Shown here: piece by piece, positions 1 through 64,000 of the stretch
Position numbering within the stretch: position 1 is the stretch's first letter
How the letters are laid out: the number at the start of each line of letters is the position of its first letter
Origin: Calothrix anomala FACHB-343
GTDB taxonomy: Bacteria; Cyanobacteriota; Cyanobacteriia; Cyanobacteriales; Nostocaceae
Assembly: GCF_014696435.1 (NCBI RefSeq)
Contig: NZ_JACJQG010000023.1
Location: forward strand, 51,373-115,372
Reading direction: 5' to 3'
DNA length: 64,000 nt
Translations under genes and position numbers: made by a program
Notes under the pieces: model-generated
Seen by the model: the letters and a program-made list of their open reading frames with translations, nothing else
Told to the model about the DNA's origin: nothing
Database searches by the model: none

Positions 1-1
1 A

Positions 2-367
2 ATTCCGAGTATAATTGCTTCGGTACCTACAGCTTCGTTGCGATCGCTGGCAGTACCAGATAAAACTTGCTTGTTGCGTTCTGGTGTCACCCGCATTGGT
101 CGGACTAAAGACAACGATCTTGTCATTCCCGAACCTTCTGTGTCTAAACGCCATGCGGAAATTTTATGTCGGAATACTTTTAGCGGGACAAATCCAGTTA
201 GAACTTATTATTTACAAGATTTATCTACCTACGGTACAACCTGGGTTTCTAGTTCTAATGGCTGGCAACAAATCCTCCGCGAGGAAGTACCTTTAACCTC
301 AGGAATGCAGTTAAAGTTTGGGAGTTCCAGAGGTGAAACTTGGGAGTTTATTATTGAAGACTCCTAA
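2..367 (+). CDS. FHA domain protein (5' end outside the window)
   Basis: The reading frame is open from the window edge and stops at 367, so only the C-terminal part is seen. It carries a forkhead-associated (FHA) domain: the GRTKDNDLVI strand, the SVSKRHAEI core with the Ser and His that contact phosphothreonine, and a later LSTYGTTW segment. FHA domains bind phosphothreonine peptides and usually act in Ser/Thr kinase signalling or as scaffolds. A TTG at 38 could start a 109-residue protein, but the frame continues upstream without a stop, so I treat it as truncated by the window. What lies N-terminal is unknown. Confidence 0.75.
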   Translation: MPSIIASVPTASLRSLAVPDKTCLLRSGVTRIGRTKDNDLVIPEPSVSKRHAEILCRNTFSGTNPVRTYYLQDLSTYGTTWVSSSNGWQQILREEVPLTSGMQLKFGSSRGETWEFIIEDS

Positions 368-601
368 TTAGTTCATACACCTAACGTGTTTTGATTTCTT
401 GTCAAGACAGGAGTGATTTATGTAGTTTGTGTAAATCCAAATTACTAATCGCATTTCAATGATTATCCAAAAAATAACAGCCTGAAAAAATAGTTTCATC
501 CTCAGCAAATTTCATTTGATTTTTGCGGAAATGGAATAAGAACAGTTGTAGCTGTCAATACCGCTAAATAATCAACTCAATCATCAACTCGGAGGCGACA
601 A

Positions 602-1240
602 ATGATTAACAATATTAACAACTCAGCTAATTTTACTTCTTCACCATCTCAAGTCGAATTAGATTTCCTCGCCGCTTTACTAGAAGTAGAAGATGCAACT
701 TACCCTTGGAACCCTGCTGATAGTGAATCAGATGCTTATTTTTGCGCTTTAGAACAGCAGTTTCTCAGTGATGAGTTATGGGACGAACAAGAGCTAAATA
801 CGCGATCGCATGGTTTTTACCAACAACTTGATACACTATGGCCAGAAGATGCGACTGATTCCCCGGAACAAGCTAATAGCAGTCAGACTTTATTCGCTAA
901 TCTCCAAGCAGCTTTTGCCGCAGCCATACCCCAAGAATGGCTAAATAACATTGCCCAAAAAGCCACTGAGATGTTTACCTCCCAGCAATCTCTTGGCGAG
1001 CAATTAGTGGAGTGTGTTCAAGGAGTGTTACCAACTTGGGCAGCAGAAGATCTCTTAGTTTTAGCCCGTCCTTATGCCTATGCTATGCGTAGCGGAGAAC
1101 CACATAACCCAGGATCTGTGATGAGTAAATTTGAAAATAAGGAATGGGAAAGTTTATCCGATGTCGAGCGAGCAAAGGTTAGTTTAGCGATTTCTTACTA
1201 TGCTCTGACCCAACTTCACAGCTTTCAGTCAGAATCCTAA
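602..1240 (+). CDS. Conserved-looking protein of unknown function
   Basis: This is a 212-residue soluble, acidic protein with no signal peptide or membrane segment. A strong ribosome binding site (GGAGG at 591-595) precedes the ATG at 602. The N-terminal third is acidic and Trp/Tyr rich. The C-terminal half looks helical, with a segment around LPTWAAEDLLVLARPYAYAM and a final helix containing SLAISYYALTQL. I do not recognise the family. Good codon use, a clean Shine-Dalgarno and a compact end make it a real gene. It lies between two FHA genes, but nothing in the sequence ties its function to them. Confidence 0.7.
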   Translation: MINNINNSANFTSSPSQVELDFLAALLEVEDATYPWNPADSESDAYFCALEQQFLSDELWDEQELNTRSHGFYQQLDTLWPEDATDSPEQANSSQTLFANLQAAFAAAIPQEWLNNIAQKATEMFTSQQSLGEQLVECVQGVLPTWAAEDLLVLARPYAYAMRSGEPHNPGSVMSKFENKEWESLSDVERAKVSLAISYYALTQLHSFQSES

Positions 1241-1546
1241 ATCAGTTGTCTTTTATCCTTTAGGGGTCAGTTAATTCAGGCGACTTCTTGCTTTTGCCCG
1301 CACTCGACGCTTGTATTGCGGGTCTTATACTTTTTTTCTCGTTATTTTTAAAGACAATTTCCCTAGTATAATTCCAACTATAGGCTGATTGCGGAAGCAG
1401 CGCTATCTATCTCAAGGTAGAAAAGAGTCAATGGTCAATGGTCAATGGTCAATAGTCAATGGTCAATAGTCAATGGTCAATGGTCAATGGTCAATAGTCC
1501 CCCTTGTCTCCCTTGTCCTCCTTGTCCTCCTCTTCTCCCTCCTCCC
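1241..1546. other. Intergenic gap, repeat-filled
   Basis: No gene is seen. The right half is occupied by the heptanucleotide tandem array at 1427-1499, followed by a pyrimidine-rich CCCTTGTC/CTCC run up to the end of the PrsW gene. Confidence 0.6.
1427..1499. repeat. Short tandem repeat array, unit GTCAATG/GTCAATA
   Basis: About ten head-to-tail copies of a 7-base unit alternating between GTCAATG and GTCAATA. Such short tandemly repeated repetitive (STRR) arrays are typical of heterocystous cyanobacteria. The same sequence theme recurs at 10276-10305, 20747-20798, 41182-41224 and 50069-50127. Confidence 0.9.
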
Positions 1547-2911
1547 TCATTTAGGGCCGAGGAAGCGAGTAGCGAAATTTTGCGATCGCGTGGGTGAAAG
1601 GGCACGTGCTTTTAAAATTGCTGCCATCAAAAAGGCGTAGGATAATACCCCAACAATTACCAATAACAAGGCATTGATTGAACCAGTAGCATTCCATAAG
1701 GCATGAAGTGCAGCTGCGCTTACATACCCAATGGGGAGAATTTGCCAAACTAGACGGGGTTTGAGTACAGCTAAACCGATAAAATAGCCCAAATAGCCAC
1801 TGTAAGCCATGTGTCCGGCTACAGAACCTAAAATTCGCGGAATTAGTAATTGTAAACCTACGAGTTGACCAGTGCCTACTCCCGCTTGTTGCGCCACATT
1901 TTGAGTAATAACAGGCACATACTGACCAAGAGTTTCTAATAAAGTAAAACCCACTGCCGAAGCAGTTCCTAAGAGAATGCCATCTAAAGGTTCCCAGATA
2001 CCTATGCGTTCTCGCCAAGGTGAGGGCAATATCAGGCCAATAGCTAAGGCTGCTAATACAGGTAATGCTTTCAGTAATTCTTCCATTAAACCTGCACCAA
2101 AAAACATCCGTATCAGCAATTCGGTGAAGGTTAGTGTATCCTGAGATGAAGGTAAGTTCCCAGGCAATAAACCGCGAAATACAAAAATAAACAAATCCAA
2201 TAGGGGACTTTTCAATATTACTGCGGTACCTAAAGCTACAGATGCTAGTACCCACCAAGGCTTTTGTTTACCGCAGAGTTGGTATACAAAGTAATAAGCG
2301 GCAAAGGCTATATAACTAGCAACAATCACTTGATTGGCTTGTGGTCTGCCTACCGTAGCAAACATTAATACCACAAATACTACTGTTAAAATTCCTGGTA
2401 TGAGATAAGCTTTACGAGTTAAATCTTTACCAGTGGAAATAATCGGGAACAGTTGAGTAAAGCTCACCGAATCAGATTTTAAGGGTGCGGGATAACTCCC
2501 TGGTGATGGCAGAGGTGTGGCTGGCCTGGTCATGATTGTGGCTTGGGGTACATAATCATGCTCAAACACAAATTGCGGCCCGTCAGCACCTAAAGAAATG
2601 CGATCGCCTGGCTGTAATTCTTGACAACCTTGGATGCGCTGTCCGTTTAAATACGTACCGTTAGCGCTATTTAAATCACAAATAAGCCAGCTAAATTTGT
2701 TATCTGGGGAAGAGAGCGGACGAACCACAGCATGACGACGAGATACCATCCGATACATCATGGCATCCAAGACAATTTGGCAGCTGGGGTCGCGTCCAAC
2801 GATCATCTCTTGACTTGGGAGCAGCGAGTAGCGGAATTCTGACCTAAGAGGTGCCCCATTACCAGACACTAGCCGCAGAAATGCATTATGTCTTGCGTTT
2901 TTGCCTGTCAT
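1547..2911 (-). CDS. FHA-PrsW fusion, putative glutamic-type intramembrane protease
   Basis: A 454-residue protein in two parts. Residues about 25-120 form an FHA domain (VGRDPSCQIV, SRRHAVV, NSANGTYLNG). Residues about 165-435 form a polytopic membrane domain with the PrsW/CAAX-like protease motifs: Glu277-Glu278 in MEELLK, Glu326 in LLETLG, His367 in AGHMAYSG and His403/Asn407 in HALWNA. PrsW proteases cut membrane proteins such as anti-sigma factors within or near the membrane. The FHA part suggests recruitment of the protease by a phosphothreonine protein, which is inference. Each half matches a well-known family, so assignment is good. The natural substrate is unknown. Confidence 0.85.
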   Translation of the reverse strand: MTGKNARHNAFLRLVSGNGAPLRSEFRYSLLPSQEMIVGRDPSCQIVLDAMMYRMVSRRHAVVRPLSSPDNKFSWLICDLNSANGTYLNGQRIQGCQELQPGDRISLGADGPQFVFEHDYVPQATIMTRPATPLPSPGSYPAPLKSDSVSFTQLFPIISTGKDLTRKAYLIPGILTVVFVVLMFATVGRPQANQVIVASYIAFAAYYFVYQLCGKQKPWWVLASVALGTAVILKSPLLDLFIFVFRGLLPGNLPSSQDTLTFTELLIRMFFGAGLMEELLKALPVLAALAIGLILPSPWRERIGIWEPLDGILLGTASAVGFTLLETLGQYVPVITQNVAQQAGVGTGQLVGLQLLIPRILGSVAGHMAYSGYLGYFIGLAVLKPRLVWQILPIGYVSAAALHALWNATGSINALLLVIVGVLSYAFLMAAILKARALSPTRSQNFATRFLGPK

Positions 2912-3499
2912 CGAGTTAGATTGCTTGTCTCAAAGAATTCGGAAATTACTTGTTATTAGAACTTAAGCCTAACCAATTTACAGCAATCTCATTTAAATGT
3001 TGCAAAAAAAATTATCTGCCGTACCTGAATTGTGACTTTAAATTTGTTCATCATACTGGATTACTGTAACTGCGGCATGGCTAAATACAATATAGCTTCA
3101 CTCACTGCTCAACAATCCGAAATTTTCTCCGTAAAAACCAAAATTATGCGATCGCGTGCTGACAAGCTGTAGATTGTTAGCACTAAGACTATATCTTTGG
3201 TTGATTTGGAGTTGAGGCTGTAGATGCTTAACGATCAATTGTCAACAAATTATAGACTATGGATTGTGGACTGTTGACAACCCTAACATTAAATCTTGTC
3301 CCAATGGTGTAACCTCAATGCTATCTTGATGCTAAAGTTTATGTGATAAATTACACTACTAGGTTATGAAAATTAATCTTTTCTTGTACCTAGTTTGAAA
3401 ATATCGTTGACTGTTGACTGTTGACTGTTGACTGTTGACTGTTGACTGTTGACTGTTGACTGTTGACTGTTGACTGTTGATGCGTACTAGCCTCTAGTT
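2912..3499. other. Intergenic gap with tandem repeats
   Basis: No convincing gene. It contains AT-rich DNA, a HIP1-like site and, at the right end, the GTTGACT array at 3406-3482. A 31-codon frame at 3077-3172 is too short and has no ribosome binding site. Confidence 0.5.
3406..3482. repeat. Short tandem repeat array, unit GTTGACT
   Basis: Nearly perfect head-to-tail copies of the 7-mer GTTGACT, about eleven in all, ending 17 bases from the stop codon of the neighbouring minus-strand gene. The same unit recurs at 55307-55344. It is the STRR type common in Nostocales. Confidence 0.92.
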
Positions 3500-3961
3500 T
3501 CAGAGTAAATGAAATTCTCTCACCGCTTTGGGAAAGTTTTTGTTCTCGTGTCCGGAACGGCTGAGTTTAATCAGCGCAAATCGCTGTAGAGGGGTTAAAG
3601 CTTCCCATTGTTGAGTTGCGATCGCAACACCTACTTCTTGAGCTTTTTCTTGAACGCTAGCTGGTAAATTAGTCGAGTCCATCCACTCCGGATGGGGTTC
3701 AATGGGTAATTGTTTAGCTGGTACACCTGTACGAGTGACAATTAACTGTTCGAGATAATGGCGATAAGATTGAATTTCTGTTTCTGTAGTGCAAGGTAAT
3801 TCAACTAAAGCTTCTCGTTCAGCCTGAGACATTTGATGCCAATCAGACAACTTGAGTTTGATACCACAAGTATCTAGTTTGTAGCGCACTTGCATGGGGA
3901 TGCAACGGAGGGATTCAACGAAATCTGCTTCAAAATCAAAGAAAGTTTGATGATTAGTCAT
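3500..3961 (-). CDS. Nitrate reductase-associated protein family
   Basis: A 153-residue soluble protein that I recognise as the conserved cyanobacterial family called nitrate reductase associated protein (Nitr_red_assoc). It has an FFDFEADFVESLRCIPMQVR-like start, a WHQMSQAEREAL segment and a C-terminal WEALTPLQRFALIKLSR block. The biochemical role is not established to my knowledge. The family name comes from its position near narB, which holds here: narB lies about 0.9 kb upstream on the same strand, with a PsiE-like gene between. Length matches the family. No cofactor motif is visible. Confidence 0.75.
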   Translation of the reverse strand: MTNHQTFFDFEADFVESLRCIPMQVRYKLDTCGIKLKLSDWHQMSQAEREALVELPCTTETEIQSYRHYLEQLIVTRTGVPAKQLPIEPHPEWMDSTNLPASVQEKAQEVGVAIATQQWEALTPLQRFALIKLSRSGHENKNFPKAVREFHLL

Positions 3962-4045
3962 TTGTCATTTGCGATCGACAAAAGGGGATATGGCAGCAGT
4001 ATGAATTATTTGTGTCTCTATTTTCCTAAGATATATATCTTGAAA

Positions 4046-4579
4046 TCAAGAATGGTCTTTTCTGATTATTTTCTTGGATTTATCAAGTTCTTTATACACC
4101 AAAGGAGATGAGTTTACCTTATTTTTTCGAGAATGGGAATTGCTATAACGAATTATGAGATAACTAATTGATAGAGCTAAAACTGCTATACCTAACCCAA
4201 TGATATCAATTCCTGACACTTTTTCTAGGTCAAGAATAATAATTTTTCTAGCGACAGCGATTAAAGATGTAACAATTACTAATTCTACCTGAACTACATG
4301 CTTACGCAGGTAGGCAGTGATATTTTCTAAGATTTCTAAAGCTATCAAAATATTGAGAAATAAACCAAATATCTTAAATAAGGTAGTATTAAATTTGCCG
4401 TATGGGGTAGTAAATAACTCTTTTGCCAGAAAGATCACCAAATCTCCTAATGCTGCCAAAATTACCAATACCATTAATAAAGATAAAATCTTGGAAACTA
4501 GCACTTCGATACTTTCAATAAAGTGCATAAATTTCTCATCTTTGGTATTTTCTGCCAAATTTTTGAATAGTCTCCTCAT
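4046..4579 (-). CDS. PsiE-like small integral membrane protein
   Basis: A 177-residue protein with about four hydrophobic helices (roughly residues 28-55, 68-90, 98-118, 125-145) and a basic, hydrophilic C-terminal tail. The pattern, with charged segments containing LRKHVVQVELVIVTSLIAVARKIIILD, fits the phosphate-starvation-inducible PsiE family, whose molecular function is unclear. It is AT-rich compared with narB. It sits between narB and the nitrate-reductase-associated gene on the same strand, but narB has its own likely terminator, so co-transcription is doubtful. Confidence 0.7.
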   Translation of the reverse strand: MRRLFKNLAENTKDEKFMHFIESIEVLVSKILSLLMVLVILAALGDLVIFLAKELFTTPYGKFNTTLFKIFGLFLNILIALEILENITAYLRKHVVQVELVIVTSLIAVARKIIILDLEKVSGIDIIGLGIAVLALSISYLIIRYSNSHSRKNKVNSSPLVYKELDKSKKIIRKDHS

Positions 4580-4778
4580 TTGCTGCCCCTATTTTTTAGC
4601 TAAATTTAATTATCAAAAATAAAAATACAAATAAATTATTGTAGGCTAGGCACTGCCGATAACTGTCCCATTCAAGATTTGAGTGGATGTTAAGCAGTGC
4701 CCAACTTACTAATGAATAGTTTGCTTATTTGTGAAATTACTCTTTCTGATCCATAGTAAATATTCAAACATAAAACAA

Positions 4779-4806
4779 AAATCCTATAGATAAATCTAGA
4801 GGATTT
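4779..4806 (-). terminator. Probable rho-independent terminator downstream of narB
   Basis: A 12-bp stem with one mismatch (4779-4790 with 4795-4806) around a 4-base loop. Read on the minus strand it is followed by the T-rich stretch TTGTTTTATG. It lies about 75 bases beyond the narB stop codon and would separate narB from the PsiE-like gene. Confidence 0.6.
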
Positions 4807-4882
4807 AAAAAAATAATCGTAACTATTGAATATTAACTATGGGTTATATTCTCAATCAAAATTGAGAAATCTATTTAGCAGC

Positions 4883-7072
4883 TTACCATTGGGAGGACTG
4901 GAGTTGAAAATTTTTAAATGTCACTTCCACAGACATGGGTACTAATTGTACTGCACAAGCTTTTAACTCTGGTTGTAATGAATCTGGGCAAGATTCTGGA
5001 TGAGTCAGGGCGTTAGCTTCCGCCTCGTTTGCCCAAAGTGCGCCCCAATGCATAGGGACAAATACGGTACCAGGGGCGATCGCTTTTGTGACTTTAGCAG
5101 GAAATTTGGCTTTACCGCGACGCGATCGCACTTCTAACAATTGGTTATCTGTAATCCCCAACTTTGCTGCATCACGGGGATGAATCTCGATAAACGGATC
5201 GGGATGCATTTGGCGAATTTTTCCAATCCGTCCAGTACGGGTTTGCGTGTGCCAATGTCCGTATAGGCGTCCTGTAGTCAGTACAAAAGGATAATTGGGA
5301 TCTGGTGGTTCCGCTAATCCCCGTGAGTGATACGCGCCAAACCGCGCCCTGCCATCAGGGGTATGAAAGCGGAGATTTGTGTAGAGGCGCTTTCTTTCAT
5401 GTCTCGGAGTTTCTGCTGCTTCTGGATGAGGCCATTGGGTGGGGCCAAACTCTCGCAATCCTTCATGACTAATACCAGTCATTTCACAAGGGCGATCGCG
5501 AGTTAAGCGGACAAATTCTGCATAAACTTCTGCGGAGTTAGCATAGCTAAATTCTTTGATAAAACCTAATCTCCGTCCAATTTCGGCAAAAATTTCCCAA
5601 TCTGCTTTAGCTTCTCTAGGCGGTTGGCGGAATGCTTGACATAGGGTGACTGTACGCTCGGAATTAGTCATTACCCCAGTTTTTTCACCCCATTGCGCCG
5701 CAGGTAACAGAACGTGAGCGTAAGCAGCCGTTTCCGTGGGATAATAGGCATCTTGATAGATAGTGAAGGGCGATCGCAACAATGCCTTTTTAGTCCGTTC
5801 TAAATCTGGCATACTCACAGCTGGGTTAGTAGCCGCTATCCACAGCAATCCCACTGAGCCATCTTCTAATCCAGTAATCATATCCCACGCCGTTAAACCG
5901 GGATTTGGTGAAATTTGTCCTCGCTTTAAGCCCCAAAAATCCTCAACTTCGGCGCGATGCTGGGGATTTTTCACCAAGCGATAACCGGGTAATAAATGCG
6001 CTAAACCGCCAGCTTCCCGTCCCCCCATTGCATTGGGTTGACCGGTCAAAGAAAAAGGCCCGGCTCCCGGCTTACCAATTTGTCCTGTCATCAGATGCAG
6101 GTTAATAATTGTCCTTACCTTCGCTGTCCCTTCACTGGATTGATTCACACCCATCGACCACAAAGACAACACCCTCTCGGATTGACTCCAATAACGCGCT
6201 GCTGTTTCCAAATCTGCAACGCTAATACCGCAACGATCCGCCACGATATCGGGAGCATAATGACGAATCACCTCTGCATAGGCAGGAAAGTTACTCGTAC
6301 AGTCGTCAATAAACCCAACATCAATAGCATTCCCACGCATCAATAGGTAAGCAATACCATTTAACAAGTCAATATCTGTACCTGGACGAATAGCTAAATG
6401 CAAATCGGCTGCTTCTGCGGTGGGTGTGCGTCGAGGATCGACAACAATCATTTTGACTTTGCGATTTTTCTTGTGATACTTCGCCAAGCGATTGAAAACT
6501 ATCGGGTGACATTCAGCAGCATTCGTACCAATTAAAAATGCACAGTCGGTTAACTCTAAATCGTCGTAACAACAAGGAGGGCCATCTGCGCCAAAGCTTT
6601 GAATGTAGCCAGATACAGCGCTAGACATACATAAACGCGAATTGGCATCAAAATTATTACTACCCAGACATCCCTTCATCAGTTTTTGGGCGATGTAATA
6701 ATCCTCCGTTTGGAATTGTCCAGAACCGTACATACAGATAGCTTCTGAACCTTGGGTGTAACGCACCGTTTGAATGCGCTTGGTAATGATATCAAACGCT
6801 TCATCCCAACTGACGCGCCGAAACTCTTGCTCTAAAGAGTCTCGCACCATTGGGTAATGGAGCCTATTTTTATCTAACGACTCAGCGATAGTTGCACCTT
6901 TAACACAAACCATCCCCTGACTAGATGGGTGCGCTTTGTCTCCTCGCACGCGCCAAATTGGAGTTCCTTGACTATCCCGATTAGTCGCTTTTCCTGGTTG
7001 CGCTGGGGGCGAAACTTCTAACCCACAGCCAACGCCGCAGTAAGGACAAAGGGTTTTGGTAAATTCACTCAT
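4883..7072 (-). CDS. narB: Ferredoxin-nitrate reductase
   Basis: A 729-residue molybdopterin oxidoreductase that reduces nitrate to nitrite in the cytoplasm with electrons from ferredoxin. The N-terminus holds the [4Fe-4S] ligands Cys9, Cys12, Cys16 and Cys56 (CPYCGVGC and GMVCVKG). The central domain has the [11 protein letters not shown] and [10 protein letters not shown] segments that bind bis-MGD, and the C-terminal molydopterin dinucleotide-binding domain contains [18 protein letters not shown]. Length and motifs match cyanobacterial NarB. It follows nrtP by about 100 bases filled with short tandem repeats, so nrtP-narB are probably one transcript from the NtcA promoter upstream of nrtP. 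Confidence 0.96.
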
Positions 7073-7075
7073 AAG

Positions 7076-7131
7076 TAGGGGCTAGGGGCTAGGGACTAGG
7101 GATTAGGGACTAGGGGCTAGGGATTAGGGAT
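7076..7131. repeat. Tandem GGGACTA/GGGGCTA repeat between nrtP and narB
   Basis: About eight copies of a degenerate 7-mer, reading TAGGGGC/TAGGGAC/TAGGGAT, fill most of the spacer between two genes that are probably co-transcribed. The same motif recurs just after the group II intron near 62911. Confidence 0.85.
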
Positions 7132-7173
7132 ACATAAACAGGTGACAAATCACCCATGCCCAATGCCCCAAAA

Positions 7174-8676
7174 TTACTCTTCAGCTAAAATCTGTGGAGG
7201 TGTTGCGATCGTTTCTGATGAGTCGCTTTCATAAGCACCAGCGAAGGAACCTTGAGGTTCTTTGAGGAAGAAGCCACACATAAAGGCGCAAATTAAAGCA
7301 GCTATACCCATTGTGGTAAAGAGGGTTGATGCATCGGTGAGGCTGAAAATTGTGAGGTATACTACACCACCAAAATTGCCGTAAGCACCGACGTTACCGG
7401 CAATTTGTCCGGTAGCTTCTTTTTTAATTAGAGGTACAATGCCGTAGGTTGCACCACAACCAGCTTGAGCAAAGTAAGCGGCAAACATTGTGACTGCGAT
7501 CGCTAACGGAATTGGCCAGCTACTACTGATAAAATGTGCCATTAAATAACCGATACCAATACCAGCGCTAATAATTGTCATTGTCCATTTGCGCGAGCCA
7601 AATTTATCAGAAATTAAGCCACCACTAGGACGAGAAATTAAATTTAAAAAGGGATATGTTGCAGCAATCATCCCTGCGACTACATGCTCTAAGGCAAAGG
7701 TTTTTTCAAAGAACGCTGGGAGCATAGAAACTACTGCTAATTCACTACCAAAGTTAGTTACATAAGTGAATTCAAGTAATGCAACTTGGTTAAAATGATA
7801 GCGTTGCAAAGCTGGGTAAGTTTTCTTTCCTATTAGCAATTCTTTGTTAACTTGATAAGCTTTATAGGTTTGGTAAGCGAATAATCCTGCTAAGAGAAAC
7901 CAAACCAAATACATTTGACTTAAAGTCAAAAAATGAATATTCTTTTGTTCTAAACGCCAAGCTAATAAACCCAAGGCAAATATTAACCCAAAATTGGAGA
8001 TAATCATTGCCCAGAAGCTTTTAATGCTAGTTACTTCTAAAGCACCATTTTTCTTCGGTTTTTTGTAAACTTTACCAGCCGGCGTATCTTGAACGCTGTT
8101 GTAATATATTACGCCGTAGATAGCAGCAACGATACCTGTAAGTGCGATCGCTAAACGCCAGTTAGAAGCACCACCAGCTAAAAAGCTTGTGGCTACAGCA
8201 ATCATGGGTAAGGCAAATTCTGCACCAAAAGCACCAAAATTACCCCAACCCCCATAAATACCTTGAGCGCTTCCCATCTCTTTGGGTGGGAACCATTCCG
8301 CTACCATACGAATACCAACAACGAACCCAGAACCCACAATTCCCATCAGTAAGCGACTGATTACTAATTGATTAAAATCCTGGGATAATGCTGTTGCTAA
8401 ACAAGGAACAGCCGCGAACATTAATAGTATTGAATAGGTAATTCTGGGGCCAAAACGATCCAGCAACATCCCAATAATTAACCTTGCAGGAATTGTTAAA
8501 GCGAGGTTACAAATGCCCAAAGTTTTAATTTGCTCAGGTGCTAAATCTAGTTGCTTACCAATAGTTGTGGCAAAGGGAGCAAAGTTAAACCAACAGACAA
8601 AGGTGAGAAAAAAAGCAAACCAAGTCTGATGCAGGATACGATAGCGATCCCTGAATGAAAATAATCCTTTGAGCAT
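7174..8676 (-). CDS. nrtP: Nitrate/nitrite permease of the major facilitator superfamily (NrtP/NarK type)
   Basis: A 500-residue polytopic membrane protein of the nitrate-nitrite porter (NNP) family. It opens with the typical HQTWFAFFLTFVCWFNFAPF segment, has GMLLDRFGPRITYS after TM2, and carries the nitrate signatures GGWGNFGAFGAEF in TM5 and GNVGAYGNFGGVVYL in TM11. It brings nitrate (and nitrite) into the cell. Between TM6 and TM7 it has an enlarged hydrophilic loop, roughly residues 190-290 with an extra hydrophobic part, as in other cyanobacterial NrtP. It heads an nrtP-narB unit with its own NtcA promoter, next to a complete ABC nitrate transporter operon. Confidence 0.93.
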   Translation of the reverse strand: MLKGLFSFRDRYRILHQTWFAFFLTFVCWFNFAPFATTIGKQLDLAPEQIKTLGICNLALTIPARLIIGMLLDRFGPRITYSILLMFAAVPCLATALSQDFNQLVISRLLMGIVGSGFVVGIRMVAEWFPPKEMGSAQGIYGGWGNFGAFGAEFALPMIAVATSFLAGGASNWRLAIALTGIVAAIYGVIYYNSVQDTPAGKVYKKPKKNGALEVTSIKSFWAMIISNFGLIFALGLLAWRLEQKNIHFLTLSQMYLVWFLLAGLFAYQTYKAYQVNKELLIGKKTYPALQRYHFNQVALLEFTYVTNFGSELAVVSMLPAFFEKTFALEHVVAGMIAATYPFLNLISRPSGGLISDKFGSRKWTMTIISAGIGIGYLMAHFISSSWPIPLAIAVTMFAAYFAQAGCGATYGIVPLIKKEATGQIAGNVGAYGNFGGVVYLTIFSLTDASTLFTTMGIAALICAFMCGFFLKEPQGSFAGAYESDSSETIATPPQILAEE

Positions 8677-8965
8677 TCAAAGTTTCCTCAATTACAAAAC
8701 TGCATGGAGCAATACAGGGTTAACAATTTAAAATTGACCCCAAGCATAGTCGTAAATTTAAAATTCAAAATTAAAGACAATTAAGTTGGTATTTAAAACC
8801 AAAACAATCTGCTACATCTACATCTAGATATAGAGGTCTTTAATTATTGAATTACCCTGTTAAATTCGGATATTTCTGGCTATCTATTGACGCTGGATTT
8901 AAAGCTGAAATTATGACTCCCAGACTAGTGAAATATTCGGGAGTACGTAAGATGTTGTTAATACT

Positions 8966-9007
8966 AAATTATGCTTACTTAGCAGGTTGATTTGTATCTA
9001 CAATTAC
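8966..9007 (-). promoter_or_regulatory. NtcA-activated promoter of nrtP-narB
   Basis: A canonical palindromic NtcA box, GTA-N8-TAC, lies at 8994-9007. On the minus strand it is followed after exactly 22 bases by TAATTT (8971-8966), matching the TAN3T -10 element of class II NtcA promoters. Transcription would start near 8959, giving a leader of about 280 bases before the nrtP ATG. NtcA is the global nitrogen regulator of cyanobacteria. Confidence 0.8.
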
Positions 9008-9095
9008 AGTTTGTTGGTATTAATGTAAAAATGGCATCAGAGCTATGCGTTAAAAATCATACTTCTACCAATTCTATGTGAGGCTGCTTATTAAC

Positions 9096-9175
9096 GCCCT
9101 CAGGCTGTAAGCCTGGGGCTATAATTACATAGACGCGTAGCGGCTTCCCGCAGGGTAGCCTGCCTGCGCAGGCTA
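9096..9175. repeat. Dispersed palindromic repeat (CAGGCT..AGCCTGGGGCTATA family)
   Basis: The unit has a CAGGCTGTAAGCCTG hairpin followed by GGGGCTATA, and then a second hairpin GCCTGCCTGCGCAGGC. Related copies lie at 17868-17950, 35385-35425 and inside the nested element near 43230. It lies just beyond the nrtD stop codon on the nrtP side and could affect transcript ends. Confidence 0.7.
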
Positions 9176-9216
9176 GATTTTTCAATACCATTGCCAAAGA
9201 ATTGTTCTAATTGTGA

Positions 9217-10065
9217 TTATTCATCGTCGTGAGCGTAACGGCGATACAAGAAGTCTAGAGCATAGTTCCGTAAGTTATAGTATTCTGGGTCTTCCATGAT
9301 GCGGCGACGATTGCGCGGACGAGCGAAGGGAATCTCTAATATTTCCCCAATTTGTGCAGATGGGCCATTTGTCATCATCACAACTCTGTCGGCTAAGAAT
9401 AGGGCTTCATCTATGTCATGGGTAATCATCAATACGGTGACTTGATGATCGCGCCAGATTTGCAATAGTTCTTCTTGTAATTCTTCTTTGGTGATTGCAT
9501 CTAATGCGCCAAATGGTTCATCGAGAATCAGAACTTGGGGACGGATGGAGAGAGCGCGCGCGATCGCAACTCGCTGTTTCATTCCCCCAGAAATTTGGCT
9601 GGGTTTTTTATCAGCAGCTTCTGTTAACCCTACCATCGCTAAATGTTCTCTGACGATCGCTCTTTTTTCGGCTTGGGTTTTTTTGGGAAATACCGAATCT
9701 ACCGCTAGGTAAACGTTATCAAAAACGTTTAGCCAAGGTAAAAGGCAATAGTTTTGGAATACCATCATTCTATCGGGGCCTGGTTCGGTGATGGGTTGGT
9801 CTTGCAAAAGAACAACGCCATCGGTGGGGGTGTTGAACCCGGATATCATGTTGAGTAAAGTTGATTTACCGCAGCCAGAATGACCAATGATGCAAACAAA
9901 TTCACCTTCACGAACTTTTAGGTCAATTCCATCTAATACGGTGTAAGGGCCTTCGGGGGTGGGGTAAATTTTGCTGACGCCTTCGATTACAAGAAAGTTT
10001 TCGGCTTTCTGTGTTTGTAGGTGGTTGGTTTGGGTTGTGTTGGTGGTTTTTTTGGCTGTTTGCAT
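9217..10065 (-). CDS. nrtD: Nitrate ABC transporter ATPase NrtD
   Basis: A 282-residue ABC ATPase with Walker A (GHSGCGKST), the Q-loop in VFQNYCLLPW, the signature ISGGMKQRVAIARAL and Walker B (VLILDEPFGALD) followed by the H-loop in MITHDID. It closely parallels the N-terminal half of NrtC but lacks its substrate-binding-like extension. NrtC and NrtD together power NrtB. It is the last gene of the nirA-nrtABCD operon. The gap to nrtC (about 240 bases) is long for this operon and contains a strong inverted repeat. Confidence 0.94.
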   Translation of the reverse strand: MQTAKKTTNTTQTNHLQTQKAENFLVIEGVSKIYPTPEGPYTVLDGIDLKVREGEFVCIIGHSGCGKSTLLNMISGFNTPTDGVVLLQDQPITEPGPDRMMVFQNYCLLPWLNVFDNVYLAVDSVFPKKTQAEKRAIVREHLAMVGLTEAADKKPSQISGGMKQRVAIARALSIRPQVLILDEPFGALDAITKEELQEELLQIWRDHQVTVLMITHDIDEALFLADRVVMMTNGPSAQIGEILEIPFARPRNRRRIMEDPEYYNLRNYALDFLYRRYAHDDE

Positions 10066-10120
10066 GGTTATTTATATTTAAGCTAGTTATTGCTATGTAA
10101 AATCTCTTTTTTCTCTGCGC

Positions 10121-10170
10121 CTCTGCGCCTCTGCGGTTCAAAAGAATTTATTAACCGCAGAGACGCAGAG
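10121..10170. repeat. Strong inverted repeat between nrtC and nrtD
   Basis: An 18-bp stem (10121-10138 with 10153-10170), one mismatch, 14-base loop. The arm CTCTGCGCCTCTGCGGTT belongs to a dispersed family, another arm of which is seen at 28225-28241. Inside an operon it could act as a partial terminator or an RNA stability element. Confidence 0.8.
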
Positions 10171-10306
10171 GACACAGAGAGATAAAAAAAACGAACCGCG
10201 AAGACGCGAAGTACACGAAGAAAGAAAAGAAGAAGAGAAAGAGAGAATCAGTTTACTCTGTAAAATTGATGCGATAGACCATTGACTATTGACCATTGAC
10301 CATTGA

Positions 10307-12295
10307 CTAAATAAATACTTCTTCAACACGGATTCGCCGTTTGATTTCCAAGCTGTTGAGGTATTCTAGTGGCTCTGATGGGTTAAAAACTTTACCATCA
10401 AATAAATGAATGGGATCGTCTTGACCGATGTCGAGAATGCCAAGATCGCGTGCAGCTGCGCCGAATATGTCTGTGCGGCATACTCGGTCAATTACTTCTA
10501 CCCAGTTTTTGGGGAAGCTGACTAAACCCCAACGTGCTAACTGAGTTACCATCCATAACAATTCGGTGCGGTTGGGATAATTGGTTTGATTGAGGTAAAA
10601 CTGGTTGTATCTGGCTAATTCTTGGGGTGCTGTACCGTCACCGCGATCGTAGGGATCGGTAAAACCAGGACGGATGTATGCAGGATTTGTATTTAGGTAT
10701 TCAGGACGACAGATTAATTCGACAATTTCTTCGCGGTTGCGGAAGTCGTCGCAGTATTTACAAGCTTCTAAGAGGGCTTTGACTAAAGCTAAATAAGTTT
10801 CTGGATATTTCTGCGCCCATTCTTCCCGCACTCCCAGAACTTTTTTCGGCTGTCCTGACCAAATTTCTAAGGCGGTAGCGGCGATAAAACCGACATCTTC
10901 ATGAACAGCACGGTAGTTCCAAGGTTCGCCAGCACAGTAACCGTCAATATTGCCGGCTTTGAGTTGGGAAACCATTTCTGTGGGCGGGATGACTGTCAGG
11001 CTAACGTCTGTGTCGGGATCGATTCCCCCGGCTGCTAACCAGTAACGCAGAATTAGGTTCTGCATGGATGTGGGATGGACGATTCCCAAAGTTAAAATTT
11101 GGTCGGGAGAAGCGTTAATTGCTGTTTTTAAGTCAGCGAGGGTTCTCACACCTTGGTTATATAATCTTTTGCTGAAGGTGATGGCGTTAGCGTTGCGGGA
11201 AAGATTTAGGGCGTTGACTATAGGAATGGACTTTTTACCACCAGCGCCTAAAGTGAGGGCGAGGGGCATACCGGCAACCATTTGGGCTGCGTCTAATCTG
11301 CCAGTACCTACACCTTTGGCTATGTCTTTCCAACTAGTTTCGCGGCTGAGGGTGATTTGTTCTAAGCCGTACTGGGCAAAGAAACCTTTTTCTTGAGCCA
11401 CGATTAAGGGTGCAGCATCGGTGAGGGGTAGAAAGCCGATGTCTAGATTTACCTTTTCTAAGCCGTTGCGGGAGATGATGACGGGTGCTTGAGTTTGTGC
11501 AGCTTGGCGTTTTTTTGCTTGTTTTTGCTGATTGAGGAAGTAAATCATTTCGTTCCGCAGATTGTAATAGCTGGGATGATTTACGACTTCTAAACGCTGG
11601 CGGGGGCGGGGGATGGGGACTTCGAGAATTTGGCCGATGTGGGCTTCCGGGCCATTAGTGAGCATAACGATGCGATCGCTCAACAATAGCGCTTCATCAA
11701 CATCATGTGTCACCATCACGCAGGTAACGTTGTGTTCGTTGCAGATTTTCATCAGTTGTTGTTGCAAACTACCTCTTGTCAGCGCATCTAACGCCCCAAA
11801 GGGTTCATCTAGCAATAACAACTTGGGACGGGTAGCCAAAGCACGCGCGATCGCAACTCGTTGTTTCATCCCTCCAGATAATTCGCTGGGGCGTTTATTC
11901 GCGGCGAGGCGCAGCCCCACCATGTCGATATGTTCTTCAACAATACCCCGTCTTTCACCTTTGGGCTGATCCTTATAAACTTCATCCACTGCTAGGGCGA
12001 TGTTTTCCCGTACCGTTAACCAGGGAAGCAGGGAGTAATTTTGAAATACTACCATCCTGTCTGGGCTGGGTTCTCTAACTTCTCGCCCTTCCAACGTTAC
12101 GCCGCCAATACTGGCTTGATCTAAACCTGCAATGATATTTAGCAAGGTAGATTTACCACAACCAGAATGCCCAATGAGTGAAACAAACTCACCTTGTTTA
12201 ATTTTCAACTCAATATTTTTCAGGGCAATATATTTACTGCCATTGGGTAAATCAAACACGCGATCGACATGATCGACTTCTACAAAAGTAGTCAT
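10307..12295 (-). CDS. nrtC: Nitrate ABC transporter NrtC: ATPase fused to an NrtA-like regulatory domain
   Basis: A 662-residue protein. Residues 1-260 are an ABC ATPase (Walker A GHSGCGKST, signature LSGGMKQRVAIARAL, Walker B LLLLDEPFGALD). Residues about 285-660 resemble the substrate-binding protein NrtA without an export signal (DIGFLPLTDAAPLIVAQEKG). In Synechococcus this cytoplasmic domain mediates ammonium inhibition of nitrate uptake, and I expect the same here. The start has a plausible ATG, and length fits NrtC from other cyanobacteria. It is part of the nirA operon, about 90 bases after nrtB. Confidence 0.95.
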   Translation of the reverse strand: MTTFVEVDHVDRVFDLPNGSKYIALKNIELKIKQGEFVSLIGHSGCGKSTLLNIIAGLDQASIGGVTLEGREVREPSPDRMVVFQNYSLLPWLTVRENIALAVDEVYKDQPKGERRGIVEEHIDMVGLRLAANKRPSELSGGMKQRVAIARALATRPKLLLLDEPFGALDALTRGSLQQQLMKICNEHNVTCVMVTHDVDEALLLSDRIVMLTNGPEAHIGQILEVPIPRPRQRLEVVNHPSYYNLRNEMIYFLNQQKQAKKRQAAQTQAPVIISRNGLEKVNLDIGFLPLTDAAPLIVAQEKGFFAQYGLEQITLSRETSWKDIAKGVGTGRLDAAQMVAGMPLALTLGAGGKKSIPIVNALNLSRNANAITFSKRLYNQGVRTLADLKTAINASPDQILTLGIVHPTSMQNLILRYWLAAGGIDPDTDVSLTVIPPTEMVSQLKAGNIDGYCAGEPWNYRAVHEDVGFIAATALEIWSGQPKKVLGVREEWAQKYPETYLALVKALLEACKYCDDFRNREEIVELICRPEYLNTNPAYIRPGFTDPYDRGDGTAPQELARYNQFYLNQTNYPNRTELLWMVTQLARWGLVSFPKNWVEVIDRVCRTDIFGAAARDLGILDIGQDDPIHLFDGKVFNPSEPLEYLNSLEIKRRIRVEEVFI

Positions 12296-12385
12296 TGTTA
12301 TTAGTCCTTAGTCATTCGTCATTGGTCATTTGTCAAGAATCAAGAGTCAATAATCTACTTTTGACTCTTGACTTTGGACTATTGA

Positions 12386-13225
12386 CTACTTCTGCTCTGC
12401 AACAACTTTGCTAGCAATAAAACCTACTAATCTATCTAACATTAAGCCCACTAAACCAACGTAGATAAGGGCTAAGATAATTTCACTTAAATTGGTCTCT
12501 GTCGTTGTGTTATAGGCATCCCAAATAAATGAGCCAATCCCGACGCCACCAACTAACATTTCTGCCGCGACAATTGCTAACCAAGATAAACCAATTCCGA
12601 TACGTAAACCTGTGAAGATATAGGGAACAGTAGCGGGGAAAACTATTTTCCAGAAGTACTTAAAACCTTTGAGGCGTAAAACTCTAGCGACATTTACGTA
12701 GTCTTGGGGAATTTGTTGGACGCCGACTGTAGTGTTAATAATAATCGGCCAAATTGAGGTAATAAAAATGACGAAAATTGCTGAAGGATTAGCTTGCTGA
12801 AATGCTGCTAGGGAGATAGGTAACCAAGCTAGGGGCGGTACAGTACGCAATACTTGAAACAGGGGATCGACAGCATTAAATAGTAATGGATTAGCACCGA
12901 TGACAATTCCTAAACTAATACCAACAATTGCTGCTAGAGAAAATCCTAAACCGACTCTACCTAAACTATTGAGGATTTGCCAACCTAAACCTTTATCACT
13001 TTCACCATTATCAAAAAATGGCTGAATAATAAACGGATTCCAAGTTTCTTTTATTGTTTCAATTGGGCCTGGTAACTTAAAGCTAGGATTTAAACAAAGT
13101 AGCTGCCAAATCACCAGAAAAACTGCTAGCGCTGCTATTGGTGGCGCAATTTTTCGCCAGAATAATTTACTAATAGCTTTTTGGGACTTTTTTTTGCTAA
13201 TCCGAATGCCCGCAATAGCTGTCAT
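12386..13225 (-). CDS. nrtB: Nitrate ABC transporter permease NrtB
   Basis: A 279-residue inner-membrane permease of the BPD_transp_1 type. It has six or so membrane helices and the EAA-like loop near NVARVLRLKGFKYFWKIVFPATVPYIFTG that docks with the ATPases. It forms the channel of the high-affinity nitrate/nitrite transporter. The N-terminus is basic and cytoplasmic (KKKSQKAISKLFWRK). The gene follows nrtA by 57 bases in the same operon. Confidence 0.94.
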   Translation of the reverse strand: MTAIAGIRISKKKSQKAISKLFWRKIAPPIAALAVFLVIWQLLCLNPSFKLPGPIETIKETWNPFIIQPFFDNGESDKGLGWQILNSLGRVGLGFSLAAIVGISLGIVIGANPLLFNAVDPLFQVLRTVPPLAWLPISLAAFQQANPSAIFVIFITSIWPIIINTTVGVQQIPQDYVNVARVLRLKGFKYFWKIVFPATVPYIFTGLRIGIGLSWLAIVAAEMLVGGVGIGSFIWDAYNTTTETNLSEIILALIYVGLVGLMLDRLVGFIASKVVAEQK

Positions 13226-13282
13226 TTTTCTTTTCTCCTGTGTAATTTTAGTTGATTCAACAAACAGCGATCACAGTTATAA

Positions 13283-14602
13283 TTAAACTTTCTTAATCTT
13301 CAAACTATTGAGATATTCTTCTGGTTTCTCTGGGTCAAATTTCACACCATCAAAGAAAGTCTCAACTCCCCGCGAACTACTAGTAGGAATTTCCGCCGCA
13401 GGTACATTAATTGCTTGGGCAGCTTTTTTCCATAAGTCTTCTCTATTGACTTGATCGACAATTTCTTTGACTTTGGTATCTTTTGGCAAATAGCCCCAGC
13501 GAATATCTTCTGTTAAAAACCAAGTATCGTGACTCTTATAAGGATAGGAAGCATTATCAGCCCAGAATTTCATGCTATTGGCGAAGTTTTTCTCTGTACG
13601 TCCATCACCGTAGTCAATATTACCTTTAGACCTTTCTAAAATATCTGCTGCGGCAACATTAAAGTATTTGCGATCGGCACAGATTTTGCACATTTCCTCT
13701 TTATTTTCTGCTTTATCACACCATTGTTGTGCTTCTAAAACTGCCATTAATAATGCTTGTGCGGCGTTAGGATTTTTATCAACCCAATCTTTGCGCATAG
13801 CGAAGGCTTTTTCTGGATGATCTTTCCATAATTCGCCTGTAACTAAAGCTGTGTAACCTAACTTTTGGCTTACCAATTGAGCATTCCAAGGTTCGCCTAC
13901 ACAAAAAGCATCAACTGTACCAACTTTCATATTGGCTACCATTTGTGGTGGTGGTACAGGTTCCAAAACTACATCTTGATCGGGGTTAATTCCGCCAGCA
14001 GCTAACCAATAGCGCATCCATAAATCGTGGGTTCCACCAGGAAATGTTATCGCCATTTTCATGGATTTTTTATCAGCTTTAGCTTTTTCCGCAGCCTCTT
14101 TTAAAGCTTTACTTTCTAAGCCGACTTTAAAATCTTTCAATTTATTAGCAACAGAAATAGCTTGCCCGTTAGTATTTAACCGTGCCAATAAATACATGGG
14201 CACTTTATCATTAATTGTCATCAAGTAAGGCATGGGGCTGAGGATATGCGCTCCATCGATACCATCACCTGAAGAACCGATTTTTAAGTTATCGCGGGTG
14301 ACAGGCCAAGATTTTTGCTTAATGACTTCAACATCAGTCATACCGTATTTAGCAAAGAAGCCCTTTTCTTTAGCAATAATCAGAGGTGCGGCGTCTGTCA
14401 GGGGGATAAATCCTAACTTGGCTTTGGTTGTTTCAACTTTAGGTGCATTAGCCGAGGTAGAAACATTAGCTGCTGGCGCTGCTGAGGGAGATTGTTCACC
14501 TGTTGTAGTGGAATCACTAGAAGAACAACCATGAGCCAAGATAGAAGCCGCAGCCGCAGCTGTGGAAGCGAAAATAAATTTTCTACGCGAGAGATTAGTC
14601 AT
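13283..14602 (-). CDS. nrtA: Nitrate-binding lipoprotein NrtA
   Basis: A 439-residue periplasmic substrate-binding protein for nitrate and nitrite. The N-terminus has twin arginines at 6-7 (SRRKFI), a hydrophobic stretch and a lipobox ending at Cys26 (LAHGC), so it should be anchored to the outer face of the plasma membrane. An Ala/Ser/Thr-rich linker follows, then the binding fold beginning LGFIPLTDAAPLIIAKEKG. The C-terminus, EYLNSLKIKKV, mirrors the end of NrtC. It is the first transport gene after nirA. The spacer before it contains tandem TTTTGAA repeats. Confidence 0.95.
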   Translation of the reverse strand: MTNLSRRKFIFASTAAAAASILAHGCSSSDSTTTGEQSPSAAPAANVSTSANAPKVETTKAKLGFIPLTDAAPLIIAKEKGFFAKYGMTDVEVIKQKSWPVTRDNLKIGSSGDGIDGAHILSPMPYLMTINDKVPMYLLARLNTNGQAISVANKLKDFKVGLESKALKEAAEKAKADKKSMKMAITFPGGTHDLWMRYWLAAGGINPDQDVVLEPVPPPQMVANMKVGTVDAFCVGEPWNAQLVSQKLGYTALVTGELWKDHPEKAFAMRKDWVDKNPNAAQALLMAVLEAQQWCDKAENKEEMCKICADRKYFNVAAADILERSKGNIDYGDGRTEKNFANSMKFWADNASYPYKSHDTWFLTEDIRWGYLPKDTKVKEIVDQVNREDLWKKAAQAINVPAAEIPTSSSRGVETFFDGVKFDPEKPEEYLNSLKIKKV

Positions 14603-14668
14603 TGGTTAGTTGTTAGTGGTAATGGGCATGGGGCATTGGGCATTGGGCAAAAGTCAAATAAAATTCTT

Positions 14669-14700
14669 AATTTTGAATTTTGAATTTTGAATTTTGAATT
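14669..14700. repeat. Tandem TTTTGAA repeat between nirA and nrtA
   Basis: Four to five copies of the heptamer TTTTGAA in the operon spacer. The complementary form is seen at 37831-37863. Confidence 0.85.
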
Positions 14701-14721
14701 GTTTGTCCCCCTTGTCCTTGT

Positions 14722-16278
14722 CTAATGGGTAACTAAGGCTTCTGCTTTGAGCTTTGCGCCGAAATGCTGGATGAGTAAATCTTGTAATACTGGCTGTAAG
14801 TCTTCGCAGGGTATACCTTTGGTAACGCATGTTCCCAAATGGGCATCTTTGCCGACTTTACCGCCCATGTAGATGTCAACCCCTTCTAAGGTTTTGCCGT
14901 TTTTACGGGTTTTTGTTCCCATTAAGCCGATATCGGCTACTTGTGGTTGTCCGCAGGAATTAGGGCAGCCAGTCCAGTGAATGCGGACGGGGCGGGTGAG
15001 AATTAACTCGGATTCCAAGGCTTGAATGGTGGCTAAGGCGCGGTTTTTGGTTTCTATCAGGGCAAAGTTGCAAAATTGTGCGCCTGTGCAAGAAACTAGC
15101 GATCGCGTTAATAACCCTGGATTAATGGCAAATCTTTCTAGTAGTGGTTCAGTTAAAAATGTTGCTAACCGCGAATCCGGAATGTTGGGAATAATTACGT
15201 TCTGTTCTACTGTCAACCGGATTTCCCCATTGCCGTAAACTGAGGCTAAACGGGCAATTTCAAACATATCCCCAGCGTAAAACCGTCCTACAGGAATATG
15301 TAAACCTACGTAATTTAACCCTGGTTGCTTTTGTTTGTATACACCAACATGATCGCGTTTTTCCCAGTCGATTTCATCTTTTGGTGCTGCGGGTAAAAAT
15401 GCTTTCCCTAGACGGTGTTCGACTTCCAAGCGGAATTTATCTAAACCCCACTCGTCAATTAACCACATTAGCCGCGCTTTTTGGCGATTAGCACGGAAGC
15501 CGTTGTCACGAAATACTTCTACGATCGCTCTACATACCGCAACTACATCTGTAGGTGCAACCCAAGCATTTAAGGGAAGGGCTGCTTCACAACGCTTGGC
15601 TGAGAAAAATCCGCCTACTAGGATATTAAAGCCTAATATACCTTCTTTAAACGCAGGAACGAAAGCTAAATCGTTAATTTCGGCATGGACAGAGTTATCT
15701 CTTCCACCTGTAATGGCAATATTAAACTTACGGGGAAGATTGGTAAACTCTGGATTGCCTTGACCTTTGTTGGTCAGCATATCCTGAATTTGTTGCACCA
15801 ATTCCCGCGTATCAAACAATTCATCCGCATCTAATCCCGCTACCGGATCGCCTGTGATGTTGCGGATGTTATCCATCCCTGATTGAATGCTGGTTAAACC
15901 AACGGCGTGCATTTTATTGAAGATTTCGGGTAAGTCTTCAATTCTGATACCCCGTAATTGGATATTCTGGCGGGTGGTAATATCAGCACTACCATCGTCA
16001 CCGTAACGCTGCACTACTTCTGCTAACACCTGCATTTGATCGCTGGTGAGAATACCGTTGGGTATCCGCATCCGCATCATAAATTTACCAGGGGTGACTG
16101 GGCGAAAAAATACACCCACCCACTTCAGGCGATGATCGCGATCTGTTTCATCCATTGCTTCCCAGCCAAGGTTAGCAAATTTTTCTATCTCACCTTTGAC
16201 GGTAAGTCCATCTTTTTCAGCCTTGAATTTCTCGAACTTATTGAGGCTGGCTGTAGTGCTAGTTGCTGTGTCTGTCAT
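14722..16278 (-). CDS. nirA: Ferredoxin-nitrite reductase
   Basis: A 518-residue sirohaem/[4Fe-4S] enzyme that reduces nitrite to ammonium with six electrons from ferredoxin. The cluster ligands are visible as C-x5-C in SCTGAQFC and C-x3-C in TGCPNSCGQ. Duplicated sulfite/nitrite reductase half-domains are recognisable (MRMRIPNGILT and LHIPVGRFYAGD starts; TTRQNIQLRG). The first gene of the nirA-nrtABCD operon. The start ATG at 16278 follows a leader of about 230 bases from the predicted NtcA promoter. Confidence 0.96.
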   Translation of the reverse strand: MTDTATSTTASLNKFEKFKAEKDGLTVKGEIEKFANLGWEAMDETDRDHRLKWVGVFFRPVTPGKFMMRMRIPNGILTSDQMQVLAEVVQRYGDDGSADITTRQNIQLRGIRIEDLPEIFNKMHAVGLTSIQSGMDNIRNITGDPVAGLDADELFDTRELVQQIQDMLTNKGQGNPEFTNLPRKFNIAITGGRDNSVHAEINDLAFVPAFKEGILGFNILVGGFFSAKRCEAALPLNAWVAPTDVVAVCRAIVEVFRDNGFRANRQKARLMWLIDEWGLDKFRLEVEHRLGKAFLPAAPKDEIDWEKRDHVGVYKQKQPGLNYVGLHIPVGRFYAGDMFEIARLASVYGNGEIRLTVEQNVIIPNIPDSRLATFLTEPLLERFAINPGLLTRSLVSCTGAQFCNFALIETKNRALATIQALESELILTRPVRIHWTGCPNSCGQPQVADIGLMGTKTRKNGKTLEGVDIYMGGKVGKDAHLGTCVTKGIPCEDLQPVLQDLLIQHFGAKLKAEALVTH

Positions 16279-16514
16279 GAGCTGACTCTCATTGCAAGTT
16301 TTGAATCCCGGACAACCAAAGCGAGTTTTTGCCTATCATGAACTAACCCGTAGTTTGACCATTCCTCTGTCTACTAGGGCAAAAGCAGTGATAATCTATA
16401 TTTAGGTATTTGGTGCGGAAATGATTGCTTCAGGAAAAATGTTTCCGTGTATTCATTGGGTAGTTGTGTAAGGAATGTTCGGGTACTGAAAGTGTAACGA
16501 TTTACATACTATTA

Positions 16515-16556
16515 AGGTTAAGGGTGGATTTTCGCTAAAATCGTATAAATCGCTAC
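16515..16556 (-). promoter_or_regulatory. NtcA-activated promoter of the nirA operon
   Basis: A canonical GTA-N8-TAC box lies at 16543-16556, followed on the minus strand after exactly 22 bases by TAACCT (16520-16515), a TAN3T -10 box. The predicted start is near 16508, about 230 bases before nirA. The long leader leaves room for NtcB sites, which I could not place with confidence. On the plus strand no TAN3T follows at the right distance, so the box does not obviously serve the Rieske gene. Confidence 0.8.
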
Positions 16557-16677
16557 GAAAATTTAAAGTAATTGCCAAAAATGTAATCGTCAGATGCATT
16601 TTCTGCATAATATAATCGCTGATGGAAAGCGATCGCTATTCCGCCAAACTTCAAAATTCTTAAAAGTAACATTTCTC

Positions 16678-17106
16678 ATGAAACGTCGTGATTTCATTAA
16701 TTGGGTAGGTTTAGGTTTACTAGCGAGTTCTTTACCTGTAGCCATCGCCGCTTGTTCTGAGCAAACAGCCACACCAGAAGCAAAATCTACAGGCGATAGT
16801 GGTTGGCAAAAAGTAGGCTCTGTAGCAGAATTAGACAAAAGCGGTCAGTTATTGGCGAAAGACTCTCCAGTTGGTGCTGTCTTAGTAATTGGTAAATCGC
16901 AAGCAGCCAATTTGATTGCTGTAAACCCTAACTGCACTCATAAAGGTTGTCCGGTGACATGGAATGAAGCCGGGAAAAAATTTACCTGTCCTTGTCATGA
17001 CTCAGAATTTGCCGCAGATGGTAAAGTTCTGAAAGGCCCGGCTGATAAATCACTAAAAACCTATACTGCTAAGATTGAAGGTGATTCGGTGGTGGTGAAG
17101 TCATAG
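16678..17106 (+). CDS. Rieske [2Fe-2S] lipoprotein (PetC3/PetC4-like)
   Basis: A 142-residue exported Rieske protein. I start it at ATG 16678: this gives a twin-arginine signal (KRRDF) with a lipobox ending at Cys26. The earlier ATG at 16594 would bury the signal behind 28 residues. Predicted cluster ligands are Cys86, His88, Cys104 and His107, and Cys91/Cys106 would form the usual disulfide (CTHKGC and CPCHDS). It is much shorter than the cytochrome b6f PetC and resembles the small extra Rieske proteins of cyanobacteria, located in the plasma membrane. Electron partner unknown. It diverges from nirA, the same position as all0606 in PCC 7120 as I recall. Confidence 0.85.
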   Translation: MKRRDFINWVGLGLLASSLPVAIAACSEQTATPEAKSTGDSGWQKVGSVAELDKSGQLLAKDSPVGAVLVIGKSQAANLIAVNPNCTHKGCPVTWNEAGKKFTCPCHDSEFAADGKVLKGPADKSLKTYTAKIEGDSVVVKS

Positions 17107-17126
17107 GATTAACTTCTACTATTTTA

Positions 17127-17286
17127 GGACTTACGCAGAAGCATGAAAAAACGAACCACTTACGGCGTTCGCGCAGCGTCTCGTAGAGAAGCCGTTCCCG
17201 CAGGCTAGAACGCAAAGAACACGTAGACACGAAGTGGCTTCCCGAAGGGTAGTAAAAAGGGTTTGGGAGAGTTATCGCGTAAGTCC
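17127..17286. repeat. 160-bp MITE-like element with GGACTTACGC terminal inverted repeats
   Basis: Perfect 10-bp terminal inverted repeats, GGACTTACGC at 17127-17136 and GCGTAAGTCC at 17277-17286, bound a non-coding segment with internal palindromic pieces (GAGACG-like, AGAAGCC). A solitary end of the same type (GCGTAAGTCC) occurs at 35525-35534. No clear target duplication is visible. Confidence 0.7.
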
Positions 17287-17366
17287 AATATTTGTATCCA
17301 AGAAATACTGAGTAATTGTGTTGATACGACATCATCTTTTGTAGTGACTTATTCAAAAACAAAAAA

Positions 17367-17579
17367 ATGCTAGAAATAACCAAAAATTACGTCATGGATG
17401 AAAATCAGCAACCTATTGCTGTACAAATTCCTATTGCTGACTTTGAAAAAATTGAAGAAATATTAGAAAACTACGGCTTGGTAAAGCTAATGGCAGAGTC
17501 GGAAGATGATGAACGCCTTTCTAAAGATGAAGCAGTTAAATATTACCAATATTTGAAAAATAAGAATGTGGAAAGTTGA
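17367..17579 (+). CDS. Antitoxin of a RelE/ParE-type module
   Basis: A 70-residue acidic protein beginning MLEITKNYVMDENQQPIAVQ, followed by ADFEKIEEILENYGL, the pattern of Phd/YefM/RelB-like antitoxins common in cyanobacteria. The stop codon overlaps the start of the downstream toxin frame by 14 bases, the classic arrangement of a toxin-antitoxin pair. It appears intact, but its toxin carries a nonsense codon. Antitoxins of this type bind the toxin through the C-terminal part and their own promoter through the N-terminal part. Confidence 0.8.
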   Translation: MLEITKNYVMDENQQPIAVQIPIADFEKIEEILENYGLVKLMAESEDDERLSKDEAVKYYQYLKNKNVES

Positions 17580-17838
17580 ATATACTAAAAGGTTTTTAAA
17601 AGATTTGGTGGATTTACCAGAAGATGTTTGAGCAAGGATAGAACCAATTGTCTTTCAAGAACTAGAGTCAGAAAATCCCTTTGAATTAGGTTATTTGCAA
17701 AAAATGCAGGGATACGATGATAAATATAAGATTCGCGTAGGCAATTACAGAATAGGTATTACTGTTGATAAAGAAACACAAACATTAATTTGCCAACGAG
17801 TCGCACATCGTAAAGATATTTATAGGATTTTTCCTTAA
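17566..17838 (+). pseudogene. RelE-family toxin interrupted by an in-frame TGA
   Basis: From the ATG at 17566 the frame reads MWKVEYTKRFLKDLVDLPEDV, then TGA at codon 22, then continues ARIEPIVFQELESENPFELG to a normal end with the RelE-like core YKIRVGNYRIGI and C-terminal RVAHRKDIYRIFP. Everything except the TGA fits a full 90-residue mRNA interferase. A single C-to-T change from CGA (Arg, usual in this helix) would explain it. The gene is therefore probably inactive in this strain unless the stop is read through or is a sequencing error. A small mobile element sits exactly at its stop codon. Confidence 0.8.
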
Positions 17839-18011
17839 TCTGGGGTGCATCCCAGTTTTTCAAACGCCCGCAGGCTGGAAGCCTGGGGCTATAAAGACGA
17901 AGCCTGCCTCCGCAGGCTATAAGTTTTTGAAGCCTGCGGAGGCAGGCTTTGTTTGTGTAGCAATACCCTTCTAGGGTATTGATTAAAAAAGCGGGATGCT
18001 CCCCTTAATCT
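17833..18011. mobile_element. Small MITE-like element with 9-bp target duplication at the toxin stop codon
   Basis: The direct repeat CCTTAATCT (17833-17841 and 18003-18011) flanks a 161-bp element with imperfect inverted ends (GGGGTGCATCCC at left, GGGATGCTCC at right). Inside are a perfect 19-bp stem (17900-17918 with 17931-17949) and a second hairpin at 17961-17981. No coding capacity. A relative lacking clear ends lies at 45719-45832. The left copy of the target repeat contains the toxin's last codons. Confidence 0.75.
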
Positions 18012-18229
18012 CTACCTCACGCCTTTGCAATCTGCTGTAAGTTTTGTCTTTCTAAATACTTGCCTTGATGCGGTAAGTGCTAAATTAGCTTTGATATAAT
18101 GGTGTTCTTGTCGTAAATAAATTCTATCGTTTAAAAAAATAAAATATTAGAACTGGCGAACAATTAAATGTCCGTCGGTAGTAGTCTATGACAATATGCA
18201 AATTAGCAATATAGGGGTTTTGAAAAGTT
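18012..18229. other. Leader region of the HEAT-repeat gene
   Basis: About 220 bases without a gene between the small element and the GTG start. I see no GTA-N8-TAC NtcA box and no convincing terminator here. Confidence 0.4.
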
Positions 18230-19528
18230 GTGAATAACATCAACCAGCTTTTGATGCAGGCGCAGTTAGCACGTGATGCAGCTGATTGGTCATCGTTGAT
18301 TCTATATTTACAACAGTTGACTTTAAAAGCCAACTCTAAAAATCCAGAAATTGAGCAAAATCGCGAGCAATGGCTGGAATTAGCAATGGCGATTTTAGAA
18401 CAGGGAGATTTTCAGCAACGTTGGGAGATTACCAAAGTTTTTACTCAGTTGGGAAATATTGCGATCGCGCCATTAATTGCCATCTTAGAAGATGAAGATG
18501 CAGAAGAAGAAGTACGCTGGTATGCGGCGCGAATTTTAGGTGAGTTTCAGCAACCGGATACCATTGCTTCTTTGGTGCAATTGTTGAAAACCAGCGATAA
18601 TCAAGAACTCAAGTTAATGACCGCTACTGCTTTGGGTCAAATGGATACTTTAGCAATTGCGGAAATTACTGAATTATTAGCTGAGGAAAGTACCAGACTG
18701 TTAGCAGTGCGATCGCTTGCTTACATCCGCCGTAAAGAAACCATTGCACCTCTGTTAACTGTTGTGGAAGACACCCAACCTACAGTCAGGTTAGCAGCCA
18801 TTGAAGCCCTCAGCAGCTTTCACGATGAACGCATCCCGCCAGTATTATTAAAAGCTTTGGATGATTTCTCTACTTCCGTGAGACTCGCCGCAGTGCAAGG
18901 TTTAGCTTCTCGCGCTGATTTATGTCAAACATTAGATTTAGTGACTCAGCTGCAACCTAAACTCCATGACTTAAGCGAAGATGTAGCTTGTGCAGCAGCC
19001 ATAGCTTTATCGCGGATGGGTAGTGACAAAGCTGCTGATTGCTTATTTCCAGTGCTACTATCACCCTACTCATCGCTGAAGCTGCAATTAGAAATTATTC
19101 GCGCCTTAAGTTGGTTAGAAACTGCGACAGGGTTAAAGTATCTGCAACAAGCATTTGTACAAATAAAATCAGAAAGATTGTGGCAAGAAATTGTCACAGT
19201 TTTAGGGAGAGTGCAAAAACCACAATTAACTGCACTAGCCACAGAAATTTTACTAGAAATCCTGCAATCTCAGCATCCAGCTAAAGAAATTGCCCATATT
19301 AAAAGTGCGATCGCGCTGGCTTTAGGACAGTTAGGTAATATCCAAGCGATTGAACCCTTAATTTTACTTTTAGCCGATTCCGAACCAGCCGTGAGACTTC
19401 ATGCGATCGCGGCTTTGAAAAATCTCGCACCAGAAAGCGCCCATCAACAATTACAGCAGCTAGCGAATAATACTGCGATCGCATCCGATTTACAAACAGG
19501 AGTAGCGATCGCTTTAGCTGAATGGTAA
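18230..19528 (+). CDS. nirB: HEAT-repeat protein, probable NirB of the nitrate regulon
   Basis: A 432-residue all-helical protein made of HEAT/PBS-lyase-like repeats, for example VRWYAARILGEF, LLAVRSLAYI, VRLAAIEALSSF and VRLHAIAALKNL, with no catalytic motif. The start is GTG at 18230. It lies between the nirA region and ntcB, the position of nirB (all0605) in PCC 7120, a gene reported there to affect nitrite reductase level and nirA operon expression. The assignment rests on position plus my memory and is not certain. It is unrelated to enterobacterial NADH-nitrite reductase NirB. Confidence 0.75.
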   Translation: MNNINQLLMQAQLARDAADWSSLILYLQQLTLKANSKNPEIEQNREQWLELAMAILEQGDFQQRWEITKVFTQLGNIAIAPLIAILEDEDAEEEVRWYAARILGEFQQPDTIASLVQLLKTSDNQELKLMTATALGQMDTLAIAEITELLAEESTRLLAVRSLAYIRRKETIAPLLTVVEDTQPTVRLAAIEALSSFHDERIPPVLLKALDDFSTSVRLAAVQGLASRADLCQTLDLVTQLQPKLHDLSEDVACAAAIALSRMGSDKAADCLFPVLLSPYSSLKLQLEIIRALSWLETATGLKYLQQAFVQIKSERLWQEIVTVLGRVQKPQLTALATEILLEILQSQHPAKEIAHIKSAIALALGQLGNIQAIEPLILLLADSEPAVRLHAIAALKNLAPESAHQQLQQLANNTAIASDLQTGVAIALAEW

Positions 19529-19666
19529 GTAATACCATTTCTCTAAATTCAGGCTACAAATAATTCTCCCCCTGCTGCCTATGGGTAGCGATATTTTGGA
19601 GAATTGGTATAAGTCGTGGATGACTGGAGAAAAATTTACATTAAAATATTGCAAAGCTCACCACTT

Positions 19667-19708
19667 GTAACAAACTGTACCAAATTGAGGTAAAAAAACC
19701 GTTAAGTT
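19667..19708 (+). promoter_or_regulatory. NtcA-activated promoter of ntcB
   Basis: GTA-N8-TAC at 19667-19680 is followed after exactly 22 bases by TAAGTT (19703-19708), a TAN3T -10 box. The predicted start is near 19715, about 30 bases before the ntcB ATG. This makes ntcB part of the NtcA regulon. Confidence 0.8.
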
Positions 19709-19744
19709 AATGGAAGCCATAAATGTAATTCAGGCTACAAAAAA

Positions 19745-20692
19745 ATGCGACTAGAGCAGTTGCAAGCTTTTATAGCGATCGCGGACACCGGCAGCTTTCA
19801 ACAAGCAGCACGTAAATGTGGGGTAACCCAATCGACCATCAGCCGCCAAATCCAGGCATTAGAAGCCGATTTGGGCATAGAACTGTTTCATCGCAGCACT
19901 CACGCCAAGTTAACCTTGGGAGGTGAACGATTACTTCCTCGCGTGCGCAAAATTTGTCAAGAATGGCAAGTTGCAACTGAGGAGTTAACAGATTTAATTG
20001 CAGGGAAGCAGCCAGAATTGTGCATTGCAGCAATTCACTCCCTGTGCGCCTCCTATTTACCACCAGTGTTGCAGCAATTTTGCCGCGACTATCCAGATGT
20101 GCAATTGCGCGTCACCTCCTTAGGTAGCGATCGCGCTTTAAAAGTCCTCAAAGACGGCTTGGTAGATTTAGCAATTGTGATGAACAATCGCTTTTTAACC
20201 ACAGGGCGAGAAATGGTGGTAGAAGTACTCTATGAAGAACCGATAGAAGTTCTTACCTCAGCAAAACATCCATTAGCCCAATATGAATGTATTCCTTGGT
20301 CAGAATTAGTGCGTTATCCCCAAGTAGTCTTTAAAGATGGTTATGGGATGCAACGCTTAATTCAAGATAGATTTGAGCGACTAGAAGCGACATTGCAAGC
20401 GGCTTTAGAAGTCAACACTCTAGATGCTTTCCGGGGAGTAGTGCGTCAAGGCGAACTCATAGCTTTGCTACCCCATTCTGCATTAATGGAAGCCCAACTT
20501 GACCCGACGTTAGCCGTCCGCCCCTTAGCCAGTAATAATAATGGTACTGTACCCGATACTTCTAGTTTGACCCGTCGGGTAGTCATGGTAACAACTGGCG
20601 ATCGCTTGCAAATTCCTCCAATCAAACACTTTTGGCAACTAGTACGCGACAATATCCCACCACAAATTAATCAACAGCGATCGGCTTCTTAA
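19745..20692 (+). CDS. ntcB: LysR-family nitrate assimilation regulator NtcB
   Basis: A 315-residue LysR-type activator. Residues 1-60 form the winged HTH (FIAIADTGSFQQAARKCGVTQ, STISRQIQALEADLG), and about 90-300 form the substrate-binding-like effector domain. In cyanobacteria NtcB works with NtcA to raise nirA operon expression when nitrate or nitrite is present. The identity is supported by location beside nirA/nirB and cnaT. The gene is preceded by a clean NtcA promoter. Confidence 0.92.
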   Translation: MRLEQLQAFIAIADTGSFQQAARKCGVTQSTISRQIQALEADLGIELFHRSTHAKLTLGGERLLPRVRKICQEWQVATEELTDLIAGKQPELCIAAIHSLCASYLPPVLQQFCRDYPDVQLRVTSLGSDRALKVLKDGLVDLAIVMNNRFLTTGREMVVEVLYEEPIEVLTSAKHPLAQYECIPWSELVRYPQVVFKDGYGMQRLIQDRFERLEATLQAALEVNTLDAFRGVVRQGELIALLPHSALMEAQLDPTLAVRPLASNNNGTVPDTSSLTRRVVMVTTGDRLQIPPIKHFWQLVRDNIPPQINQQRSAS

Positions 20693-20746
20693 AGCTATCA
20701 TCAGTCAAATGTCCCAAATCAAGAGTCCGAAGTCTCAGTACTATTG

Positions 20747-20798
20747 ACTAATGACCACTGACCATTGACCATTGACTATTGACCATTGACTGTTGACT
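20747..20798. repeat. GACCATT/GACTATT tandem repeat before cnaT
   Basis: Seven or so degenerate copies of a heptamer (GACCATT, GACTATT, GACTGTT) that end four bases before the cnaT start codon, so they occupy the ribosome binding region. No Shine-Dalgarno is visible. Confidence 0.85.
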
Positions 20799-20801
20799 CC
20801 T

Positions 20802-21875
20802 ATGAGCAATCTATTTAGGCAATTTCTACAGAAGGTTGGTAGCGGAAATCATACAGGAGAGAATCTAACTCGCACTGAAGCTGCAACAGCTACTAAGATG
20901 ATATTGCTAGGTGAAGCGACCCCAGCCCAAATTGGGGCGTTTCTCATTGCTCACCGCATCAAACGTCCTACAGCAGACGAGTTAGCGGGAATGTTAGATG
21001 CTTACAACGAACTAGGGCCAAAACTTCAACCCATCGCTACTGAGAAACCAGTCATCGTTTTTGGTATTCCTTATGATGGCAGAACCCGCACGGCACCTAT
21101 TAGCCCAATTACGGCTTTATTATTAGCTACTGTGGGTCAACCAGTGGTGATGCATGGAGGCGATCGCTTACCGACAAAATACGGTTTACCCTTAGCAGAA
21201 ATTTGGCAGGGTTTAGGAGTCAATTGGACAAGCTTGTCACTAGAAAAAACCCAGCAGGTATTTGCAGAAACTGGCATTGGCTTTGTTTATACGCCTCAGC
21301 ATTTTCCCTTAATTAACAGTCTTTGGGAATACCGCGACCAACTAGGCAAACGTCCGCCTTTTGCCACAATGGAGCTAATTTGGTGTCCTTACGCCGGGGA
21401 TGTACATATAATTCCAGGGTTTGTCCATCCGCCAACAGAAGCCTTATTTCAATCCACGCTTGGGTTGCACAACATCACAAAATATACATTGGTTAAAGGA
21501 TTGGAAGGTAGCTGCGACTTACCACGCGATCGCACAGCGATTATTGGCTTATCATCCCCAACAGGAGAAATAGAAAGACTACACCTCGCGCCCCGTGATT
21601 ATGATATCCCAGCGAAAAACGTCCCCCTGGGCACAACCGAAGAACTGCTGACGGAAATGCAAGCGGTTTTAGCAGGTACAGCCACAGAATTAATGGAAAC
21701 CGCCTTATGGAATGGTGGATTTTATCTATGGCGTAGTGGTATTTCTCCCGATATGCGATCGGGTATAGCCACAGCCAAAGAATTATTTATGAGTGGCGTA
21801 GTAGCAGACAAACTCAAACAACTCAGTCAATTGTCCAGAGTCAGTTGTCAGTTGTCAGTTGTCAATGGGCAATAG
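20802..21875 (+). CDS. cnaT: CnaT, anthranilate phosphoribosyltransferase-like regulator of nitrate genes
   Basis: A 357-residue protein of the TrpD (glycosyl transferase family 3) fold: an N-terminal helical domain (NLTRTEAATATKMILLGEAT) and a catalytic-type domain with YDGRTRTAPISPITALLLAT and VVMHGGDR. TrpD's usual KHGN-type phosphoribosyl signatures are altered, consistent with a regulatory rather than tryptophan role. In PCC 7120 the orthologous all0601 (cnaT) is needed for nirA operon expression by an unknown mechanism. I start at ATG 20802 rather than a TTG nine bases earlier. The last ~15 residues (LSRVSCQLSVVNGQ) are encoded by short tandem repeats. Confidence 0.85.
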   Translation: MSNLFRQFLQKVGSGNHTGENLTRTEAATATKMILLGEATPAQIGAFLIAHRIKRPTADELAGMLDAYNELGPKLQPIATEKPVIVFGIPYDGRTRTAPISPITALLLATVGQPVVMHGGDRLPTKYGLPLAEIWQGLGVNWTSLSLEKTQQVFAETGIGFVYTPQHFPLINSLWEYRDQLGKRPPFATMELIWCPYAGDVHIIPGFVHPPTEALFQSTLGLHNITKYTLVKGLEGSCDLPRDRTAIIGLSSPTGEIERLHLAPRDYDIPAKNVPLGTTEELLTEMQAVLAGTATELMETALWNGGFYLWRSGISPDMRSGIATAKELFMSGVVADKLKQLSQLSRVSCQLSVVNGQ

Positions 21876-21959
21876 TCAGAGACGCGATGAATCGCGTCTG
21901 TACAATTGATCAGTTGTCAGTTGTTTTCCTGATTGCTTCATCTTCCAATGCCCAATGCC

Positions 21960-22856
21960 CTAAAGCGATAAAACCATCCCTTCACGGGCTAATAATGCTT
22001 TGGGGAATACAGACTTAACTTCAGATTGCACGCTGTCGAGAAAATCATCGTCATCATCTGGATGATAATGTGAGATGACTAAGCTTTTGACTGTGGCATG
22101 ATGCGCTAAATCTACAGCAGTTTGCCATTGCAAATCTGCTAAATCGTGATTGTGTGCTGTCGGCGGATTATAAGTACCGTTAGCAATTAATAAATCTACC
22201 CCTGTAATTAGCTGTAAAATCCGTTCTTGCTCGATTTCATCAGGATTTTTGGGCAAATCTGTGATGTAGGCAACGCTCAAATTCTGCCAGCTGATACGAT
22301 AGCCAAGCGATCGCTGATGTTGATTAATTAATGCCGTATAAATCGTTACATCATCTAAGCTAACCTTGCTCCCTGAAGTGAGATTGTGGAAATGCAATTG
22401 TGATTGCATCACCTGTAAAGGATAGGGGAAGTGCGGCTGAAGCATTTGATCGTACAGACATTGCTTAATCGAAGCGCTATTAGAAGCGGCTGTACCGTAA
22501 ATGTGGAAGTTATTTTTGGCGATAAATGCAGGGGCAAAAAAGGGAAAGCCTTGAATGCGATTTAATTGGGAGTTAGTAAAAAATATATGCGCTTCAATTG
22601 GCTGTTCCCTTTGCTGCCAAGTTTTACCCAGTACTCTTAAGCCAGTACCCCCATCAAAAATCAATTCTTTTCCGGCTACGCGCATTTCTACACAAGCAGT
22701 ATTTCCACCGTAGCGATTGGTGTTATTTCCTGGGGTAGCAATCAAACCTCTCACACCCCAGAATTGCACCAAAAATTCTGTGGCGGGATGACTGAGGGGG
22801 GTAGCTTCCGTCTCAGTTAAGTAGCTCTGGGAACCTGACAGTTCAAAATTTGACAT
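21960..22856 (-). CDS. Metallo-beta-lactamase-fold protein lacking the metal-binding motif
   Basis: A 298-residue protein with the overall fold of phosphodiesterase-like MBL proteins (WGVRGLIATPGNNTNRYGGNT, FDGGTGLRVLG). Where active members have the T-H-x-H-x-D-H motif, this one reads TNSQLNR at residues 94-100, so the two first His, the Asp and the last His are replaced by Asn95, Gln97, Asn99 and Arg100. Its late segment keeps VISHYHPDDDDDFLD. It is probably a pseudoenzyme. The ATG lies 12 bases after panD, so the two are likely co-transcribed. Confidence 0.75.
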   Translation of the reverse strand: MSNFELSGSQSYLTETEATPLSHPATEFLVQFWGVRGLIATPGNNTNRYGGNTACVEMRVAGKELIFDGGTGLRVLGKTWQQREQPIEAHIFFTNSQLNRIQGFPFFAPAFIAKNNFHIYGTAASNSASIKQCLYDQMLQPHFPYPLQVMQSQLHFHNLTSGSKVSLDDVTIYTALINQHQRSLGYRISWQNLSVAYITDLPKNPDEIEQERILQLITGVDLLIANGTYNPPTAHNHDLADLQWQTAVDLAHHATVKSLVISHYHPDDDDDFLDSVQSEVKSVFPKALLAREGMVLSL

Positions 22857-22868
22857 TGTCCTCGCATT

Positions 22869-23252
22869 TTAGACCTTACTGAGCAGGTCATCGTAGTGCC
22901 GTACTTCCAACAGTTGGTTTTTTTCGTCTACAATGACAACCGTAGGCGAGTAATTTTGTAACTCTTCCGGAGTAAACTGCCCGTAGGCCATTATAATCAG
23001 GCGATCGCCTATTATGCCTAGACGTGCAGCTGCCCCATTTAGCTCAATTACTCCTGAGTAAGCTGGCGCAGGTATGGCATAGGTAACAAAGCGCTCGCCA
23101 TTCGCCTTATTAACTACCTGTACCTGTTCGTAAGGTAATATACCCGCTTTTTGCAACAGAATGTTATCTATACTAATACTTCCCACATAGTTAACATTTG
23201 CCCCTGTCAGGGTACAGTTATGAATTTTTGCCGAAAGGAGAGTTCGCTGCAT
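22869..23252 (-). CDS. panD: Aspartate 1-decarboxylase proenzyme
   Basis: A 127-residue pyruvoyl enzyme that makes beta-alanine for pantothenate and CoA. I start at the ATG at 23252 ([19 protein letters not shown]), the normal family start, rather than 15 codons upstream. The self-cleavage site is visible as Tyr22-Val-Gly24-Ser25, where Ser25 becomes the pyruvoyl group. Lys9 and Tyr58-like residues are in place by alignment from memory. Length matches the family. It leads a two-gene operon with the MBL-fold protein. Confidence 0.94.
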
Positions 23253-23582
23253 TTGATTTGGGTTTATGTAGCAATTTTTGCGTTCTGCAAATAGCAAAAG
23301 TTGTTATTATTGATGATTGCTTGACTCTGGTGATGTTCAAGAGTCATTGGTCATTGGTCATTTGTCATTGGTCATTTGTCATTAGTTATTCATTGGTTTG
23401 TTCTGTGCTTCTTCTTTTGTTTTAGGGATGGCGACATATAGCTTTTAGCTCATTAATTAGCAAAGCGACTCAGGATTACTCGTTCTAGCAAATTAGTAAT
23501 GGGTAATGAATCAATCGTCAACAATGCAAAAGTTAGTTTATGAATTACTGACAACTGAAATATTACCCATTACTTTAACCGA
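23253..23582. other. Intergenic gap between panD and ppa
   Basis: No gene. It contains a GTCATTGGTCATTT tandem run at about 23343-23390 and otherwise unremarkable AT-rich DNA. Confidence 0.5.
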
Positions 23583-24095
23583 TTAGGCTTGAGCAGCTTT
23601 GATACACTTTTCTACTAATGCTGTTACTTGCTCAACATCTTGCCATCCGAGAATTTCAGTTACTTTCTTTTCCAGATTTTTATAACTACGGAAAAATTCA
23701 GCAATTTCATCCAAACGGTGCGATGGTATGTCTTTTAATGATTTTACTTGAGCGTAGCGTGGGTCTTTGTCAGGAACGCAAAGGATTTTTTCATCGCGAT
23801 CGCCGCCATCAATCATTTCTAACAAACCAATTGGTCGTGCAGCAATTATACAGCCAGGAAAGGTTGGTTCATCGACAATGACCATACCATCTAGAGGATC
23901 GCCGTCATCAGCTAAAGTATTGGGTACAAAGCCATAGTCATAAGGATATTGTACCGAAGAATACAGGACTCGGTCTAGGGCAAAAGCCTGAAGATCTTTA
24001 TCGTATTCGTATTTATTTTTGCTCCCACCGGGAATTTCAATGAGAACATTCAGCAAACCGGGTTTTGGTTGGGGTGGTATTAGGGATAAATCCAC
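23583..24095 (-). CDS. ppa: Inorganic pyrophosphatase
   Basis: A 170-residue family I soluble pyrophosphatase that hydrolyses PPi in the cytoplasm. The metal-binding signature [10 protein letters not shown] and the active-site segments [13 protein letters not shown] and DKDPRY are intact. I start at GTG 24095 ([13 protein letters not shown]), which matches the family N-terminus and has a good Shine-Dalgarno (GAGAGGA) just upstream. An ATG 13 codons further up would add residues unlike the family. Confidence 0.95.
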
Positions 24096-24584
24096 AACAA
24101 GGTTCCTCTCATAACAGGTAGATTTTGGGTGCAATTATTTAGGCTCCCCGTGTAGAATTTTATGGCCAAGATGGACAAATCTTAAAGAATTCTTTCGATT
24201 GGCGCTCAACAGTCATTTGTTAGAGACGCGATAACCCTTGTCTGTACAACAGTCAACAGTCAACAGTCAATCGTCGAGAATTCTTAACCAATGACTAATG
24301 ACAAATGACCAATGACAAAAAAGCGGCGATCGCTAAATTATCGCCGCTTTTTTTGTTTATTTGTCCCATTGACTGTGATTAATGGGATTTTTGGGTTTTT
24401 AACAACCTGGAGTTGCGCCAGTGTTAACTAGATAACTAGCCACAATCTGAAACAGCATCGGAGTTATGCTTAACACCATCAAAGGAAATTTATTTCATTC
24501 TCTTTGGTGCTGAGTACGTGCTGATGTTTTAGTATTAATGACTCTGCAATGCTTGTTTTGTGAATATTTTTTTGTTGAGATTGT
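24096..24584. other. Gap with a strong hairpin terminator
   Basis: No gene seen. It holds short GACAAATGACC repeats and the terminator at 24317-24353. The stretch 24395-24560 shows weak inverted pieces but no recognisable tRNA or riboswitch. Confidence 0.4.
24317..24353. terminator. Bidirectional rho-independent terminator
   Basis: A perfect 14-bp stem (24317-24330 with 24340-24353) with a GC-rich core GCGGCGAT and A/T flanks, so both strands give stem plus T run. It sits upstream of ppa and downstream of the small minus-strand membrane-protein gene, which it could terminate. Confidence 0.85.
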
Positions 24585-24770
24585 TTAATCGTCCATTCGT
24601 GGCAAGCTATAAGTCAGAGATGGCTGATTATAGGGTAAATTTGTGGAAGAATAGTGGGCAATGACAAAAACTGGTAATGTCAAAGTTAAAAGAGCGATCG
24701 CAGTTCCCACAATGTCTGCCAACCTATGGGAATATGTATCGGTATTGGCAGACTGGCTATTTGAATTCAT
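24585..24770 (-). CDS. Small single-span membrane protein
   Basis: A 61-residue protein: polar N-terminus (NSNSQSANTDTYSHRLAD), one hydrophobic helix (about residues 19-41, VGTAIALLTLTLPVFVIAHY) and a short polar tail. The ATG lacks an obvious Shine-Dalgarno. It looks like one of the small conserved single-span proteins of Nostocales, but I cannot name it or give a function. A terminator lies downstream. Confidence 0.55.
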   Translation of the reverse strand: MNSNSQSANTDTYSHRLADIVGTAIALLTLTLPVFVIAHYSSTNLPYNQPSLTYSLPRMDD

Positions 24771-25655
24771 ACAAAAAAATTGAAATTCACCAAATCACTT
24801 CAAGTTATGCTCTCTTGACGAGAGTATTACTACTATTCTAACTAATTTTTAGCTGCGAACCCTGAATTAATACAGAATCTTAACCACTTTGGTAACTAGC
24901 ATAAATTCTGTTTATTGGCTGGAAAATTGAATACATTGTTCGCTACAAACATTTTCCCCATTCAGGCGTTCATTAATATTAATTAATACTTGCGCTAGGG
25001 AGGAATTGTTGAATATTTCATGATTGGTAATAATGCACTATAAATTACAGTTATTGCTGCTGATTTTTTCCAGAATTGAAACCTGATTGCATCAGTATAA
25101 CATCTCTAAAACCCTTGTCTAAGGTAGTTCTAAGGATAATTGCTGAATTTGTGCTACTTCACACCAATACAGCAAAAGTACCGATTATGGCTTGATTTCA
25201 CGCACAATTCAACAGTGGTTATACGTAAATCAATTTTCGTTTTCCTTCTCGCTGTTGAGGTAGGTTTTTGCTCTATGAATTGACACCGGATAAATACAGA
25301 TATATCTATCTTAGTTAGAGGTATTAATTCAGTTATTGCACTCACAACCATTGAAACTTTAGGTTCTCAATCGAAAATATTACTTTTGTTATTTTGTAAA
25401 TCTATATATAGGTAGATTTATCAATTAATTAGCTGTATGTATAGAAAATTTTGCTGAATATCGTCTTAAAGATATAGAACAACAATTACAACCAATTTCG
25501 GCAGATAAAAAACTTTACATAAATAATTCTATAACAAAATTCTCAATGAGAAAACCGCCGCAAAACGAGGGCGGTTTAGTTAAGCAATCGGAGGGTAGAT
25601 ATAGATTACTCTTGAACAACTGAAGATTTTTGTAGTCAAGATTGCATAATTGCAA
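24771..25655. other. Long AT-rich gap
   Basis: Nearly 900 bases without a supported gene. A 65-codon frame at 25154-25351 (minus) has no family features. A stop-bounded frame around 25437-25616 (plus) reads NFAEYRLKDIEQQLQPI but lacks a start codon and may be a gene relic. A GC-rich hairpin, AAACCGCC..GGGCGGTTT, at 25554-25578 is a plausible terminator for the DUF362 gene on the minus strand. Confidence 0.4.
25554..25578 (-). terminator. Possible terminator of the DUF362 gene
   Basis: Arms AAACCGCC and GGGCGGTTT pair around a short loop about 80 bases beyond the stop codon. On the minus strand it is followed by TCTCATTG, only weakly T-rich. Confidence 0.5.
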
Positions 25656-26627
25656 CTACCGTCTACCGTAGGCTGTCATTGGTTCTTTAATAAACCGAAT
25701 ATATAGATGTCTAAAGGTGGATTTAATCACGCGCGGCATGGCAAAATCGATGGGGATTAACTTATCTGGTAGTTTCCAATCTTCTACTTTGAGTAAATCA
25801 GGTTCTAGATGAGGAAAATCAATCTCAGCCAATTCGGGACATAAGCCTAATCTTTGGGAAGCGGCGACGGTAGGAACTTGAGAGGGTGGTACATTGAGAA
25901 TTTCCACCATTGCTCGATCTAGGGCAAAAACATTGGTGGCAGCTGCTAAAATTCCCAAGGGATGAGGTTCTCCATTACTAGGGCCATTGCCATCATGACC
26001 GATAATGCCATCTAAAATGGTTAAGTTGGGGTTAATAGCCTTAGCTGTTTCTACCAACATTTCGCCAAAGCGGTTAGCGTCTTTACCAGCTTCCATGTGC
26101 CACCAAGCTTTCATTTTCCCAGGAACGCAGCCAAAAAGGTTTTTTACCCCTAAAGTTAAGGTTAACTGGGCATGGGATTTGACTTTGGGTAAATTAATCA
26201 CCACATCCGCCGCTATTGCTTCTTTGGATAACAATAAATGGTTGAAATTTTCGCTGACAGTTTCGTAGCGCTGTCCGTGAAATTCTACAATTGGCAGGTT
26301 GAGTTCTTCTAAAATTGGTTCATAGCCATTAGCGATCGCTACACCCTTAGCACTACCAAAAGCGGGACTATCGCCTAAAAATGGCTTACCGCCTGCTTCT
26401 ATGACCATCTGGGCAACTGCATAAACCAGTTCGGGGCGTGTGGTACAATCTTTACCTGGACGCGCCCCAGTGAGGAGATTAGGCTTGAGCAAAACGCGAT
26501 CGCCTTTTTTCACAAAAGCCGCCATTCCCCCTAAAGGTTCCAGCAGCGTTGTTAACGATTCACGTAGAGACTCGCGTTCGTAAGAAGTAGCACGAATTAA
26601 ACTGACCGATGGTTTTTGGGTCTGCAT
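25656..26627 (-). CDS. DUF362 domain protein
   Basis: A 323-residue soluble protein of the DUF362 family: KKGDRVLLKPNLL, a TTRPELVYAVAQMV segment, GDSPAFGSAKGV and VINLPKVKSHAQLTLTLGVKNLFG. Some DUF362 proteins carry an added ferredoxin domain; this one has none. The substrate and reaction are unknown. It lies 73 bases downstream of aspA on the same strand and may be co-transcribed with it. Confidence 0.82.
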   Translation of the reverse strand: MQTQKPSVSLIRATSYERESLRESLTTLLEPLGGMAAFVKKGDRVLLKPNLLTGARPGKDCTTRPELVYAVAQMVIEAGGKPFLGDSPAFGSAKGVAIANGYEPILEELNLPIVEFHGQRYETVSENFNHLLLSKEAIAADVVINLPKVKSHAQLTLTLGVKNLFGCVPGKMKAWWHMEAGKDANRFGEMLVETAKAINPNLTILDGIIGHDGNGPSNGEPHPLGILAAATNVFALDRAMVEILNVPPSQVPTVAASQRLGLCPELAEIDFPHLEPDLLKVEDWKLPDKLIPIDFAMPRVIKSTFRHLYIRFIKEPMTAYGRR

Positions 26628-26700
26628 GGATAATAAATTCAGATTAGTAAAGATAACAGAAAGAAGAAATTCTTCTTTCTTGTATCTTCCTATTATCTTT

Positions 26701-28137
26701 CTAATCTAAATTGTCTGCTTCTGGTGTGAGGGGTAAGATACCACTCATCTGTTCCAGATTTAACACGGTGGCTAATTCCGCCTCACTCATCAATCCTTTT
26801 TCCAATACAATCTGTCTTAAGGATTTACCAGTTTCTAAGGATTCCTTGGCTACAGATGCTGCATTCAGATAACCAATGTGGGGATTAAGGGCGGTAACTA
26901 AAGCTAAACTACCTTCAGCATAAGCTAAACAGCGTTCTTGATTCGCGGTAATGCCTTTAATGCAACGTTCCGTCAAGGCGGCGATGGTATTACCTAAAAT
27001 TTCGATGCTTTGAATTAAATTGTAGGCAATCAGAGGCATCATCACATTTAATTCTAATTGTCCAGCTTGGGCAGCAAGTGCGATCGCGTTGTCGTAACCC
27101 ATAACTTGAAAACATACCATCGATGTCATCTCTGCCATCACCGGATTATACTTCCCTGGCATAATTGAAGAACCGGGTTGTACTGGCGGGAGTTGAATTT
27201 CCTTAAATCCTGTTTTTGGCCCCGAATCCATCAACCGCAAATCGTGGGAAATTTTGACTAAATCTTGAGCTAAGTTGCGTACAGCACCGGAAACATTTAC
27301 AAATGGTGCCATACTTTGCATCGCCGCCATCAAATGAGGTGCAGGTTCTAAAGGTGTATTTAGCAATTCTGCGAGAACTTCCACCACCCGCGCCCGATAA
27401 CGGGGGTGAGTATTCATCCCTGTACCCGCAGCACTTCCACCCAAACCCAACACCATCAAATCGCCAGAAGCAGTGTAAATCCGATTTTGATGTTCTGCAA
27501 GGATATAAGCCCAAGCGCGGAAATTTTCACCCAACCGCACAGGTACAGCATCTTGCAAATGAGTTCTACCAGATTTGACGATATCTTGAAATTCTACCGC
27601 TTTGGCATCAAGAGAGGCGATCGCATTATCTAAAGCTGGGTGTAATGTATGCGTCAGTGCCAATAACCCACCGATGCGGATTGCTGTAGGAATCACATCA
27701 TTGGTAGACTGTCCATAATTCACATGGTCATTGGGGCTTACTCTTTTATAATTGCCCTTTTCATCCCCTAAAATTTCCAAAGCCCGATTCGCCAGCACTT
27801 CATTTACATTCATGTGGTGAGAAGTACCCGCACCAGCTTGGTAGACATCAACCACAAATTGATCGCGCAACTTTCCTGCAAGTATCTCATCTGATGCTTG
27901 CACAATTGCTTGACTAATATCTTGGGGAATGCAACCCAGTTCGCCGTTAACAATTGCTGTAGCTTTTTTGATTAATAAACAAGCATCTACGTAAGTAGAT
28001 AACGGCTTAAGTCCGCTAATAGGGAAGTTTTCGATAGCCCGCAGCGTTTGGATACCGTAATAAACATTACTTGCAATTTGGCGATCGCCCATTGAATCCC
28101 GTTCGATGCGAAATTGGGAATTTGCTTGTTGAGTCAT
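26701..28137 (-). CDS. aspA: Aspartate ammonia-lyase
   Basis: A 478-residue member of the fumarase/aspartase superfamily, converting aspartate to fumarate and ammonium. The superfamily signature GSSIMPGKYNPVMAE, the flexible loop with the catalytic Ser, is intact, as are AGAGTSHHMNVNEVLANRA and SGRTHLQDAVP. The combination favours aspartase over fumarase. It also links to the nitrogen theme of the window. The gene begins with ATG at 28137. Confidence 0.9.
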   Translation of the reverse strand: MTQQANSQFRIERDSMGDRQIASNVYYGIQTLRAIENFPISGLKPLSTYVDACLLIKKATAIVNGELGCIPQDISQAIVQASDEILAGKLRDQFVVDVYQAGAGTSHHMNVNEVLANRALEILGDEKGNYKRVSPNDHVNYGQSTNDVIPTAIRIGGLLALTHTLHPALDNAIASLDAKAVEFQDIVKSGRTHLQDAVPVRLGENFRAWAYILAEHQNRIYTASGDLMVLGLGGSAAGTGMNTHPRYRARVVEVLAELLNTPLEPAPHLMAAMQSMAPFVNVSGAVRNLAQDLVKISHDLRLMDSGPKTGFKEIQLPPVQPGSSIMPGKYNPVMAEMTSMVCFQVMGYDNAIALAAQAGQLELNVMMPLIAYNLIQSIEILGNTIAALTERCIKGITANQERCLAYAEGSLALVTALNPHIGYLNAASVAKESLETGKSLRQIVLEKGLMSEAELATVLNLEQMSGILPLTPEADNLD

Positions 28138-28663
28138 AGTGCCGATAATGTAGACAATCTCAGAACAAAGATCATCCCATGCTTAGGCGAAGATGTGAAA
28201 ACTCAATTTTCTCTCTCTGTGTTCTCTGCGCCTCTGCGGTGCAAAAATAATTTATTAAGACTGATGCATTCAGAGAAAATACAAAATCTATGTCATACCA
28301 ATTCAATATAAAAATGAATATACAGTGATTTTCAGGTAAATAGACCACATTGTAGGGGCACGGCACCAGTAAGATTATTGTATATGCGAGAATATTATGG
28401 ATGCCGTGCCCCTACAGCCAATATATATCAGGGTTGTAAGTTATTCTTTCAGACTAGTCACAAAAATGAGTAAATCATGATAATCTACTACTTTAGATAG
28501 ATTACTTAATTATGATAATCATATGTGTTGCTGTCAATTTGCCAAATTTAAACCAAAATTTTTTAAAAAATAAATTCTTTAATCAAAAGAAAATGATAAT
28601 TAATCAAGAGAGAACTAACATCAGTAATAATTAAACTTAATTATAAAAAATAATTAAATATTA
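28138..28663. other. Divergent gap between aspA and the CHAT gene
   Basis: Contains a CTCTGCGCCTCTGCGGT arm (28225-28241) related to the nrtC-nrtD hairpin, the palindromic repeat at 28322-28420, and AT-rich DNA with two copies of ATGATAATC (28477 and 28513). The latter flank an inverted pair TAATCTA/TAGATTA and could be operators of the CHAT gene; this is a guess. Confidence 0.45.
28322..28420. repeat. Dispersed palindromic repeat, copy A
   Basis: A perfect 14-bp inverted repeat (28352-28365 with 28402-28415; arm GTAGGGGCACGGCA) plus a conserved left flank ATTTTCAGGTAAATAGAC. A second copy with the same flank and loop lies at 46803-46900. Both carry TATTGTATAT.CGAGAA in the loop. Confidence 0.8.
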
Positions 28664-31414
28664 ATGGCTAAAGTAGTTAAACTCAATATCATTAATGGTG
28701 ATTTTGCGCAAGGTTTTACAGTCCAGGTGGAAATTCGTCAGAAAGGTAGACTCATTGATCCAAAAATAGCAAATCTTCCTCCTGCACCTGATATTCCAGA
28801 GCTTTATCATAATTTCCAAGAAATTTATAATAATTTAGATCAGCCTTTTTTAAACTTTCAAATTCCCCCAGATCAGAACAACGAATTTCCTACCATAGCA
28901 GAGTGTAGAGAAGCTGCTCGAAGATTGGAAATGCGTCTCGAAGAGTGGTTTGATCATCCTTCTATGAAAACATTGCGTATTTACATAGAACAACACCTAA
29001 GAAGAACCGAACCTATTCAGGTCATTTTCCAGACCGACAATGAAATACTAAAAAAGCTACCTTGGCATTTATGGGATTTATTTGAAATTTTTCCTAAAGC
29101 TTGGTTCTCCCTAAGTACAACTTTTAATATACATCAACCTAATATACATACACATTCTAAACCACTAAAAAGACCTGTAAGAATTTTAGCTATTTTGGGT
29201 AGCGATCAAAATACCGATCCAAATACCAATAATTTTGAACGTGATGGAAACTTATTCAACAATTTACCTGGTGCAAGAGTCAAAAAATTACCAACACCAA
29301 CGCGCCAAGAACTTTGTCAAGAATTACAAAATGAGTACTCTTGGGATATTGTCTGTTTTTCAGGACATAGTTGGAGTATAAATACAAACAATGATGGACA
29401 ATTGCAGATCAACCCTAGCGATAGTCCATCTATGAGAGAGTTAAGAAATGCATTTAGAGGCGCTATACGAAACGGCTTAAAATTAGTAATTTTCAGTTCT
29501 TGCGATGGTTCAGGTTTAGCAAATAAATTGATGCAATTTCAAATTCCCCAAGTAATTATTATGCGGGAACTGGTACCAGATGAAGTCGCATATCAATTTT
29601 TAAAAGAATTCTTGCAGTTATTTTCCCAAGGTGAATTGTTTTATCTAGCTGTGCGCAAAGCACAAGAGAATTTACAGAGTATAGAAAATCAATATCCTTG
29701 CGCTTCCTGGCTACCTGTTATTTATCAAAACCCCGCAGCAAAGTCGCCAGTTTGGCCTCACTTGATTAACATTTATAAGCTCAACCGTGGCATAAAAAAG
29801 CTTCGGCGTAATATCAATTTAGCGATATATATCTTTTTATTTTTGATATGCTGCTTTATAGTTATCTTATTTCCTCAAATAAAATGTACACTAAGTAATA
29901 ATTGCTCAGTAAAGATTCCCAATCCTCCTTCTACCCCTACAGTTACAGCAGTTTCACCAATTTCTACTGCAAATATTAACCCTAACGAACAATTCTTTAG
30001 TCGTGGTCAAAAAACATTAATCTCACCAGATCAAAAGTATACAAATCGTGAAAAAGAGCAAGGAATTAATTCATTTGAAAATAAACAGTGGAAAGCAGCT
30101 ATTGATTATTTTAGTAAATATTTAAAATTACAAAAAAATGATCCGGAAACACTAATTTATCTAAATAATGCTATAGCAGAGCTAAGAAAGGAACAAAAAA
30201 ACCAAAACTATATTACAATTGCAGTAAGCGTTCCTATGACTAAAGACCTTGAGCGTTCTGAAAACATTTTACGAGGAGTCGCCCATGCTCAAAGCAGACT
30301 AAATTGCGGTAGTGTGGATAATATTATTAATGTTATTAAAAATGATAGCAGTACAGCTTTGAATACCTGCAAAGGTGGTATTAATAAGCAACCATTAGTA
30401 GTTGAAATAGTAGACGATCAGGATAACGCAGACAATGTAGCCAAACTAGCAGAAAATATTATTAAACTTGATAGGAATATATTAGCAGTTATCGGTCACT
30501 ATTCGAGCAAAACTACTATTGCATCTTTAAAGATATATAATAATAAAATTGTTGTCATTTCTCCTAGCAGTACCTCTTCTGACATAAATGAGTATGGGTT
30601 TCAAATTTTTCGCACTACTATTAATGACAATAGTAGTGCAAAAATTTTGTCTAGTTATGTTCAGGAAAGATTGAGATCATTAAATCAAAGCGAGCGTCAA
30701 AATTTAAAATTTATTGTTGCATATACTAAAGGTAATCCTTATAGCGACTCTTTAAAAAAGACTTTTCAAAATTCGTTTGCGTTAGCACAGTATGATGCAG
30801 AATTCGATCTGTTGACTCAAAAACCAAAAGATATTCTAAAACAAATAGAAACCAATACGCCGACTGTTTTACTACTGATTACTTCTGCTAAAGGTACAAC
30901 TTTAGATAATGCATTAACCATTATTGAGCAAGTTTCTCAGATTCCAAATCCAAATCTGATACTAATAGGTGGAGATTCTTTATACCACAGTAAAACCAAG
31001 AAAAAGACTGTAGAAAAAAGTAATTTGGTGCTTGCTGTTCCTTGGCACTCAGATGACGAGCAATTACCTTTCAATAGAGAGGCTAATAATCTTTGGGGTA
31101 ATAATGTAGAAGTAGACTGGCGAAACGCTATGGCGTATGATGCAACTCAAGCAATTATTGCAGGTTTAACGCAAATAAACTTACAATACAATCCCCAAAT
31201 GCTTAAAACATATCGCCAGCAGCTTAAAGACAAACTTTTGCAACCCGATGATTCTTCAATTCAAGGTGCTACGAAACCAGTAATATTTACTCAATATGGC
31301 GAACGTATACGTAACGATACGAATTCAGATGAAATTGGGGTATTGGTAAAAGTTAAATGTACTAGTAATAATTCCTGCAAGTTTGTTAAATATAATCTGC
31401 CCAAGCAACCTTGA
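28664..31414 (+). CDS. CHAT protease - transmembrane - TPR - ABC-type ligand-binding fusion
   Basis: A 916-residue protein with an unusual order of parts. Residues 1-160 are an N-terminal region often found ahead of CHAT domains in cyanobacteria. About 170-355 form a CHAT (caspase-like HetF/TPR-associated) protease with His235 in CFSGHS and Cys280 in IFSSCDGSG. A single membrane helix spans about 385-405 with a basic preceding segment (KKLRRN), so CHAT is cytoplasmic. Then comes one TPR-like hairpin (about 463-505) and a periplasmic-binding fold of the branched-chain amino-acid receptor type (about 516-870; ITIAVSVPMTKDL, AVIGHYSSKTT). It is distinctly AT-rich. I infer a ligand-gated membrane protease. 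Convergent with the DUF1822/sigma operon. Confidence 0.85.
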   Translation: MAKVVKLNIINGDFAQGFTVQVEIRQKGRLIDPKIANLPPAPDIPELYHNFQEIYNNLDQPFLNFQIPPDQNNEFPTIAECREAARRLEMRLEEWFDHPSMKTLRIYIEQHLRRTEPIQVIFQTDNEILKKLPWHLWDLFEIFPKAWFSLSTTFNIHQPNIHTHSKPLKRPVRILAILGSDQNTDPNTNNFERDGNLFNNLPGARVKKLPTPTRQELCQELQNEYSWDIVCFSGHSWSINTNNDGQLQINPSDSPSMRELRNAFRGAIRNGLKLVIFSSCDGSGLANKLMQFQIPQVIIMRELVPDEVAYQFLKEFLQLFSQGELFYLAVRKAQENLQSIENQYPCASWLPVIYQNPAAKSPVWPHLINIYKLNRGIKKLRRNINLAIYIFLFLICCFIVILFPQIKCTLSNNCSVKIPNPPSTPTVTAVSPISTANINPNEQFFSRGQKTLISPDQKYTNREKEQGINSFENKQWKAAIDYFSKYLKLQKNDPETLIYLNNAIAELRKEQKNQNYITIAVSVPMTKDLERSENILRGVAHAQSRLNCGSVDNIINVIKNDSSTALNTCKGGINKQPLVVEIVDDQDNADNVAKLAENIIKLDRNILAVIGHYSSKTTIASLKIYNNKIVVISPSSTSSDINEYGFQIFRTTINDNSSAKILSSYVQERLRSLNQSERQNLKFIVAYTKGNPYSDSLKKTFQNSFALAQYDAEFDLLTQKPKDILKQIETNTPTVLLLITSAKGTTLDNALTIIEQVSQIPNPNLILIGGDSLYHSKTKKKTVEKSNLVLAVPWHSDDEQLPFNREANNLWGNNVEVDWRNAMAYDATQAIIAGLTQINLQYNPQMLKTYRQQLKDKLLQPDDSSIQGATKPVIFTQYGERIRNDTNSDEIGVLVKVKCTSNNSCKFVKYNLPKQP

Positions 31415-31450
31415 CACTAAATTTATCCGCCAAATCTGCGCTAAATATTA
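31388..31450 (-). pseudogene. Relic 3' end of a second DUF1822 gene, antisense over the CHAT stop
   Basis: On the minus strand this segment reads FSADLADKFSVKVAWADYI then TAA. The live DUF1822 gene nearby ends YIQFIFSADLGDKFSVNVTL and so on, and the DNA (31414-31450 versus 31560-31596) is nearly identical over about 37 bases. The relic has no upstream coding continuation (a hairpin follows), so it is a fragment of another DUF1822 gene left by recombination. Confidence 0.7.
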
Positions 31451-31451
31451 T

Positions 31452-31484
31452 AGATCCCCGACTTCATTAAGAAGTCGGGGATCT
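31452..31484. terminator. Hairpin between convergent CHAT and DUF1822 genes
   Basis: A perfect 14-bp stem, AGATCCCCGACTTC (31452-31465) with its complement (31471-31484), 5-base loop. There is no strong T run, but its place between two converging stop codons suits a bidirectional terminator. The CCCCGACT core also appears at 63902-63909. Confidence 0.65.
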
Positions 31485-31512
31485 GAACATATTGTTATTT
31501 ACATTTCAAATT

Positions 31513-32655
31513 TTAAACAACAAAAAACTCAGTTACACTAGCATCAGCCAAAGTAACATTGACACTAAATTTATCGCCTAAATCTGCACTAAATATGAAC
31601 TGAATATAATTGTCTTCTTTCTTAGCTGTAACCGGATAAAAAATGTTACCAGCTTCATCTAAACCCAATAATTTTAAACCTGCGGGTACAAAAGATTGGC
31701 TACCTATTGGATAAACTCGCAGTAGAATGGATCTTCTAGTATTAGGTGTGGGTAAAACTGCAACCATCAGCGCCACTGGAATACCTCCTAAACGCATACT
31801 TATATCAATTATTCTTCTTGCGCCAGCATCGGGATGTTGAGGGTTTATTTGCCATAAAAGTTCAGCTGCTTTCCAGCGAATCTGCTCATCTTGAGTAGAT
31901 TCTATAAGTTGGCTTAAGGCTGTACTAGGTTCTAATTCAGCTAGAGAAATATTTTGTGATTGTTTAGCGTATAACTGTGCAATCAAACGCCTAATACTGT
32001 GAGTATCATTGGGATCAACTCTTGCAGATGCTATGCTACGAAACCGAAAAGCCATACTAGGTGTTTGATTGCGAATAAGTTCTTCTACAGCTAGCCAACC
32101 TGCATCAAAAATATTATTTAACCAATTTTCTAAATGCACAATTTTGGGGATTTCTGCAATCTGTTGTAATTGTTTTCTTTTCTCGCTTAAATAATCAGGA
32201 AATTCCTCTAGGGAATGCAAATCTTTTAAAGGTACATTTTCTTGTTCTGGTGCTAATTGTGGTAAAAATCCTAGTAGTGTGGCTTGTCTTAAAGATGAGT
32301 TTAGCTGTACTGCTACATAACCTATGCGATTCTCCCAAGCTTCAGAGGGTATTGTGAAAACTTCGGCATGTGTTAATACAGGGCGACATTCAAATTTACC
32401 CAGATTCTTGATATTTAAATCCGCTATATCTAGAAATTTTTGCACTATCAAATTACGACTATCGCTATTTTCCCAATCGCTTTCAAATCCCATGCATTTA
32501 AAGTAATGTTCTACTGCATATATAGCCAAAGTATTAAGATAAACTTGTTTGGCTTTTTCTGGTTGATGATGTTGTTTACTGTACTGTTGTGCTAAGGAAT
32601 GTGCGCTAAAAGAAAGAGGTACGGTAAAGGTTAAAGTTTCAGCAGAGTTAGTCAT
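31513..32655 (-). CDS. DUF1822 family protein
   Basis: A 380-residue soluble protein of the cyanobacterial DUF1822 family. It begins with FTVPLSFSAHSLAQQYSKQ and YLNTLAIYAVEHYFKCMG, typical of the family, has RNLIVQKFLDIADLNIKNLG and ends with a beta-rich segment containing LPTPNTRRSILLRVYP. I start at ATG 32655, which has GAGG 7 bases upstream; an ATG eight codons earlier lacks one. Function unknown. In my recollection DUF1822 genes often sit beside sigma-70-like and CHAT or CHASE2 genes, as here. It follows the sigma-like gene by about 48 bases on the same strand. Confidence 0.85.
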   Translation of the reverse strand: MTNSAETLTFTVPLSFSAHSLAQQYSKQHHQPEKAKQVYLNTLAIYAVEHYFKCMGFESDWENSDSRNLIVQKFLDIADLNIKNLGKFECRPVLTHAEVFTIPSEAWENRIGYVAVQLNSSLRQATLLGFLPQLAPEQENVPLKDLHSLEEFPDYLSEKRKQLQQIAEIPKIVHLENWLNNIFDAGWLAVEELIRNQTPSMAFRFRSIASARVDPNDTHSIRRLIAQLYAKQSQNISLAELEPSTALSQLIESTQDEQIRWKAAELLWQINPQHPDAGARRIIDISMRLGGIPVALMVAVLPTPNTRRSILLRVYPIGSQSFVPAGLKLLGLDEAGNIFYPVTAKKEDNYIQFIFSADLGDKFSVNVTLADASVTEFFVV

Positions 32656-32703
32656 GATTAATCCTCGGTTAATTGTCATTGATTTTGTAAATTACATCGA
32701 TAC

Positions 32704-33441
32704 CTATAATTTTTCCTGAAAATATGGCTTTAATCGTTCCAATTCTCTGGAGAAAAAACTAGTAAGGGTGGTATTAGGTAAATTTAACATTTTGGAAAGA
32801 TAAGTCATTTTTATACCTTTTATATATAAAGCTTTAGCAATATATTGAAAAGTTAGCTCTGGTTTGCCCTTGATATGCTTTTGAAATTGATTATCTGGGT
32901 CTTTTATTAGCAGTTCTCTAAGAAAATCACAGTTGGATGCTAATTTTTTTTGTGCTAATTGTTCTTCATAATAAATTGATTTTTCTAATTCAGAATCAAC
33001 CACGAATTCTTCTAATCCATCAAAAGATATGATTTGTACTGGTAAGTTTCGATGTTGAGATTTTGAATGGGGCATGAATTTGAAGCCTGTCCGTGAGTAT
33101 TTTTTTTGAACATCAGAAAACTTATTCTTCAAAATGCCAATAACCCAACTAATAAATCGCTGCTGTTGAGGATTATAACTATCAATACCTTTGCTAATTG
33201 CAATTAAAGTTTCTTGCAGTGCTTCATCAAATAGGTCTTGAAACTCATTTCGTAACTTTGGATATTTTGCTCTGAGACTTGTTTTAAGTCTTGTAGTTTC
33301 TGATGGTTGTTGAATTGCTTGCAGCAGCTTATTCAAAGCCAGCTGTCTTTTAGGAGTTAGAGGTGGTTGTTTTTGAACTTCTAGGGCGAGAAGTTTTAAT
33401 TCATCATTAAATGGCTCATCAAAGGTCATAATAGTCATCAT
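32704..33441 (-). CDS. Sigma-70-like RNA polymerase sigma factor, group 4-like
   Basis: A 245-residue protein. Residues about 70-115 resemble sigma region 2 (NEFQDLFDEALQETLIAISKGIDSYNP, RFISWVIGILKNKF) and the C-terminus has an HTH of region 4 type (MTYLSKMLNLPNTTLTSFFSRE). The order and size fit the cyanobacterial sigma-like proteins that accompany DUF1822. Whether it binds core polymerase is not shown by sequence. The start is a double ATG at 33441. It heads the operon with DUF1822, which it would presumably work with or be controlled by. Confidence 0.8.
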   Translation of the reverse strand: MMTIMTFDEPFNDELKLLALEVQKQPPLTPKRQLALNKLLQAIQQPSETTRLKTSLRAKYPKLRNEFQDLFDEALQETLIAISKGIDSYNPQQQRFISWVIGILKNKFSDVQKKYSRTGFKFMPHSKSQHRNLPVQIISFDGLEEFVVDSELEKSIYYEEQLAQKKLASNCDFLRELLIKDPDNQFQKHIKGKPELTFQYIAKALYIKGIKMTYLSKMLNLPNTTLTSFFSRELERLKPYFQEKL

Positions 33442-34241
33442 CCGGGGCCAGATAAAAGTTTTAATGCCTTATATACTTAGGTATACCCACGTTGGTTGAA
33501 CCTCTAATGTCTAATCTGGAGATGTGGAAGGGTTTGACGCAAAAGCCTAAATTTTTAATATAAGTTTACAAATTGAGGTAGAGGGGATGTAGTTACACTG
33601 CTGTTGGCGTTGAGGTGTAACAAAGTACTCACATCAAATTATCTACAGCAGCGACAAATGGGTAGAAGAGAACCAAACCCAACATATACAAAGCATTAGG
33701 GGTGTTGGGTTTTGTACCCTGAATCAATCAACGACTACCCTGAATCAATCAACCAATACAGTTCAGCTAACGATAATTGTAGGTTGGGTAGAGCGTAAGC
33801 GAAACCCAACATTATCGCGGCTTTGTTGGGTTTCGTTCCTCAACCCAACCTACGCAGCTACGCAGCTACCCGAATCAATCAACCGGAAAAGTCTCTCCCA
33901 TAATTCAGTTGACACTTATAAGTAGTGTCAGAGCCAAATATATAATTTGCTTTGTTCTCGCCAAGTTAGCGAGCAAAAATTTAGGTAATTTGCGTAAAAG
34001 CTTTGAAGTTTTTCGGAATTAGATATTGAGAGGGTAAGCAAGCATTACTTTCTCAATATCGCTGATGAGTTTTCTCGGAGGACGATTTTACACTGACGTT
34101 GAGTAATTAACAAAAATTTACTCTAGTCAAATAACTAAAAAATCTGTTCTTTTGCGTAAAAGTTAGAGAATACTTCAGAAGTAAATAACAAGACAATCAG
34201 CAAGTCTTACATTGATAATTCGTGAATCCAGGGTAAATATT
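33442..34241. other. Divergent gap between sigma-like and trypsin-like genes, repeat-rich
   Basis: No gene. It contains two GTTGGGTTT palindromic elements (33675-33715 and 33780-33852), three copies of ACCCTGAATCAATCAAC or variants (near 33717, 33737 and 33869), and a hairpin at 34025-34063 with arms GATATTGAGA/TCTCAATATC upstream of the protease gene. Confidence 0.5.
33780..33852. repeat. Palindromic GGTTGGGT..GTTGGGTTTCG repeat
   Basis: The arm TAGGTTGGGTAGAGCG at 33780 and its counterpart ending CAACCCAACCTA at 33852 form an imperfect hairpin about 73 bases long. This element type is widespread in cyanobacterial genomes. A related smaller palindrome, AAACCCAACA..TGTTGGGTTT, lies about 65 bases to the left. 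Confidence 0.75.
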
Positions 34242-35354
34242 ATGTTGTCAAAAGCGCAACTACGATTTCAAACCTTCCTGTGGTTATCTGCATTATTTAC
34301 TACTCTAATTCCCTTTAATACCGCTAAATCTCAAACTACTGAAACTGGACAATATCAAGTAGCAACAAAGTCTAGTCAGGCGAAAACAGTTAAGAATAAT
34401 CCAGCTAAATTATCACCAGACAATTTAGTAGCGGAGACTGTTAAGCCATCAGTAGTCCGAGTAGTGTTAGGCTGTGAAGCTAAAGTTTACTTGCCAAAAA
34501 ATGGCAAAGTTTATAAATTAAGCCAAATCATTAGTCATGGTTCTGGTTTTTTTGTGCATCGAAGTGGCACTATTGCTAGCAATGCTCATGTAACACAGTT
34601 CAGCGCAGAGGAATGTCAATACATCTTAAAGTCAGAATTATCTGACCAATTAAAGACTGATAAAGAGAATTTAGAAGATGTTGAAAAAGATTTGAAGTGG
34701 ATTGAAAATAAACCTATAAACTTAGTTTATTTACCTAATGGTGAGAAACTTCCTTTCAAAATAATTATTTCTGGCGATCCTGTGGGTGAAGGTAAGGATG
34801 TTTCTATTATTCAGGTTAATTTAAAAAATGCTCCTGCTCTTAAGCTAGCAGATTCTGAGCAAGTCAAGCTGATGGATCAAGTAATAGCTGTTGGTTATCC
34901 AGGTGTAGTAGAAAGACTTCCGGTTGATTGGAAAGAAAATTCTTTTCAAGAAGCTACTTTTACTAAGGGAATAGTTTCTGCCAAAAAAAACCTCGATCCT
35001 GATATACCTGTGATTCAAATTAGTGCTGCTGCTGCACCTGGAAATTCTGGCGGGCCAGTATTAAATGAACAAGGTGAAGTTATTGGTATGGTAACTTTTG
35101 GTGTACCTGACAGCAATAATTATATCTTTCTGTTCACTAGTAATACTATTCAAGAGTTCCTCCAAAAAGCTGGTATTATTAACGAACAAAGTTTAGTTAA
35201 TCGACAATATCAGGAAGGTCTGCAATTTTACAATCAAGGAAATTACTCACAAGCATTGCAGCGATTTAAGTTAGTTAAAAGTCTTTTTCCGCAACATTCT
35301 GAGGTGGAAAAGTTTCTGAAAAATTGTCAAGAAATTATAGCTAGCAAAATCTAA
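34242..35354 (+). CDS. Exported trypsin-like serine protease with C-terminal TPR
   Basis: A 370-residue secreted protease of the HtrA/S1C type without a PDZ domain. A signal peptide covers about residues 1-32 (FLWLSALFTTLIPFNTAKS). The catalytic triad is visible: His in ASNAHVT, Asp in GKDVSIIQV and Ser in APGNSGGPVLN. The last 50 residues form one or two TPR-like helices (YQEGLQFYNQGNYSQALQRFKL). I start at ATG 34242; a TTG 30 bases upstream would extend the signal peptide oddly. It diverges from the sigma/DUF1822 operon and shares low GC with the CHAT gene, which suggests, without proving, a common system. Confidence 0.85.
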   Translation: MLSKAQLRFQTFLWLSALFTTLIPFNTAKSQTTETGQYQVATKSSQAKTVKNNPAKLSPDNLVAETVKPSVVRVVLGCEAKVYLPKNGKVYKLSQIISHGSGFFVHRSGTIASNAHVTQFSAEECQYILKSELSDQLKTDKENLEDVEKDLKWIENKPINLVYLPNGEKLPFKIIISGDPVGEGKDVSIIQVNLKNAPALKLADSEQVKLMDQVIAVGYPGVVERLPVDWKENSFQEATFTKGIVSAKKNLDPDIPVIQISAAAAPGNSGGPVLNEQGEVIGMVTFGVPDSNNYIFLFTSNTIQEFLQKAGIINEQSLVNRQYQEGLQFYNQGNYSQALQRFKLVKSLFPQHSEVEKFLKNCQEIIASKI

Positions 35355-35661
35355 AATCTATTCTCTGTGAAGTTGCATATTCAAGCCCTCAGGCTTCTAG
35401 CCTGGGGCTATACAAACAAAGCTTGCTTGCGCAGGCTAAATTAATTTAATTGTATGCATCTTCATATTAAATGGGTATGAAGCCCTGACTACAGAGAAAA
35501 AATTTTCATTTTTTGTGACAGTTGCGTAAGTCCTAAATTGTTCAAATTGCATCCCCCATATTTTTCTTGTTTGCGTTCCCTTGTGCCTTTTCCTCAGAGA
35601 GATTGCTAAAATCCTGTTATCATAACAACTCACGCAGCAGGGTTTAGAAACAGCGATCGCT
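35355..35661. other. Gap upstream of recQ with dispersed repeats
   Basis: No gene. Contains a copy of the CAGGCT..AGCCTGGGGCTATA hairpin family at 35388-35412, and an isolated GCGTAAGTCC end (35525-35534) of the 160-bp MITE-like family. Confidence 0.55.
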
Positions 35662-37824
35662 ATGCTTCAGTATCCCAACCTCGAACAAGCGCTAAAATAT
35701 CACTTCGGTTATGACCGATTCCGTCCGGGACAACGGCAAATTATCGAAGATGCGCTGCAAAATCGGGATTTGTTGGTGGTGATGCCTACGGGTGGTGGTA
35801 AGTCTTTGTGCTTTCAGCTACCTGCGCTGTTAAAGAAGGGTTTAACGGTGGTGGTGTCGCCGTTGATTGCTTTGATGCAAGATCAGGTGGAAGGGTTGCG
35901 CAATAATAATATCTCTGCCACCTTCTTGAATAGTAGTTTGAATGCTTACCAAGTGCGATCGCGGGAAGAAGCGATCCTCGCAGGTAAGGTAAAATTACTC
36001 TACGTTGCGCCAGAAAGGCTACTGAGTGAAAGATTTCTCCCCTTTCTCGATTTAATCAATCACCAAATGGGGATTTCTACCTTTGCAATTGATGAAGCGC
36101 ATTGTGTCTCGGAATGGGGACACGACTTCCGCCCAGAATACCGTCAGTTACGATCTGTGCGCAAACGTTACCCCAATGTTCCCACCTTGGCGTTGACTGC
36201 TACGGCTACGGATCGCGTCCGTAGTGATATCATTCAACAATTAGGGTTAAAGCAACCGAGTATCCACATTGCTAGCTTTAATCGCCAAAATCTTTATTAT
36301 GAAGTCCGAGGGAAAACTAAATATGCTTATGCAGAGTTATTAGAATTAATTCGAGAAACTTCCGGTGCAGTTATTGTTTATTGTTTAACGCGCAAAAAAG
36401 TAGAAGAACTAACATTTAAACTGCAAAAAGATAAGATTTCTGCTTTATCTTATCATGCAGGTTTACCTGATGAGGAACGCAGTAAAAATCAAACGCGATT
36501 TATTCGCGATGATGTGCGCGTTATGGTGGCGACTATCGCCTTTGGAATGGGGATTAATAAGCCAGATGTGCGGTTAGTAGTTCATTTTGATATCCCCCGT
36601 AATTTAGAAAGTTACTATCAAGAATCAGGGCGGGCAGGTCGAGATGGGGAACCCTCGCGCTGTACAATCTTTTTTAGTTTTGGTGATATTAAAACTATTG
36701 AATGGAGTATTGACCAAAAAACCGATCCGCAAGAACAATTAATCGCCAAACAACAATTAAGACAAATGATAGATTACGCCGAGGGTACAGATTGTCGGCG
36801 GACAATTCAGTTAAGTTATTTTGGCGAACGCTTTGCGGGAAATTGCGGTAACTGTGATAATTGTCGCTATCCCAAACCAATGCAAGATTGGACAATTGAA
36901 GCGATGAAATTTCTATCTTGCGTGGCGCGTTGTAAAGAAAGATTTGGCATGTTGCACATTATTGATGTGTTGCGGGGTGGGAAAAGTCAGAAAATTATCC
37001 AAAACGAACATGATAAGCTGTCTACATACGGAATTGGTAAAGATAGAACTGTGGATGAATGGCGAATACTGGGGCGATCGCTTTTACATCAAGGTTTATT
37101 AGAACAAACTACCGATGGCTATTCTGTATTAAAGCTGAACGCCTTGAGTTGGGAAGTCATGCGAAGACAGCGCACAGTTAGCTTGGCTGTTCCTACAGTG
37201 CAAAAGATTACCTGGGAAGAGGGAAGCGAAAAAGCTGCGGATGCGGAACTGTTAATGCAAAGATTGCGATCGCTCCGTAAACAACTTGCAGATGAACAAT
37301 CTGTAGCGCCTTATGTAGTTTTTCAAGATTCCACCTTGAAATTAATGGCGCAGGTACAACCAAGAAATTTAACGGAGTTTGCGAAACTTTCTGGTGTAGG
37401 TAGTCATAAACTCGCGCAATATGGCGAAAAATTTCTTGCAGAAATTCGCGCTTATCGTCAAGAACAAGGTTTGATAGATCCGCCAGATAATTCTCAACCG
37501 ATGGTGAGAAATACCTTACCTTCTGATACAGAATTAGCGACATTACTATTATATCAACGTGGTTTGAGCGTTGAAGAAATAGCCCAAAAAAGAAATTTTC
37601 GCCCAACAACTATTATTCGTCATCTAGAAGATTTAATTGCCAAAAATCAACCAGTAGATATAAATCAATTAGTTCCTTTAGAAAAGCAAAAGAAAATTTG
37701 GCAAGTTTTAGAAGTGTTGGGTGATATTGCACTCACACCAATTCGCGAACAGTTGGGAGAGAATTATAGTTATGATGAAATTCGCTTAGTCAGGGGAAAA
37801 TGGCGACGAGAAAAGGGGAAGTAA
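35662..37824 (+). CDS. recQ: ATP-dependent DNA helicase RecQ
   Basis: A 720-residue 3'-5' DNA helicase for recombination and fork repair. Walker A ([14 protein letters not shown]), the DEAH box ([19 protein letters not shown]) and helicase motif VI ([12 protein letters not shown]) are intact. A zinc-binding RQC segment follows ([21 protein letters not shown]), then a winged helix, an HRDC domain (about residues 530-610) and a C-terminal extension with an HTH-like part ([24 protein letters not shown]), as in many full-length RecQ proteins. The start is ATG 35662, directly after a HIP1 site. Confidence 0.95.
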
Positions 37825-37830
37825 TTATTA

Positions 37831-37863
37831 ATTCAAAATTCAAAATTCAAAATTCAAAATTCA
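37831..37863. repeat. AATTCAA tandem repeat
   Basis: Four to five copies of a 7-mer (TTCAAAA) directly after recQ. It is the complement of the array between nirA and nrtA. Confidence 0.85.
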
Positions 37864-37958
37864 GGTAAATAAGGTACGCGCTTCGGGGCATGGCAGTGCC
37901 AGTGCCCCTACAATCAACGATAATCTGTACCTCACTGGCAATCTGCTGTAATTACGAA

Positions 37959-39290
37959 TTACGAATTACGAATTAACCATTTGCCACTTGAAGGTACTAA
38001 GGTTACGCCGCGACGTTGAGGTTTAACTGGATAATTTTCGACTAATTTTAAATCCATATTCGCTACAACTGTCGCCAAAATTAGTTTTATTTCAAATAAT
38101 GCAAAAGCCATTCCGATACAACGCCGATTACTACCGCCAAAAGGTAGATATTCATATAGTGAATATTGTTTATCTAAAAATCTTTCTGGGATAAATTTGT
38201 CTGGTTCAGGGTATAAATCTGGACGATGATGTATTAAATAAATACAGCCAGTTAAGTTTGTTCCTGGTGCAAATTTATGACCCATAATTTCTATAGGTGA
38301 TTTGACAATGCGGGGAATTGTCATCATCAGAATTGGATAAATCCGCAGTGTCTCTTGACATACAGCCGTTAAATAAGGAAGACGGGCGATTTCATTGAAA
38401 TCTGCATCGTGAAAACTATTCAATTCAGCTAATAGTTTCTCACGGACTGCGGGTAGATGGTGAACCCAGTATAATGCCCATGTTAAAGCCGAAGCTGTAG
38501 TATCATGCCCAGCGAGAAGTAAAGTCATTAACTCATCGCGTAACTCTACATCAGTCATGGCTTCGCCATTTTCATCACGGGCTGACATCATCAAAGAAAG
38601 AATATCATTGCGGCTGGCATCTGGATGATTTCTGCGTTCTTCAATTTCTGCATAGATTAATTTGTCAATTTTTTCACGTTGATAGAGAAAATTTCCCCAA
38701 GGACTCCAGCGTCCTAAATTTATGCGTAATGCAGGGAAAAAAGATAACGAAGAGCGTAAGGAAGAAGATGATAACTCCAAAATTGAGCATAAGCTTGTTC
38801 GCAATTGATTGTAGCGATCGCCTTTTTGTAGTCCAAATACCGCTTGTAAAATTACCTGCAAAGTAATTTCTTGCATGGATTTAGCCGCAGAGAAAGGTTC
38901 GCCAATTTGCCATTTAGCGATCGCATCTTTGGTAAGTCCTGTAATTAAATCGCCATAAGCCTTCATGCGATCGCCATGAAAAGGCGGTGTTAATAATTTT
39001 CTTTGACGTTGATGAGTTTTTCCTGTGATGAGTAATAAGGAATTATCCCCTAATAATGGTTGTAAAATTGTGGCTGTACTTCGAGAGTCTAGCTTTTCTG
39101 CATGAGTGGTAAAAATATCTTGAATAGCTTGGGGATGGCTAAGAAATACCATTGGCTGTTTGTTGATTAGCCATAGGGTAAATAAATCGCCACAACTTTT
39201 CTTAGATGCGGACATGAGATGCAATGGATTATAAATCCACTGCAATAGCTGCATAAATTTGGGAATTTTGGGACTATCGGGAAGTGACAT
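37959..39290 (-). CDS. Cytochrome P450, CYP110-like
   Basis: A 443-residue soluble P450. The haem-binding loop FGGSNRRCIGMAFA (Cys ligand), the I-helix oxygen motif AGHDTTAS and the K-helix ExxR motif (ETLRIYP) are complete. The N-terminus, IPKFMQLLQWIYNPL, lacks a membrane anchor and resembles the CYP110 family of Nostoc, which oxidises fatty acids and terpenoids. The substrate cannot be read from sequence. Gene stands alone between recQ and the SSADH gene. Confidence 0.9.
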   Translation of the reverse strand: MSLPDSPKIPKFMQLLQWIYNPLHLMSASKKSCGDLFTLWLINKQPMVFLSHPQAIQDIFTTHAEKLDSRSTATILQPLLGDNSLLLITGKTHQRQRKLLTPPFHGDRMKAYGDLITGLTKDAIAKWQIGEPFSAAKSMQEITLQVILQAVFGLQKGDRYNQLRTSLCSILELSSSSLRSSLSFFPALRINLGRWSPWGNFLYQREKIDKLIYAEIEERRNHPDASRNDILSLMMSARDENGEAMTDVELRDELMTLLLAGHDTTASALTWALYWVHHLPAVREKLLAELNSFHDADFNEIARLPYLTAVCQETLRIYPILMMTIPRIVKSPIEIMGHKFAPGTNLTGCIYLIHHRPDLYPEPDKFIPERFLDKQYSLYEYLPFGGSNRRCIGMAFALFEIKLILATVVANMDLKLVENYPVKPQRRGVTLVPSSGKWLIRNS

Positions 39291-39813
39291 AAAATTCGGT
39301 GAGTTTTGCTGGCGCGGGAATTGAGTGAAGTTGAGATTTAACTCCTGTATATAGCAATCATATTTGATATGTAAACAAAAGGGACAAGGAGGACAAGGGG
39401 GACAAGGGAGACAAGGGGGACAAGGGGGACTAGAAAGTTAAAGAGGGAACTCTGAACGGGTAACAGGGAACAGAATGTAATGTCTGTGAATTTAAACCCC
39501 ACCTAAAACTTGCTACTTTGTAGAATTAGGGGTCTTTTACTCCTAGAGGGAATAGGGAATAAGAAAAACTGTTCCCTGTTCCCTATTCCCTATTCCCTTT
39601 TTTGATGAGTATTTATGACTTGTTTAAGATTGCTATAGGTTCAAGTATAAATACAGAACATATTGTATAGTTTATTTCTATTTTTATTTTGAAATCGTAA
39701 TATTAACCCACGACTTCTTTATTAAAAGACTACAATTTGGTTGGTAGCTTCCACAATTTATCTGTGTAATACTCAGAAGCTGCTCAAGTTATTTTTAAAC
39801 GGGAGGTCAGGTA
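39291..39813. other. Divergent gap between P450 and SSADH genes
   Basis: Contains the purine-rich GGGACAA tandem repeat (39382-39431), a GTTCCCTATTCCCTATTCCC tract near 39575-39599, and AT-rich DNA. A good Shine-Dalgarno (GGGAGG at 39800-39805) precedes the SSADH start. No NtcA-type box seen. Confidence 0.5.
39382..39431. repeat. GGGACAA-type tandem repeat
   Basis: Five to six copies of a degenerate 9-mer (GGACAAGGG) or 7-mer core. Similar arrays occur at 54266-54306, 59155-59212 and 62928-62965. Confidence 0.8.
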
Positions 39814-41181
39814 ATGGCTATCGCCACCATTAATCCCGCTACTGGGGAGACGCTCAAAACCTTTGAGGCGCTGAATGATACCGAAATCGCTGCTAAGTTG
39901 GATTTAGCCGGTCAGGCTTTTGAGCATTACCGCAAAACTAGTTTTCAAGAGCGATCGCAATGGCTGCAAAAAGCTGCTGATATTCTAGAGCAAGAAAAGG
40001 CTGAATTTGCTCAAGTGATGACTCTGGAAATGGGTAAGCCTTTGAAAGCTGCGATCGCGGAAGCTGAAAAATGTGCCCTTGTCTGTCGCTACTACGCCGA
40101 ACATGCTGCTAGTTTTCTCGCTGATGTATCCGTAGAAACCGATGCAAGTCAGAGTTTTGTCCGCTACCAACCTTTAGGTGTAATTCTGGCTGTGATGCCG
40201 TGGAATTTCCCATTTTGGCAAGTGTTTCGCTTTGCTGCACCGGCATTAATGGCGGGTAATGTAGGTTTACTCAAACATGCTTCTAATGTACCTCAATGCG
40301 CCTTAGCAATTGAAGATATATTTTTACGGGCAGGTTTTCCCCAAGGTGCGTTTCAAACTCTGTTAATTGGGGCGGCGCAAGTTGCCGATATCATGACTGA
40401 TGACAGAGTTAAAGCTGCTACCTTAACCGGAAGCGAACCCGCAGGCATATCTTTAGCAGTAGCGGCGGCAAAGCAAATTAAAAAGACAGTTTTAGAATTA
40501 GGTGGAAGTGACCCCTTCATCGTGTTAGAGAGTGCTGATTTAACAGCAGCAGTTGTCACAGCAACTACAGCAAGAATGTTAAATAACGGGCAATCTTGTA
40601 TAGCAGCGAAACGTTTTATTGTTGCAGAAGCGATCGCTGATAAATTTGAAAAACTGTTGTTAGATAAATTCCTGGCCTTAAAAGTTGGCGATCCTATGCA
40701 ACTAGACACTGACTTAGGCCCCTTGGCGACTCCTGGTATTCTCCAGGATTTAGACCAACAAGTGCAAGCTGCTGTCAAAAGTGGCGGAAAAGTCCTCACC
40801 GGTGGACAGGCAATAGCCGATCGTCCTGGTAATTACTATGCACCGACGATTATCACAGATATCCCCCAAGATAGTGCGATCGCCCAAGAAGAATTTTTCG
40901 GGCCAGTAGCGTTACTATTCCGCGTCCCTGATATTGATGCAGCGATTAAACTGGCTAATTCTGTACCCTTTGGCTTAGGCGCAAGCGCTTGGACAACTAA
41001 CGAACAAGAATGCGATCGCTTAGTCGAAGAAATCGAAGCCGGTGCCGTATTTATCAACGGTATGGTCAAATCCGACCCCCGTCTACCTTTCGGCGGTATA
41101 AAACGTTCTGGCTATGGCAGAGAATTGAGTATCCAGGGGATACATGAGTTTGTCAATGTTAAAACAGTGTGGGTCAAATAA
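39814..41181 (+). CDS. gabD: Succinate-semialdehyde dehydrogenase
   Basis: A 455-residue aldehyde dehydrogenase that oxidises succinic semialdehyde to succinate with NAD(P). The catalytic Cys lies in NNGQSCIAAKRF and the general-base Glu in LELGGSDPF. Just downstream lies the gene for the decarboxylase that makes its substrate from 2-oxoglutarate. This pair closes the TCA cycle in cyanobacteria that lack 2-oxoglutarate dehydrogenase, shown in Synechococcus sp. PCC 7002 (A2770/A2771). A GGGAGG ribosome binding site precedes the ATG. Confidence 0.93.
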   Translation: MAIATINPATGETLKTFEALNDTEIAAKLDLAGQAFEHYRKTSFQERSQWLQKAADILEQEKAEFAQVMTLEMGKPLKAAIAEAEKCALVCRYYAEHAASFLADVSVETDASQSFVRYQPLGVILAVMPWNFPFWQVFRFAAPALMAGNVGLLKHASNVPQCALAIEDIFLRAGFPQGAFQTLLIGAAQVADIMTDDRVKAATLTGSEPAGISLAVAAAKQIKKTVLELGGSDPFIVLESADLTAAVVTATTARMLNNGQSCIAAKRFIVAEAIADKFEKLLLDKFLALKVGDPMQLDTDLGPLATPGILQDLDQQVQAAVKSGGKVLTGGQAIADRPGNYYAPTIITDIPQDSAIAQEEFFGPVALLFRVPDIDAAIKLANSVPFGLGASAWTTNEQECDRLVEEIEAGAVFINGMVKSDPRLPFGGIKRSGYGRELSIQGIHEFVNVKTVWVK

Positions 41182-41289
41182 ATAGTCAATGGTCAATAGT
41201 CAATAGTCAATAGTCAATAGTCAAGCAACAACTGACAATTGTACAGACGCGATTAATCGCGTCTCTACTGACAAAATAGAGGAAATCAA

Positions 41290-42933
41290 ATGAATACAGC
41301 AGAGTTATTAGTTCAATGTTTAGAAAATGAAGGTGTAGAATACGTTTTTGGTCTTCCTGGTGAAGAAAATTTGCATGTTTTAGAAGCCTTAAAAAAATCT
41401 TCGATTAAATTTATCACTACTCGTCACGAACAAGGTGCAGCTTTTATGGCTGATGTCTATGGACGTTTGACGGGAAAAGCTGGGGTATGTCTTTCTACTC
41501 TTGGCCCTGGGGCAACAAATTTGATGACAGGCGTTGCTGATGCTAACCTGGATGGTGCGCCTTTAGTCGCCATTACCGGACAAGTGGGAACAGATAGAAT
41601 GCACATTGAATCCCACCAATATTTAGATTTAGTGGCAATGTTTGCCCCGGTTACTAAGTGGAATAAACAAATTGTCCGCCCTAGTATTACACCAGAAGTT
41701 GTCCGCAAAGCCTTTAAGCGATCGCAATCAGAAAAGCCTGGGGCTGTACATATCGATTTACCCGAAAATATTGCGGCTATGTCTGTAGAAGGCAAGCCAT
41801 TACACAAAGATAAAATTGAAAAAACTTATGCATCTTTTGCGAGTATTCGTGCAGCCGCCGCCGCAATTTCTCAAGCCGTAAATCCTTTAATTTTAGTTGG
41901 GAATGGGGCGATTCGTGCCCAAGCTAGTGATGCTGTTACCCAATTTGCTACTCAATTAAATATTCCTGTAGCTAATACTTTTATGGGTAAAGGTGTCATT
42001 CCCTATACCCACAACTTAGCCCTATGGTCAGTAGGATTACAACAACGAGATTTTATTACTTGTGGCTTTGATAACACAGATTTAGTAATTGCGATTGGCT
42101 ACGACTTAATCGAATTTTCTCCCAAAAAATGGAATCCTGACGGGGAAATTCCCGTTATTCATATCGGCTTAAGTGCGGCGGAAATTGACAGCAGTTATAT
42201 TCCCTGTGCTGAAGTAATTGGTGATATTTCTGATTCGGTGTTTGAAATTTTAAAATTAGCAGATAGACAAGGTAAACCTAATCCCTACGCTATCAGCTTA
42301 CGCGGAAATATTCGCGCCGATTACGAAGAACACGCCCATGATGATGGTTTCCCCATTAAACCGCAAAAATTAATTTATGATTTGCGTCAAGTCATGGGGC
42401 CAGATGATATTGTCATCTCTGATGTTGGCGCGCATAAAATGTGGATGGCTCGCCATTATCATTGTCATAGCCCCAATACTTGCATTATTTCTAATGGTTT
42501 TGCGGCAATGGGAATTGCGATTCCCGGTGCTTTAGCTGCAAAACTTGTCTACCCGAACCGCAAAGTAGTCGCTGTCACCGGCGATGGCGGTTTTATGATG
42601 AACTGTCAAGAATTAGAAACAGCTTTGCGTGTGGGTACTCCCTTTGTCACCCTCATATTTAATGATGGTGGCTATGGGTTAATTGAATGGAAACAAGAAA
42701 ATCATTTCGGCCCCGGACAATCTGCTTTTGTTCGGTTTGGTAATCCCGATTTTGTCAAATTAGCTGAAAGTATGGGTTTAAAAGGTTACAGAGTTGAAGC
42801 TGCTACTGATTTAATTCCTGTACTTAAAGAAGCCTTAGCGCAAGATGTACCTGCGGTAATTGATTGTCCGGTAGACTATCGCGAAAATCGCCGCTTTACG
42901 CAAAAAGCCGGTGAGTTAAGCTGTTCGGTGTAG
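41290..42933 (+). CDS. 2-oxoglutarate decarboxylase (acetolactate synthase-like, TPP enzyme)
   Basis: A 547-residue ThDP enzyme annotated in many genomes as acetolactate synthase large subunit. The catalytic Glu lies in TRHEQGAAFMADVYGR, and the ThDP/Mg site is GDGGFMMNCQELETAL with FNDGGYG. Next to the SSADH gene, it most likely decarboxylates 2-oxoglutarate to succinic semialdehyde, as the homologous A2770 in Synechococcus sp. PCC 7002. No FAD-linked regulatory subunit gene is adjacent. The ATG has AGAGGAA upstream. The two genes are separated by about 108 bases containing repeats, so they may share a promoter. Confidence 0.85.
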   Translation: MNTAELLVQCLENEGVEYVFGLPGEENLHVLEALKKSSIKFITTRHEQGAAFMADVYGRLTGKAGVCLSTLGPGATNLMTGVADANLDGAPLVAITGQVGTDRMHIESHQYLDLVAMFAPVTKWNKQIVRPSITPEVVRKAFKRSQSEKPGAVHIDLPENIAAMSVEGKPLHKDKIEKTYASFASIRAAAAAISQAVNPLILVGNGAIRAQASDAVTQFATQLNIPVANTFMGKGVIPYTHNLALWSVGLQQRDFITCGFDNTDLVIAIGYDLIEFSPKKWNPDGEIPVIHIGLSAAEIDSSYIPCAEVIGDISDSVFEILKLADRQGKPNPYAISLRGNIRADYEEHAHDDGFPIKPQKLIYDLRQVMGPDDIVISDVGAHKMWMARHYHCHSPNTCIISNGFAAMGIAIPGALAAKLVYPNRKVVAVTGDGGFMMNCQELETALRVGTPFVTLIFNDGGYGLIEWKQENHFGPGQSAFVRFGNPDFVKLAESMGLKGYRVEAATDLIPVLKEALAQDVPAVIDCPVDYRENRRFTQKAGELSCSV

Positions 42934-42952
42934 TTATTTAGCCACATTCTGT

Positions 42953-43001
42953 AAGGGTGCAGCAATCTCAATCTTTGTTGATGCCGTACCCTTACGGCTA
43001 A
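42953..43001. repeat. GTAAGGGTGCAGCA..TGCCGTACCCTTAC palindrome
   Basis: An imperfect 14-bp inverted repeat just after the decarboxylase stop codon. It is a diverged relative of copy A at 28352 (GTAGGGGCACGGCA). Confidence 0.65.
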
Positions 43002-43010
43002 TTGCATTTT

Positions 43011-43353
43011 ATACCAATTTGAAAAAAGAATACGACAGATTGTAGGGGCATGGCCATAGGTGTCAACTTAACGTGAAACCCTTTTGGTTGAAAAGGTTTT
43101 GTCCTCATCCCCAACCCCTCGCTTACCCAATAAACCGCCGTCACCCTCCAAGGGTGCGGCTAATTGAACAAAGCCCACCTGCGTGGGCTAAGAAAATCTA
43201 GCCCACGCAGGTGGGCTTTGTAACGTTAGCCCCAGGCTTACAGCCTGTGGGCGGTCTGTTGGGTAAGCTAGAGATACTTAAGTTGACACGTATGGGCAAT
43301 ACCATGCCTTCTTGAATATATTGATGTGCCGCCAACACTATTTAAATTGTTAT
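43011..43353. mobile_element. Nested palindromic elements: 100-bp outer shell carrying a 242-bp inner insert
   Basis: Outer ends are ATACCAATTT (43011-43020) and AAATTGTTAT (43344-43353). Inside is an insert bounded by an 18-bp inverted repeat with one mismatch, 43054-43071 and 43278-43295 (core TGTCAACTTAA). Within that lies a further 19-bp imperfect pair, 43121-43139 and 43250-43268 (GCTTACCCAA..), and at the centre a perfect 21-bp pair, 43170-43190 and 43199-43219. Removing the 242-bp insert leaves 101 bp, matching the uninterrupted copy at 45375-45474. No coding capacity. Confidence 0.8.
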
Positions 43354-43719
43354 TACCATCGTTAAATCAATAATAATATTATTATTTTCTCATCAAAAAA
43401 TAAAAGTCGGTAGATAGTAAGTAAACCCTGACTTTTGGGATCGTAGTCTTGAGTATATATCCAATATTTATATTAAAAAATATTGAAAACTTATTAATAG
43501 TTAATCCTTAATTGTGAATTGTTGAAAAATACTGACTTTACATAATTTTCCAATATTAATCACCGGTTAAGCATTGGTTAAAAAAACATTAAACAACATG
43601 TATTTAATATATTAAAACAACCTTGTAAAATAGTGATTCTTATCACAATCGACTTAAATATTTAATTGATAATCAATGTTCTATTGGTTACAAGAGCAAA
43701 TATCTTTTAAAGGTAAAGC
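43354..43719. other. AT-rich leader of the pyruvate kinase-like gene
   Basis: No gene. Strongly AT-rich, without a clear hairpin or NtcA box. Promoter presumably here. Confidence 0.4.
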
Positions 43720-45243
43720 GTGATGTTTAAGTTAGATAAAAATCGCCAAATTGGACATAATTATTCAGCTATGGAATTATCGAATGCTGAGAATTTGCTA
43801 AATACGCTACAACAATTGCGTCAGATGGTAATACAAGAGGGAGACAAAATTTTTCAGGAATGGCGATCGCAGATCCAAAGGTCAACTTTTATCAGCAGTA
43901 GCAAAAATCTCGCCTATTATTTAGCCTTGCGGCGACACGATTTGCGTCCATTGCAAGCAGCCTTGATACCTTGGGGTTTGTCTTCCTTGGGACGGATTGA
44001 ATCGAGGGTATTGCCAAATTTAGATGCAGCGATCGCAACTTTGGGTGCAATTTGCCAAGCCGATCCCGATTCATTACCTCATCGTCCATCATTAGAGGAA
44101 TTTTTTGCAGGCGATCGCCTACTCAAAGAAAATACAGATGACTTATTTGGTAACAAACCTGGTAATCGTCGGGTAAGAATTATGGTTACCTTACCCACCG
44201 TAGCAGCTAGCAATTATGACTTAGTGCGAAATTTGCTACAACGTGGATGCGATTGTGTACGCATCAACTGTGCCCATGATAGCGCTACCGAATGGTCAGC
44301 GATGATTGCTAACGTGCGCATAGCCGAGAGAGAAAGAGGATATCCTTGCAAAGTGCTGATGGATTTAGCAGGCCCCAAACCGCGCATTGGCATGGCGATC
44401 GCGCCTAATTCTCCTAAGCGTTTATACAGAGGAGACAGTATCTTACTCACTGGTAATTTACCTACCACAATCTCCTCAGACTGCTTTCAAGCTAACTGTT
44501 CTATTCCCGAAGTTCTAGAACAATTAAAAGTTGGCGCTACTGTTTGGATTGATGATGGTAATATAGGTGCCCAAGTTGAATCTATCACACCCGATGGCGT
44601 TTTGTTACGCATCACCTATGCTGACTTAAAAGGTAACAAAATTCCCCACGAAAAGGGTTTAAACTTTCCAGATACAGATTTGCAGCTCAATCCTTTAACA
44701 GATAAAGACTTGCAAGATTTAGATTTTGTCGCAGTTCATGCGGATATCATTGGCTATTCCTTCGTTCAACAACCAGCAGATATTGAGCATTTGCAATGGG
44801 AATTAGAACGCAGAAGGCCAAATCAACCCCCTGCAATTGTCGCTAAAATTGAAACACCGCAAGCTGTACGCAATCTTCCCGAATTAATTGTACAAGCAGC
44901 AGGTAAACAATCATTTGGAATTATGATTGCGAGAGGAGATTTAGCAATTGAAATTGGCTATCAACGGTTAGCAGAAATTCAAGAAGAAATTCTTTGGCTG
45001 TGTGAAGCAGCCCATGTACCTGTAATTTGGGCGACACAGGTTTTAGAAAAACTCGTGAAAAAAGGAATTCCCTCACGCGCAGAAATTACCGACGCTGCAA
45101 TGGCAGAACGGGCGGAATGTGTCATGTTAAATAAAGGCCCCTTTATTGCCGAAGCTGTGACAATTTTGGATGATGTTTTAACCAGAATGGAAGCCCATCA
45201 ACAGAAAAAGACACCCCAATTGCGCGCTTTAAATTCCTGGTAA
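43720..45243 (+). CDS. Divergent pyruvate kinase-like protein
   Basis: A 507-residue protein. Residues about 1-140 are an extra helical N-terminal region absent from ordinary pyruvate kinase. Then comes a PK barrel plus B domain: RIMVTLPTVAASNYD, CVRINCAHD (canonical RLNFSHG), MDLAGPKPRIG, AKIETPQA and IMIARGDLAIEIG with the Mg-binding residues. The segment normally MLSGETAKG reads MLNKGPFIAEA, and the C-terminal allosteric domain is missing, since the protein ends after the barrel. It may not make ATP from PEP. The gene is monocistronic. I found no second gene to suggest a pathway. Confidence 0.78.
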   Translation: MMFKLDKNRQIGHNYSAMELSNAENLLNTLQQLRQMVIQEGDKIFQEWRSQIQRSTFISSSKNLAYYLALRRHDLRPLQAALIPWGLSSLGRIESRVLPNLDAAIATLGAICQADPDSLPHRPSLEEFFAGDRLLKENTDDLFGNKPGNRRVRIMVTLPTVAASNYDLVRNLLQRGCDCVRINCAHDSATEWSAMIANVRIAERERGYPCKVLMDLAGPKPRIGMAIAPNSPKRLYRGDSILLTGNLPTTISSDCFQANCSIPEVLEQLKVGATVWIDDGNIGAQVESITPDGVLLRITYADLKGNKIPHEKGLNFPDTDLQLNPLTDKDLQDLDFVAVHADIIGYSFVQQPADIEHLQWELERRRPNQPPAIVAKIETPQAVRNLPELIVQAAGKQSFGIMIARGDLAIEIGYQRLAEIQEEILWLCEAAHVPVIWATQVLEKLVKKGIPSRAEITDAAMAERAECVMLNKGPFIAEAVTILDDVLTRMEAHQQKKTPQLRALNSW

Positions 45244-45911
45244 TTAGACAACACCCAATTAAATGCGATCGCCATTATTTTTCCTTGGTGAAACAACTTG
45301 ATTGATTACCAAAACAAGCAACCAGAACATTAAGCCTCTACCAAAATCAAACTAGTCTTTCACGAGAAAATCTCATACCAATTTGAAAAAAGAATGCCAC
45401 AGACGGTAGGGGCATGGCATTGCCATGCCCTCTAGAATATAGTCATGTACTGCCAACATTATTTAAATTGGTATCACAACCAAATATAGAGAAAAACTTC
45501 TATTTCCCATGCCCCATGCCCCATGCCCATTCTCAACCTAGTATAACCATCCAAACAAAGTACGGTTAATACTCCAAAGAAGTGAAGTTTAGCTTGTTAT
45601 ATTTAAGAAGTCAGCAGCCAGTAAGCTGCTACCTAGAACCAAGAAAAGCAATACCATCGCGGTATCAAGCAGTTATATTTGGGAGAAATTTAAGATATAA
45701 GCTCCCTTAACTATAAGTAAAAATGCCTCACCCCAAAGGTGGGGCTATAAATACGAAGCCTGCAAGAGCAGGCTTTGTTTGTATAGCAATAACCTCAAGG
45801 GTATTGCATCAAAATTAGGATGCTTCCACCCTATATATATATCTTGTGCTTGATATATATTTCTTGTGCTTGGTTAAATTTTTCCCTAGTTTTTAAACAA
45901 AAACTTTCGGC
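45244..45911. other. Repeat-rich gap
   Basis: Contains the intact 100-bp element (45375-45474), a GCCCCATGCCCCATGCCC run near 45508-45530, and the AAGCCTGC hairpin relative (45719-45832). No gene seen. Confidence 0.5.
45375..45474. mobile_element. Intact 100-bp MITE-like element
   Basis: Perfect 10-bp terminal inverted repeats ATACCAATTT and AAATTGGTAT. A central palindrome, GGGGCATGGCATTGCCATGCCC-like, lies at 45409-45430. It is the uninterrupted counterpart of the shell of the nested element at 43011-43353. Confidence 0.8.
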
Positions 45912-46784
45912 GTGAACAAGAAACTTTTTGCAGTAGCACTGGCTTTTTTAACATTTATTATGGTTATATTTGCGGCTTCTACCCAGAATTCTCAAAGCTT
46001 TTCTCAAGAAAACATTAATGAAATCTATGTTTTTGGGGATAGTCTTTCCGATACAGGTAATATCTTCAAAGCTACAAACGGAGTTTATCCCCCTAGCCCG
46101 CCCTACTTTCAAGGACGTTATTCTAACGGGCCAGTTTGGGTGGAACATCTTGGTACTAAATTAGGCTTGAATCCTAGCAAGAATATTAATTTTGCTCTTG
46201 GTGGAGCGACGACTATTAACGGTACTGCTAACGGTATTCTTGGAGCATTAGCACAAGTTAATAGTTATACAAAATCTCAACCAAAGATAAACCCAAATGC
46301 CCTTTACATCCTTTGGGCTGGAGCCAATGATTATCTTTACGGTACGACTAGCACCAATGGAGCGATCGCCAATTTATCAAATGCACTTGATTCCTTATTA
46401 ACAGCCGGGGCGAAAACAGTTTTGGTTGCTAATTTACCAGATTTAGGGAAAATTCCTGCTACTTACAATACTGCAAAAGCTAACAGCTTAAGTGCAGTCA
46501 CCAATCAACATAATTTAGAGTTGAGTAAATCGGTTAATTCCTTGCAACAAAAATTTGGTTCCGGGAAAAATATCATCCAATTTGATACTAATCGCCTCTA
46601 TCGAGATGCAATTACCCAACCTGCACAATTTGGATTTACTAATGTGACTGCTTCTTGTTTATCTAGTGTTACTAGCTGTAACAATCCAGATCAATTTTTA
46701 TTTTGGGATGCGATTCATCCGACAACAGCAGCACATCGTATATTGGCAGATGCAGCTCTAAAAGCTATTTCTGTAACGCGGTAA
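45912..46784 (+). CDS. Secreted SGNH/GDSL hydrolase
   Basis: A 290-residue lipase/esterase-type protein. The signal peptide covers about residues 1-25 (KKLFAVALAFLTFIMVIFAAS). The nucleophile Ser is in FGDSLSDTGNIF (block I), block III is WAGANDYLYG, and the catalytic Asp/His pair is in DAIHPTTAAH (block V). It should act outside the plasma membrane on an ester, exact substrate unknown. I start at GTG 45912, which gives the signal peptide. No PEP-CTERM tail is seen. Confidence 0.85.
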   Translation: MNKKLFAVALAFLTFIMVIFAASTQNSQSFSQENINEIYVFGDSLSDTGNIFKATNGVYPPSPPYFQGRYSNGPVWVEHLGTKLGLNPSKNINFALGGATTINGTANGILGALAQVNSYTKSQPKINPNALYILWAGANDYLYGTTSTNGAIANLSNALDSLLTAGAKTVLVANLPDLGKIPATYNTAKANSLSAVTNQHNLELSKSVNSLQQKFGSGKNIIQFDTNRLYRDAITQPAQFGFTNVTASCLSSVTSCNNPDQFLFWDAIHPTTAAHRILADAALKAISVTR

Positions 46785-46802
46785 ATACTCGCAACACATT
46801 AC

Positions 46803-46900
46803 AGCAATTTTCAGGTAAATAGACAACACTGTAGAGGCACGGCACAAGTAATATTATTGTATATACGAGAAGATTGTGGATGCCGTGCCCCTACCATCTG
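46803..46900. repeat. Dispersed palindromic repeat, copy B
   Basis: Nearly the same sequence as copy A at 28322-28420 over about 95 bases. Inverted arms GTAGAGGCACGGCA (46831-46844) and TGCCGTGCCCCTAC (46881-46894) have one mismatch. Confidence 0.8.
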
Positions 46901-46990
46901 TTGCATTCTTTTTTCAAATTGCTCTAAGTAAGTCGGCAATTGCAACAAACTATGTCGTGCAATGTAAACATGCTTGAAACCCTTACCAAT

Positions 46991-47024
46991 GACAAATGAC
47001 AAATGACAAATGACAAATGACAAA
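46991..47024. repeat. GACAAAT tandem repeat
   Basis: Five perfect copies of the 7-mer GACAAAT, about 30 bases from the acyltransferase stop codon. Confidence 0.9.
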
Positions 47025-47053
47025 CCTCGCCAGTTATCTTTAATTGCACCACC

Positions 47054-48442
47054 CTACTTAATTAATTGTTCTAAGGTAACTTGCAAATCTTGTGTTAATT
47101 GACTTGCAGCGCGTCTAGTGGCTTGGCGATCGCCTTGGGCATTTGCAGCGCGTTCTGTCACAGAAATGGGTTCACCGATGCTAATCTTAGCTTTTCGCCA
47201 ACCTAAACGCGGACGCGCAGGTGTTTTAGTATCGCTAATTCGTGACAGCATATCAAATATAATCAACGTCACTTCAGCGAAGCGTTCCGCAGTTGGTTGT
47301 GCTTGCAGATAGTTAGTAGTCACAGCTACAAAACTTTCCACTAAACGCATGTGTCGCATTCGTAAGTCTGCTTCTTCTGCAATCCAGTCTGCTAAACCCC
47401 GTCGTATAGGAGATAACGCCGCGATATCCGCTACATCTTCGCGGTAAATGTAACTCCAACCAGCTTCTTCTAACCGACGACAGCGATCGATAAAATTTCC
47501 TTGAGCCTGAACATTAAAATATTCCTCTGGTACTTGTAAAGCCGTATCCATGAGGCGGTGAAGACGAGAATTAATATCTTGATTTGGGATATCAGTCAAA
47601 TTTTTATGATAGAAACGGCGGTAAAATTCCTCCATTTCGGAAATTACATGTTCCGCCAATCGATAGAGGCGTTGATAATAAATTTCTGGTTGTGCATTGA
47701 TACTATTATCAATTGGCGATAATGATAACCCGCTTTTAGCTTCTAATTTTTGCAATAACTGTTCCAGCTTTGCCCAAGGTGGGTTAACGTAGCGATACTG
47801 AATAGCAACGGGTACAATCAAAACTGTTTCTAGACGTTGTGCCTTAACTAAGTCTTCGACACACCAAAACCCCAATTGAGAAACACCAGGTTCTAAAGGA
47901 CTAACAAAGCCGCTATGACCATTAGTACCACCTTCTGGTGCAACTGCGATCGGCATATTACTATTAGCAAATAAATCCCTAGCTGTTTGGATCGCTTGTC
48001 TATCTAAGCGCTTACCCCGGCGAATGGCTACACCCCCTAAACAAGAGAAAAACCACCCCAGCCAATCGCCAGCCCACAAAGTCATCCCTCGGTCATAAAG
48101 AAAATGAGAATGAACTGGATATGCTAATTTTATTCCCTGCTGACGAGCAACTTGTGGCACAATCCGCGATAGTAGATAAAACATACATAATGGATCGTCT
48201 ACCTCTGGATGGCGAAAGGCTAGTAAAAACCTAATTTTGCCAGCTTGGAATTGTTGATAAAGCTGAACTAATACCTCAGCATTTTTAGCTTCAATTTGGA
48301 CGATACCAGCAGGTAACCAAGGCCGCAACCGCAAGCGCAGCATTAATGGTAACAACCATCTAGTAATCTGGAGTATGACTGCGTTAAAGCGCGGAGGAAT
48401 AAATTTTAGTGGTGGTTGAATGGATTGAATCGATTTCGGCAA
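47054..48442 (-). CDS. Lysophospholipid/glycerol acyltransferase-like protein
   Basis: A 462-residue protein with the LPLAT acyltransferase motifs: block I HPEVDDP (H-x3-D form), a RGKRLDRQ segment and block III APEGGTNGH (the EGG glycerophosphate-binding site). It is longer than ordinary PlsC, with an additional C-terminal helical part (VESFVAVTTNYLQAQ) ending TQDLQVTLEQLIK. It probably acylates a lipid headgroup at the membrane; substrate unknown. Stands alone, transcribed away from the next small gene. Confidence 0.8.
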   Translation of the reverse strand: MPKSIQSIQPPLKFIPPRFNAVILQITRWLLPLMLRLRLRPWLPAGIVQIEAKNAEVLVQLYQQFQAGKIRFLLAFRHPEVDDPLCMFYLLSRIVPQVARQQGIKLAYPVHSHFLYDRGMTLWAGDWLGWFFSCLGGVAIRRGKRLDRQAIQTARDLFANSNMPIAVAPEGGTNGHSGFVSPLEPGVSQLGFWCVEDLVKAQRLETVLIVPVAIQYRYVNPPWAKLEQLLQKLEAKSGLSLSPIDNSINAQPEIYYQRLYRLAEHVISEMEEFYRRFYHKNLTDIPNQDINSRLHRLMDTALQVPEEYFNVQAQGNFIDRCRRLEEAGWSYIYREDVADIAALSPIRRGLADWIAEEADLRMRHMRLVESFVAVTTNYLQAQPTAERFAEVTLIIFDMLSRISDTKTPARPRLGWRKAKISIGEPISVTERAANAQGDRQATRRAASQLTQDLQVTLEQLIK

Positions 48443-48571
48443 GTTAAACTCCAGATGATGTTTTTTAGCGTCGCCTCCTTGATTTTGACACTTTTAAAAT
48501 TGAGCGATCGCCAATAGTTCACCAACAGTTTATTTACATGCTTACTGTCTATAATTAACACACCAGTCAAA

Positions 48572-48904
48572 ATGGTCACACTTGTTGTAGTTATAAATAC
48601 TTTAATTTCTTTACTGTTATTTTATATTGCTTGGCGCGTATGGAAGTTTAAGCGAATCTTGCGCCTGATATCAGATACATTAACTAACTATGAAAAATGT
48701 AGTCATGCATTATTATATACAGCCCCAGAAAAAATTTATTGTTTGCAGCAGAATATTCATCATCTAAGACAAGGAAATCAACGCCTAGAGCTACAAATTC
48801 AGCAAATACGGCAAATTATGAGCCTGTTGATTTTAGGAAGACAAATCTGGCAGCGTTATCTGAGTAGCAAGCTATTAACATTACAGCAAATTCGCAATTC
48901 TTAA
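48572..48904 (+). CDS. Small membrane-anchored coiled-coil protein
   Basis: A 110-residue protein: an N-terminal helix (TLVVVINTLISLLLFYIAW) followed by basic residues, then an amphipathic/coiled-coil part (YCLQQNIHHLRQGNQRLELQIQQIRQ). I do not recognise a named family. It precedes a YtxH and a DUF948 gene on the same strand, both of similar anchored coiled-coil build, which suggests a local set of envelope-associated proteins; this is inference. Confidence 0.7.
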   Translation: MVTLVVVINTLISLLLFYIAWRVWKFKRILRLISDTLTNYEKCSHALLYTAPEKIYCLQQNIHHLRQGNQRLELQIQQIRQIMSLLILGRQIWQRYLSSKLLTLQQIRNS

Positions 48905-49058
48905 AGCTGAGAGGACAGGGAGGAAAATTGTAGAGACGCGATGAATCGCGTCTCTTCTTGCCCATTGCCCCATGCCCTTTAATAAATAAAATCACTGGAG
49001 TCTTGCAAGGAAAGAAAACCCACCTAAAATGAGTGTAAGGAGAGAAACCAATATAAAA

Positions 49059-49436
49059 ATGTCTAACAACCGTTCTGGAGTATTTATTGGCGGTATGATG
49101 CTAGGAGCAACTATCGGAGCCTTAACCGGGTTGCTTGTCGCTCCACGCACAGGGCGCGAAACACGTAAACTATTAAAAAAATCTGCTGATGCTTTACCAG
49201 AATTGGCAGAAGATTTATCAACAAGCGTACAGTTACAGGCAGATCGTCTTTCTGCCAATGCACTACGTAACTGGGATGAAACATTAGATCGGCTGCGAGA
49301 TGCGATCGCAGCTGGTATTATTGCCTCTCAAAGAGAAAGCCAAGTCTTAAAACGGCAAAACGTTGTTGAAACTCGCCACAGCGATGCGCAAACAGAAGAA
49401 GACTCCGATTCTCTTACCCAGCATCTAGAACGTTAA
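49059..49436 (+). CDS. YtxH domain protein
   Basis: A 125-residue protein with the YtxH/GvpP-like pattern: a Gly-rich membrane helix (GVFIGGMMLGATIGALTGLLVAP) directly followed by RTGRETRKLLKKSA and a helical region. I prefer the ATG at 49059 (MSNNRSG), the usual family start, over 49029, which lacks a ribosome binding site. YtxH proteins are associated with stress in other bacteria, with no enzyme activity known. Just upstream of a DUF948 gene, a common pairing. Confidence 0.85.
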   Translation: MSNNRSGVFIGGMMLGATIGALTGLLVAPRTGRETRKLLKKSADALPELAEDLSTSVQLQADRLSANALRNWDETLDRLRDAIAAGIIASQRESQVLKRQNVVETRHSDAQTEEDSDSLTQHLER

Positions 49437-49450
49437 TAGATAGCATAACC

Positions 49451-49993
49451 GTGACCGATCCCCTGTTTTGGCTGGGACTTTCCATACTTTTAGTCGCTGC
49501 TAGTCTCACGGCTGTTTTAGTAGCGGCTATTCCTGCATTGCAAGAAGTCGCCCGTGCCGCTCGCAGTGCCGAAAAATTCTTTGATACCCTCTCACGGGAA
49601 TTACCGCCAACTTTAAATGCGATTCGCACTACTGGCTTAGAAATTACTGATTTAACCGATGATGTCAGCGAAGGTGTTAAAAGCGCCAGTCAAGTGGTTA
49701 AACAAGTCGATCAAAGCTTAGATGGTGCCAGAAAACAAGCTCAGAATATTCAAGTCAACACGCGCAGTATTTTCGTGGGTGTGAAAACCGCCTGGAAAAC
49801 CTTCACCCGTCCAAAACCTTCTCGACGCTCATCTTTTGAGCGCTTACCGATTCCTGAGAAAAAACCTTTAAATCTACGCGATCGCGAAACACTCAGATCG
49901 GAAAATCGCCGTTCTAAATCAGAAATATACACCAATAATGACGGTTACAACGACAATCCTGACTGGGAAAAAAGTTTTGACGACCAAGAGTAA
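49451..49993 (+). CDS. DUF948 domain protein
   Basis: A 180-residue protein with an N-terminal membrane helix (FWLGLSILLVAASLTAVLVAA) and a long helical part (ARSAEKFFDTLSRELPPTLNAI, DDVSEGVKSASQVVKQVDQS), the DUF948 pattern. The C-terminus is basic and then acidic. The start is GTG 49451, 14 bases after the YtxH stop, so the two are co-transcribed. Function unknown; the pair is common in cyanobacteria. Confidence 0.83.
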   Translation: MTDPLFWLGLSILLVAASLTAVLVAAIPALQEVARAARSAEKFFDTLSRELPPTLNAIRTTGLEITDLTDDVSEGVKSASQVVKQVDQSLDGARKQAQNIQVNTRSIFVGVKTAWKTFTRPKPSRRSSFERLPIPEKKPLNLRDRETLRSENRRSKSEIYTNNDGYNDNPDWEKSFDDQE

Positions 49994-49995
49994 CT

Positions 49996-50127
49996 AGGGA
50001 GCAGGGAGCAGGGAGCAGGGAGCAGGGAGCAGGGGAGATAAAGTATTGATACTTAACAACTGACCACTGACTATTGACTATTGACTATTGACTATTGACA
50101 ACTGACAACTGACAACTGACAACTGAC
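49996..50127. repeat. Three adjacent short tandem arrays
   Basis: AGGGAGC copies at 49996-50031, GACTATT-type copies at about 50069-50098 and GACAACT copies at about 50098-50127, in one gap. Different heptamers lie side by side. Confidence 0.85.
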
Positions 50128-50249
50128 ACCTTATAGATTAATTACCCAAGATTAGAGTAAAGTAAACAAGTGTAAAGAACTATCACTTTTCCCATACCTT
50201 TTAAAACAACTTGTTCACTTCTACTGTTGATATTTGTATAAAAACGTCC

Positions 50250-51059
50250 ATGCAGTCTTGTTTTTGGCGACGAATTATCCTATCTATTGCAGCATTTTTC
50301 TTGGCTGGGTCAATTTGGGCGATGCATACTCCCCCAGCACTGGCTTATGACAATCCTGAGTTATTACCCAGTACACCAACTCCAGTTGTAGACTTAGCCA
50401 AATCGCTCACTGATGTACAAGAAGAAAAGCTCGTTCACGATTTAGAGCAGTTTGAAACAGAAACTGGTTGGAAATTGCGAGTATTAACCCAATATGACCG
50501 GACTCCGGGTCGAGCTGTCATCAATTTTTGGGGATTAGATGACAAAAGTATTTTGTTAGTTGCTGATTCCCGTGGTGGTAACATTCTCAGCTTTAGTGTG
50601 GGTGACGCAGTTTACGAACTTTTACCGCGAACTTTTTGGATAGAATTACAAACCCGTTTTGGTAATTTGTATTTTGTCCGCGAACAAGGTGAAGACCAAG
50701 CTATTCTCCAAGCCTTAGATTCAGTTAAAGGTTGTTTAGTTAATGGTGGTTGTAAAGTTGTTCCCGGTTTACCGCGAGAACAGTGGATTCTCACCCTAGT
50801 TACATCGGTGATTGGCGGTATAGTCTGCGGATTTGCATCTCAACCCCAGCGCGAAGGACAAATTTTTTCATGGCAATGGGCTTTAATTTTTTCGCCTTTA
50901 TGGGGGATTTTGTTTATTGCCTTCGGTATTGGCCCAGTTGTAACCAGAACTAGCGATTGGCTACCTTTATTCCGCAATATCGCTGGATTCCTCATCGGTG
51001 CTTTAGTAGCTTATCTCTCACCAGTTTTCAATCGTCCTTCTTCTAACGCTGAATCTTAA
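50250..51059 (+). CDS. TPM domain protein, Psb32/TLP18.3-like
   Basis: A 269-residue protein. The N-terminal segment (about 1-32) is a signal or membrane anchor ending near PPALAYDNPE. A TPM domain follows (SLTDVQEEKLVHDLEQFETETGWKLRV, KSILLVADSRGG), then C-terminal hydrophobic helices. The plant and cyanobacterial homologue (Psb32/TLP18.3) helps protect or repair photosystem II. I start at ATG 50250. The exact gene name is not certain from sequence. Confidence 0.8.
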   Translation: MQSCFWRRIILSIAAFFLAGSIWAMHTPPALAYDNPELLPSTPTPVVDLAKSLTDVQEEKLVHDLEQFETETGWKLRVLTQYDRTPGRAVINFWGLDDKSILLVADSRGGNILSFSVGDAVYELLPRTFWIELQTRFGNLYFVREQGEDQAILQALDSVKGCLVNGGCKVVPGLPREQWILTLVTSVIGGIVCGFASQPQREGQIFSWQWALIFSPLWGILFIAFGIGPVVTRTSDWLPLFRNIAGFLIGALVAYLSPVFNRPSSNAES

Positions 51060-51109
51060 GGAGATTAGCAGAAAATATTATATCAAACGTGATTGTGCCC
51101 TTAAACACC

Positions 51110-51149
51110 GTGCCCTTTAACATGCGCTGAGAGCGAAGTTAAAGGGCAC
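51110..51149. repeat. Hairpin between psb32-like gene and cobH
   Basis: A perfect 12-bp stem, 51110-51121 with 51138-51149 (arm GTGCCCTTTAAC), and an inner CGCT/AGCG pairing. No T run follows, so a terminator role is uncertain. No cobalamin riboswitch motif was found before cobH. Confidence 0.55.
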
Positions 51150-51210
51150 TATTCTCGGAATGGTTTGAAGCTGATAAGCTGAAAGCTGAAATTGAGAGAG
51201 CGAAATAATA

Positions 51211-51831
51211 ATGGAATGGCACGTAACTGATGCTCAAAGTTTAGCAATTATTGATGGTGAAATTGGCGATCACGTATTCTCGCCAGCAGAGTATGAAATT
51301 GTCCGACGAGTAATTTACGCCACAGCCGATTTTGAGTATAAGTCTTTAATTCGCTTTTCTGAACATGCTTTACAGGCTGGTGCAGCAGCCTTAGCGGCAC
51401 GTAGCAGTATTGTTGTAGATGTGCCCCTAGTACAAGTAGGCATTAGCTACGATATTCAAAATACCTTTGCCAATCCGGTATATTCTAGTTTGGAGACTCC
51501 CATCCGTCCGCAAAAAGAAAAAAGCCGCGTAGCTGGGGGAATCGAAACTTTAGCGCAACGTTATCCAGAAGGTATTTTTGTGGTAGGTCAGGCACAAACG
51601 GCGCTAACTACACTCGTGGATTTAATTGAAGCGGAAGAAATTAGACCAGCTTTGGTAATTGCAACTCCCGTAGGATTTGTGGATGTGGATGTTGCTAAAG
51701 AACGCTTACAAGAATCTTTAGTGCCCAATATCACAATTGACAGCCGCAAAGGAAATGCGGTTGTAGCGGCGGCAATTATGGATGGGTTGATAGACTTGGC
51801 TTGGCAAGCTTACGGACAAGATCAGAAATAA
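51211..51831 (+). CDS. cobH: Precorrin-8X methylmutase
   Basis: A 206-residue CobH/CbiC enzyme that moves a methyl group on the corrin ring to give hydrogenobyrinate, or cobyrinate in the anaerobic route. The conserved block RFSEHALQAGAAAL holds the catalytic His, and VVGQAQTALTTLVDLI plus LVIATPVGFVDV are typical. Length matches. No other cobalamin gene lies in the window. Confidence 0.93.
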   Translation: MEWHVTDAQSLAIIDGEIGDHVFSPAEYEIVRRVIYATADFEYKSLIRFSEHALQAGAAALAARSSIVVDVPLVQVGISYDIQNTFANPVYSSLETPIRPQKEKSRVAGGIETLAQRYPEGIFVVGQAQTALTTLVDLIEAEEIRPALVIATPVGFVDVDVAKERLQESLVPNITIDSRKGNAVVAAAIMDGLIDLAWQAYGQDQK

Positions 51832-51842
51832 GAATTTCAACT

Positions 51843-51876
51843 ATTGACACTCTCCGGGCTAAAGCCACGGAGATTC
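51843..51876 (-). mobile_element. Right end hairpin of the TnpB element
   Basis: TTGACACTC precedes a hairpin with arms CTCCG/CGGAG and inner GGC/GCC, then ATTCT, just beyond the tnpB stop codon (minus strand). This is the layout of an IS200/IS605 right end, where the omega RNA would be read from the tnpB 3' region. Confidence 0.65.
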
Positions 51877-51882
51877 TGTAAT

Positions 51883-53118
51883 CTACCTCGTCACTTGCTC
51901 TAATAGGCTTTCGCCTAAAAGAGTAGAGGTTACGAGTCCTACAGCGTTACTTTGGACGTGCCCCGTCCTAGCTTCAGAAGCAAGATTTAAAATGTTAATT
52001 GCTGCATTCTCATCTCTATGCAAATTGCATCCACAGCTACAAACATGGGTGCGAGTTGATAGAGATTTTTTCACAATTGCGCCACAATTTGAACATTTTT
52101 GTGATGTGTAATGTGGCGCAACAGCAACCGCTAATTTACCAAATTTACCAGCAAAATATTCAATCCATTGCCTAAACAAATACCAGCTAGCGTCAGCAAT
52201 TGACTTAGCCAAACAATGGTTTCTGAGTAAGTTACGCACTTGCAGGTTTTCATAGGCTACTAAGTCGTTAGACTTGCACACGTTACGCGCCATTCTCTTG
52301 GCGTGTTCATTCCGTTGCCTACTTATTCTTAAGTGCTTAGAGGCAAATATAGCTCTAGCTCTTTTACGTCCTGATGAACCTTTTTTCTTTTTGTAAATGC
52401 GTCTTTGAGCGTGTTTAACAGACTTCTCAACTTTTCTAAAAAACTTAGGGTTAGCTTCTTGATGTCCGTTAGAATCAGTGTAAAAACTCTCAATTCCTAC
52501 GTCTAAACCGATTTCATTACCTGTTAGTGGTTGAATATCTGAAGCTTCAACATCAATACAAAACTGACAGTAATAGCCGTCAGCACGACGAACCAACCTA
52601 ACACGCTTAATTGATTTAACAGGGTAGGTTTGAATATCCCACTTACCCAGCAGTTTTAACTCTCCAATACCTTTTTTATCAGTAATGGTTATACGGCGTT
52701 TAATTGGGTTTAGCACCCATCCTGACGTTTTATACTCAACTGAGCGATTATTATGTTGGAATTTGGGATAGCCTGTCTTGGAAAATCGCTCCACTTGGGG
52801 AGACCCCAAGACCGCGTTTTCCGCTTTTTTACCCGCTACTTTCTTTTTACAATTCTCGTAAAACCTCGATATGGCTAACCATGCTCTTTCGGCTGATGAT
52901 TGTACAGCCATTGAGTTTAAGTTAGCCACAAATTTAAATTCATTGCGTAGTTCTGTTGAATACTTGTTGAGTGCGAATCTATCAATTTTTGCCTCTCTTG
53001 GCGCATCAATCCAATATCTCAAACATTTATTTCTAATGAATTGAGTTGTTTTGATAGCCTCCTCAATTGCTAAATATTGAAGTTTTTTAGCTTTGACTTT
53101 GTACTCTAGAACTAGCAA
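51883..53118 (-). CDS. tnpB: RNA-guided nuclease TnpB of the IS200/IS605 family
   Basis: A 411-residue OrfB/TnpB protein. The RuvC-like residues are visible as Asp in GLDVGIES, Glu in AYENLQV and Asp in HRDENAAINIL. A zinc ribbon is present (CSNCG and CSCGCN). The N-terminal part is a typical helix-turn-helix region (IEEAIKTTQFIRNKCLRYW). TnpB cuts DNA guided by an RNA from the element's right end. No tnpA gene accompanies it, so the element is non-autonomous. Appears intact. Confidence 0.93.
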   Translation of the reverse strand: MLVLEYKVKAKKLQYLAIEEAIKTTQFIRNKCLRYWIDAPREAKIDRFALNKYSTELRNEFKFVANLNSMAVQSSAERAWLAISRFYENCKKKVAGKKAENAVLGSPQVERFSKTGYPKFQHNNRSVEYKTSGWVLNPIKRRITITDKKGIGELKLLGKWDIQTYPVKSIKRVRLVRRADGYYCQFCIDVEASDIQPLTGNEIGLDVGIESFYTDSNGHQEANPKFFRKVEKSVKHAQRRIYKKKKGSSGRKRARAIFASKHLRISRQRNEHAKRMARNVCKSNDLVAYENLQVRNLLRNHCLAKSIADASWYLFRQWIEYFAGKFGKLAVAVAPHYTSQKCSNCGAIVKKSLSTRTHVCSCGCNLHRDENAAINILNLASEARTGHVQSNAVGLVTSTLLGESLLEQVTR

Positions 53119-53176
53119 CTTGACTCACCCCCTTGTTTTGCTTATACTGTATATAGTATGGGTGAATGTTCTAAGT

Positions 53177-53368
53177 ATGTCAACAGGAAAGGGTAAGAAA
53201 AGAGTAAAAAATACACCTGTTTTATACAATGAAACGAAGAAGAAAAGAGGTGTTATGCTCACAGATACCGCTTGGCATTCTGTGCAAGAATTAGCCGCAA
53301 CAAACGACGTAAGCGCTAGTGAATATTTAGAGGCGATGATTAGAAAATATTGCGTCACGGAGGCGTAA
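53177..53368 (+). CDS. Small ribbon-helix-helix-like protein divergent from tnpB
   Basis: A 63-residue basic protein. I start it at ATG 53177; an upstream in-frame start would add unrelated residues. After KGKKRVKNTPVLYNETKKKR it has LTDTAWHSVQELAATNDVSASEYLEAMIRKYC, which looks like an RHH DNA-binding module. In my recollection small genes like this often sit divergently ahead of cyanobacterial tnpB, perhaps controlling its expression. The element's left end is likely within 53370-53500 but not placed. Confidence 0.65.
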   Translation: MSTGKGKKRVKNTPVLYNETKKKRGVMLTDTAWHSVQELAATNDVSASEYLEAMIRKYCVTEA

Positions 53369-53520
53369 ACACTTCCAGGCAGCTTTCATCCCTTGCCTAA
53401 AGTACGGAATACGGCGCTGTGCGCCTGTTCCTCAAGGGTTTTCAGCCTGCCTTCCTTATAAAGGTATCTCATTGCTTTATAGGCAGGGGAGCAGGGAGCA
53501 GGGGAAAAAACAGTTGTGAA

Positions 53521-54237
53521 TTAATATTCGTCTTCATAATCTTCATCCCGCCGTCTTTGTGGACGACGACGGCGACGCGGCCTATCTTCGTCTGCATCTT
53601 CACGCAAGCGAATGCTAACTTCGCTAAAAAAATCCTGTCGCACATAAGGGTAATCGCTCACCCACAAATCGCGATTCGGAATATAAACATCACTGAATTC
53701 TTCAATTCTGCTTAAATCTGGGCGGTTAGACATGACTACCATTTCGGCAACTAGTCCCCGATTAATTACTTTGTAAGCAGGTTTTAGTGGTGCGTCAAAC
53801 TCAATGGTAAATCCTGTATCATCGCCGATTTCTAAGTTAATTCTTTTTTCTCGGTTTTCGACAATTACTAATTCCCCTTTACTATTAACAGTTTCTTGTT
53901 TACCAATCAACCGATCTGTAATCCACCAATCTAGTATTCGACCCCGGAAAAAACCGCAGTACTTGTAACGACGGCATTTGGAATTCCGGATACTTGCCTG
54001 AAACACGGGATACCAAAGCCAAAAAAATGCGCCAATTATCCCCAGGATAAATACGATGAGATCAAACTCAAACTTGAATAAGACTTTGACTAGTAAAACC
54101 ACAACTACAGCGACTACAGAAATTAATAGCCTCTGTATGAAGCTGGAAAATTTTCCCCAGTAGTACTTATACTGGGGGCCACTGGCGATTAAAGGAATGA
54201 CTTGTTCAAATTTTTGTCGAGTCAGTGGGACAAGCAT
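53521..54237 (-). CDS. Conserved membrane protein of unknown function
   Basis: A 238-residue protein with two membrane helices (about residues 35-53 and 58-80), a soluble part with WWITDRLIGKQETVNSKGELVIV, and an arginine/acid-rich C-terminal tail (RPRRRRRPQRRRDEDYED). It resembles proteins labelled phosphate ABC transporter permease-like in cyanobacteria, but nothing in it indicates transport. Function unknown. Confidence 0.65.
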   Translation of the reverse strand: MLVPLTRQKFEQVIPLIASGPQYKYYWGKFSSFIQRLLISVVAVVVVLLVKVLFKFEFDLIVFILGIIGAFFWLWYPVFQASIRNSKCRRYKYCGFFRGRILDWWITDRLIGKQETVNSKGELVIVENREKRINLEIGDDTGFTIEFDAPLKPAYKVINRGLVAEMVVMSNRPDLSRIEEFSDVYIPNRDLWVSDYPYVRQDFFSEVSIRLREDADEDRPRRRRRPQRRRDEDYEDEY

Positions 54238-54378
54238 GAGTACTGGTTATGAGGGACGAAGGGAGGAGGGGGGACAAGGAGGACAAGGAGGACAAGGGAG
54301 ACAGGGGAGAAATACTAATGACTAATGACCAATGTACAGACGCGATTAATCGCGTCTCTAACAAATGACCATTAAAGT

Positions 54379-55215
54379 TTATAGTAACTTTTCTAATCCA
54401 TATACTAATGACTTTAGCTGTATGACCTTGCGAATTGCCAGTAGGACTCCTGGCATATAACAAGCGCGATCGCTTGTATCATGTCTTAAAGTGTAAATTT
54501 GACCAGCTGCGCCAAAAATTACTTCCTGGTGGGCAATTAATCCCGGTAAGCGCACGCTATGAATGCGAATGCCTTCTTCTGCTAAACTACCCCTCGCACC
54601 AGCGATTTTTTCTGTTTCTTGAACAACGGCAGGGTTAAAAGTTTTACCCATTTCCCCTAGTAATTGTGCGGTCTGAATTGCTGTACCGCTAGGCGCATCG
54701 GCTTTTTGATTGTGATGTAGTTCGATAATTTCTACATGATCGAAATATTGGGAAGCGGCGATCGCGGCTTGTTGGAGCAGTACCATACCAATAGAGAAGT
54801 TGGGAATAACTAAGCAGCCTGTACTGGCTTTATCGGCAAAGTCTGCTAAATCTTGCAGTTGTGCTGGACTTAACCCGGTAGTTCCCACTACAGGACGAAT
54901 CCCGTAAGCGATCGCGCTGCGAACGTTATCATAAACTGAATCAGGATGGGTAAAGTCTACCATTACCCCTGGCGGCCCTTGTCTGTCCCCAGCTACATAT
55001 CCCAGCATTGGTTCTAATTGATTGGTAATTGGTACTTCTAAGGGTTCGCTTAAACCAGCCAATTCACCAGCATCTTTATCTTGATGTTCAGGGCTATGAT
55101 CGATTGCACCCACTAGGTTTAAGTCTGGTGCTTGCGCTATAGCTTTTACCACTTCACGGCCCATTTTGCCAGCAGCACCATTAACAATTACTGGGATAGG
55201 AGCTTGATTCGTCAT
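54379..55215 (-). CDS. dapB: 4-hydroxy-tetrahydrodipicolinate reductase
   Basis: A 278-residue NAD(P)H enzyme of lysine and diaminopimelate synthesis. The dinucleotide-binding start [12 protein letters not shown] and the catalytic block [18 protein letters not shown] with the catalytic His are intact, and [12 protein letters not shown] is typical. Length is normal. Confidence 0.95.
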
Positions 55216-55667
55216 AAATTGAGCATAACTTTTTTAACCAACAAAGGAATTGTAGAGCAATCTCTTTGTATACGGTGATTTTCTTATGTTGTGGCTGTTG
55301 ATGGTTGACGGTTGACTGTTGACTGTTGACTGTTGACTGTTGACAGACTGGAAAGGTTTTTATTGTCAAGATTTTATTTTAGCTTGATGTCCTAATCTAT
55401 CTGGCTACGGCTATATGTCGGGTTAATAATGATTTATATACGTATATCCACTCATGTATATATGTTTACAGACGTTATATAACATTATTAATACTGTCAT
55501 TTAAATTTCAATTGTTTACAGAATGAACAGAAATAATTCAGTTACAAGTCAAGCTAAACCTAACCAAAAGGAAAATAGCAAATAAATATAAATATTTAAA
55601 TACTTAAAAATATTTACCCACTTGATGTGGCTTACAAAAATAACTTTTCAATAATTACAATAACATT
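55216..55667. other. Gap with GTTGACT array
   Basis: Contains the GTTGACT tandem repeat at 55307-55344 and AT-rich DNA thereafter. The ATG of the next gene has no obvious Shine-Dalgarno. No gene seen. Confidence 0.5.
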
Positions 55668-56567
55668 ATGAATTCTCCACAAACAAATATTAACCTACAG
55701 CCTTGGCAATGGATTTTAATTGGTTCTGGTTCTACAATCATACTGGCACTTGCAGGTTTTGGTCTGTGGAATTTAGTAGCATCAAAACCTGCCAGCAATT
55801 CTTCTTCATCAAGTACTGCTGCAAATACGACTACAGAAAAATCTCAGCCTAACCGCCTATTGGGTCAGTGGCAGCAACAAGATTCAACTAAGTTCATTTT
55901 TACTCCTGAAGGAAAGCTGTTCGTTATAGCGCCTAATTCTAATGAAGCTACAGAGTCTAGCTATCAAGTAAACGATCAGACTAAACCAAATCAATTAACT
56001 ATCTCAAATTCTGCTAATCCAACTCCACAAATAGCAATTTTTGAATTGACATCAGATAATCAGTTACGAATGGATAATGGTGTATCTGCAAACTCTTCCG
56101 AGTTCGGTTCAAATACACAATCATTGCAGAAAGTTTCTGATCTTGCTTCACTTCCTGCTGGCATTACAGTAGTCAACTCAGCAAATAAAGCCAAAGAAGC
56201 AGAGGGAAAACAGTATACTGGTTCAATGAATCGCGCACAACAAGCCTTCTTTTTGGAAAATGGCCAATTTGCCCCAGATTTAGACAAATTAGGACTAGGC
56301 ATCAACCCTAGTACAGAAGGCTACGATTACAGTGTTGTTGTTATTGATGACAAGGCTGCTGTCCAGAACATAGCTTTAGCAAAAATAGAAGGATTGCATA
56401 CTTACACAGGGATAGCTTATCTGAAGAAAGATGCTGCAACTGGTGAAGCAATTACCTTGGCTAAACTGTGTGAAAGTACTCAGCCAACTCATGATCTGCC
56501 ACCACAACCTCAGCTATCACAAGAAGATATACAATGTCCTGCTGGCTATGTTGATGTGAACAATTAA
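55668..56567 (+). CDS. Membrane-anchored protein with a C-terminal type IV pilin-like GH domain
   Basis: A 299-residue protein. One membrane helix (about residues 14-35, WILIGSGSTIILALAGFGLW), then a Ser/Thr-rich linker, a small domain (NRLLGQWQQQDSTKFIFTPEG), and a C-terminal region (about 172-265: KAKEAEGKQYTGSMNRAQQA, FFLENGQFAPDLDKLGLGI) matching the pilin-like GH family that cyanobacterial minor pilins carry. Here that domain lacks its own prepilin leader and is attached to a different anchor. Function unknown. Confidence 0.75.
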   Translation: MNSPQTNINLQPWQWILIGSGSTIILALAGFGLWNLVASKPASNSSSSSTAANTTTEKSQPNRLLGQWQQQDSTKFIFTPEGKLFVIAPNSNEATESSYQVNDQTKPNQLTISNSANPTPQIAIFELTSDNQLRMDNGVSANSSEFGSNTQSLQKVSDLASLPAGITVVNSANKAKEAEGKQYTGSMNRAQQAFFLENGQFAPDLDKLGLGINPSTEGYDYSVVVIDDKAAVQNIALAKIEGLHTYTGIAYLKKDAATGEAITLAKLCESTQPTHDLPPQPQLSQEDIQCPAGYVDVNN

Positions 56568-56638
56568 CAAGAATTCTCAATTTACGGGACTTCCAAATAA
56601 AAAATATTGCGATCGTTAACTTACCAAACCCGTAACTC

Positions 56639-56859
56639 GTAGGGGCGGGGTAACCCCCATTGGTGTCAACTTAAGTTTAAAACCTTTCTCTATCTCGTTT
56701 CCAGCCTCCGGCTGGAAATGCGTATTGCGAGGCTCTGCCTCGAAAGCTAATAAATTGAGGCAGAGCCTCAGGATCATCGCTCCCACGCAGAGCATGGGAG
56801 CCAGTTAGGATAGGGGTTTTACGTTACGTTGACAAGTATGGGAGTTACCCCGCCTCTAC
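56639..56859. mobile_element. Hairpin element carrying an inner TGTCAACTTAA element
   Basis: Outer arms GTAGGGGCGGGGTAAC (56639-56654) and GTTACCCCGCCTCTAC (56844-56859) would pair. Between them lies an insert (about 56656-56842) with ends CCCATTGGTGTCAACTTAA and GTTGACAAGTATGGG, the same type as in the nested element at 43054. Inside is the pair GAGGCTCTGCCTC (56729-56741) and GAGGCAGAGCCTC (56757-56769). No coding capacity. Confidence 0.75.
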
Positions 56860-56951
56860 AATTTGGCATAATTTATTTTTTTTACGAATTAGTAATTAGC
56901 TTGAATACATGGCAGAATATGGCTCAATTTCCCAGATGTTTGGCAAATTAA

Positions 56952-58070
56952 TTAATTAGGCCAAATTCTCTCACCAGTAGTTGAGTCAAAGATAAACAAT
57001 TGATTTAAATCTAATTGTAAAGTTAAGCGATCGCCTGGACGCAACCGCACGCCACCACCAAGCTGCACGTTCAATAATGCGGATGAATCGGGTAAACTGA
57101 CGCGAATCAAAGTTTCCCTTCCCAAAGGTTCTACTACCTTGACTTCCACCATCAACTGTGATGAGTTAACAACTGTGTCATCTTGGTTTGCTTGTGGTTG
57201 TGGTTGGTGAATATGAATATGCTCTGGTCTAATTCCTAAATCTACACTTTGCCCTTGAGATAAGGGTAATTTTGCCTGTAAATCTGGAGGAATTTCTAAT
57301 AATTGCCCGCTAATATTAAACCCTGAATACTGATAAATTGCTGGTAAAATATTCATTGGTGGATTGCCTAAAAAAGATGCCACCATTTGATTTGCAGGTA
57401 GAGCGTAAATACTTTGAGGGTCGCCAATTTGTTGAATTCGCCCGCGATTTAACACCACAATTTTATCTGCCAAGGTCATAGCCTCAACTTGATCGTGGGT
57501 AACATATATAGTTGTAATGGCTAGATTTTGATGCAGTTGTTTTAACTCTGCTCTTGTATCATCGCGTAATTGGGCATCTAAATTAGACAAAGGTTCATCT
57601 AATAAGAATACTTGGGGCTGACGGGCGATCGCTCTCCCTAAGGCTACCCGTTGTTGCTGTCCCCCAGAGAGTTGTTTGGGTTTGCGATCTAATAGGTGTT
57701 CTAAAGAAAGCGATCGCGCTACATTAATCACCCGTTCCTGAATAATTTTCGCGTCAACTTTCCGCATCTGCAAGCCAAAAGCAATGTTTTGCGCTACCGT
57801 CATGTGCGGATACAGAGCATAGTTTTGGAATACCATCGCCACATCCCGTTGTCTAGCGGGTATGTTATTCATTAAGCGATCGCCGATAAACAGGTTACCA
57901 GATGTAGCTGTTTCTAAACCGGCGATTGTGCGTAAAATGGTCGATTTACCGCACCCTGAAGGCCCTACCAAAACCCAAAATTCACCATCGGGAATTTCAA
58001 AGGAAATATCCTCGATGGCTGTGACGTTGTTGAATCTACGTTTAATGTCTTCTAGACGAACATTTGTCAT
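56952..58070 (-). CDS. ABC transporter ATPase, sugar/UgpC type
   Basis: A 372-residue ATPase of the MalK/UgpC group: Walker A GPSGCGKST, signature LSGGQQQRVALGRA, Walker B VFLLDEPLSNLD and a C-terminal TOBE/MDR regulatory domain (about 235-372, LGIRPEHIHIH). Such ATPases serve permeases for sugars or glycerol phosphate and can be shared among transporters. No permease gene is adjacent, so the substrate is open. Confidence 0.85.
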   Translation of the reverse strand: MTNVRLEDIKRRFNNVTAIEDISFEIPDGEFWVLVGPSGCGKSTILRTIAGLETATSGNLFIGDRLMNNIPARQRDVAMVFQNYALYPHMTVAQNIAFGLQMRKVDAKIIQERVINVARSLSLEHLLDRKPKQLSGGQQQRVALGRAIARQPQVFLLDEPLSNLDAQLRDDTRAELKQLHQNLAITTIYVTHDQVEAMTLADKIVVLNRGRIQQIGDPQSIYALPANQMVASFLGNPPMNILPAIYQYSGFNISGQLLEIPPDLQAKLPLSQGQSVDLGIRPEHIHIHQPQPQANQDDTVVNSSQLMVEVKVVEPLGRETLIRVSLPDSSALLNVQLGGGVRLRPGDRLTLQLDLNQLFIFDSTTGERIWPN

Positions 58071-58259
58071 TTGTCATTTGTCAGTTGTCAGTTGTCAATT
58101 GTCAGTTGTCCTTGAGAAATCAGGACTCATGAATATACCAAATTGGATTAATTAGTATTGTTGGAGATTTCTAGATTGTCTCACGCTGAGAAGTTTCATC
58201 CCCAGTTTAAAATCTAAAATCTAAAATCCAAAATCTAAAATCCAAAATTGGTATGATGA

Positions 58260-58973
58260 CTACTTCCAAGCAGGATGAGCAAATAAAGCAGCAATGACGC
58301 GCACTCCACGTAATTGATTAGATAGAGGTAAATGGCCTTTCGGGGCGCTTAAATCCCAAATAAATTCATGAGGATAGCGTGTCCAATTGTTACCATTTTT
58401 CCAACCTATTTTCGGCCAAAAATTATCCCAGTTTTTCCCCAAAGCTAACCAAATCTCTCGCTGTACAGAAAAGCCAAATTTACCTTCAGAGTGGACTAAC
58501 CACAGATGATTAATGGTTTGTAAGTCAATAATAGGGAAACTGTCAACTTCCGTAAAATACAACCATTTTCTTTGTAAAGCTGCTGGGCCTGCTAATTCAC
58601 ACATCTTTTGGATGGTGAGACGATCTGCTGCTTGGAAGTCTTGACTAGCCAATAGCTGCTGTAAGGGATGGTAATCTATCCCGCAATCTGATTTTAGAGG
58701 TACAATGCCCTCAGGAAAAGAAGAAAGCAGAAATTCTTTGGCTAATGGTGCATCAGAATTGTAAAGTACTTGGTAGGCTTTGCCATCAATCCAAGTTGCC
58801 GGGGTGTCAGAACGTTTCCGTAAGAATTCTATCAATACATCCAATCCCTCATTACCCAAGTCAGCTAACTTTGAGATAATTTGTTGTTGGACTTGAATAG
58901 ACCCAGCGATTAACGTTTGTCGGAGGGAGTCGATGTCATTAGCAGGGCCTGATACAATCATTGGGTCTGTCAT
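58260..58973 (-). CDS. gun4: GUN4-domain protein, Mg-chelatase activator
   Basis: A 237-residue protein. I start at ATG 58973 (MTDPMIVSGPANDIDSL), the family start; an upstream ATG adds 41 unrelated residues. The N-terminal helical domain (DSLRQTLIAGSIQVQQQIISK) is followed by the GUN4 core: LQQLLASQDFQAADRLTIQKM, FPIIDLQTINHLWLVHSEGKFGFSVQ. GUN4 binds porphyrins and stimulates Mg-chelatase for chlorophyll. Several GUN4-like proteins occur in cyanobacteria; the full-length form here fits the canonical one. Confidence 0.87.
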   Translation of the reverse strand: MTDPMIVSGPANDIDSLRQTLIAGSIQVQQQIISKLADLGNEGLDVLIEFLRKRSDTPATWIDGKAYQVLYNSDAPLAKEFLLSSFPEGIVPLKSDCGIDYHPLQQLLASQDFQAADRLTIQKMCELAGPAALQRKWLYFTEVDSFPIIDLQTINHLWLVHSEGKFGFSVQREIWLALGKNWDNFWPKIGWKNGNNWTRYPHEFIWDLSAPKGHLPLSNQLRGVRVIAALFAHPAWK

Positions 58974-59154
58974 GCCAATTACTCGTTTTAGCGGGTGCGT
59001 GAAAAAGCGATCGCTATAAGGTTTTACCAAAAGTGAAACACTGATAGCGAAATGTAGTTTACTATTTTTGATCGTACAAAATTGCGATCGTTTCACTTCA
59101 TCCCATACTTGAAGTCCTATCAGGGGATAATCTGCGCTTCAATAGGTAGGGGCT

Positions 59155-59285
59155 AGGAAGGGGGATAAGGGGGATAAGGGGGACAAGGAGGACAAGGAGG
59201 ACAAGGGGGATAAATGCCTATTGCCTTGTTGCCAATGCCCAATGCCCCATGCCCAATGCCCCATGCCCAATGCCCTATGCCCTAA
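59155..59285. repeat. GGACAAGG and ATGCCCA tandem arrays before icd
   Basis: Two short-repeat types occupy the gap in front of icd: purine-rich GGACAAGG copies (59155-59212) and CCCAATGCCCC-type copies (59232-59285). The icd Shine-Dalgarno (AGGAG at 59304) lies just beyond. Confidence 0.85.
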
Positions 59286-59319
59286 TCCCAACAGCCAATC
59301 AATCAGGAGTGTGTAAGTT

Positions 59320-60741
59320 ATGTACGACAAGATTAAACCCCCTACAACTGGTGCAAAAATTACCTTCAAGAATGGTGAGCCGGTTGTACCCGATAACCCT
59401 ATTATCCCCTTTATTCGGGGCGATGGAACGGGCATAGATATTTGGCCTGCTGCCCAAAAGGTACTTGATGCGGCGGTAGCAAAAGCATATAACGGTCAGC
59501 GGCAAATTAGTTGGTTTAAGGTTTATGCTGGCGATGAAGCTTGCGATTTATACGGTACTTATCAGTATTTACCTCAAGATACATTAACAGCAATTGAAGA
59601 ATATGGTGTTGCTATTAAAGGCCCGTTAACCACTCCTGTGGGTGGTGGCATTCGTTCTTTAAATGTGGCGCTCAGACAAATTTTTGACTTGTATGCTTGC
59701 GTGCGTCCTTGCCGCTATTATGCCGGTACGCCTTCACCCCACAAAAACCCCGAAAAGCTTGATGTAATTGTGTATCGGGAAAATACAGAAGATATTTATT
59801 TGGGAATTGAGTGGCGACAAGGCAGCGAAATTGGCGATCGCTTAATTAAAATTCTCAATGAGGATCTTATCCCCGCCACCCCAGAACACGGGAAAAAGCA
59901 AATTCCCCTAGATGCTGGTATTGGTATTAAACCCATCAGTAAAAAGGGTTCTCAGCGTTTGGTACGCCGTGCCATCAAACATGCCTTAACATTGCCCAAA
60001 GACAAACAGCAAGTGACTTTGGTGCATAAAGGCAACATCATGAAGTACACCGAAGGCGCTTTCCGCGATTGGGGTTATGAACTCGCCACCAGCGAATTCC
60101 GCCAAGAAACAGTCACCGAACGGGAATCTTGGATTTTGAGTAATAAGGAAAAAAACCCGAATATTTCCTTAGAAGACAACGCGCGGCAAATAGATCCGGG
60201 ATTTGATGCTCTAACCCAAGAGAAAAAAACGCAAATTGTCAAGGAAGTTGAAACAGTTCTTAACGCAATTTGGGATAGCCACGGCAACGGCAAGTGGAAA
60301 GATAAAATCATGGTCAACGACCGGATTGCTGATAGTATTTTTCAACAAATCCAAACCAGACCTGATGAATATTCAATTCTGGCGACAATGAACTTAAACG
60401 GCGATTATCTATCCGATGCGGCTGCGGCGATTGTCGGCGGCTTAGGCATGGGGCCAGGGGCGAATATTGGCGATGCTTGCGCAGTTTTTGAAGCTACCCA
60501 CGGTACAGCACCCAAACACGCCGGTTTAGATCGGATTAATCCCGGTTCTGTGATTTTGTCTGGCGTCATGATGCTGGAATATTTGGGTTGGCAAGAAGCC
60601 GCAGACTTAGTTAAGAAAGGTTTAGGAGATGCGATCGCAAATCGTCAAGTCACCTACGACTTAGCACGCTTGCTCGAACCAGCAGTAGAACCCTTGAAAT
60701 GTTCTGAATTCGCCGACGCAATCATTAAGCATTTTGGCTAG
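59320..60741 (+). CDS. icd: NADP-dependent isocitrate dehydrogenase
   Basis: A 473-residue enzyme converting isocitrate to 2-oxoglutarate, the carbon skeleton for ammonium assimilation. Substrate-binding [13 protein letters not shown], the Lys/Asp segments ([20 protein letters not shown]) and the [18 protein letters not shown] end are typical. Length matches cyanobacterial ICD. An AGGAG ribosome binding site precedes the ATG. No canonical NtcA box was found in the upstream gap. A group II intron starts 3 bases after its stop codon. Confidence 0.95.
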
Positions 60742-60743
60742 GC

Positions 60744-62909
60744 GTGCGATTCGTTGTGTGATGAATCGCGGTAATCAGCCCGCACATAATCACACCAACC
60801 CGACAGCAGATTACTGTCACTAAGGGTTGAACTCTCGGTCTGATGCGGATGAAAGCTCCGCCCAACAGACTCAGTTGTGACTCCTTATCTGCCCACACCG
60901 ACCAGACTCGGTTTCTGGAGAGTGAAGCTGGGAACAGGGCGCAATCAGACATCAGTTGTGGGATGACACTGGCGCTAACAGGGAGTCCCTACGGTGAAAA
61001 CAGAACCTAAAAAAGCAACCCACTAAAAGGCAAGGGCACAACAATAAAATCCCTGACCTGACTGGAGACAAACCGCATTCCCGCCATAATTATGTCTAGG
61101 ACATGGCAAGAGTCTAGGGAATCCAGTGGTTGAACTGGTTCCACCTAACGGGACATAACAATCTAACCGAGGGAACGAAGAAAAACGAACTAAGGGTCTA
61201 GGGGAGGTCGAACCCCAAGTAGGCTAGACGAGTAGCGGAAATCCCTTAATTCGGGTAGGACGACCCGTAACTGGGTCGAGGTGTTCAGAATACACAAATT
61301 GGAGTCAGAGCTTGATTAGACACAGCAACAATGCTAGTGAATCCTGGAAGAACCTACCGTGGAAGCAATTCCGCAAAAATCTCTTCCGCCTACAAAAACG
61401 AGTGTACAAAGCCGTTCGAGTCGGAGACACGCGGAAAGCAAAGTCCCTGCAAAGGCTTATACTGAAATCCACCTCGGCGATATTACTGGCAATCCGTCAA
61501 GTAACACAGCTAAACGCTGGGAAAAAGACAGCAGGAACTGATGGTAAGGCATCGCTCACCTTTGAGCAAAGGCTGAAACTGAGTGAAGAACTCAAATCTA
61601 AAGCCAACAATTGGAGCCATCAAGCACTACGGGAAATTCCAATCCCAAAAAAGGATGGAAAAACCCGCATTCTCAAAGTCCCCACCATCGCAGACAGGGC
61701 TTGGCAATGCCTAGCCAAATATGCGCTAGAACCAGCACACGAAACAACGTTTCACGCTAGAAGCTACGGTTTCAGACCAGGACGCTCGGCACACGATGCA
61801 CAAAAACACCTGTATGATAACCTAAACTCCCACGCAAACGGAAAAGATAAGCGAGTCATAGAACTCGATATCGAAAAATGTTTCGACAGGATAAACCACT
61901 CAGCCATAATGGAACGACTCGTCGCCCCAAAAGGCATCAAACTCGGAATCTTCCGATGTCTAAAAGCAGGAGTCAACCCAGAATATCCCGAACAAGGAAC
62001 CCCACAAGGGGGAGTGGTAAGTCCCTTATTAGCCAACATCGCGCTCAACGGAATAGAAAGCATACACCCATCAGTCCGCTACGCGGACGACATGGTAATA
62101 CTGCTCAAACCCAAAGACAACGCCGACGAAATACTTGGGAAAATAAGCCAGTTTCTCGCAGAACGAGGGATGAAAGTAAGTGAAAAGAAAACCAAGCTAA
62201 CCGCCTCGACAGATGGGTTTGATTTCCTCGGCTGGCACTTTAGAGTGCAAGGCAACGGAAAGTTTAGATGCTTCCCTTCAATGGATAACTTCAAAACCTT
62301 CCGCAAGAAAGTAAAACACATCGTCAACAACTCGAATTATGGAGCTACAACAAAGGCTATGAAACTAGCCCCTGTAGTTAGAGGCTGGAGAAGATACCAC
62401 TGCTACTGCAAGATGGATGGAAACCGACTCACGCTCAACAACATCAAAGAAAGAGCAGCCAAGGTATTCAACAGGGAACCTAAGCAAAACCGCCAATCCA
62501 CAAAAAAACTAATGGAAAAAGCGTTCCCTAAAGTTCCCTACTCCGAGAATAAGCACATCAAAGTCAGAGGCGAGAAATCACCTTTCGACGGAGATTTAAC
62601 CTACTGGAGCGAGCGAAACAGCAAACTCTATGATAGTGCTACCTCTAAAGCCCTAAAACGGCAAAACCATAAATGCGGATACTGTGGATTAAAACTGCTT
62701 AGTGATGAGAAGGTACATCTACATCATGTCGATGGAAACCATAATAACTGGAAAAACAACAACCTTCTGGCTATACACGAAAGCTGCCACGATTACATCC
62801 ACATGGGTAAAAGCGAAAGCTAAGGACATCGAAAGCTGGGTGCAGGGAAACTTGCACGCCCAGATTGAACAGAGAGGTGCGGCGGATAATACCGCCCATC
62901 GACTCTAAC
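60744..62909 (+). mobile_element. Group II intron, full length, with encoded maturase
   Basis: The intron starts with GTGCG (60744-60748), 2 bp after the icd stop. Domain V is recognisable at 62834-62866: AGC triad, a GGGAAAC-capped stem with arms TGGGTGCA and TGCACGCCCA, with the expected bulge. Domain VI follows (62872-62909), ending CTCTAAC. The maturase gene lies in domain IV. The stretch 60749-61311 is the folded domain I-III region. The element is about 2.2 kb and its parts look complete, so it may be mobile. Confidence 0.8.
61312..62823 (+). CDS. ltrA: Group II intron reverse transcriptase/maturase with HNH nuclease
   Basis: A 503-residue LtrA-type protein. RT domain with EIDIEKCF-like (ELDIEKCFDRINH) and RYADDMVILLK (catalytic YADD); a maturase X domain (APVVRGWRRYHCYC), and an HNH nuclease C-terminus (CGYCGLKLL, HLHHVDGNHNNWKNNNLLA, CHDYIH). 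It aids splicing and nicks DNA for retrohoming. I start at TTG 61312, which has GGAG 7 bases upstream and gives the usual SWKNLPWKQFRKNLFRLQKR opening. It appears intact. Confidence 0.92.
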   Translation: MIRHSNNASESWKNLPWKQFRKNLFRLQKRVYKAVRVGDTRKAKSLQRLILKSTSAILLAIRQVTQLNAGKKTAGTDGKASLTFEQRLKLSEELKSKANNWSHQALREIPIPKKDGKTRILKVPTIADRAWQCLAKYALEPAHETTFHARSYGFRPGRSAHDAQKHLYDNLNSHANGKDKRVIELDIEKCFDRINHSAIMERLVAPKGIKLGIFRCLKAGVNPEYPEQGTPQGGVVSPLLANIALNGIESIHPSVRYADDMVILLKPKDNADEILGKISQFLAERGMKVSEKKTKLTASTDGFDFLGWHFRVQGNGKFRCFPSMDNFKTFRKKVKHIVNNSNYGATTKAMKLAPVVRGWRRYHCYCKMDGNRLTLNNIKERAAKVFNREPKQNRQSTKKLMEKAFPKVPYSENKHIKVRGEKSPFDGDLTYWSERNSKLYDSATSKALKRQNHKCGYCGLKLLSDEKVHLHHVDGNHNNWKNNNLLAIHESCHDYIHMGKSES

Positions 62910-62910
62910 G

Positions 62911-63045
62911 TTAGGGGCTAGGGAAGGGGGACAAGGGGGACAAGGAGGACAAGGGAAGGGGGACAATTGTACAGACGCGATTCATCGCGTCTCTGCCCAA
63001 TGCCCAATGCCCAATGCCCAATGCCCAATGCCCCATGCCCAAATT
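62911..63045. repeat. Short tandem arrays after the intron
   Basis: GGGGGACAA copies (62928-62965), a GACGCGATTCATCGCGTCTC hairpin (62975-62994), and CCCAATG copies (62998-63045). The hairpin resembles others at 41246-41265 and 48934-48953. Confidence 0.85.
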
Positions 63046-63121
63046 CCTATCTTTTTGCAGCCTTAATCATCGAAAATAAAAGCTATCGAGATATTTTCAT
63101 TGATTTGGCTGCAAATTTTTT

Positions 63122-63877
63122 ATGACTATTAATCGACGCCATTTTTTGTTTTTACTTGCTACAGGTACGGGGACTTTAGCTTTACAAGCTTGTGCTTCTG
63201 CCGAACAATCTCCTAGCGGTAGCCAAACTAGCCCCGAACCAAAACCAGATACCACTGGTGCTATTCAATTACCACCGTTACCCTATGCCTATGACGCATT
63301 AGAACCACATATTGATGCGAAAACAATGCAGTTTCATCACGATAAGCATCATGCTGCTTATGTAAAAAATCTCAATGCTGCTTTAGAAAAATATCCAAAA
63401 CTGAAAGGTAAAACTGTAGAAGACTTGTTACGTCAACTGGATCGAGTGCCAGAAGATATCCGGAAAACAGTCCGCAATAATGGCGGCGGACATGTTAATC
63501 ATTCAATGTTTTGGCAAATTATGAAACCCCAAGGTGGTGGGGAACCCACAGGTGCGATCGCATCTGCAATTAAAGAAAATTTCGGTAGTTTCGCTGATTT
63601 TAAAAAACAATTTAACGCCGCAGGTGCAGCCCAATTTGGTAGTGGCTGGGTTTGGCTGGTGCGTAATAAAGCTGGCAAGCTAGAGGTGACGACTACAGCT
63701 AACCAAGATACGCCTTTAAGCCAAGGACTATACCCCATTTTGGGTAATGATGTTTGGGAACACGCATATTATCTCAACTATCAAAATCGCCGCGCTGATT
63801 ACTTAGAAGCTTGGTGGAATGTCTTAAATTGGGATGAGATTAATCAGCGATTTGCGGCTGCAAGTAAATCTGCTTAA
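63122..63877 (+). CDS. sodA: Mn superoxide dismutase with lipoprotein signal
   Basis: A 251-residue SOD. Residues 1-24 are a signal with twin Arg (NRRHFLF) and a lipobox ending at Cys24 (LQAC), followed by a Ser/Pro-rich linker. The enzyme part has metal ligands in [18 protein letters not shown] and NDVWEHAYY. The [11 protein letters not shown] pattern points to manganese rather than iron. It would work on the outer face of a membrane, as the membrane-bound MnSOD of heterocystous cyanobacteria does. The ATG at 63122 is the only sensible start. Confidence 0.9.
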
Positions 63878-63893
63878 ATCACAATCAGCTATT

Positions 63894-63955
63894 TTGACAC
63901 TCCCCCGACTGTTTAAATTTCGCTACGCTCATTTAAACAAAAAGTCGGGGGATTC
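63894..63955. mobile_element. Orphan IS200/IS605-type end near the window edge
   Basis: TTGACAC, then stem TCCCCCGACT (63901-63910), an inner pair GTTTAAAT/ATTTAAAC, the closing arm AGTCGGGGGA (63943-63952), then TTCT. It mirrors the right end of the TnpB element at 51843. The rest of an element may lie beyond the window. Confidence 0.55.
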
Positions 63956-64000
63956 TCTAAGAAGCACTTAGAAGGGACAGTCAAAAGTCCCCCTACCTGC

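What the first reader, a model, noticed from the sequence alone, without database searches (positions are those of the whole stretch)
28664..35354. Candidate sensor-protease system: CHAT-TM-ligand-binding fusion, sigma-like factor, DUF1822, exported trypsin
Seen: a CHAT protease (His235, Cys280), one membrane helix, a TPR and a branched-chain-type ligand-binding domain in one protein; convergent to it a sigma-70-like and DUF1822 operon; next to it an exported serine protease with a TPR. All are AT-rich compared with flanking core genes. Known: CHAT domains are caspase-like proteases, used for example in HetF and in Craspase; periplasmic-binding folds sense small molecules. Inference: an outside ligand gates cytoplasmic CHAT cleavage of a target, perhaps the sigma-like protein or DUF1822, changing transcription. 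I know of no described function for the DUF1822/sigma pair.
Basis: partly seen in the sequence, partly recalled or inferred. Interest (0 to 1): 0.82.

Follow-up and report, generated by a model that had tools for sequence, protein, structure and literature searches.

The report
Membrane caspase-like receptor controlling a sigma factor
Many cyanobacteria carry a gene set in which a membrane receptor bearing a caspase-like protease sits next to a sigma factor and a protein that probably holds that sigma factor inactive; the layout was noted in print in 2021, and this report adds evidence for how it may work.

Summary
Kaur et al. 2021 described it in silico as EACC2–caspase neighbourhoods, so this is a new member of a known kind; its convergent layout is a local inversion. 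New here: in a lineage of ~2-Mb genomes of the same phylum a DUF1822 domain heads a membrane protein encoded directly before a sigma gene (22 of 22 complete loci), the classical membrane anti-sigma layout. DUF1822 is therefore most likely an anti-sigma factor, and the system probably works like the Csx29–Csx30–CASP-sigma arm of Craspase, with a membrane ligand sensor instead of guide RNA. No binding or cleavage was tested. A conserved Arg in DUF1822's disordered linker is a candidate cut site, but its link to CHAT fails a tree-corrected test. The trypsin is weakly linked.

The parts
28664..31414 (+). EACC2-like N-domain + CHAT protease (His235, Cys280) + one membrane helix (about 386-404) + leucine-binding-protein-like sensor domain (about 570-839); 916 aa
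31513..32679 (-). DUF1822 protein, 388 aa: alpha+beta N-domain (about 18-176, proposed sigma-binding), disordered linker with AFRFR (210-214), HEAT-like helices (226-278), Ig-like C-domain (287-388); proposed anti-sigma factor
   Evidence: anti-sigma role inferred
32704..33441 (-). ECF-like sigma factor, 245 aa (regions 2 and 4)
33533..33543 (-). element B (TTTGCGTCAAA, one mismatch to TTTGCGTAAAA) upstream of the sigma gene; a degenerate HLR1-like element A (2 mismatches) lies just before it, about 130 bases before the sigma start
33989..33999 (+). element B copy pointing towards the trypsin gene
34151..34161 (+). element B copy pointing towards the trypsin gene (its 12-mer form occurs 7 times in the genome, reversed control 3)
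34212..35354 (+). exported trypsin-like serine protease with a weak C-terminal TPR; likely start is the ATG at 34242 (by eye); possible output gene, membership in the system doubtful
31395..31448 (.). 54-base, 85% identical copy of the 3' end of the DUF1822 gene (31543-31596), running across the CHAT stop codon: probable scar of the rearrangement that turned the CHAT gene round

Best explanation
A one-receptor transmembrane signalling system. The CHAT protein sits in the membrane with its EACC2-like and CHAT domains in the cytoplasm and an amino-acid-binding-type domain outside. DUF1822 holds the sigma factor inactive through its N-terminal domain. Ligand binding outside switches on the CHAT protease, which cuts DUF1822, most likely in the disordered linker between its two domains (candidate site AFRFR/S, after Arg214), and frees the sigma factor, which then activates its own operon and other genes. 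Shown: the genes, the conserved catalytic pair, the topology signals, the very common operon, joint inheritance, the membrane anti-sigma-like layout in another lineage, the disordered linker with a conserved Arg. Inferred: sigma binding by DUF1822, protease activation by a ligand, DUF1822 as substrate, the cut site, the regulon.
For: Operon: sigma-like gene just upstream of DUF1822 in 66 of 74 (DUF1822-ranked), 16 of 19 (own genome) and 77 of 80 (named) cases; EACC2-CHAT just downstream on the same strand (under 1 kb) in 45 of 74, 11 of 19 and 70 of 80, a few of these short or truncated ORFs such as L028 and L155. In the own genome 14 of 15 strong EACC2-CHAT matches lie in a DUF1822 locus; the 15th starts at a contig edge. 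In 85 trios with a fam1 sigma gene the distances of the three proteins correlate (Spearman 0.63-0.71; largest of 300 permutations for any pair 0.16). In a family of ~2-Mb genomes of the same phylum, an 816-1294 aa protein has an N-terminal DUF1822 domain, a long acidic linker, a membrane helix and (in L266) a TonB_2 C-terminus, and is followed 12-106 bases on by a sigma-like gene in 22 of 22 complete loci. The CHAT receptors carry sensors: CHASE2 in 33 and Peripla_BP_6 in 20 of 54. Precedent: CHAT protease Csx29 cuts Csx30, an inhibitor of the ECF-like CASP-sigma (PMC10028731, passages). Predicted DUF1822 (mean pLDDT 91) has two well-folded domains; residues 208-217 are below pLDDT 50, and column 214 is Arg or Lys in 128 of 156 filled rows of 174.
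Against: No direct evidence of sigma-DUF1822 binding or of any cleavage. Arg/Lys at 214 goes with CHAT in raw counts (103 of 129 against 22 of 42, Fisher p 0.001; 3 of 174 rows dropped for lack of flank) but not within either sigma family (p 0.41 and 0.12) nor after correction for descent (14 independent pairs: same way 3.0, other way 0.6, no difference 10.4). Of 74 rank-sampled DUF1822 ORFs 27 have no EACC2-CHAT in the stretch read, so DUF1822 and sigma may work without it. Some DUF1822-CHAT loci (L027, first ORF of L112, L113-L116, L120) lack a detected sigma gene upstream. DUF1822 showed no clear match to a known anti-sigma fold, and its N-domain alone could not be searched.
Confidence: 0.5

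Rival explanations
1. EACC2 conflict system as Kaur et al. proposed: the receptor senses an invader or damage, the caspase-like domain activates itself and kills or disables the cell, and the sigma response is a side arm.
For: Kaur et al. 2021 section 9; some members carry nSTAND1+WD40 instead of a membrane sensor; many paralogues per genome (19 DUF1822 genes here).
Against: 33 of 54 members carry CHASE2 and 20 of 54 a small-molecule-binding domain, which suits environmental signals; one scan of the viral collection found no relative of DUF1822; no PADLOC match for CHAT, DUF1822 or sigma.
Confidence: 0.2
2. DUF1822 is a co-activator or adaptor of the sigma factor rather than an inhibitor, and CHAT cuts something else or itself.
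For: The sigma-DUF1822 pair occurs without EACC2-CHAT (27 of 74 rank-sampled DUF1822 ORFs have none in the stretch read); an Ig-like C-domain is a common adaptor fold (general knowledge).
Against: The architecture in the ~2-Mb genomes is that of a membrane anti-sigma factor; several EACC2-less loci have another protease nearby: exported TPR-CHAT (L102, L103), double trypsin (L132, L134), caspase C14 (L165).
Confidence: 0.22
3. The exported trypsin is a true fourth part, either an output of the sigma factor or a periplasmic activator of the receptor.
For: Two exact copies of element B (seen upstream of fam1 sigma genes) precede the trypsin, the only two exact 11-mer matches in 64 kb; in L132, L134 and L135 a trypsin-like gene follows sigma-DUF1822 directly (Pfam for L132 and L134; L135 judged from its ORF start); 2 of 9 trypsin-orthologue places read are near module genes; the closest orthologue (L256) also has a one-mismatch element B.
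Against: 7 of 9 trypsin-orthologue places have no module gene in the stretch read, some of them short contigs; only 1 of 9 has element B with at most one mismatch (background 2.3% per piece); allowing one mismatch, the window's 6 matches are not above chance (shuffles: mean 3.6, 17 of 100 reach 6); the L132/L134 trypsins are of another, two-domain type.
Confidence: 0.2
4. The sigma factor itself, not DUF1822, is the protease target (one of the reader's options).
For: Adjacent and co-inherited.
Against: Destroying the regulator would switch the operon off; no linker motif was sought in the sigma family; the solved precedent cuts the inhibitor.
Confidence: 0.05

Closest known systems
EACC2-caspase systems with ECF sigma and DUF1822 (Kaur et al. 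2021, eLife, PMC8195603)
   Same: Constant N-terminal domain plus caspase-like domain, variable C-terminal sensor, neighbouring ECF sigma and DUF1822 genes; prediction of sensing followed by proteolysis and transcription.
   Different: They call DUF1822 a TPR protein; the model here shows an alpha+beta domain, HEAT-like helices and an Ig-like domain. The section read does not name DUF1822 an anti-sigma factor. In the window the CHAT gene is inverted.
Craspase transcription arm: Csx29 (TPR-CHAT), Csx30, CASP-sigma (PMC10028731)
   Same: CHAT protease, a third protein and an ECF-like sigma factor; in Craspase the CHAT protease cuts the sigma inhibitor. NCBIfam's CAS_III-E_sigma model matches 5 of 18 upstream sigma-like genes (best 2.7e-7), as do many general sigma models.
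   Different: No RNA guide was seen (not searched for); the switch would be a membrane ligand sensor; no sequence relation between DUF1822 and a solved protein was found.
RseA/DegS and similar membrane anti-sigma systems (recalled, and cited in PMC10028731)
   Same: [quoted passage not shown] the DUF1822-TM protein of the ~2-Mb genomes has the same layout.
   Different: Here the protease domain is cytoplasmic, caspase-like and part of the receptor itself; DUF1822 in the window shows no membrane helix in its predicted fold.
HetF (cyanobacterial CHAT protein)
   Same: CHAT domain; weak match 2.5e-4 to the HetF model.
   Different: 19.4 bits against a cut-off of 1200.

Membership tests
EACC2-caspase / ECF sigma / DUF1822 system (Kaur et al. 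2021) | Constant N-terminal alpha+beta EACC2 domain followed by a caspase-like domain | tested here: inconclusive
   A conserved N-terminal stretch precedes CHAT (G12, G17, F18, V20, P39, W51 in 90% or more of 54 proteins), but no EACC2 profile was on hand to match it and its fold was not predicted.
EACC2-caspase / ECF sigma / DUF1822 system (Kaur et al. 2021) | Variable C-terminal sensor domains | tested here: met
   CHASE2, Peripla_BP_6, nSTAND1+WD40; pentapeptide repeats at the N-terminus of one.
EACC2-caspase / ECF sigma / DUF1822 system (Kaur et al. 2021) | Neighbouring ECF sigma and DUF1822 genes | tested here: met
Craspase (type III-E CRISPR) | Cas7-11, crRNA array and Csx30 | not tested
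   No CRISPR search was run; by eye no Cas protein among the ORFs listed for 24-40 kb; PADLOC matched only the trypsin among four proteins.
Craspase (type III-E CRISPR) | DUF1822 is a Csx30 homologue | tested here: inconclusive
   No PDB sequence match for the DUF1822 profile; Csx30 not among the rows of the fold comparison.
ECF sigma / anti-sigma pair | Sigma regions 2 and 4 present | tested here: met
   Sigma70_r2 in the window copy, just over cut-off; TIGR02937 in 12 of 18 and Sigma70_r4 in 8 of 18 own-genome upstream genes; both regions visible in alignment A6.
ECF sigma / anti-sigma pair | Partner encoded next to sigma; membrane form with N-terminal partner domain | tested here: met
   (22 of 22 complete loci).
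ECF sigma / anti-sigma pair | Direct binding and inhibition of the sigma factor | not testable with these tools
   No complex prediction or experiment was possible.
HetF | Over the NCBIfam HetF cut-off | tested here: not met
   19.4 bits, cut-off 1200.

The most novel reading that the evidence does not exclude
A new class of bacterial transmembrane signalling: a receptor whose own cytoplasmic part is a caspase-like protease cuts a soluble anti-sigma factor (DUF1822) when an outside ligand binds, freeing a sigma factor; the same protease-inhibitor-sigma logic appears under RNA control in Craspase. DUF1822 would be a new anti-sigma fold, already present in the common ancestor of photosynthetic cyanobacteria and the lineage with ~2-Mb genomes, where it is membrane-anchored.
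Probability: 0.4. Interest if true: 0.82.

Novelty: new member of a known kind. Interest (0 to 1): 0.55.

Why it matters
The operon is common and multiplied in filamentous cyanobacteria (19 DUF1822 genes and 15 strong EACC2-CHAT matches in this genome), yet the paper searches made here showed no experiment on it. If DUF1822 is an anti-sigma factor cut by a receptor caspase, a domain of unknown function gets a testable role, the Craspase protease arm gains a CRISPR-free counterpart, and a whole set of cyanobacterial sensors becomes readable through one reporter.

Tried and rejected

Papers. Section 9 of PMC8195603 was read whole, with passages elsewhere; passages only of PMC10028731, PMC11633204, PMC10907252 and PMC9679502; the rest are search listings. 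'EACC2' gave three papers, one relevant; 'DUF1822' occurred in two of the 30 papers.
Full report
WHAT IS THERE. The four genes exist as stated, with the expected Pfam domains. The CHAT protein has His235 and Cys280, a hydrophobic helix at 386-404 preceded by KKLRR, so its N-terminal part should be cytoplasmic, and an outside domain of the leucine-binding-protein family (PDB 4mlc, 4gnr, 1usg and others at 1e-6 to 1e-5, aligned over about 100-135 residues). The TPR claim is weak. The trypsin has triad motifs and, by eye, a signal peptide. The block is AT-rich. The window lies in a 9.24-Mb genome; G001, listed as same genus, has a first contig of 8,527,291 bases, the length of Calothrix brevissima NIES-22 NZ_AP018207.1, so the host is probably a relative of that nostocalean strain (inference).

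THE OPERON. The genome has 19 DUF1822 genes including the window copy (20 matches, two of them in one gene). Of 17 matches to the EACC2-CHAT part, 15 are strong and two weak; 14 of the 15 lie in a DUF1822 locus (up to about 7.4 kb away) and the 15th begins at base 11 of its contig. I then read three sets. (a) 73 loci holding 74 DUF1822 ORFs, the top-ranked non-own places of a search of 117 genomes of the phylum (81 had a match); two places of that rank range were left out here because they are in set b. (b) Seven loci chosen by CHAT similarity from a search of 59 genomes, the own one included. (c) 80 named loci found with a DUF1822 query close to the window copy (the best 80 of 126). Some places occur in two sets, for example L088 and L168. 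Sigma-like gene directly upstream: 66 of 74, 7 of 7, 16 of 19 own, 77 of 80. EACC2-CHAT under 1 kb downstream on the same strand: 45 of 74, 6 of 7, 11 of 19, 70 of 80; convergent: 0 of 74, 1 of 7 (L088), 1 of 19 (the window), 1 of 80 (L168, the same place as L088); anywhere in the stretch: 47 of 74, 7 of 7, 14 of 19, 74 of 80. These counts include a few short ORFs (L028 327 aa, L155 173 aa). The sigma families were built by iteration on the upstream genes themselves (40 + 49 of 96 upstream ORFs, linked by 3 shared members), so their sigma nature rests on NCBIfam and Pfam for the own-genome set: TIGR02937 in 12 of 18, Sigma70_r4 in 8 of 18. In 85 trios with a fam1 sigma gene the protein distances correlate at 0.63-0.71 (pairs under 0.15 DUF1822 distance left out), against at most 0.16 in 300 permutations per pair.

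THE CONVERGENT LAYOUT is secondary. L089, the next orthologue (CHAT 43% identical), is co-directional, while the window and L088/L168 (48%) are inverted. In the window a 54-base, 85% identical copy of the DUF1822 3' end runs across the CHAT stop codon, a likely scar of the event.

SENSORS. Of 54 CHAT proteins (the window and 53 of 62 full-length ones in the named loci, close duplicates left out), 33 match CHASE2 and 20 Peripla_BP_6; own-genome paralogues also show nSTAND1+WD40, or pentapeptide repeats in front. H235 and C280 are invariant in 54 of 54.

DUF1822 AS ANTI-SIGMA. The phylum search also found DUF1822 matches in 41 genomes of one family, f38, of about 2 Mb (at least three listed f38 genomes have none). 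The family is probably Gastranaerophilales (inference; unnamed, not verified). I read 23 of these loci. In the 22 complete ones the protein is 816-1294 aa: N-terminal DUF1822 domain, acidic linker, a hydrophobic helix (one in 21 of 22; L276 shows three windows, two overlapping), and it is followed 12-106 bases on by a 184-198 aa sigma-like gene in 22 of 22; the 23rd locus is cut by the contig end. Pfam gives DUF1822 3.5e-10 in L267 and TonB_2 4.5e-7 in L266, and Sigma70_r4 1.9e-9 and 2.2e-7 in the two sigma genes tested; L266's DUF1822 domain was scored by the genome search (45 bits) but was not reported by the whole-protein scan. That is the layout of a membrane anti-sigma factor, and it places sigma binding in the DUF1822 N-domain (inference). 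The window DUF1822 folds with confidence (pLDDT 91, pTM 0.68, 53 sequences) as an alpha+beta N-domain, HEAT-like helices and an Ig-like C-domain, not a TPR protein.

THE PROTEASE STEP. In Craspase a CHAT protease cuts Csx30, which binds and inhibits an ECF-like sigma factor (PMC10028731, passages). The same three kinds of protein stand together here. Several EACC2-less sigma-DUF1822 loci have other proteases near: exported TPR-CHAT, TPS-CHAT, double trypsin, caspase C14. Between the DUF1822 domains lies a linker with pLDDT below 50 (208-217) and a partly conserved AFxFR motif: column 214 is Arg in 119 and Lys in 9 of 156 filled rows (of 174), columns 210, 211 and 213 hold A, F and F in about half to three fifths of filled rows. 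Raw counts tie Arg/Lys to CHAT (103 of 129 against 22 of 42), but the tie is not supported within sigma families or by independent pairs. It is a candidate site, no more.

PROMOTERS. An HLR1-like element (ATGTAAAGTTTTGTAAA in the sense direction) lies within 250 bases upstream of fam1 sigma genes: two mismatches or fewer in 19 of 40, against 1 of 48 fam2 sigma genes and 19 of 288 other genes; in the named set 28 of 65 against 14 of 237. Loci are related, so such tests overstate. A second element, TTTTGCGTAAAA, follows about 10-12 bases on in many, by eye; a pattern for it matched 8 of 65 sigma upstream regions against 1 of 237 others. The window has degenerate copies of both before the sigma gene and two exact 11-mer copies of the second before the trypsin; with one mismatch allowed its 6 matches are not above chance. 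The exact 12-mer occurs 7 times in the genome against 3 for the reversed control. This may be autoregulation or RpaB control; it is not settled.

THE TRYPSIN. Of 59 genomes searched, the own one included, 8 have a match, 7 of them relatives; of the 10 non-own places listed I read 9. Two lie near module genes (L261, L263), and one, the closest, has element B with one mismatch (L256).

VERDICT. A real, widespread, already named gene set; the window is a rearranged member. The added claim, that DUF1822 is an anti-sigma factor and the likely substrate of a receptor caspase, is plausible and directly testable.

Noticed in passing
L266, L267, L270-L289: DUF1822-like domain at the head of membrane proteins with an acidic linker, followed directly by a sigma-like gene, in about 2-Mb genomes of the same phylum.
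   Followed up: yes
upstream of fam1 sigma genes, e.g. L168, L142, L189: Two conserved elements: an HLR1-like ATGTAAAGTTTTGTAAA and TTTTGCGTAAAA 10-12 bases on, often followed (by eye) by a TAGA block about 25 bases further.
   Followed up: partly
window 28351-28416: Two directly adjacent 33-base inverted repeat arms (79% complementary) starting TGTAGGGGCACGGCA, like a small palindromic mobile element, about 250 bases before the CHAT start.
   Followed up: no
window 33667-33884: Direct and inverted repeats (TGTTGGGTTT..., CCTGAATCAATCAACC) in the sigma-trypsin intergenic region.
   Followed up: no
L168 12570-13535 (= L088): A second, shortened EACC2-CHAT copy in tandem next to the inverted CHAT gene, and a short ORF with a weak trypsin-profile match (6e-5) at 6307-6570 upstream of sigma.
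   Followed up: no
L132, L134, L135, L165, L026, L102, L103: sigma-DUF1822 pairs near other proteases: two-domain trypsins, caspase C14, TPS-CHAT exoprotein, exported TPR-CHAT (L135 judged from its ORF start only).
   Followed up: partly
L024, L036: EACC2-CHAT followed by a DUF928 gene (Pfam) and long exported-looking ORFs; possible secreted outputs of the system.
   Followed up: no
L027, first ORF of L112, L113-L116, L120: DUF1822-CHAT pairs with no detected sigma gene directly upstream.
   Followed up: no
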